The position numbers and the translations under genes were made by a program. From positions 1-36,412 of the forward strand of contig JAOUHJ010000029.1 of the NCBI GenBank assembly GCA_029865225.1: a stretch of 36,412 nt of DNA. Reading direction: 5' to 3'. The notes below the pieces were generated by a model, which saw only the letters and a list, made by a program, of their open reading frames with translations, did no database searches and was not told the DNA's origin. Source of the DNA: Nitrospira sp. GTDB lineage: Bacteria; Nitrospirota; Nitrospiria; Nitrospirales; Nitrospiraceae. Positions 1 through 36,412 of this stretch are shown here, piece after piece. The first letter of the stretch is position 1. Every line of letters begins with the position of its first letter.

Positions 1-186
1 GGCCCATGCGGTCAACGTCGATCGTTCTGCGGACGACAGGAGAATCGCTGGGGCCCGATGCATGGGGCAGAAGATAGCGCTCGCCGGAATTGATTGTCAA
101 TCTATTTATGACGCACTACACTAGCTAGCGACGAAACCAAACAGTCAAGTTTCACACTGGTGGACTGAAGACAGTCAGGAAGTTCG

Positions 187-789
187 ATGAAGGCACTCAC
201 CGCAGACGATCTCCTCTCGATTGACGAATATGATCGGCGACGCGAGTCGTTTCGGGCTGGCATCATCACACTGAAGCAACGGCGCCGAATTTCCGTTGGG
301 CCACTGATGACCCTGGTGTTTGAAAACCGAGAAACGCTCAGGTTTCAGATTCAGGAAATGATCAGAGCGGAACGCATCGTCGATCCGGTCAAGATTCAGG
401 ATGAGCTGGAGGTGTATAATGCCTTGTTGCCCGATCCCGGCGAATTGAGCGCGACGCTCTTGATTGAAATCACCGACGAAGCGGATATCAAGCAGAAGCT
501 CGATCAGTTCATGGGCCTGGACCATGGCAACAAGGTTGCGATCACAGCAGGTGGCGAAGTCGTCTTCGGTGAGTTCGAGGGTGGCCGGAGCCACGAGACA
601 AAGATTAGTGCGGTTCATTTCGTACGGTTTCGACCGACGGCGTCGATGAAGCACACGTTTGCGGACCTCACTCGACCGGTGACCATTCGCGTAGACCACG
701 GTGGGTACAGGCACGATGTTTCGGTTCCAGGTACGATGAGAGAAGAGTGGCTTGCAGACCTTGACCGAGGAGTAACCGCAGGACGCTGA
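187..789 (+). CDS. DUF3501 family protein
   Basis: A 200-residue cytoplasmic protein with no signal peptide or membrane segment. The N-terminal part (MKALTADDLLSIDEYDRRR, then a segment with QIQEMIRAERI) and the central VYNALLPDPGELSATLLIEI stretch are the pattern I recognise as the DUF3501 family, a protein of unknown function found in many bacteria. The start at the ATG is supported by an AGGAAG sequence about 5 bases upstream. The PTPS-like gene follows 36 bases downstream on the same strand, so co-transcription is possible. No catalytic motif can be seen and no function is assigned. The 186 bases before it hold no recognisable gene. Confidence 0.8.
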   Translation: MKALTADDLLSIDEYDRRRESFRAGIITLKQRRRISVGPLMTLVFENRETLRFQIQEMIRAERIVDPVKIQDELEVYNALLPDPGELSATLLIEITDEADIKQKLDQFMGLDHGNKVAITAGGEVVFGEFEGGRSHETKISAVHFVRFRPTASMKHTFADLTRPVTIRVDHGGYRHDVSVPGTMREEWLADLDRGVTAGR

Positions 790-825
790 TCTTTTGGTTC
801 AGCACCCAGGCGTCAGTACACGAGT

Positions 826-1593
826 ATGATGTCCACTGTTCTGTTAACCAAGCGCATCGAATTTGCCGCCGCTCACCGCTACATAAGGCCGGAGTGGGAT
901 GAAGTGAAGAATCGCTCAGTGTTCGGGCGTTGCTACAACTCTCCCGCTCATGGACATAATTATTTCTTGGAACTGACTGTTTCCGGTGAGATCGATCCGA
1001 AGACCGGTATGGTGGTCAATCTCTTCGATCTCAAGCGGGTGCTCCTCGATGTGATCGAAGAATTCGATCACAAGAATCTGAACCTCGACATGCCCTACTT
1101 CAAAGACCGAATTCCCACATCAGAGAATTTTGCGCACGTGCTGTGGGAGAAGTTAGCCACACAACAGGATATCGGAACGCTCCATACTCTTCGGTTATGT
1201 GAGGACGAAGATCTCTATGCCGAGGTCACGGCGGCAGACGGCCGAGAGATGGCCACCGTCACCAAACGGTTTACGTTCAATGCGACTCAAGGCGACCATC
1301 AGGGACGGGATTGGGATTGTTTTGTGACGGTGCGCGGAAAAATCGATCCGACGACTGGGATGGTGACCGATATCGGGGCCTTGGACCGTCTAGTAGAGGA
1401 TTGGGTCATCAAGAAATTCGATAAGCAAAATCTGTCGCTTGTTTTCAACCGACAGGCCGTCTCCGGAGAAGATTTGGCTCGAAACATCTTCCAGGAACTC
1501 GCCCCACGCATCACCCAAGGAACTCTCACCAACATTCGGTTGGTTCCATCCCGCGACCTGGCGTACGAAGTGTCGGCGTCGTCTTTACTCTGA
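826..1593 (+). CDS. Tandem-domain 6-pyruvoyl/6-carboxy-tetrahydropterin synthase family protein
   Basis: A 255-residue protein made of two pterin-synthase (PTPS/QueD fold) domains. The first (about residues 5-130) has the zinc ligands H17, H42 and H44, the catalytic Cys C36 and the FDHKNL segment with the Asp-His pair. The spacing Cys-x5-His-Gly-His is that of eukaryotic-type PTPS; QueD proteins usually have Cys-x3-His-Gly-His. The second domain (about 137-255) repeats the landmarks GKIDPTTGMV and FDKQNL but has lost all zinc ligands, the Cys and the His, so it is probably a non-catalytic copy used for assembly of the barrel. The family converts dihydroneopterin triphosphate to tetrahydropterin products, for queuosine or biopterin-type cofactors; which one applies here is not clear. 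The start could be either of two adjacent ATGs. The 3' end overlaps the convergent gene by 9 bases. Confidence 0.85.
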   Translation: MMSTVLLTKRIEFAAAHRYIRPEWDEVKNRSVFGRCYNSPAHGHNYFLELTVSGEIDPKTGMVVNLFDLKRVLLDVIEEFDHKNLNLDMPYFKDRIPTSENFAHVLWEKLATQQDIGTLHTLRLCEDEDLYAEVTAADGREMATVTKRFTFNATQGDHQGRDWDCFVTVRGKIDPTTGMVTDIGALDRLVEDWVIKKFDKQNLSLVFNRQAVSGEDLARNIFQELAPRITQGTLTNIRLVPSRDLAYEVSASSLL

Positions 1594-2016
1594 TCCTGCG
1601 GACTTGCCCTTGGTCTGGCGTGGAGTAAAGCGAGCAGCGTAGGCATCTTGCTCCGGCATCCTGAGGAAGACCATGACTCCGGTATCCGGATTGATCGTAA
1701 ATGTTCCAGTTCCTTTGAATGTATTCTCACCTGATGGTTCTAGTTCGACCTGAGTACGGGCTTTCTCCGTTCCATGCTGAATAGTGGCCTTGGCCTTCGC
1801 CCCATCCGTGGGGATGGTTTTGTCAGAATGATCCGTCACGTACAGGGTTAGCTCTCCATCTGTGGCCACAAGTTCGAGGTGATAAGGGCCTGCAGCGAGT
1901 GCTTGCCCGCCGTGGTGGGCCGGGACGGGGCCGGAGTCTTTCGCTTTGTGGGCTTCGACCGGCACTGTTCCGAAAAGTAGTGCGCAGAGAGCTATCGACC
2001 CCAGCAGGTGTTTCAT
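1585..2016 (-). CDS. Small exported (periplasmic) protein, function unknown
   Basis: A 143-residue protein starting with a clear Sec signal peptide (MKHLLGSIALCALLFGTVPVEA, cleavage probably after VEA near residue 22). The mature part begins with a His-rich stretch (HKAKDSGPVPAHHGGQ) followed by beta-strand-like sequence (GPYHLELVATDGELTLYVTD). The His residues would fit metal binding, and the body resembles the small beta-sandwich domains of copper-handling or FixH/YtkA-like periplasmic proteins, but this is only a resemblance. A purine-rich GGAG/AGGA sequence precedes the ATG. It lies downstream of the thioredoxin-like gene on the same strand and its stop overlaps that of the pterin synthase gene. 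Confidence 0.65.
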   Translation of the reverse strand: MKHLLGSIALCALLFGTVPVEAHKAKDSGPVPAHHGGQALAAGPYHLELVATDGELTLYVTDHSDKTIPTDGAKAKATIQHGTEKARTQVELEPSGENTFKGTGTFTINPDTGVMVFLRMPEQDAYAARFTPRQTKGKSAGSE

Positions 2017-2099
2017 GATCCTGTCTCCAGGAAAGTCGGTTTCATCTCATGACAGAGCTGATGTTGACCATCAATGCTTCGGCGGATGCGGTGTCAGCC

Positions 2100-2432
2100 T
2101 TATTTCAGCAGGTGGTCTGAAATCAGTGCGACGAGTTCGGCCGGTTCTACGACTCCTTCGCGTGTCAGCACGAGCTTCCCATGCGAGAAAAAATGAGTAG
2201 TGGGATATGTCTCAAATGTGTGAGTCTTCTTGATTTCTCGACAGCGACCGGGCACATGCATTTTTGCCTTACCGATCTTCAGGTCGGGAAACTTCGCAGC
2301 CACCAGTTCGAGTATCGGGTCGTAGGCCTTGCATGGTTCACACGTGGCGAGACCATAGGCCACGACCGCGGCCTGTGCGTGGGTAAACTCCTGATAGTTG
2401 GCATCACTGACGTCGAGGACGGTACCAGTCAT
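2100..2432 (-). CDS. Thioredoxin-like protein with CEPC active site
   Basis: A 110-residue single-domain thioredoxin-fold protein. The redox motif C31-E-P-C34 follows a hydrophobic strand (AAVVAYGLAT), and the cis-proline loop is visible as TYPTTHFF. It has no signal peptide, so it should act in the cytoplasm. The CxxC motif differs from CGPC, so the redox potential and partner may differ from housekeeping thioredoxin. It lies downstream of the peroxiredoxin gene on the same strand, 88 bases away with a probable terminator in between, so it may serve as a reductant for that peroxiredoxin; this is an inference from position. No strong Shine-Dalgarno sequence is visible before the ATG. Confidence 0.75.
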   Translation of the reverse strand: MTGTVLDVSDANYQEFTHAQAAVVAYGLATCEPCKAYDPILELVAAKFPDLKIGKAKMHVPGRCREIKKTHTFETYPTTHFFSHGKLVLTREGVVEPAELVALISDHLLK

Positions 2433-2463
2433 ATTGTCGTCAACTTATCACGAAGAAAGTCCA

Positions 2464-2501
2464 AAAGCTGGAAAGCCAAAACTACGCGGCTTTCCAACTT
2501 T
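2464..2501 (-). terminator. Probable rho-independent terminator of the peroxiredoxin gene
   Basis: Perfect 9-bp inverted repeat TGGAAAGCC / GGCTTTCCA (2469-2477 and 2488-2496), extended by four more pairs beyond one mismatch, with a 10-base loop. It begins 20 bases past the peroxiredoxin stop codon and the descending arm ends in a TTTT run on the minus strand. Confidence 0.55.
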
Positions 2502-2520
2502 CAGACTCCTTGACTGTGAA

Positions 2521-2994
2521 CTAGTTCAGCTTCGAGAGCGCATCGAGAATCTCCTTGTCCTCACGCGCCGTTTTGATCTCCTGCACCTTCACATAGGCGA
2601 CCTTGCCGGTCTTGTCGACGATTACCGTCGCCCGCTTGGAGCAGTTGAGAGGCTCGAAATAGAGGCCGTAGGACTTCGCGGTTGTCCGATGGACATCGGA
2701 CAACAACCGGTGTTTCAGGTCCAGAGAGTCCGCCCAGGCCTTGTGCGAAAAGAAACTGTCGCAACTGACGCCGAACAGCTCGGCGTTCGCAGTCTGGAAT
2801 TTGGGGAAGTCATCGGTCAGGCACTTGTTTTCGCCTTGGCAGACAGGGCTCCAATCCAGCGGGTAGAAGCAGAGCACGACGTTCTTCTTGCCCTTGTAGT
2901 CGCTCAACTTGACATCTTGCTGGTCCTGATCCTTCAGGTTGAAGTCCGGTGCTGTATCGCCCACCTTGATTTCCGGTGCTACATCGCTCATCAC
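2521..2994 (-). CDS. Peroxiredoxin (AhpC/TSA-type thiol peroxidase)
   Basis: A 157-residue cytoplasmic peroxiredoxin that reduces hydrogen peroxide or organic peroxides with thiol reductant. The core landmarks are the N-terminal G-x-TAPDF segment, the strand VVLCFYP and the peroxidatic site PLDWSPVC with C52 (family pattern PxxxTxxC; Ser replaces Thr here). Other cysteines are C42, C58, C78 and C118, and C78 or C118 could be the resolving residue. The start is well supported by AAGGAGG 6 bases before tandem ATGs. A consensus-like promoter lies at 3077-3106 and a hairpin terminator follows the stop, so the gene is probably a single transcription unit. The thioredoxin-like gene downstream is a plausible partner. 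Confidence 0.92.
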
Positions 2995-3076
2995 AAACCT
3001 CCTTATAGGACTGTATGGGTGATTGCTGTACTGAGGTCTCGAATTGGAAGGACCCCACTGCTACGTACACGTAAAC

Positions 3077-3106
3077 TTTGTACTCCGTGGTTTAAAAGCT
3101 TGTCAA
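3077..3106 (-). promoter_or_regulatory. Candidate sigma-70 promoter for the peroxiredoxin gene
   Basis: On the minus strand, a perfect -35 TTGACA (3101-3106) is followed after 18 bases by TACAAA (3077-3082, 4 of 6 to TATAAT). It lies about 80 bases upstream of the peroxiredoxin start and no other gene reads through it in this direction. Confidence 0.5.
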
Positions 3107-3152
3107 CAGCCTGGAAGGCCCGGCGTGGTACCCGGTGAAGCCGTCGAAACAC

Positions 3153-3905
3153 TCACGAAGTTTTCAGCTCTCGGAATCCCAACATCCGTCCGGCCGGTGC
3201 GGCAGTCCGATAGTTGCTGATGTGCACCACACGACTAAGCTGAGGAAGAATGAGCGAGGTTCCGACTTTCGGAGAATGTCCCACTCGCAGCAATTCACCG
3301 GCGGATGCCGACAGGATTTCTTTTGCAGTGCTGTCGGACAACCCCTTACTCGTGAAGACCTCAACCTCGTCCAGTCCGAACTTGCTCAAGCCCAGCGAAT
3401 AGGACCACACGCGGTCACCGTCTGACGCATCATCATGAACGATCGACAGGTGGTCATCCAAGACAAAACTCGTGAGCGCGCGCTGCTGCCAGTCCGAGGG
3501 ATTGATGTACGCCTGCGCGATGACATCGTACGCCGTGCCTTGTGACAAGAGCGTCAAGCAACGAGCCAGGCGGGCTGCAAGCAGGATGGTATCGGGCATG
3601 TCTCGGGGCGAAGCCACGGACGGGGCGACCGCACCCATGAGTTCGTGCTCCCAGGCCAGTTGCTTCATGATTTCAGCGACGTGACTCATCGGCAACGGCA
3701 TCACCACATGAGCCGACCAGGGGCCATGTGTAGCCTGCCAGGATTCAGCTGAACCGTCTTCGTGACGGATGCTCAGAGGGCCGCCATACTCGCGGTCATA
3801 GAGTGCTTTGACCTCGTCGGTCGCGGGAGCGGTACCTCGATAACCAACAAAGTACAGAGGTGGTCGTTTGGCGGACGGCTTGGGAGATTTTTTTCGAATC
3901 CTCAT
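3153..3905 (-). CDS. Conserved-looking hypothetical protein downstream of typA
   Basis: About 250 residues, not recognised. It starts with a very basic stretch (MRIRKKSPKPSAKRP), followed by mixed alpha/beta sequence containing VVMPLPMSHVAEIMKQL, a long helix with LLAARLARCLTLLSQG and a C-terminal part with acidic HDDASDGDR. No signal peptide or membrane segment is seen. The reading frame is open further upstream, to 3959, but that would overlap typA by 35 bases with no ribosome-binding site. I prefer the ATG at 3905, 19 bases after the typA stop, which fits an operon with typA. Function unknown. Confidence 0.6.
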   Translation of the reverse strand: MRIRKKSPKPSAKRPPLYFVGYRGTAPATDEVKALYDREYGGPLSIRHEDGSAESWQATHGPWSAHVVMPLPMSHVAEIMKQLAWEHELMGAVAPSVASPRDMPDTILLAARLARCLTLLSQGTAYDVIAQAYINPSDWQQRALTSFVLDDHLSIVHDDASDGDRVWSYSLGLSKFGLDEVEVFTSKGLSDSTAKEILSASAGELLRVGHSPKVGTSLILPQLSRVVHISNYRTAAPAGRMLGFRELKTS

Positions 3906-3924
3906 GCGGCAACTCGTGGCGACA

Positions 3925-5781
3925 TTATTTCCCGGCTTTCCGTGCCTTGCGGCGGTCATCCGGGTTCAACAGCCGTTTTCGTAGGCGGAGGTTCTGCGGA
4001 GTGACTTCGACCAGTTCATCAGCGCCGATATATTCCAGCGCAAACTCCAGCGTCATGTCTCGCGGGGGGGTCAGCACCAACGCTTCGTCGGAACCGGATG
4101 CGCGCATGTTGGTGAGATGCTTTTCTTTGCACACGTTTACATCGAGGTCTTCATCACGGCTATTTTGCCCGACGACCATTCCCCGATACACGTCCACCCC
4201 TGGCCCGATGAACATCACGCCGCGTTCCTGAGTCATGAAGATGGCATAGCCTGTGCTGGTCCCGTCTTCGAAGGCTACGAGCGAACCGTGCGGTGCCACA
4301 ATCAGATCCCGTTCTTCGGCCGGTTCATAGGCCGAAAAGACGTGGTGCATAATGACGGTTCCGCGAGTCTTCGCCAGCAGCATGTTCTTCAGCCCCATGA
4401 TGCCGCGTGTGGGAATGTGATATTCCAAATGCATCTCACTGGTGCCGACGTCGGAATGAATCAGCCGCATGTGACGCATCTCACCGCGGCGCTTCCCGAT
4501 CTCTTCGATGACCGTACCCTGATAGGTCTCAGGCACCTGGATGGTCAACTCCTCATATGGCTCCATGACGGTGCCGCCCTCGCGGTGGAGAATGACTTCC
4601 GGCTGCGAGACTTGGAGCTCGTATCCTTCCCGTCGCATCTGTTCGATCAACACGGACAGATGGAGTTCGCCTCGTCCAGCCACGAGGAATCGGTCCGCGC
4701 TGTCAGTCTCGTTCACGCGGAGCGAGACGTTTGTCTCCAATTCCTTGAAGAGCCGCTCGCGCAAATGGCGTGACGTGAGGAACTTCCCCTCCCGTCCGGC
4801 GAAGGGGCTGTTGTTAACCGAAAACGTCATCTGAACCGTGGGTTCATCGATGGTCACACGCGGAAGCGCCACCGGTTTGTCGGCATCGGCGATGGTGTCG
4901 CCGATACTGACGTCATCGAGCCCTGCTACAGCAACGATTTCGCCGGCCGCCGCCTGTTCCGTGTCGGCCCGTTCGAGGCCCGAATACACCGCGAGATCGG
5001 AGACCTTGCCTGGAATCTGTGCCCCGTTCTTGCCGAGCACCATCACATTCTGCCGCCGGGCAATTGAACCAGACTGAACCTTGCCGATCCCCATCTTGCC
5101 TTTATAGGGATCTTGCACGAGCGCCAAGACGAGGATTTGGAGCGGGGCGTCCGCATGAATCGCTGGAGCAGGAATCTTTTCCAGGACGGTATCGAGGAGC
5201 GGGACGATATCGGTTCCCGGCTTGTTGACATCGAGCGTGGCGATCCCTTTGATGGCCGATGTGTAGACAATGGGGAAATCGAGTTGTTCGTCCGTGGCCC
5301 CCAGATGGACGAAGAGGTCGAAGGTGCGGTTGACCACATCGTCGACGACCGCGTCCGGCCGATCGATCTTGTTGATGACGACGATGGCCTTGTGCCCAAG
5401 CGCCAAGGCTTTCCGCAGCACGAACGTCGTTTGCGGCATGGGGCCTTCTTTCGCATCGACCAAAATTAGCACGCCATCCACCATGCGGAGGGTGCGTTCC
5501 ACCTCACCGCCAAAATCGGCATGGCCCGGCGTATCGACAATATTGATCTTCACACCGTTGTAGATGACGCTGGCATTCTTCGCGCGGATCGTGATCCCAC
5601 GCTCCCGCTCTTGATCCATCGAATCCATGATGCGTTCACCCATGTCGTCGATCTTGCGATGGACATGGGTTTGGCGAAGCACCGCATCGACCAGCGTTGT
5701 CTTGCCGTGGTCAACGTGCGCGATGATGGCGATATTCCGGATATCGCTCCGGCGGTCATGTGGGGCGCGGACGGTGGACAT
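3925..5781 (-). CDS. typA: Ribosome-associated translational GTPase TypA/BipA
   Basis: A 618-residue translation-factor GTPase. The G domain shows AHVDHGKTT (P-loop, about 21-29), the switch region [15 protein letters not shown] and NKIDRPDAV. It is followed by domain II, EF-G-like domains III and V ([31 protein letters not shown]) and the TypA-specific C-terminal domain ([32 protein letters not shown]). TypA binds 70S ribosomes and helps 50S assembly and growth under stress or at low temperature. The frame stays open to 5835, but the ATG at 5781 aligns with the usual family start and has AAGGAAA about 11 bases upstream. It appears to be the first gene of a pair with the unknown protein downstream. 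Confidence 0.96.
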
Positions 5782-5971
5782 AATGAAGAGGTTTCCTTGT
5801 AATGACAAACAATACGCCCTGGTAGTGAGGCGCAAACCAAGAAGTATACTCGAAGTTCACCGTGCCAAACAAGCGAAGGATGGGATCCCGCGTAGAGAAT
5901 GACTCAGCGGCAGTTTTCAGTCAATCGGGAGGATCAGATAAGTGCTCTCATCATTGCGTAGGTACGGATGT

Positions 5972-6421
5972 TTAATCCGGGACAGAGTTGATGTGGGAGG
6001 GTGCGACTTCAGGCGCGGGTTGAGTGGTTGGTCGTGACATGAATGAGGCGACCGTCCGTAGAAGGTGTTCTGGTGTGAAGGGTTTCTTTAAATATTCCGT
6101 GGCTCCTAGGGTGGTTGCCTCGGCCATCGATTCAGGGCGGCCGTTGGCCGTTAGCATGACGACCGGGATCTGTTCCCAGGTCGGTGTCGACCGAATCGCG
6201 CGCAGGACTTCGAAACCGGACAGGGAGGGCAGTGAGATGTCGAGCAACACCAAGTCGGGAGGCTCACTCGATTCCGTCAGACGTTTGGCGTTCTTTCCAT
6301 CAGGGGCATGCCGGACCGCATAGCCGTTCCGTTCGAGGATGAATCGCACCAGGCAGGCTGTGTCGTCGTGATCCTCGATCATCAGTACGGTCGGTACGGA
6401 AGAAGTCGCTGTCTTCCCCAT
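5972..6421 (-). CDS. Single-domain response regulator (receiver)
   Basis: A 149-residue protein that is essentially one CheY-like receiver domain: acidic pair in MIEDHDD, phospho-acceptor D61 in LVLLDISLP, conserved Thr in VVMLTANG and Lys in YLKKPF. A proline-rich tail of about 20 residues follows; there is no DNA-binding or enzymatic output domain. The start is supported by GAGGAGG immediately upstream. It is the last gene of the phosphorelay cluster that begins with the hybrid kinase at 11241, separated from the preceding receiver gene by about 89 bases. It probably accepts phosphate from the Hpt protein or the kinase and acts through protein-protein contact. Confidence 0.9.
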   Translation of the reverse strand: MGKTATSSVPTVLMIEDHDDTACLVRFILERNGYAVRHAPDGKNAKRLTESSEPPDLVLLDISLPSLSGFEVLRAIRSTPTWEQIPVVMLTANGRPESMAEATTLGATEYLKKPFTPEHLLRTVASFMSRPTTQPAPEVAPSHINSVPD

Positions 6422-6510
6422 TAGGCCTCCTCAAACGATGTTCGACATGATCTAGGAACCGGTCTTCATGATGGACAGGGTGTTTCGAGCAATCTGTGTG
6501 TACGCGTGAC

Positions 6511-6996
6511 TCATGCGGCTCGCTTCTTTTCGTGACTACTGCGAGGTCGACGGCGTGCGGATGGGCGCTGTTTGCGAGCCGCCTTGGGGAGTTTCTTCAC
6601 GATGGGCTGGGTGCGTGATGAGGCGGGAGGATGCAGGACTCGCCTCATCGCCTCAATGAGACCGGCGGATCCCTTCTGCTTCGTGACATAGGCCGTAGCT
6701 CCTTGTCGCAGTGCTTGTTGAATGTCTGGCTCATAGGAGTCGGCGCTGACCACGATCACGGGAGTGTGGCACCAGTCTGGGTGATCGCGAATGAGTTTCA
6801 GCAGCTCCGCTCCGCTCACATAGGGGACCACGAGGTCTAACAAGACCAGGGAGGGTGGCTGTACCGTCTTGATCAGAGTAGAGGCTTGGCGCCCATCTTT
6901 TGCCTGGAGGACGGAAAAGCCTTCACGCTCCAAGACGCGTTTCAACAGGTCTGCCGTATCCTGCTCATCTTCCACGACCAGGACTTTGTGTTTCAT
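6511..6996 (-). CDS. Response regulator with a long basic C-terminal tail
   Basis: A 161-residue protein. Residues 1-120 form a receiver domain with the acidic pocket VVEDEQD, phospho-acceptor D54 in LVLLDLVVP, VIVVSADS and the switch Lys in YVTKQKG. The last 40 residues are strikingly basic and Pro/Ser-rich (KKLPKAARKQRPSARRRPRSS), with no recognisable fold. Such a tail could bind nucleic acid, membrane or a partner, but that is an inference from charge alone. AGGAG precedes the ATG. It sits between the Hpt gene and another receiver in the same transcription direction, so it is probably one arm of this multi-component relay. Confidence 0.9.
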   Translation of the reverse strand: MKHKVLVVEDEQDTADLLKRVLEREGFSVLQAKDGRQASTLIKTVQPPSLVLLDLVVPYVSGAELLKLIRDHPDWCHTPVIVVSADSYEPDIQQALRQGATAYVTKQKGSAGLIEAMRRVLHPPASSRTQPIVKKLPKAARKQRPSARRRPRSSHEKKRAA

Positions 6997-7023
6997 GGGC
7001 CTGCTCCTCTTATGGCTCGGACA

Positions 7024-7356
7024 TCACTCGTAGACGACCTTGATGCGGTCGAGATAGGAGCCCAATATCGGGAGATCGCGCTCGATGGTTGACGAGTCGA
7101 GCGCCTTGGCCGCTTGTTCAATAACGGCGGCCATTTCGCTGACACGGTCGAAGCCGTAGCTCCCTCCGGCCCCTTTCATCCCATGTGCCACTTTGCGTAC
7201 CGTTTCAAAGTCCTGCACCACCACGGCCTCCCTCATCGTGATGACTTCTTTCTTGCGGTTGGTCAGGAATTTCGGCACGAGGGGTTCGAAGGAGGCATCG
7301 ATGCGCACGAGTTCTTCACCAGTAGCGCCCGGTTCATTCCCCCGTGTATGATCCAT
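7024..7356 (-). CDS. Hpt (histidine phosphotransfer) domain protein
   Basis: About 110 residues with a four-helix Hpt signature: VRKVAHGMKGAGGSYGF, with H58 as the predicted phosphate-accepting histidine, followed by the long helix MAAVIEQAAKAL. The ATG at 7356 has GGAG 8 bases upstream; the open frame continues to 7500, but that extension has no Hpt-like sequence. Hpt proteins pass phosphate between the receiver of a hybrid kinase and a second receiver. Here it lies between the kinase plus first receiver and two further stand-alone receivers, exactly the parts of a His-Asp-His-Asp relay. Confidence 0.88.
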   Translation of the reverse strand: MDHTRGNEPGATGEELVRIDASFEPLVPKFLTNRKKEVITMREAVVVQDFETVRKVAHGMKGAGGSYGFDRVSEMAAVIEQAAKALDSSTIERDLPILGSYLDRIKVVYE

Positions 7357-7500
7357 CGGTGAGTCTCCGATCGGTCCTATATCGGTTGCCTTCCCCTGAT
7401 CCTTAAGGGAGCTCCCTAGAGGGCTCCACAAGATCTCGCCCACAATCGAACGTTGACCGAAAGGCTGCTGACCGCACCGTAACGAGGTATTCCGGATCAC

Positions 7501-7911
7501 TCATCGAGAACGTTGTGGTGGCGTCCTACGGGCTTGCTCAACATATCTCAGCAAGGTCTCCCGCTTGAACGGCTTCAACACATAGTCTTGGACGGCGAGA
7601 GCACGTACCTTGCGGATGCGGTCCGCATCGGCAACCGCCGTCAGCATGACGACCGGCACGTCCTGCCAGTCCGGTGTGGCGCGAATGGTCTCCAGAACGG
7701 TGATCCCGTCGACGTGGGGGAGCTGAATATCCAACACGACGAGGGAAGGAGGTGGCATCAGCGCGATCTTTTCTAGCGCTGCCGAGCCGTCGGCAGCGTG
7801 CGAGACTTGATAGCCTCGTTCCTTCATGATCAACGTCACGAGATCGGCCGTATCTTGTTCGTCCTCGACGAGGAGCAGGAACGGTTGGGCCCCTGAGAGC
7901 TGTGTGGTCAT
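7501..7911 (-). CDS. Single-domain response regulator next to the hybrid kinase
   Basis: A 136-residue stand-alone receiver with acidic pocket LLVEDEQD, phospho-acceptor D61 in LVVLDIQLP, VVMLTAV and the switch Lys in YVLKPFK, ending shortly after the last helix. There is no output domain. The start has AAGGA upstream and lies only 15 bases past the stop of the hybrid kinase gene, so the two are almost certainly co-transcribed. The likely roles are phosphate shuttle, phosphate sink, or a CheY-like signal to a target protein. The three receivers of this cluster share the same layout and probably arose by duplication. Confidence 0.92.
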   Translation of the reverse strand: MTTQLSGAQPFLLLVEDEQDTADLVTLIMKERGYQVSHAADGSAALEKIALMPPPSLVVLDIQLPHVDGITVLETIRATPDWQDVPVVMLTAVADADRIRKVRALAVQDYVLKPFKRETLLRYVEQARRTPPQRSR

Positions 7912-7926
7912 GGGGAAGTCCTTGTC

Positions 7927-10900
7927 TTAGGCCGCTTTGTCTGCGGGTCTGATCGCATAGTGGGTGATTGTCGTAAGGAGCGTCTTCTTTTTGATCGGTT
8001 TCGTCACATGGGCCGTGCAGCCGGCGGCCAGGCTCTTATCCATTTCTTCTTTGAACGCGTTGGCGGTGAGGGCAACGATCGGCGTGGGCGTACGCCGCTG
8101 CTCGTGCTCCCATTGGCGAATGGCCGTGGTCGCCTGGAGGCCGTCCATGATCGGCATTTGCATGTCCATGAGCACCAAATCGTACGTGCCGGTCTGGAAC
8201 TTCTGCAGAGCTACTGCACCGTTCTCCGCCATGTCCAATTGGCAGGGGGTCTCTTTCAGAAAGAGAGCGACAACATCGCGATTGTCTTCCAAGTCCTCCA
8301 CCAACAGAATATGACAGGACGGCAGGGAGGCGGACTCCGGATGCGCCGCCGATAATTGTCGTGCAGGCGGAGCCGGCGTCTGATTCAGCGCGACGGCCAG
8401 CGACTCCAGCAGCCGCTTGCGGCTAACAGGCTTGTAGGCGTAGCTGGCAATGCCCAGCGCGCGCGCTCTCTCTGAGGCGTGCCCCCGCATGTCCGAGGCG
8501 TACATGACCAGGGGCAATGAGGCGCAATCTTTTCGTTCGCGAAGGGCACCTGCGAGGTCTAGTCCGTCCATGTTCGGCATGTGATAGTCCAAGATCGCAA
8601 GATCAAATGGCTTTCCCTCCCGTTGGGCTTCGTCCAGAGCCTTTAGAGCTGCCAAGCCGTCGGGGGCTTCGACTAACACTGGTCCGAACTGCTTGAGATG
8701 CTCCCGGACAACCATGCGGTTGGTTTCGGTGTCATCCACGATAAGGAGACGGCGGTTACGAAGATTAGGAGCGGGTGACGGTGAAGCGGTGCGCGGGATA
8801 AAGGCTCTTGGAAGGCGCACGACGAACGAGAAGGTGCTGCCGACGCCCTCGGTGCTGTCGACTTCGATATGGCCTCCCATCAGTTCCACTAACCGTTTGG
8901 AAATGCTCAAGCCCAGCCCGGTGCCGCCGTATTTCCGCGTCGTGGAAGAGTCGACCTGTGTGAAGCTTTCAAAAATCGACTGGACTTTGTCTGCCGGAAT
9001 CCCAATCCCTGTGTCGGAGATCGAGCAACGGAGCGTTCCTGGATTGAGCTGGTTCGGCTCGACACGGAGGACCACTTCGCCTCGTTCCGTAAACTTGATA
9101 GCGTTGCCGACGAGGTTGACCAGCACCTGACGCAGGCGCGTGGGGTCGCCCGATACCCAGGTCTGGACGTCGGGATGCACAAAGGTCGCGATTTCAAGCT
9201 GCTTGGCGTGGGCGCGGATGGCCATCATTTCGCCGATCTTATCGATGAGATCATGGATATCGAAGGTGAGCGATTCAAGGCCCAATTGGCCTGCTTCGAT
9301 CTTGGAGATGTCCAGAATGTCGTTGATCAAATCAAGCAGGCTCGTCGCGGCGCGGCTGAATCGCCCGACATACTCCTGCTGTTCCGTTGAGAGCGGTGTC
9401 TCTTGGAGCAAGTCTGCCATGGCGACGATTGCGTTCATAGGCGTACGGATCTCATGACTCATCGAAGCGAGGAACTCGCTTTTGGCCTTCGTGGCCGCCA
9501 GGGATTTCTTATGTGCCTCCCCCAGTTCTTGATTGCGGGTTTCCATGTCCCGTGCCGCCTGCTCCAGCTTCGCCTCGGCGGCTTTCCGCTCGGTAATGTC
9601 GTAGTTGATACCGATCATTCGGACCGGTCTCTTCCGTTCGTCCTTGAGAATATCGGCGGAGGCCTTGATATGGCGGACGCTCTGGTCAGGAAGGATCAAG
9701 CGAAATTCTGTGTCGAATCGGCCGTGTCCATCAATGGCGGCTTGGAGCAAAGCTTGGGCATAGGATCGATCTTCAGGATGGAGTCGGGTGGTCCAGGCTT
9801 CATACGCGCCGGGAAAGTTCTCGACTGTGTAACCATAGAGTTCGTACATCCTTTTGTCCCAGACCAGCTTGTTTTCACGAATATGGTAATCCCAAACGCC
9901 GATGCTGCCTGATCTGGTCGCGAGATCCAGCCGCAGGATGGTGTCGTTCAGAATCTGTTCAAAGGCCTTTTGCTCGGTGATATCTTGAATGGTTCCCAAC
10001 ATGTGGGTCGGCTGACCCGCGGCGTTGCGTTGCACCGTCCCGCGGCACAGAAGGTGACGGATCTCTCCGTTCGGCCGAGTGATTCGGCAAGTCACGTCAT
10101 ACGGATGATTCTGCGAGAGCGTGTCCTCGATGGCCTTGTACACTCCGGGTCGGTCGTCAGGATGGATGGCCTCGCGGAAGGTATCGGCCGTGGGCGTGAT
10201 CGTGTGAGGCTCATAGCCGAAGATGCGAAATTGTTCATCCGACCAGCTCTCGGCGCCCGATTGAATGTCCCATTCCCAACTGCCGACATGGGCGAGTGCT
10301 TGGGCCTGAGCGAGGTTTTCTCGATGGGCTTCCAGCTGTTGCCGCGACGTGACTCGCTCCGTCACATCCCGGCAGGTGCACATGAGCCAGCGAGCAGGAT
10401 CGTGTAGGTGCTTTGCGAGGACAAGAGAGATTTCCACATAGATCTGACGTTCGGACTGTGTTCGACCCTGGACCAAGCCGGTCCAGTGTCCGGTATTGAG
10501 GAGTTCCGGGAAGTATTCGTTTTCGATCCGAGAGATCCATTCGCGTTCGTACAATGTTTTCCATGATCGGCCGATCAATTCATCCGGTTTATACCCATAG
10601 ATGGCGGCATGGGCGGGATTCATATAGGTATAGCAACCGTCCTGATTCAAGAATGCGACGCCCTCGAGCCCTCGCTCAATTGCATGGATGATATCTGTAT
10701 TCGTTCGGTCGGCCTGTTCACGCATGGCAAGGCTTTGCTCGAGCTCAATCTGGCGCCGCTTCAACTCGAGACGACTGACGACTTGCTGCCCTAACATACG
10801 GAGCGCGTTCATCTGATCGGCGGTCAACTGTTTCGGCGCCCGATCGATCACGCAGAGCGTGCCCATCGCATGGCCGGTCGGTGTAACGAGGGGCATCCCA

Positions 10901-11241
10901 GCATAGAAGCGAATGTTCGGGTCAGACGCAACCAGAGGGTTGTCGGCAAACCGTTCGTCTTGGGTGGCATCCGGCACGACGAACAGGTCGCTGCCATGGA
11001 TCGCATGGGCACAAAAGGCAATGTCTCGCGGGGTTTCCGGTGCATCGATACCCACCTTGGCCTTGAACCATTGGCGATGGGCATCGACAAGGCTGATCAA
11101 GGCGATCGGTGTTCCGCAAATCTGTGCGGCAAGCTGGGTTAGGTTGTCAAAACCTTCTTCTGTTGGCGTGTCGAGAATCTCGTATCGTTGCAACTCGGCG
11201 AGGCGCGAGGGCTCATCTACTGGCAACGGCGCACTCTGCAT
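7927..11241 (-). CDS. Hybrid sensor histidine kinase GAF-PAS-PAS-PAS-HisKA-HATPase-REC-REC
   Basis: A 1104-residue cytoplasmic kinase with no membrane segments. In order: GAF domain about 20-165 ([17 protein letters not shown]), three PAS domains about 185-300, 315-425 and 430-552 (each ending in a DITE/DVTE motif of PAC type), a coiled-coil linker, HisKA with phospho-acceptor H596 in SMSHEIRTP, HATPase (N box VGNAIKF, G1 DTGIGIP, G2 GGTGLGLSI) to about 812, receiver 1 with D885 in AILDYHMP and receiver 2 with D1026 in VLMDMQMP. Soluble GAF and PAS domains suggest sensing of an internal cue such as redox state, gas or a small ligand; there is no haem or flavin motif I can name. It heads the phosphorelay cluster and diverges from the PBP1A gene. 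Confidence 0.95.
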
Positions 11242-11453
11242 GGAGGTCTCTTTCCGCTACGCCCGGAGCTTCTTTGACTCGACGCGCGTCCGGTCCGCCA
11301 CTGGCTTGAACTGATTGTTCAATATCGGGTTGACAGCCACTGAGTCCATCTGCGTGGTCCGTGAGGAGGTTCTGACGTATTCGTACTATGGACGAAGCGA
11401 TTTAGAAAGTGAAATGCTTTTCTATGCTGACGCGTACGCGATCTCCGTCTTGC

Positions 11454-11482
11454 TTGAGTTTTCACCAAACGCATTGTATGGT
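11454..11482 (+). promoter_or_regulatory. Candidate sigma-70 promoter for the PBP1A gene
   Basis: TTGAGT (11454-11459) and TATGGT (11477-11482), each 4 of 6 to consensus, are spaced by 17 bases and lie about 41 bases before the PBP1A start codon. The whole 282-base gap between the kinase gene and this gene holds no convincing gene. Confidence 0.4.
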
Positions 11483-11523
11483 CTTGCGTTACCGCAGTTC
11501 GCGTCTACAGGACTCCATACACC

Positions 11524-13932
11524 ATGCCGAGAGACGATCGATTTATCGAGATGCTTCAAAAGCGGCCACGCCGTAGCCTACACCGCTGGCAAGTCGTGCT
11601 GATCGGGCTAGTGGCGATCAGCATTATTGGCGCTACGACTGCCGTGGGCGTGGTGTGGCATTTTTCTCAGGATCTTCCCTCCCTCGACTTGCTCGAGAAC
11701 TACCAACCCAGCTTGGTCACTAATGTGTACTCGGACGACGGCCAGTCGATCGGCCAGTTCTTCATCGAACGTCGCATTCTGACGCCACTGGCTGAAATTC
11801 CGAAGACGCTGACGCAGGCGGTGATCGCCACGGAAGATGCACGATTTTTTGAACATCCCGGGCTGGACTATATCGGAATGTTGCGGGCAGCGTGGACCAA
11901 CATCCGGCATGGCGGACGAAAAGTCGAAGGGGCGAGCACGATCACGCAGCAATTGGCCCGGTCGCTGTTCCTCTCGTCGGAGCGCTCCTATGAGCGAAAA
12001 ATTCGTGAGCTGATCTTGGCCTACCAGATGGAATCGGTATCGGGGAAAGAGAAGATTCTCGAAACCTACTTGAACCAGATCTATTTCGGTCAAGGGGCCT
12101 ATGGAGTCGGCTCGGCGGCACATTCCTATTTCGGGAAGGACGTCAGCAAGTTGACTCTTGCTGAATCCGCCTTCCTGGGGGGGCTGCCGAAATCTCCCAG
12201 TCGATTTTCACCCTTCACCGCGTATGAGCTGGCCAAGAAACGGCAAGAACACGTGCTAGGTCGAATGGAGGAGGTTGGGTTTATCACCTCGGCGGAACGG
12301 GAAGCGGCTGCCCAGGAACAGCTGAATTTCCATCGGCCCGGCAGTGAACATCTTGCTCCGTACTTCGTCGAGTATGTGCGGCAACTACTCGTGGCGAAAT
12401 ACGGGGAGTCGATGGTGTACAAGGGCGGGCTCCAGATCCACACGACGTTGAACGTCGAGATGCAGAAGGCGGCGGAGACGGCGTTTTTGAACGGAGTCCG
12501 TAACCTCGACAAGCGTGAAGGTTGGAGAGGGCCTCGCCGCACCGTCGACCTGGCGGCGTTTCAACCGATGGAGTTGGCGTGGGCAGAGCAGTCGTTGAGG
12601 CCTGGGAGTGTGGGGGAAGGGGTCGTCCTGAAGGTCGCCAAAGATCACTATGTGGTTCAAGTCGGTGCCTTCGCAGCCAAGCTGGCGTTCGACGACATGG
12701 GATGGGCGAAGCGGATGCTCAAAGGGCCCGATCCCGCCGTGGACTTCGCCGTGAACCAGAACGTGAAACAGATCCTGAAACCGGGCGACGTGATCGAAAT
12801 TGGAATCAAGAAGATGACGAAGGAAGGCATCCAACTCACCCTGGAGCAGACGCCGGTTGTTGAAGGGGGCTTGATTGCGATCGATCCAAAGGTTGGGGCG
12901 ATCCGTGCGATGGTCGGCGGATATGATTTTTCGCGCAGCGAGTACAATCGTGCCGTGCAAGCCCATCGACAGCCCGGATCTGCGTTTAAACCCCTTATCT
13001 ATGCCACAGCGATGAGCCAGGGGCTCAGTCCCGCCACGCAGATTCTCGATGCTCCCGTCGTGTATGAGCAAGAAGAGGAAGACAAGACGTGGAAACCTGA
13101 GAACTATGGGCGGAGATTTCACGGCATGGTGAGTCTTCGTGATGCGTTGGCACAGTCGCACAATCTCGCGACGGTTCGGCTGCTGGACAAAGTCGGAGTG
13201 AAGAACGTCATCGAGTTCTCCAGAACGGTCGGAGTGACGAGCCCGCTTCCTGCGGATCTGTCTTTGGGGCTCGGCTCTTCCTCCATCGGGTTAATGGAAT
13301 TGACCTCGGTGTACGGCGTATTCTTGAATCAGGGCGTGCGGGTAGAACCCTTCGCCATCACGTCAGTCAAGGATAGCACCGGGAAGACGCTCGAGACAGT
13401 CGAACCAGAGCCGCGCGAGGTCATTACGAAGGAAACCGCTTATTTGATCACCAACATGATGGAAGATGTCGTGCAGAAGGGAACTGGGCAGGCTGCGAAG
13501 GTCCTGGGGCGCCCAATCGCTGGGAAGACCGGTACGACCAATGATTACATCAATGCCTGGTTTATCGGTGGAACGCCGAATTTGGTGACTGGCGTGTATG
13601 TCGGGTTTGATGATCGGCGTTCCCTTGGCGCGAGCGAGACTGGCGCCCGCGCGGCCTTACCGATCTGGGTGGCTTTTGAGAAGGAAGCGCTCAAGCAGCT
13701 GCCTGTCGTCCCGTTCGAAATTCCGGATGGCGTGACCTTCGTCAAGGTTGATTCCTCGACGGGTCTTCTGGAGTCGGAACAGGAAGGAGAAGGCCAACAA
13801 GGAACGGTGGAGCTGTTTTCAAAAGGCAGTGAGCCGACCCAAGCAGTCCAGCGTCGACTGGATCCAACAGACTTTTATAAGATGGATCAGATTCCCGAGA
13901 GGCAACCGACGGTGGAGGAGGATGTGGAATAG
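11524..13932 (+). CDS. mrcA: Penicillin-binding protein 1A (bifunctional glycosyltransferase/transpeptidase)
   Basis: An 802-residue class A PBP that polymerises and cross-links peptidoglycan in the periplasm. Layout: short basic cytoplasmic N-terminus, one membrane anchor about 23-46, GT51 glycosyltransferase domain about 65-240 with catalytic E104 in ATEDARFFEHPG and the EGASTITQQLARSLFL motif, an OB-like insert about 330-445 (typical of PBP1A), then the transpeptidase domain with S486-x-x-K489, S545-H-N547 and K668-T-G670. All catalytic motifs are intact. The C-terminal 50 residues are acidic and low in complexity. It converges with iscX, leaving only 6 bases between the stops, and diverges from the hybrid kinase. 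Confidence 0.96.
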   Translation: MPRDDRFIEMLQKRPRRSLHRWQVVLIGLVAISIIGATTAVGVVWHFSQDLPSLDLLENYQPSLVTNVYSDDGQSIGQFFIERRILTPLAEIPKTLTQAVIATEDARFFEHPGLDYIGMLRAAWTNIRHGGRKVEGASTITQQLARSLFLSSERSYERKIRELILAYQMESVSGKEKILETYLNQIYFGQGAYGVGSAAHSYFGKDVSKLTLAESAFLGGLPKSPSRFSPFTAYELAKKRQEHVLGRMEEVGFITSAEREAAAQEQLNFHRPGSEHLAPYFVEYVRQLLVAKYGESMVYKGGLQIHTTLNVEMQKAAETAFLNGVRNLDKREGWRGPRRTVDLAAFQPMELAWAEQSLRPGSVGEGVVLKVAKDHYVVQVGAFAAKLAFDDMGWAKRMLKGPDPAVDFAVNQNVKQILKPGDVIEIGIKKMTKEGIQLTLEQTPVVEGGLIAIDPKVGAIRAMVGGYDFSRSEYNRAVQAHRQPGSAFKPLIYATAMSQGLSPATQILDAPVVYEQEEEDKTWKPENYGRRFHGMVSLRDALAQSHNLATVRLLDKVGVKNVIEFSRTVGVTSPLPADLSLGLGSSSIGLMELTSVYGVFLNQGVRVEPFAITSVKDSTGKTLETVEPEPREVITKETAYLITNMMEDVVQKGTGQAAKVLGRPIAGKTGTTNDYINAWFIGGTPNLVTGVYVGFDDRRSLGASETGARAALPIWVAFEKEALKQLPVVPFEIPDGVTFVKVDSSTGLLESEQEGEGQQGTVELFSKGSEPTQAVQRRLDPTDFYKMDQIPERQPTVEEDVE

Positions 13933-13938
13933 CCTAGG

Positions 13939-14151
13939 CTACGCTTTTGAATCCTGATACTCCTCATGCCACGCCATTTGAATCGTCTCTAAGGTTTTCT
14001 CGTTCGACTTCTTCGGATCATCCTTAAAGTCAGGCAGCGCTACGATCCAGGCGTGCATGTCCGTGAAGCGCACGGTCAGCGGATCCGTCTCAGGGTGTTC
14101 CTCGACTAATCGTATGGCGATGTCTTCCGCGTCCTGCCACTTCAAATTCAT
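13939..14151 (-). CDS. iscX: Iron-sulfur assembly accessory protein IscX
   Basis: A 70-residue acidic protein with the family features LKWQDAEDIAIRL, the VRFTDMHAW motif, DDPKKSNEKTLE and a Trp-containing last helix. IscX binds IscS and iron and modulates the rate of cluster assembly. AAGGAG lies just before the ATG. It is the last gene of the isc operon, about 60 bases after hscA, the same relative place it has in Escherichia coli apart from the missing fdx in between (here the ferredoxin gene is at the other end, divergent from iscR). Confidence 0.95.
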   Translation of the reverse strand: MNLKWQDAEDIAIRLVEEHPETDPLTVRFTDMHAWIVALPDFKDDPKKSNEKTLETIQMAWHEEYQDSKA

Positions 14152-14211
14152 TGGGGGCTCCTTCGCGCCGAATCGTTCATGAAGCGTCCGGAGTGTCTTG
14201 GGAGATACGCT

Positions 14212-16032
14212 TCACGGTAGTTCAGTGACTTTCTTCCCTTGCAGGCTCTTCTTGAGCGAATCATCCAGCATCACGACGTTCAAGCGCTTCGCGGCCTGTT
14301 CAAGCTCTGCCATGCGCGCGCGGATGACACGAGAATCGCCACCCGTGTTCGCGGCGGACAGCTGAGCAAGTGCGTGGCGAATGCCTTCGACTTCTTCTGT
14401 CGAGATCAAATGTCCCGCATCGGCGAGAGATTTCTTCGTTGTTTTGCTCAACGCCTCGGCGTCCAATCGAGCTTCGATCAATTTCCGCGCGTTGATGTCC
14501 TCTGCCGCGAATTTGAACGAATCTTCGATCATCCGCTCCACTTCTGTGTCCGATAATCCATAAGAGGGCCTGACTTCGATCGACTGGCTTTCCCCGGTTC
14601 GCATATCCTTGGCCGTCACGTTCAAAATCCCATTGGCGTCGATCAAGAAGGTGACCTCGATACGAGGTACTCCCGCCGGAAGCGGCGGTACCTTGAGGCG
14701 GAAGCGTGCCAGGCTCCGGTTATCTTTGACGAGTTCTCGCTCACCCTGCAGAATGTGAATATCGACGCCGGTCTGGCCGTCGACATAGGTGGTGAACATT
14801 TCTTTGGCGCTTGCCGGAATGGTCGTGTTCCGACGGATCAGGCTGCTCATCACTCCGCCCATCGTTTCAATACCGAGCGACAAGGGAGTCACGTCCAAGA
14901 GCAACATGTCTGTGGTTCCACCGCTCAGGATGTCGGCTTGCACGGCCGCTCCGAGCGCGACCACTTCATCCGGGTTCAAGTGGCAATGCGGCGCCTTCCC
15001 AAACAGCGCTTCCACGCGCTGCCGAACCAAGGGCATGCGGATCGAGCCACCCACCAAGACGACTTCGTCGATATCGTGTGGGGTGAGCCCGGCGTCTTTT
15101 AACGCGATGCGACAGGGAGCTAAGGTACGTTCGATGACGCCCACCACGAGGGATTCGAGCTGATCACGCGTCAGCTCTCTGGTAAAGAGTCCCTTGTCCT
15201 CCGGTAGCTCGATTGTGATCTCGGTCTTGAGATCATCAGAAAGGCGTATCTTGGCCCGCTCCGCTTCCAGCCGGACAGTCTGCATGTGATCGGGGTAGCG
15301 GCCGACATCGATCCCGTACCTGTCTCGGATTTCTGCGATAAAGAGATCGACCAGCAAGCGGTCGAGATCGTCTCCGCCAAGGTGGGTATCGCCGTTGGTT
15401 GCCAGCACTTCAAAGATGCCGTCTTTCAACTTCAGGATTGAGATATCGAATGTCCCGCCACCGAAGTCATAGACGGCGATCGTCCCTTGCGTTTTTTCCT
15501 GAAGCCCGTAGGCCAGCGAGGCGGCGGTCGGTTCGTTGATGATGCGCAACACCTCCAACCCGGCAATGAGGCCGGCATCTTTGGTGGCCTGACGCTGGCT
15601 GTCGTTGAAGTAGGCTGGCACGGTAATGACGGCTTTCGTAATGCTTTCACCGAGGTAGGCTTCCCCCCGCAGTTTCAGTTCCTTGAGGATCATGGCGGAG
15701 ATCTGCGGCGGCGAATAGTGCTTTGCGCCGAGCCGGATTCGGATCACACCTCCGGTTTCAGTGAGGTTATAAGGGAAATAGGCCAATTCGCTCTCGACAT
15801 CCGCCAGCCCCTTTCCCATGAACCGTTTCACGGAGTAGACGGTACGCTCAGGATTTCGCGTCAAATGCTCCTTCGCGGGATCTCCGACGATCAAACCATT
15901 GTCCGTCAAGGCGACGACCGAAGGCACCATCGTCCGGCCGTGGCGGTCGGGAACGACACAGGGTTGGCCGTCCTTCATGTAGGCAATCAGAGAGTTGGTC
16001 GTGCCGAGGTCGATGCCGACTATACGTGCCAT
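14212..16032 (-). CDS. hscA: Hsp70-type Fe-S cluster chaperone HscA
   Basis: A 606-residue Hsp70 protein. The nucleotide-binding domain starts GIDLGTTNS (6-14) and has [10 protein letters not shown] and [11 protein letters not shown]; the interdomain linker region reads [11 protein letters not shown]; the substrate-binding beta domain and helical lid follow. Length matches HscA, shorter than DnaK and lacking its long acidic tail. HscA uses ATP to act on IscU through the LPPVK motif (present in the IscU encoded here, residues 98-102) and promotes cluster transfer. It follows hscB by 25 bases in the isc operon. No obvious Shine-Dalgarno sequence precedes the ATG, so translation may be coupled to hscB. 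Confidence 0.96.
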
Positions 16033-16057
16033 ATCAAAGATACTGAATTGGATGTCA

Positions 16058-16780
16058 TCAGGCGATCGTTGCCGCCAGATCGTTGACGATGTTGTTAATA
16101 TAGGTTCGGTGCGACAGTAAATCGCGCATCCGTTTCAGGATTCGATCCCGCTCCGCCCGTGCCTGGCTCGTGGCCTCTCCTCTGTCCTGCAGCTGGTCCC
16201 AGTCCGTAAAGAGCTGCCGAATTTGCGACTCCATCTCTTCTCGGCGCCGTTCCAACGTCTGTTGCTCCGTCTGGAGCGTGGCTCGGAGCCGATGGCCCTC
16301 GTCTGACTCGCGATCCGAGGCCCGGTACTGTTCCAAGGTATCTTGCAACTCCAGGATTTCCTCGAAGAGGTCGGCAGGAGGAGAGGTGCGGATGTCCTTG
16401 ACCGAGCCGGCTTCAAGGGCCAGCAGGTATTCCGCCCGTTGGATGGGATCACGAAGCGTCCGGTAAGCCGTATTGAGTACGGCGGCGTTGCCGAGGCTAA
16501 TCGTTTGCTCCGTCGGACTCTTGGCTTGATAAAAATCAGGATGAAAGGCCCGGCTCAATTCGTAGAATTTGGCTTCCAGCTTTTTGGGATCTAACGTGAG
16601 CCGCCGTGGAAACCCGAGACAGGTGAAGTAGTCGGTGTCCTTCGAGACGGGCTGGACTTTCACGCATCGTTCGCAGAAGTATTCCCCCGACATCGCGGAT
16701 TGACAATGCCAGCACATGCTTCGGGCCATCTGCAGCTGGTGGCGAGTCTCGGGACGGGTAGACGGTTGATCGTTAGCCAT
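16058..16780 (-). CDS. hscB: J-domain co-chaperone HscB with N-terminal zinc motif
   Basis: A 240-residue protein. Residues 23-39 hold a CxxC...CxxC zinc motif (C23, C26, C36, C39), seen in some HscB/HSC20 proteins but absent from the E. coli protein. The J-domain follows (about 50-120) with H80-P-D82, and a C-terminal helical domain about 140-240 binds IscU. HscB stimulates the ATPase of HscA and delivers IscU. The C-terminal helices carry an unusually long charged segment (QTEQQTLERRREEMESQ), which makes the protein longer than the E. coli one (171 residues). It is located between iscA and hscA. The start choice is not backed by a strong ribosome-binding site; a second ATG lies 17 codons in. 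Confidence 0.93.
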   Translation of the reverse strand: MANDQPSTRPETRHQLQMARSMCWHCQSAMSGEYFCERCVKVQPVSKDTDYFTCLGFPRRLTLDPKKLEAKFYELSRAFHPDFYQAKSPTEQTISLGNAAVLNTAYRTLRDPIQRAEYLLALEAGSVKDIRTSPPADLFEEILELQDTLEQYRASDRESDEGHRLRATLQTEQQTLERRREEMESQIRQLFTDWDQLQDRGEATSQARAERDRILKRMRDLLSHRTYINNIVNDLAATIA

Positions 16781-16837
16781 AAAGAAATCACCGGCATGAC
16801 GCGCGCCATGCTTGGTCGGGTGCTCCTCTGTTTCGAA

Positions 16838-17194
16838 TCAGGCGGAGAACGATTCCCCGCAGCCGCAGGTCTTGTTGGCGTTCGGGTTAATGAACTTGAA
16901 GTTCCCGCCCATCAGGTCTTTTTGATAATCCAATTGCGTGCCTTGGAGATAAATCGCGCTCTTGGCGTCGACGATCACTTTCACGCCGTCGATCTCGTAG
17001 ACTTGATCGTACTGCCCGATCTTATCATCAAAGTTGATCGTGTAACTCAAGCCGGAACAACCTCCCCCCTTCACCCCCAGGCGTAGCCCACCTTCTTCAA
17101 TCCCTTGCACATTGATCAACCGCTTGACTTCTTTCAAAGCCGCATCGGTCAGAGAGATGATCGGAGTCTGAGTTTCTGCGTTCGTGGTCTCCAT
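16838..17194 (-). CDS. iscA: A-type Fe-S carrier IscA
   Basis: A 118-residue A-type carrier with the three conserved cysteines: C46 in GGGCSGL and C110/C112 in TCGCGESF. The fold landmarks (ISLTDAALKEVKRL, GLRLGVKGG) are typical. A-type proteins receive clusters from IscU and pass them to [4Fe-4S] targets. The gene sits between iscU and hscB in the isc operon, with an AAGGAG-type site upstream. ErpA-like naming is equally possible on sequence alone; the operon position argues for IscA. Confidence 0.94.
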   Translation of the reverse strand: METTNAETQTPIISLTDAALKEVKRLINVQGIEEGGLRLGVKGGGCSGLSYTINFDDKIGQYDQVYEIDGVKVIVDAKSAIYLQGTQLDYQKDLMGGNFKFINPNANKTCGCGESFSA

Positions 17195-17215
17195 ATCCAG
17201 CTCCTTTCGTACCCG

Positions 17216-17614
17216 TTACTTGATGTCGACCGGCTGGGTATCAGATTTCTTCTGATAATCGGCCAGTGCCGCTTTGATGGCGTCTTCCGCGAGGACCGAA
17301 CAGTGAATTTTCACCGGCGGAAGATTCAATTCTTGAACGATGTCCGTGTTCTTGATCTTCTGCGCTTCCTCGATCGTCTTGCCCTTGAGCCATTCGGTGG
17401 CCAAGCTTGAGCTGGCGATCGCCGATCCACAACCGAATGTCTTGAACTTGGCATCGACGATCGTATCGTTCTGTACCTTGATTTGGAGCTTCATGACGTC
17501 GCCGCATTCCGGGGCTCCCACCATCCCGGTACCGACGCCTTCTTCATCCTTCTTAAAGCTCCCCATATTGCGGGGGTTGTTGAAATGATCGACGACTTTA
17601 TTGCTATATGCCAT
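17216..17614 (-). CDS. iscU: Fe-S cluster scaffold IscU
   Basis: A 132-residue scaffold protein with all ligands present: C37 and D39 in APECGDV, C62 in FGCGSA, H104 and C105 in KIHCS. The chaperone-binding motif LPPVK is at 98-102. IscU builds a cluster from IscS-derived sulfur and iron with electrons from ferredoxin. GGAGG precedes the ATG. It lies 33 bases after iscS and 21 bases before iscA, a tight operon arrangement. Confidence 0.97.
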   Translation of the reverse strand: MAYSNKVVDHFNNPRNMGSFKKDEEGVGTGMVGAPECGDVMKLQIKVQNDTIVDAKFKTFGCGSAIASSSLATEWLKGKTIEEAQKIKNTDIVQELNLPPVKIHCSVLAEDAIKAALADYQKKSDTQPVDIK

Positions 17615-17647
17615 GGTGTCCTCCGAAATGTACGATGGTCTCTCGAG

Positions 17648-18865
17648 TTAGTGTGCTGCCCACTGCACGGACTTCAAATCCACACCTTCTTTTGCCATTT
17701 CATAGAGCGGGGACATTTCCCGCAACTTGGTGACGATTTCAATAACCTTCTTAATTGTGTAGTCAATCTCTTCGTCGGTGTTGAACCGACCCAAGCCGAA
17801 CCGGATCGATGAGTGAGCGAGCTCAGTTCCGACGCCGAGAGCACGCAAGACGTACGACGGCTCCAGGGTGGCCGACGTACAGGCCGAACCGGACGAGAGT
17901 GCGATGTCTTTCATTCCCATGAGCAACGACTCACCTTCAACATAGGCAAACGAAATATTAAGATTTCCCGGTAAGCGGTTCGTCGGATGGCCGTTGAGAT
18001 AGCTTTCTTCCAGGGCGGCCATAATGTCGGTTTGGAGCCGGTCGCGCATCTTGCTCAGCCGCGCCGTTTCCGTCGTCATTTCCTGCTCGCAGAGTTCACA
18101 GGCCTTTCCGAATCCGACGATCAACGGGACCGGCAACGTGCCGGAACGCATGCCCCGTTCATGTCCTCCGCCGTCCATCTGGGCCACGATCCGAACCCGC
18201 GGGTTTCTCTTTCTGACGTAGAGCGCGCCGACTCCCTTGGGGCCGTAGATTTTGTGGGCCGAGAACGACATGAGATCGATGCCCATGGCTTGGACATCGA
18301 CGGGAATTTTCCCGACGCCTTGTGTTGCATCGCAATGGAAGAGAACGCCTTTTGCTTTCGCGATCTTTCCGATCTCAGCGATGGGATTGATCGTGCCGAT
18401 TTCATTGTTGGCCAGCATGACGGATATCAAGATCGTCTTCTCGGTGATGGCCTTCTCCACATCCTGCGGGTTCACCATGCCGTATTTATCGACCGGCAGA
18501 TATGTCACGGTCGCTAGACCCTTGGCTTCAAGGGACTTGGCCGTATCGAGTACGGCGCGATGTTCCGTGGACGAGGTGATGATATGAGTGCCTTTCTCCT
18601 TGTACATCTCCACGACGCCCTTCAACGCCAGGTTGTCCGATTCCGTTGCGCCACTGGTGAAGACAATTTCTTTCGAGTCGGCCTTGATGAGCTTCGCAAT
18701 CTGTTTTCTGGCTTGGTCAACCGCTTCTTCGGCTGCCCAGCCAAAGGCGTGGTTTCGACTAGCGGCGTTCCCGAATTTCTCGACGAAATACGGCAGCATG
18801 GCCTCAAGGACTTGTGGATCCATCGGGGTAGTGGAATGGTTGTCGAGGAAAATAGGAAGCTTCAT
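17648..18865 (-). CDS. iscS: Cysteine desulfurase IscS
   Basis: A 405-residue PLP enzyme that removes sulfur from cysteine to give alanine and an enzyme persulfide. Visible landmarks: N-terminal [11 protein letters not shown], stacking residue H102, D179 in FHCDATQ, the PLP lysine K205 in [10 protein letters not shown] and the mobile-loop cysteine C329 in SSGSACTSA. The length and the ACTSA loop are those of the IscS/NFS group rather than SufS. The start overlaps the end of iscR by 4 bases (ATGA), and AAGGAG lies just upstream, so the two are translationally coupled. It supplies sulfur to IscU, and probably also for tRNA thiolation. Confidence 0.97.
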
Positions 18866-25555: not shown

Positions 25556-27259
25556 TCAGTGCCGAGACGCCCGCTGGGTTTTCTCAACCCTGGCCCAGGC
25601 ATCCTTGAGCGGCACCGTTCGGTTGAAGAGGAGGGACTCTGGTGATGAATCGAGATCAAGGCAAAAGTACCCTTGTCTCTCAAGTTGGAAACGAGAGCCG
25701 GGTGTGGCAGAACCGAGGCTTGGCTCGACCAAACAGCCACTGAGGGTTTCGAGCGATTGGTGGTTGAGGGCCTGTGTCCAGTCACCAGCCGGTTGGTCCT
25801 TGGCTTCGTCCGGGAGCAGAAGCGGATGATAAAGCCGGACGGTGCTTTTGAGCGCGTGGGCAGCCGATACCCAGTGGATGGTGGCCTTTACTTTACGTTG
25901 TTCCTGTGCGGATCCGCTTTTCGTCTCGGGGTCGTATGTGCAGTGCAGCTCGGTGACCGTCCCGGTTTGAGGGTCCTTTGTCACGCGCACACACTTAATA
26001 ATATATCCATAGCGGAGCCGCACCTCACGACCAGGCGCAAGGCGGTAAAACTGTTTCGGTGGATCCTCCCGGAAGTCGTCGTGCTCGATATAGAGGGTTC
26101 GTGAGAAGGGCACCTTTCGAGTTCCAGCAGCGGCATCCTCAGGGTTGTTGACGGCGTCGAGTTCTTCGACCATGTCGTCCGGATAGTTCTCGATCACGAC
26201 TTTCAACGGTCGGAGAACCGCCATCACGCGCGGCGACTGTTTGTTCAAGTCTTCCCGGATGAAGTGCTCGAGCAGCTGCATCTCGACGATGGCGTCCCGC
26301 TTGGCGACACCAAGGTGGTCGCAAAACGCACGAATCGCTTCCGGCGTGACGCCTCGGCGACGAAGGCCTTTGATGGTTGGAAGCCGAGGGTCGTCCCACC
26401 CGGCCACCAGTTTCTTGGAAACTAATTCGAGCAGCTTGCGCTTACTCATCACGGTGGAGGTCAGGTTCAGTCGGGCGAATTCAATCTGTTGTGGGCGATG
26501 GGGCGCGTTGGTCTCCGCGACAACCCAATCGTACAACGGTCGGTGATCCTCAAATTCCAGTGTGCAGAGAGAATGGGTGATCCCTTCGATGGCATCAGAG
26601 AGGGGGTGTGCAAAATCATACGAGGGATAGATGCACCAGGTGGATCCTGTTCGGTAATGGGCCGCGTGCCGAATGCGATAGAGGATGGGATCGCGCAGAT
26701 TGATGTTCGGCGATCCCATATCGATCATCGCGCGTAGGACGTGCGTGCCATCGGCAAACTCCCCGGCCCGCATCCGTGCGAACAAATCTAAGTTTTCTTC
26801 CACTGACCGACTTCGAAAAGGGCTGTTGCGGCCAGGCTCGGTCAGCGTGCCGCGATACTCGCGAATGAGGTCGGATGAGAGACTGTCAACATAGGCTCTG
26901 CCTTTCCTGATCAGGACAGTGGCGAAGGCGTAGAGCTGCTCGAAATAATCCGAGGCATAGAACATTTTCCCCTTCCAATCAAACCCCAACCATCGGACGT
27001 CGTCCTGAATGGCCTGGACATACTCAGGGTTCTCGGTCGTGGGATTGGTATCGTCAAACCGCAGGTGACAGATCCCCCCCGGTGTTTCGTCGGCGATTCC
27101 AAAATTCAGTACCATGGACTTGGCATGCCCGATGTGGAGGTATCCATTGGGTTCGGGCGGAAATCGTGTGATGACGCGGCCACCATGCTTGCCCGCTGCG
27201 CGGTCGGCGGCGACGATATCTCGGATAAAATTCGATGAGGTTGTCGATTCGGAAGCCAT
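25556..27259 (-). CDS. glnS: Glutaminyl-tRNA synthetase
   Basis: A 567-residue class I synthetase. It shows [14 protein letters not shown] with HIGH at 42-45, MSKRK at 271-275 (KMSKS site), the GlnRS-specific [14 protein letters not shown] and the two C-terminal beta-barrel anticodon-binding domains. It charges tRNA-Gln directly. The frame continues upstream to 27460 but the extra 67 residues are unlike the family; the ATG at 27259 gives the usual N-terminus ([11 protein letters not shown]). No strong Shine-Dalgarno sequence is seen. GlnRS in bacteria was acquired by transfer from eukaryotes, and its presence beside two tRNA-Gln genes and gltX indicates direct glutaminylation. Confidence 0.96.
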
Positions 27260-27362
27260 CAGGAAGATTTCTGTCGCGACCCACGTCCGGTTAGTTAGAT
27301 GGACGGGCTCATCGCACGAAGGAGTTGTACCACAGACGAGGTGATGGGAGAAACGGCGATCT

Positions 27363-27788
27363 CTAGGTCGATGGTTCGGCGGCGGAAGGGTGTGGCGGAG
27401 GCATGACGCTGAAATCCTTCTGTGCGATGAGGTGTCCTTCCATTCGGAGCCGGAATTCATATCGACCCGGTGCAGGAAAGATTAATAATGGCACGTTAAT
27501 GCCAAAGTCAGAAATCTGGAGGCGATCGCCGATTTCAATGTTCGGGAGCGTGGCACGACAGACAAGTTGTTCCGAGTTGAGGTAGATCAAATCAATATCG
27601 AAATGATAGGGGCCCTCCGCGTCGGTTAAGCAGAAGTAGAGGCCCATTTGCTGATGCTGAAAAGGAAAAGAAGGAGCTTGCAGATGGGTGAAAATTCCGA
27701 TCAGGCTTTTCTTTTTCGTCAGGCTGTCTTCGATCACTTGATCACAGACCAGAAATGCCTGCACGGTCGGTTTTGGAATGTCGGTCAT
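27363..27788 (-). CDS. DUF6941-like hypothetical protein
   Basis: A 141-residue protein with the pattern [15 protein letters not shown]...[17 protein letters not shown], then beta-rich sequence ([22 protein letters not shown]) and a C-terminal [21 protein letters not shown], ending Pro-rich. This matches my memory of the small beta-sandwich family DUF6941, whose function is unknown. It has no signal peptide. It lies 103 bases upstream of glnS on the same strand. Confidence 0.65.
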
Positions 27789-27965
27789 GTCGCAAATCCG
27801 GAGATCATCGTTAGAGTCGCCCGGTTCTCCCCTGTCGTGAAAACGAAGCGAGGTCTACTAGGTATTCCAGGACCATGCATGTGCCTGGGCCATCCCCGGT
27901 GGAGCTGAATCAACGACGGGTACCATGGGACGAACCGCAATAGGTCTGCTAGGTGGTGAACTGGC

Positions 27966-28499
27966 TCAACCTAGAATAACTGGCCCGCCGCGACTTTCTA
28001 CGATGTCTCCAAACAGCGTGGTTCCCGAGCCAATCCGACAATAGTTGGGGGTGATTTCCACCTGAATGCCACGATGCGAGTACAACTTCCCGTACAAGAG
28101 CGAGACCTTATGCGCTCCCGTCATGGCTGCTGCGAGAACGATCCCACCGGACTGCAGATCCGTTAAGCGAACGGATGGACCCTCAGCCGAAGAGGGGCCT
28201 GGCTCAAGGTGTACTTCCACGGCAAAACGATCGTCCTTGTTGAGGGTGAGGGCATTACGGCGCAGATGCGCAATGCGGCCCCCGTACTCGTCGTACAGAT
28301 CGAGCGTGATGAGAAACACCCCCTGTTCACGGTTGGTCTCGATGACCAGTTGTTCTTTTCCATGAATCCTGACGACGCCGTTGCTATTTCGAAAGAGGTT
28401 GGACCCGATGCCCAGTTCAAGGCCTGGCTTGGCAAGGACCCCACCGGATACGGCGTGACTCGAGGAGCTGGTCTTACCAGACACCGCCGGTTCATCCAT
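27966..28499 (-). CDS. Hypothetical beta-rich protein
   Basis: A 177-residue protein, not recognised. After a Ser-rich leader (TSSSSHAVSGG) the sequence reads as successive beta strands, for example GVVRIHGKEQLVIE, GVFLITLDLYDEYG, RIAHLRRNALTL and a C-terminal GTTLFGDIVESRGGPVILG. No cysteine motif or membrane segment is seen. A GAGGG sequence 6 bases before the ATG supports the start. The regular Gly-containing strand pattern suggests a surface-type or repeat beta protein, but this is only a visual impression. Confidence 0.6.
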   Translation of the reverse strand: MDEPAVSGKTSSSSHAVSGGVLAKPGLELGIGSNLFRNSNGVVRIHGKEQLVIETNREQGVFLITLDLYDEYGGRIAHLRRNALTLNKDDRFAVEVHLEPGPSSAEGPSVRLTDLQSGGIVLAAAMTGAHKVSLLYGKLYSHRGIQVEITPNYCRIGSGTTLFGDIVESRGGPVILG

Positions 28500-28823
28500 T
28501 CAAGACCCTCGAACCTCGATGGTGCTTCGGTCGTCCGGAATTGGTGCAAAGCATGGGCTGTACCGTAAGAAAATCATGAGAAAGCTAGGCTTTCTGATGG
28601 TTTCTGTCAAGATCAGCCATGCCAGATGTCACCAGGTATTTTGGCCCCCTGCAAACGGCCCAACCATGATAGACCCCTCAAGACGCATTCCAGAGGAGTG
28701 GCAGCCGGTGGTTGCCCGTTGACTTTCACCCGTACGAAGCCCGTGGAGTCAGCCTCTTTTCACCTGTATGTGACTCGGTTCGAAGGGAGGTATTTCGGCG
28801 GAATCTGATTCGAATAGGAGGGC
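28500..28823. other. Non-coding stretch between two minus-strand genes
   Basis: 324 bases without a convincing gene. The one visible structure is a short hairpin AGAAAGC-tag-GCTTTCT (28579-28595). Promoter boxes for the gene at 28499 could lie here, but none is clear. Confidence 0.5.
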
Positions 28824-29234
28824 TTACGGCGTCGATGGGCTTTCATTCCCATGGCTGTCTGTTGCGGTCACGCAGATTCTAACCGATTGTTCACCTTGTA
28901 TCTTAGCTGGGACTGTGATGGTCTCAGAAATTTCACCCCCTCCTGACAATTGCGTCGCCGGGACCTCCTTGGCGAGGGTACGTCCGTGACCGATGTCGTA
29001 GTAGATGCTGGTCTTGGCGAGGCTTGTGAGTGGATCTCCTTTCAGATTCATGGATGGTTCTGTATAGGAGACATGAATCGTTGATTTCGTCGCGTTCAAT
29101 TTTGCCTGGATCGTGTCGGGGCACGAGAGGGTGTTTGAGCGAATGTCTTGGTGGATACCTGTGCAGCTCCAGAGACTTGTTTCCAAGCAGAGGAGCAGTA
29201 CCAAGGCGACTCGGATGGGTGTGCGGTGACGCAT
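28824..29234 (-). CDS. Putative lipoprotein with Fn3-like C-terminus
   Basis: About 136 residues. The N-terminus is a lipoprotein signal: basic MRHRTPIR, hydrophobic VALVLLLCLETSL, then a lipobox-like LWSC with C24 as the likely lipidated residue (Trp at -2 is unusual). The mature part looks like one beta-sandwich domain; the end VRICVTATDSHGNESPS is typical of the last strand of a fibronectin type III domain. The ATG at 29234 has AAGG 5-6 bases upstream; the frame stays open to 29399 but that part is unlike protein. It is exposed to the periplasm or cell surface; no function is assigned. Confidence 0.7.
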   Translation of the reverse strand: MRHRTPIRVALVLLLCLETSLWSCTGIHQDIRSNTLSCPDTIQAKLNATKSTIHVSYTEPSMNLKGDPLTSLAKTSIYYDIGHGRTLAKEVPATQLSGGGEISETITVPAKIQGEQSVRICVTATDSHGNESPSTP

Positions 29235-29448
29235 GATCTGCCTTACATGGGATGAGGTGAATCCAGCGATCTCCTCGCAACAGCCCACTTCGAAACCGGT
29301 CGTTTTAGGGCCGAGGCTTGAATATGTATAGGCTAGGTTGTGGGGATATCGCAAGCAACGCCCATCCACTGAACTGTCACAATGCTCACTTCGTTGCAAA
29401 CCGAAAACCGCTTATGCTACGGTCCCACCTCTCGGATAAGCGCAGGTT

Positions 29449-29526
29449 GGTCCCATCGTCTAGCCTGGCCTAGGACGGAGCCCTCTCAAGGCTTAAACAC
29501 GGGTTCGAATCCCGTTGGGACCACCA
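29449..29526 (+). tRNA. tRNA-Glu (anticodon CTC)
   Basis: 78 bases including encoded CCA. Acceptor stem GGTCCCA/TGGGACC, D-arm CGTCTAGCCTGGCCTAGGAC, anticodon loop CTCTCAA with CTC at 29485-29487, T-arm GGGTTCGAATCCC. An integrase remnant ends 9 bases past its 3' end, so the 3' part of this tRNA is probably the attachment site of an integrated element. Confidence 0.95.
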
Positions 29527-29534
29527 CTTTGAAT

Positions 29535-30552
29535 TTATTCAAGTTTTGGGCTTTGTGTTTGAGGAACATGCGAATGTTCCTCGAACATGGAGTCGTCCTC
29601 GCTCCGAAAACTCTCCAGCATCTGCCGCGCAGGCTCCTCGTAAAACGACACCGCTTGCTTCAGTTGGGCCGGACGAATCATCGTGTAGATCTGCGTCGTA
29701 TCGATGCGCGCATGGCCGAGCAGTGCGCGCACTTGCTCCAGATCGTGGCGCCGCTCTAAGACTTCCATTGCGACACCATGGCGCAAATCATGCGGCTTCA
29801 ACATGGGATAGCCGATCATCCGTCCATAGAGTTTGCACAACCGCCAGATGTTTTTCCCCGGTCATCGGAGCACGATGCTTCCCGATGGACCGGCGACCCC
29901 ACACGGACCAGAATAACGGTGTCTCCGGTGCGACCGTTGTGACGGACGGCGTGAGAACTTGCGCGACATATGCATGCAGGTACCGCATGACGGATTCGGG
30001 TAACGGAATGTCTCGCGTCTTCCCGCCCTTCACTCGCACACGCCGCAATCCCCAGAGCCCATCCAAGTGTCTGGCTTGGAGGGTTGCCACGGATTCTCGA
30101 CGCATCCCCGAGAAACGCAGAATCAGGAAGATCGCGACATCACGAGGCCGCTGCCGTTTTCTGGCCGCTTCGATCAATGCATCCATCAGGGCCGACGTCG
30201 GCACCTGCTTAGGCGGCTCGATCCGATGCGGAGGCCGATCCATTCCGCTGATGGGATTCGCTGGTAAGACCTCGCGCTTGACCAGCCAGGCACAGAAGCT
30301 GGACAACGTCGACTGTCGGCTTCGGATTGTGCCGAGTGTGAGATCCCGTGCGGCCATCTCATCCATCCAGTCCTGAATCACGGCCTTCGTCAAGTCCGAG
30401 AGTCTGGCGACTCGTCCGAAGCGTGCGCGTCCGAAGAGAAGAAACTGTTCCAAGTTCCAGCGATAGGTTTGCACCCCTCCTTCCGTCTTCCCTCGCTGTT
30501 TGAGTTGGTACTGACAAAACTGCTCCACCAATTCCACTAACGGTCGGGTCAT
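29535..30552 (-). pseudogene. Tyrosine recombinase/integrase split by a frameshift
   Basis: Reading from the ATG at 30552 (perfect AAAGGAG 5 bases upstream), the N-terminal SAM-like domain (LVELVEQFCQYQLKQRGKTEGG) and the first part of the catalytic domain are in one frame: Arg in SGMRRES and Lys in VKGGKTRD. The frame is lost at GGGGAAAAA (29851-29859 on the plus strand as TTTTTCCCC). Removing one G restores the sequence [18 protein letters not shown] and continues with [17 protein letters not shown] (His and the nucleophile Tyr) to the stop at 29535. All five catalytic positions are thus present, split over two frames. A sequencing error in the homopolymer is possible. It targets the neighbouring tRNA-Glu and defines the left edge of an island. 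Confidence 0.88.
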
Positions 30553-30692
30553 GACAGCTCCTTTCCGGTCCCTGCCACGACTACGACTTCGCCGAGCGGC
30601 AGTATGCGGAGGGACGACCCACCCGTCAAGCGAAGAGGAAAGCAGTTCTGAGTCTATGTCCATGGGCGCACTTGAGTCTGTCATCATGCTGC

Positions 30693-30899
30693 GTGTCGAA
30701 AATCGGGGGCGTCGTTCGACACCCCCGTGCCCCCGTTTCCGTGCTCGCGTCGGAACGCCAGCCACTCAGTGGCGGCTGAGCTTCGCGGGGAGCAGCGGGC
30801 CAACCCTCCTGCCGCATCCAGGTTTGCCTTCTGCAAGGCGCTGCGCTCAGCGACAGGGATATGGTTCCCTGCCCTTCATTGAGCTGGGGGGCAGGGAAC
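30693..30899. other. Structured non-coding DNA with several inverted repeats
   Basis: In the 356 bases between the integrase start and the zinc-ribbon gene (30553-30908) there is no convincing gene but several palindromes. GTGTCGAA/TTCGACAC lies at 30693-30700 and 30715-30722. GCCACT-c-AGTGGC lies at 30761-30773. A long hairpin pairs 30864-30877 with 30886-30899 (core GTTCCCTGCCC/GGGCAGGGAAC with an 8-base loop). The last one lies 9 bases past the stop of the zinc-ribbon gene, so it could end its transcript, though no T-run follows. Confidence 0.55.
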
Positions 30900-30908
30900 G
30901 GTGTTGAG

Positions 30909-31361
30909 TTACCGGACGAGGGCCTTCAGTTGGTCTTTCTCCAGCTTGGCCCCGAATTCCCGTTCCAACCGGTCAGCCATCTCCTGCCAGGTTCGGCCAG
31001 CGGCTTTCATCTCCTTGAGCACCGTTAATGCGTGTGCTAGGGAGCGGTCGTTGTGATCTCCTGGGTGGTCAGCGTCCTTGCTCCTAAAGGCCTTGGTGAG
31101 CGTCTGGCCGAGGCTGTGGGACAGCGTCTCTTTGTTCACCGATTCGTTCGAAGGTGTGACAGCCTGCCGCACTCGCCGTGGCTTGTCCCAGTAGGGGCTC
31201 TTGCATCCGGGGCATCGAACCGGCTTTCGTGGCTGGCGGGGCCACCACACCTTGCCGCAGCGGTAACAACGTTGCTGGTTCAGGCTGGCAGGCCGTCCAC
31301 TTCCCGATAGGAGTACTCTCAAGCGAGCAGGATTTTGGTCGAATCGCTTGGAAAGACTCAT
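30909..31361 (-). CDS. Zinc-ribbon protein of the integrated element
   Basis: A 150-residue basic protein, not recognised as a named family. Residues 32-53 form a zinc ribbon (C32-x2-C35, C50-x2-C53: RCYRCGKVWW...VRCPGCKSPYW). The C-terminal 35 residues (AGRTWQEMADRLEREFGAKLEKDQLKALVR) look like a helix-turn-helix-like helical pair seen in phage and plasmid accessory proteins. It overlaps the stop of the HTH gene by 4 bases, so the two are coupled. This order (excisionase-like HTH, small DNA-binding protein, integrase) is typical of the control end of an integrative element. Confidence 0.65.
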   Translation of the reverse strand: MSLSKRFDQNPARLRVLLSGSGRPASLNQQRCYRCGKVWWPRQPRKPVRCPGCKSPYWDKPRRVRQAVTPSNESVNKETLSHSLGQTLTKAFRSKDADHPGDHNDRSLAHALTVLKEMKAAGRTWQEMADRLEREFGAKLEKDQLKALVR

Positions 31362-31648
31362 GGTTTAGTGCCTGGAAATAGCGCCCCCGTTTGACTAAGC
31401 GGGGGCTGGGCCTCGATGGGCGGTCGGCGTGCGCCGCTCGCGGCGCATCGCCGGGCGCTCACATAGGCCTCGGCCTGGCGCTGCATCACCCGATGGACTT
31501 CCTCTAGGTCGAACCGGAGTGCGGTCTTCACGCGGATCGCGGGGAGGTCGCCTCGCCGGTAGGCCCGTCGAATGGTATCGGTGCTGACCCGCAGGAGCGC
31601 AGCCAATTCTCGAATCGACACGCGCGGGTTGTGAGATGTCCTCATCAT
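31358..31648 (-). CDS. Excisionase-like helix-turn-helix protein
   Basis: About 96 residues. The MerR/Xis-like winged helix occupies 7-55: RVSIRELAALLRVSTDTIRRAYRRGDLPAIRV, then LRFDLEEVHRVMQRQ. It is followed by a short Arg/Pro-rich tail. Two adjacent ATGs at 31648 and 31645 follow a strong GGAGGAGGAG site. Excisionases bend DNA at the element's ends to direct the integrase to excision; some also act as repressors. Three 10-bp direct repeats lie about 100 bases upstream (31751-31782). The 4-base overlap with the zinc-ribbon gene shows an operon. Confidence 0.78.
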   Translation of the reverse strand: MMRTSHNPRVSIRELAALLRVSTDTIRRAYRRGDLPAIRVKTALRFDLEEVHRVMQRQAEAYVSARRCAASGARRPPIEAQPPLSQTGALFPGTKP

Positions 31649-32094
31649 GCTCCTCCTCCGTAAACAGGACTCATGGAACAACGAGACTCAAGTACCGCCA
31701 GGGGCGAGCGTAGCGGACTGACACAAGAAAGGAAATTAGGCAGGAAGGGACAGGAGAGGTCACCAGAGGTCAGGAGTGGTCATCTCGTTCTCAGGGAGAC
31801 GATTCACAGAATGCTTCGTCAAACGCTGAAGAGCCGCTCCTAGACTGACCGAAGTCGAGCATGTGAGTGTTGCGAGAGGTACAGATCGACAGAATTTCGA
31901 TGCTGCTCAGAAGATATTTTCAGGGGGAGGCGGAGGAATATGGCCCAACATGCACTGTGGGACAACTCGCCACTACCGCCTTTACGCGGGTTTGGGACAA
32001 TCCCGCCGACGCCGACTCTGACCGGCTATGAGATGGATGGTTCTAGCCTTGTGAGGTCGGCTGATTGCTCTTTCGGAGTGCAGAACGTTGACTG
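31649..32094. other. Intergenic region upstream of the HTH gene
   Basis: 446 bases without a supported gene. It carries the three direct repeats described separately. Short open frames in it look random (no ribosome-binding site and low-complexity peptides). It separates the integrase/HTH block from the toxin-antitoxin block. Confidence 0.5.
31751..31782. repeat. Three tandem 10-bp direct repeats (iteron-like)
   Basis: Consecutive decamers CAGGAGAGGT, CACCAGAGGT and CAGGAGTGGT, followed by a further CA. The 10-base period puts all copies on one face of the helix, as in excisionase or regulator binding sites. They lie 103 bases upstream of the excisionase-like gene. Confidence 0.6.
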
Positions 32095-32325
32095 TTACGT
32101 CAGCTGGTATACCCGTCCTACGGCTGGCGGGGTGATCGCTTTGCGCACAAAGTCTTCCCGCACTTGTTCCAATCGACGCATGATGTCGGCGGAGTAGTAC
32201 GCCTCTCCGCATTGCGTGCAGGCCTCGGCGTCCACAGTCACCAAGAGGTGATCGTTCCCGATCTTGATTTCCGCTTCCACTTTCTTCGCTCTGACCTCGC
32301 CGCGCTTACAAATGACACATGTCAT
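32095..32325 (-). CDS. YgiT-type zinc-finger protein (putative antitoxin)
   Basis: About 76 residues with the MqsA N-terminal type zinc motif: C3-x2-C6 (MTCVICKRG) and C36-x2-C39 (EACTQCGEAYYS). The family is the zinc domain of MqsA-like antitoxins; here the protein ends after a helix (RRLEQVREDFVRKA) and has no Xre DNA-binding domain. The ATG at 32325 overlaps the stop of the DUF4258 gene (ATGA) and GGAGGAAA lies about 8 bases upstream. The frame continues to 32346, with a TTG as alternative. A DUF4258/YgiT pair with the antitoxin second is a common arrangement. Confidence 0.82.
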   Translation of the reverse strand: MTCVICKRGEVRAKKVEAEIKIGNDHLLVTVDAEACTQCGEAYYSADIMRRLEQVREDFVRKAITPPAVGRVYQLT

Positions 32326-32642
32326 CGCATTTTCCTCCGTCGCCAATCAGCTTCCCATCGCGAGGGGTCTGGCTGATAGACCGTGATGATGATCAGTCGG
32401 CCTTCGTCCACGACTGGAGCGCACACGACGTGCAAAGCTCTGCCTTCCTGGGTGCGTCCAAAAATGAGGCAACTCGGATACGGCCCGTCATCAGGATACT
32501 CCTCGATGATTCCCCCAGAGTCAAGCACCTCCAGAATTTCGTCAACGGAGATGCGGCCCAACGGCTCCGTTTCCATCTCCCGGCGGGCGTGATCTGTAAA
32601 GCGACAACCCTGGACGCACTGACGAATCGTATCATAGTTCAT
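32322..32642 (-). CDS. DUF4258 protein (putative toxin)
   Basis: About 106 residues with the DUF4258 pattern: FTDHARREM (about 16-24), a central EILEVLDSGGIIEEYPDDGPYPSCLI and a strand pair GRALHVVCA...LIIITVY followed by a basic end (WRRRK). DUF4258 proteins resemble the BrnT/RelE-like RNase fold and are usually found with a YgiT zinc-finger partner. The ATG at 32642 follows GGAGGAG by about 12 bases; a GTG at 32663 is possible. It forms a translationally coupled pair with the gene downstream and diverges from the MazF pair. Toxin activity is inferred from the family. Confidence 0.8.
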   Translation of the reverse strand: MNYDTIRQCVQGCRFTDHARREMETEPLGRISVDEILEVLDSGGIIEEYPDDGPYPSCLIFGRTQEGRALHVVCAPVVDEGRLIIITVYQPDPSRWEADWRRRKMR

Positions 32643-32783
32643 GCGGCGTTGGCGCTCCTCCACACATCAGATGATGCTTCAGTGCTGTGGGAGAGTGCAT
32701 GGTAGCGGATGTTTCCCCAAAATGCATCCAGCCTCAGAAGGCGAAATCTTGCGGGGGAGGGTGAAACGTGGTACCGTCACCGC

Positions 32784-32969
32784 ATGACGCAGCTCGCCCA
32801 AAAACTCGACAAAAAGCTCGCCTCGTGGCGGCCTGAGGTGGCGGCTCAAGTGGAGCAAATCGTCACCGACGTGATCGAACTGGCCGACACCGACACCCTG
32901 GATCTGCAGCCTTCGCGAGCTGTCGTGCAAGAAGTGCTCGATACCCTCGATGAACGCCAAGCCGGGTGA
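32784..32969 (+). CDS. Putative antitoxin upstream of a MazF-like toxin
   Basis: About 61 residues, acidic in its C-terminal half (VTDVIELADTDTLDLQ, EVLDTLDERQ) as expected for the unfolded toxin-binding part of an antitoxin. No DNA-binding motif is evident. Its end overlaps the start of the MazF-like gene by 20 bases. The ATG at 32784 has no good ribosome-binding site (a GGGGGAGGG lies about 27 bases upstream), and the frame is open back to 32709, so the N-terminus is uncertain. The role is inferred from gene order. Confidence 0.6.
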   Translation: MTQLAQKLDKKLASWRPEVAAQVEQIVTDVIELADTDTLDLQPSRAVVQEVLDTLDERQAG

Positions 32970-33267
32970 CATCTGGCTGGCCGATCTTGGGTTGGCTGCT
33001 AAGACCCGCCCTGTTCTTATCGTCTCTCGCTTCGATCCCGACGCTCCCCGAGCACTTATCACATACGTTCCACTGACCACGCAACATCGGGGCAGTCGGT
33101 ACGAAATTCAGCTCGGCGATCTTCCCTTCTTGCACCAAACATCAGTCGTTAACGTCCAAGGTATTGGCTCTTTGATCGAACCCAGGCTTGAGCGCAAACT
33201 GGGTCAGCTTTCCGCTGCCACGATGGCCAAGGTCAAAGACGCCATTCGCTTCGCACTCGAACTGTAA
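32950..33267 (+). CDS. MazF/PemK family endoribonuclease toxin
   Basis: A 105-residue protein of the MazF/PemK (CcdB-like) fold: KPGDIWLADLG, KTRPVLIVS with the conserved Arg and Pro, then ITYVPLTTQHRGSRYEIQL, an NVQGIGSLIEP segment and a last helix KVKDAIRFALEL. These toxins cut mRNA at short sequences. The start overlaps the upstream small gene by 20 bases, giving an antitoxin-toxin pair. It lies on the plus strand, facing away from the DUF4258/YgiT pair, with about 140 bases between the two systems that must hold both promoters. Confidence 0.9.
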   Translation: MNAKPGDIWLADLGLAAKTRPVLIVSRFDPDAPRALITYVPLTTQHRGSRYEIQLGDLPFLHQTSVVNVQGIGSLIEPRLERKLGQLSAATMAKVKDAIRFALEL

Positions 33268-33366
33268 TTTTGTGATTTCTGGGCAAATGACAGTAGAAGG
33301 GATCATGGGTGACACCTATCCTGCTTACTTGCGAGGGTGCCAGACTAGTGCGTTAGGCATGCACAT

Positions 33367-33990
33367 ATGAAAATCAATGCCCCGAACAATCCAGAAGACT
33401 ACTTTCGAGAAACGGCGCACGCGGTGAAACACTTCTACGCTGGCCTAGATTCCTGCTGGCTGTGCTATCAGGAAGGCCTTCAACATTGGGATATGAGCCA
33501 AGTTAGTCAGCCCATGACGGCGGAGAGAAAAGCGGCGCTCAATCGCTATCTGGAGTCAGCTGGCAAGTACTTCGATCTCAAGTTTTCGGAAGCGATGTTG
33601 GTCGGCGCGATTCTGCAGGTCGCTTATATGGCCATCAGACTCTATTCGCGTAACAACTCCATCCCCACCAGCTGCGCTGTGCTGGTCGCGTCGTCGAACA
33701 TGTCAGCAATCCCATTCTGCATTGGTCAAGAACGGCACGGGGTTCCAATCGGGCTTATCGTCTATGCTGCCAGGAATCAATATAACCACTGGGATGAAAC
33801 ACCTCACGATATTCCGAGGAAGGTCTTCAGTGCCTTGTCAGCTTCGTTCGAGCACAATGTGCTTGCTGACCTTGCTTTCGAACTCTCAAACCCGACGATC
33901 AACGTCTATGCGAGTGAGGTGTTGCTCCTGGCTCTGGGTTGGAGGTCATACGACACATATCTAGCAGAAATGAAGTCTTTGCTCATTTAG
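33367..33990 (+). CDS. Unknown protein with a HEPN-like RNxxxH motif
   Basis: A 207-residue protein, not recognised. It is mainly helical with short hydrophobic segments (EAMLVGAILQVAYMAIRLY about 75-93, and VPIGLIVYAA about 126-135) and ends with YASEVLLLALGW. R136-N137-QYN-H141 fits the HEPN ribonuclease motif (RNxxxH), placed after the hydrophobic helix as in HEPN proteins. That is a single short motif and may be chance. The gene precedes the J-domain protein by 79 bases on the same strand, so a two-gene unit is possible. It could equally be a soluble helical protein of other function. Confidence 0.55.
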   Translation: MKINAPNNPEDYFRETAHAVKHFYAGLDSCWLCYQEGLQHWDMSQVSQPMTAERKAALNRYLESAGKYFDLKFSEAMLVGAILQVAYMAIRLYSRNNSIPTSCAVLVASSNMSAIPFCIGQERHGVPIGLIVYAARNQYNHWDETPHDIPRKVFSALSASFEHNVLADLAFELSNPTINVYASEVLLLALGWRSYDTYLAEMKSLLI

Positions 33991-34069
33991 CCAGTGAGGC
34001 TCAGCCAGTGCGAGACATCGCGTTGGCCTACTTCCACAATTTGGGCTAAGTTCACGGAGCTATTGCTGC

Positions 34070-36148
34070 ATGCTCAAGTTCCTGAAACGCCTTCTCGGTC
34101 TGGAAACTCCCTCCGTGCGGGGTTACTGCGAGCCAGGCGTTGAGGCCTGTACACTTGCTCCAACGCCTTCTGCCAATGAGAGAGCTTTCAAAACTTACTT
34201 TACCACATTGGGGCAACTGCAGGAAGCGGTCACAAAACGGGAATACGAACGGGCTGCAGGTCTTGCGCGAGAGAACATGCGACAGGTTTCAGGATTCGTC
34301 CAAAGCACGGAGCGCGAGTACGGTTCGTTCGATATTTCTTCCATACCCGCACTTGAGCAGGGGGGAACCATGTTAGCTCTTTTGGGAGACACGGAGGGGC
34401 TAAAGGAGATGCGGGAAATTGTTGGTTCGTTACCCGCGCTTGGGTCATGGCGCTCCGTGGTCGATCAGCACGAAAAGGATCGGAGTTGGTTTGCCGCAAT
34501 TCTTGCAGCCATTGAGGCGAATCCTGGCTGCTTACAGAGCGATATCAAAGATCTCATTGGTGCTGAAGATGGTCGTCGAATTGCGAACCTTCTCGCATGG
34601 CTGGAGAAGGCAGGGAAGATCAGTCGCACGAAGCAGGGACGCACCTATGCCCTAACACTCGCCCATTCAGTTCGCGTTACAGCGTCTCCACTCAAAAGGG
34701 AGGTCCGATCGCATCGGTCGGATCAAAGGCCTTCCCAGCTTCGTGAGATCGACTTGCAGCACCTACCTTACGTGCCACTGCCGCGAGCGCCACTTCGGTG
34801 GGAGGAGGTGCAAGGGGGGCGCAAGACCGAAATGGTCGAAGATGCCCATGACTTCTTCGAGATCCGCGACAGCGAAGAATGGGAACTCTTATCGGTTGAG
34901 AAAATCCCAACGGATAAGCGTCCGGACCCGGCTTTCCGTGAGATTCACTCAATCGATTCGGGACTAATCATGGTTGACGATCTAGGAAAGTCAGAGAAGT
35001 TCACACACGCACCAGCAGCCGCGCTACGGTTTGGACGTGCCGGAGAGCTAATGGTGGAAGCGCCGCTCATTCACGACGTCTATCGTCTCGGGGTGAATGC
35101 CTTTGGCCATGGTTTGATCGCTATGTCGAAGGACTGCATTGTCCATGCATACGATGACGAGTTCAACGTCATCTTGGAGACGCCGCTTCGAGAATCACCA
35201 GAGGTTCGCACGTTGCAGCATCGACTTGGGATCGAAACAGACAGGCTCAAGAACTACCTCCGTTGTACTGCTCTCGCTCACGACAACAGCCGGTATCTCT
35301 TTACAGGTGTTGATCAGGCATGGTGTGTGTCCATGCAGGGGCATGCTCTGTGGGGGATAAAGCTGCCACTCAAGGAGGGGTGGGCGCGTGTCGCTGAAAA
35401 AACTGCTTCCTTCGGAACGAGTGCTGAAGTGATGCAAGCTCTTGAGGTTATGAATCTGACCCTTCCGATCACGCCCGATGATGTGAAGCGACGCTACCGC
35501 GAACTAGCGAAGCTGTGGCATCCAGACTTGAACCCGGGGAATGCGAGTGCTGAGGAGCGGATGAAGGCGCTCACGGGCGCAGCAGAGATCCTCACCGGGA
35601 TTGATCCAGCGGCACTACCACGCTACACCGGCACAACCTTCGCCAAAGAAATGAACCGACAGGAGTTTGAAGTCGGGGCCACGAAGTTCACCGTTGCAAT
35701 GGCGATGCAAGTGAGTGAGGTGAATGCAGCGGACTGGATCTATGCTGCCAATTTTGCGGGCCGCTCACAGGGTGCCTTCCTCGCTGGATATTCTGGACGA
35801 ATCGTTCAGGTGGACGGCGAAGGTGAACCGGTGCGCGCCTACGACATTGGGGCAGTCCCGCGGAAGATCATCGACACAGGTGACTATCTTTACTTTCTTA
35901 CGGACACCCGCCTCTATGTCCTGCATAGTGATGCCCTACATGCACTCGTCGACACTGTCGACGGCGGGAATATCATCGTGGCGCAGACAGGATTTGGTCT
36001 CATTGAGAAGAAGCGTTTCCGGTGGTTCCGGGAGGACGGAACCTACCTTGGATCGATTGTGACACAGAGTCCGATCCCCGAGTGTACTATGCTTCGGAAG
36101 GGATGGTTGTCGAGACCAGACAACACAAAACGACCATTACTGGTATAG
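34070..36148 (+). CDS. Large protein with winged-helix segment, internal J-domain and beta-propeller-like flanks
   Basis: 692 residues, not recognised as a named protein. Residues 40-100 form an acidic helical region. About 140-197 looks like a winged helix (WFAAILAAIEANPGC, then RRIANLLAWLEKAGKI and RTYALTL). About 290-440 reads as beta-propeller-like strands (AFGHGLIAMSKDCIVHAYDD, CTALAHDNSRYLFTGVDQ). A J-domain of about 465-515 carries H484-P-D486 in KLWHPDLNPGN. A second beta region follows (GYSGRIVQVDGEGEPVRAYDI, DYLYFLTDTRLYVLHSDA). A J-domain in the middle of a protein between beta repeats is unusual; most lie at the N-terminus. GGAG lies 11 bases before the ATG. J-domains recruit Hsp70; the rest could bind a substrate or sense a signal. 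Function unknown. Confidence 0.75.
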   Translation: MLKFLKRLLGLETPSVRGYCEPGVEACTLAPTPSANERAFKTYFTTLGQLQEAVTKREYERAAGLARENMRQVSGFVQSTEREYGSFDISSIPALEQGGTMLALLGDTEGLKEMREIVGSLPALGSWRSVVDQHEKDRSWFAAILAAIEANPGCLQSDIKDLIGAEDGRRIANLLAWLEKAGKISRTKQGRTYALTLAHSVRVTASPLKREVRSHRSDQRPSQLREIDLQHLPYVPLPRAPLRWEEVQGGRKTEMVEDAHDFFEIRDSEEWELLSVEKIPTDKRPDPAFREIHSIDSGLIMVDDLGKSEKFTHAPAAALRFGRAGELMVEAPLIHDVYRLGVNAFGHGLIAMSKDCIVHAYDDEFNVILETPLRESPEVRTLQHRLGIETDRLKNYLRCTALAHDNSRYLFTGVDQAWCVSMQGHALWGIKLPLKEGWARVAEKTASFGTSAEVMQALEVMNLTLPITPDDVKRRYRELAKLWHPDLNPGNASAEERMKALTGAAEILTGIDPAALPRYTGTTFAKEMNRQEFEVGATKFTVAMAMQVSEVNAADWIYAANFAGRSQGAFLAGYSGRIVQVDGEGEPVRAYDIGAVPRKIIDTGDYLYFLTDTRLYVLHSDALHALVDTVDGGNIIVAQTGFGLIEKKRFRWFREDGTYLGSIVTQSPIPECTMLRKGWLSRPDNTKRPLLV

Positions 36149-36412
36149 CGAGCTGGTGGGAATGAGAAACACGGGTCTACTTAAAGAAGAAGGGCGATCA
36201 TCAATAGCTGATCTCCGCTAATTGAGTGGTCCTGGGTACCTGCATGTTTTAGTCGTACCCATTTCTGACTTGAATAAATACGTTTAACCATTGCTGTCCA
36301 AGATAGCCGAGACCTGGTGGGAGCCCACATGATTTGATGCGGGTTTCGGACGGGTGATGGCGGGTTTTCACGTGCATGCCTCCTGGTGCTGTCCAAGATC
36401 AGGCGAAGGCCA
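36149..36412. repeat. Right-hand end: 13-bp direct repeat, no gene
   Basis: The last 264 bases carry no supported gene. A 13-base direct repeat TGCTGTCCAAGAT occurs at 36292-36304 and again at 36387-36399, 95 bases apart. Whether it belongs to a larger repeat cannot be judged, since the window ends here. Confidence 0.4.

Follow-up and report, generated by a model that had tools for sequence, protein, structure and literature searches.

A cassette-borne, probable HEPN-type RNase and a plasmid-associated J-domain protein of unusual build share a genomic island in Nitrospira

In small proteins, an RNxxxH motif that forms the best-conserved block of the sequence is the hallmark of HEPN RNases (PMC3710099). 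Anantharaman et al. (2013) described an "integron cassette HEPN" family, represented by PDB 3JRT, the members of which were proposed to be dormancy-inducing RNases (PMC3710099), and PDB 3JRT is the protein Vpc_cass2 (PMC3548836). In sacsin, a J-domain and a HEPN domain are joined within one chain (PMC3710099). The Hsp70 machine of the DnaK/DnaJ type is known to remodel the replication initiators of plasmids and secondary chromosomes, for example RctB (PMC5395669). Here, we analysed a Nitrospira locus in which the gene of an RNxxxH protein (protein A) is followed by the gene of a J-domain protein (protein B). On balance we favour the reading that these are two independently mobile genes sharing an island rather than one system, protein A being a solo, cassette-borne RNase of the HEPN type and protein B a specialised J-domain co-chaperone.

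The stretch of DNA that was analysed (the window, 36,412 nucleotides) is a whole contig that ends 264 bases past gene B. It contains an island of ~7 kb, which begins at a tRNA-Glu gene and in which A and B lie:

29449–29526, plus strand: tRNA-Glu (ctc), identified by ARAGORN, the presumed integration site of the island
29670–30765, minus strand: tyrosine integrase of the island, in two frames (29788–30765 and 29670–29798)
31358–31681, minus strand: HTH_17 (excisionase-like) protein (Pfam PF12728, 4.5e-9)
32095–32346, minus strand: MqsA-like antitoxin (Pfam PF15731, 4.2e-5, below the cut-off)
32322–32663, minus strand: DUF4258 protein (Pfam PF14076, 6e-24), the likely toxin to the MqsA-like antitoxin
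32709–32969, plus strand: small ORF overlapping pemK, presumed from its position to be the antitoxin, with no family match
32950–33267, plus strand: PemK/MazF-like toxin (Pfam PF02452, 4.6e-14)
33352–33358, plus strand: GTTAGGC, 15 nt before the start of A, a sequence of the R′ type (GTTRRRY) known from integron cassette junctions
33367–33990, plus strand: protein A, 207 aa, ATG start, a probable HEPN-type RNase, solo and derived from an integron cassette
33772–33789, plus strand: the RNQYNH (RNxxxH) motif of A, residues 136–141
34070–36148, plus strand: protein B, 692 aa, ATG start, with a helical N-domain, a winged helix and a beta-propeller into which a J-domain is inserted

The integrase matches Phage_int_SAM_1 (1.9e-6) and Phage_integrase (1.3e-5) in Pfam, and its C-terminal piece, which sits in a separate ORF, scores 34 bits against TIGR02249. 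Because the gene is split into two frames, the island is probably immobile. The tRNA, the integrase, the MqsA-like/DUF4258 pair and PemK bear out the preliminary description of the locus as a tRNA-Glu island with toxin-antitoxin genes, and the ORFs reported there, an RNxxxH protein of 207 residues and, 79 bases downstream on the same strand, a protein of 692 residues, were confirmed as well. Two features listed here go beyond that description, namely the GTTAGGC upstream of A and a shifted reading frame in the tail of B. A scan of the A–B pair for promoters and terminators gave background-level results. Elsewhere in the window, a second, diverged J-domain protein (16058–16780, a 259-aa open frame below the Pfam cut-off) directly adjoins a DnaK-like gene (14212–16032).

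Homologues of protein A were found in three genomes of the Nitrospira family (G026, G001 and G403) and on plasmids of Polaromonas and Variovorax; the G001 copy is partial and contains one stop, and the G403 copy also contains one stop. In addition to these five, the Nitrospirota genome G205 holds a 31-aa N-terminal remnant. Full-length homologues are ~26–30% identical to the window copy. The RNxxxH motif is the best-conserved block: among the six sequences that span it (A of the window and the five homologues), RNQxxH is invariant, and the same six retain the extended signature [FYH]A-x-RNQ-[YFH]-x-H-x-[DN]-[DE], in which the position after the histidine is aromatic or hydrophobic. Scans of viral contigs and of phage records with A gave no match.

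The DNA flanking the A genes carries the marks of integron cassettes. GTTRRRY is the R′ half of integron attC sites, and it occurs 11–15 nt before the start in four of the six testable A genes (15 nt in the window and in G205, 14 nt in Polaromonas and 11 nt in G026), compared with 12 of 354 background ORFs (3.4%; binomial P 1.9e-5). Comparison of the upstream DNA showed that the window and G205 have CGTTAGG in common just 5′ of the A start. At the other end of the gene, RYYYAAC (R″) was found at or next to the stop in three of six cases (Polaromonas, G001 and G403) against a background of 14 of 354 (P 1e-3). The Polaromonas gene has GTTAGAC on one side and, on the other, GCCTAAC and GTTAAAT enclosing a perfect hairpin of 15 bp (z −5.4), so that its 3′ end reads as a complete, textbook attC-like site and the gene itself as a one-gene cassette. 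G026 has a site directly upstream of A in which TTCTAAC and GTTAGAC match, and this site separates A from a 96-aa ORF. Judged by these junctions, the A family is encoded in integron gene cassettes.

In G026, the A gene was also seen to lie within a row of small ORFs with attC-like junctions (L022 9416–10699, L002 2233–2523); an integron integrase was not found near this row, which resembles a cassette cluster without integrase. The integron integrase is intact in G205 and present as two pieces in G001. In the genome of the window, another contig carries a C-terminal piece of an integron integrase (G000:C62:42318-42776, equal to L075 6319–6777), and a possible attC-like site, GCCTAAC...GTTGGGC, was observed at L075 7554–7619, ~0.8 kb downstream of that piece. 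Around A of the window, no complete attC was seen. Because the upstream junction alone is visible, we read this copy as a former or decayed cassette. A simple attC scan that required matched R″ and R′ returned no site in the island of the window, a scan of little power since it also missed the evident Polaromonas site.

The following segments were placed on the sequence of protein B:

34466–34654, plus strand: winged-helix segment, residues ~133–195
35015–35362, plus strand: first beta-propeller part, residues 316–431, from the predicted structure
35444–35596, plus strand: J-domain (Pfam PF00226), residues 459–509, with HPD at residues 484–486 (35519–35527)
35741–36112, plus strand: second beta-propeller part, residues 558–681, from the predicted structure
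36077–36148, plus strand: out-of-frame tail, with one base fewer than the related locus L012 after 36077

The J-domain matches PF00226 at E 5.5e-10 (39.6 bits, cut-off 27.8), and HPD is present both in B of the window and in its plasmid relatives. The winged helix matches a PHROG transcriptional activator at E 7e-5 and Pfam HTH_34 at E 0.18 only. The predicted model is confident for a helical domain at residues about 35–150, and its residues 288–673 align with propellers (Foldseek, VIA) at Z up to 14.8; because the model has a pLDDT of 57, we hold the propeller assignment with moderate confidence. In this model the strands form one propeller, and the J-domain is an insertion between its blades rather than a linker of two propellers. 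The winged helix and the HPD-intact J-domain of the preliminary description are thus retained, and the two propeller-like regions given there are replaced by a single, interrupted propeller. Protein B departs from the canonical DnaJ/CbpA layout, in which an N-terminal J-domain is followed by a G/F region and substrate domains at the C-terminus, in that its J-domain lies at residues 459–509, inside the propeller, and no C-terminal DnaJ domain was matched in Pfam. The ~10 N-terminal residues (window 34070–34100) form a conserved, amphipathic-looking stretch, MLKFLKRLLG, which reads MFGIFRKIFG in relatives; the G205 counterpart is hydrophobic, which suggests membrane contact. Open-licence papers on plasmid J-domain, propeller and winged-helix proteins yielded nothing on this architecture, and B is apparently an undescribed, plasmid-associated J-protein of unusual build.

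Four Rhodobacterales plasmids and three IMG/VR contigs carry full-length relatives of B (33–39% identity). The position on the plasmids is constant: the gene follows repC at a distance of ~3.5–4 kb and reads in the same direction (L013, L014, L015 and L016 with L079), and its neighbours encode an ArdC-like metallopeptidase, SSB, RadC, DUF932, DUF2958 and toxin-antitoxin proteins. In two of the four plasmids, a toxin-antitoxin module (HipA, AbiEii) and an ArdC-like gene were seen between repC and the B relative. The three IMG/VR contigs carry phage or SOS genes. From these positions behind repC and from the phage and SOS genes of the IMG/VR contigs, we conclude that B is a gene of mobile-element backbones. 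On two IMG/VR contigs (L024 5746–9941 and L082 4803–10103), B was noted next to UmuC/UmuD-like or DinB/SRAP-like SOS genes, as judged by eye from the translations. Phage records scanned with B gave matches to the J-domain only. A scan of genome contigs with the single B sequence reached one close relative, L012, from a Nitrospira MAG to which the genome of the window is close.

It is possible, if somewhat doubtful, that most of this locus is by now a decaying relic that has no function any more. In B, the final ~24 residues are out of frame compared with all relatives, the island integrase is broken into two frames, and B of the window, 96% identical to that of L012 in DNA over 1,131 bp, shows a dN/dS of about 0.53 in this comparison. 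The sister copy itself is truncated at the N-terminus, stands beside transposase-like ORFs and has HSD in place of HPD. On the other hand, A is intact including its motif, B retains HPD and most of the propeller, the one-base gap after 36077 may be an assembly error as well as real decay, and an intact copy compared with a dead one would be expected to yield a dN/dS of 0.5. The B gene of L012 (93% identical) was observed to lack its N-terminal half and to be flanked by transposase-like ORFs at L012 2746–4904.

The preliminary description had proposed A and B as parts of one candidate system. A search for A in seven B-carrying records or genomes besides that of the window found it in none of the seven; reciprocally, the N-domain of B was absent from five genomes or plasmids that carry A and present only in those of the window and G205. 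Because A occurs without B and B without A in most genomes, the one-system proposal largely falls, and G205, with its remnant, is the one partial exception. Among 295 Nitrospirota genomes, a clear B N-domain was found in two, those of the window and G205, with one further, weak match in G022. In both genomes with a clear match, A or a remnant of it adjoins the B N-domain. The ORF in G205 (29% identity over 121 aa, E 5e-18) is frameshifted and has neither J-domain nor propeller, and the A remnant follows it after ~0.1 kb, so that the gene order is opposite to that of the window, where A precedes B. Adjacency is not conserved: A and B co-occur in the window and, in fragmentary form, in G205 alone. 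Two rare families that adjoin twice are unlikely to do so by chance alone, and a link must therefore exist, either by a shared vehicle or by function; the reversed order in G205 is best explained by a shared vehicle, for example shuffled cassettes.

A functional link would take the form of a two-gene stress or defence module specific to Nitrospirota, in which B would sense unfolded or foreign protein through the propeller or the winged helix, recruit DnaK and release or restrain A, much like a split counterpart of sacsin. The adjacency in both genomes, the same-strand arrangement with its 79-bp gap and the sacsin precedent for a J-domain combined with HEPN are consistent with such a module, which we nevertheless consider unlikely: A stands without B in five other genomes or plasmids, B without A in the seven records or genomes searched, the G205 order is reversed with B lacking J-domain and propeller and A reduced to 31 aa, and the Polaromonas A gene is a one-gene cassette. 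The more specific version, in which the cassette-borne HEPN RNase and B, with its J-domain in the propeller as in the window, act in Nitrospirota as a chaperone-coupled sensor of stress or phage, a bacterial split sacsin, appears less likely still. The apparent two-gene defence operon is most likely a false lead that dissolves once the relatives are compared.

No family in Pfam, NCBIfam, PADLOC or PHROGs was matched by A and its relatives, individual family members and loose thresholds included, and comparison with PDB sequences gave no match at E up to 10 and hence none to Vpc_cass2 (3JRT). In hhalign, the A family obtained no score against members of PF05168 and PF18736; the best local match to PF18736 laid RNxxxH over RNxxxH at 0.3% probability, in a test in which the HEPN-against-HEPN positive control failed too. 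The profile-profile test is thus without power, since two accepted HEPN families missed each other. In the HEPN fold, four helices form a bundle and the motif closes helix 3; the AlphaFold2 model of the single A sequence is unusable for this comparison (pLDDT 37). The earlier HEPN suggestion is supported by the motif, kept in every homologue that covers it, and by the existence of a published family of cassette-borne HEPN proteins, although A was not placed in HEPN by any profile search. Because RNQxxH is kept, the homologues have no B beside them, GTTRRRY and RYYYAAC sites flank the genes and the Polaromonas copy ends in a hairpin, A is probably a solo, cassette-borne HEPN RNase, its activity being predicted. 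In anatomy and vehicle it fits the integron cassette HEPN family, and no homology to 3JRT was detected from sequence. That A is instead a conserved helical RNxxxH protein of another kind, such as a binding protein, would agree with the missing HEPN family match (Pfam, NCBIfam, PADLOC and PDB sequences), the empty profile comparison with two HEPN families and the unusable model, but we consider this quite improbable given that no block of the homologues is better conserved than RNxxxH and that the profile test missed accepted HEPN families as well.

With A and B read as independent genes, protein A would spread as a one-gene integron cassette and, by analogy with the integron-cassette HEPN family, might dimerise, pair two RNxxxH sites and cleave RNA when the cell is stressed or attacked by phage, leading to dormancy. 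Protein B would have its home in the replication region of Rhodobacterales plasmids and in phage-like elements. Its winged helix, its propeller or both may pick the client, which would probably be a replication protein or a regulator bound to DNA. The J-domain would bring the host DnaK to remodel this client, for example a replication initiator, and such recruitment of DnaK is the likeliest mechanism. The two proteins would not be expected to interact. The integron-cassette HEPN idea was put forward in 2013 on the basis of Gammaproteobacteria; protein A would extend it to a family of distinct sequence that occurs in Nitrospirota and on Burkholderiales plasmids, and B yields a testable proposal, namely that plasmids bring their own DnaK recruiter near repABC.

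Compared with known systems, A resembles the integron cassette HEPN proteins (PMC3710099; Vpc_cass2, 3JRT, PMC3548836) in being solo and cassette-borne with a conserved motif (Rx4-6H in those proteins, probable RNases of mobile integrons). It differs in lacking detectable similarity to the sequences of PDB chains, in its distribution (Nitrospirota and Burkholderiales, whereas the known family was described from Gammaproteobacteria) and in the strict RNQxxH-x-[DN][DE] signature that its family adds. With the MNT-HEPN toxins (PF05168 and relatives), A shares an RNxxxH-type motif and the format of a small, probably helical protein; unlike these, it has no nucleotidyltransferase partner, travels alone and shows no profile similarity. 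Sacsin has the linkage of J-domain and HEPN domain and the theme of Hsp70 recruitment in common with the A–B pair, but there both domains belong to one giant eukaryotic polypeptide that contains HSP90-like repeats, whereas A and B are two genes, probably of separate origin. Protein B shares an HPD-bearing J-domain with the class B/C J-domain proteins (CbpA, DNAJC), from which it is set apart by the position of this domain inside a beta-propeller, after a helical N-domain and a winged helix, and by the lack of the DnaJ zinc-finger and C-terminal domains. The initiators of the RctB type offer a parallel in their dependence on Hsp70, with B relatives lying near repABC on plasmids; there, the J-protein is supplied by the host, whereas a plasmid-borne J-protein for RepABC is so far a hypothesis only. 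Protein A is thus a probable new member of the already known cassette-borne HEPN kind, and B is a new variant of J-protein architecture.
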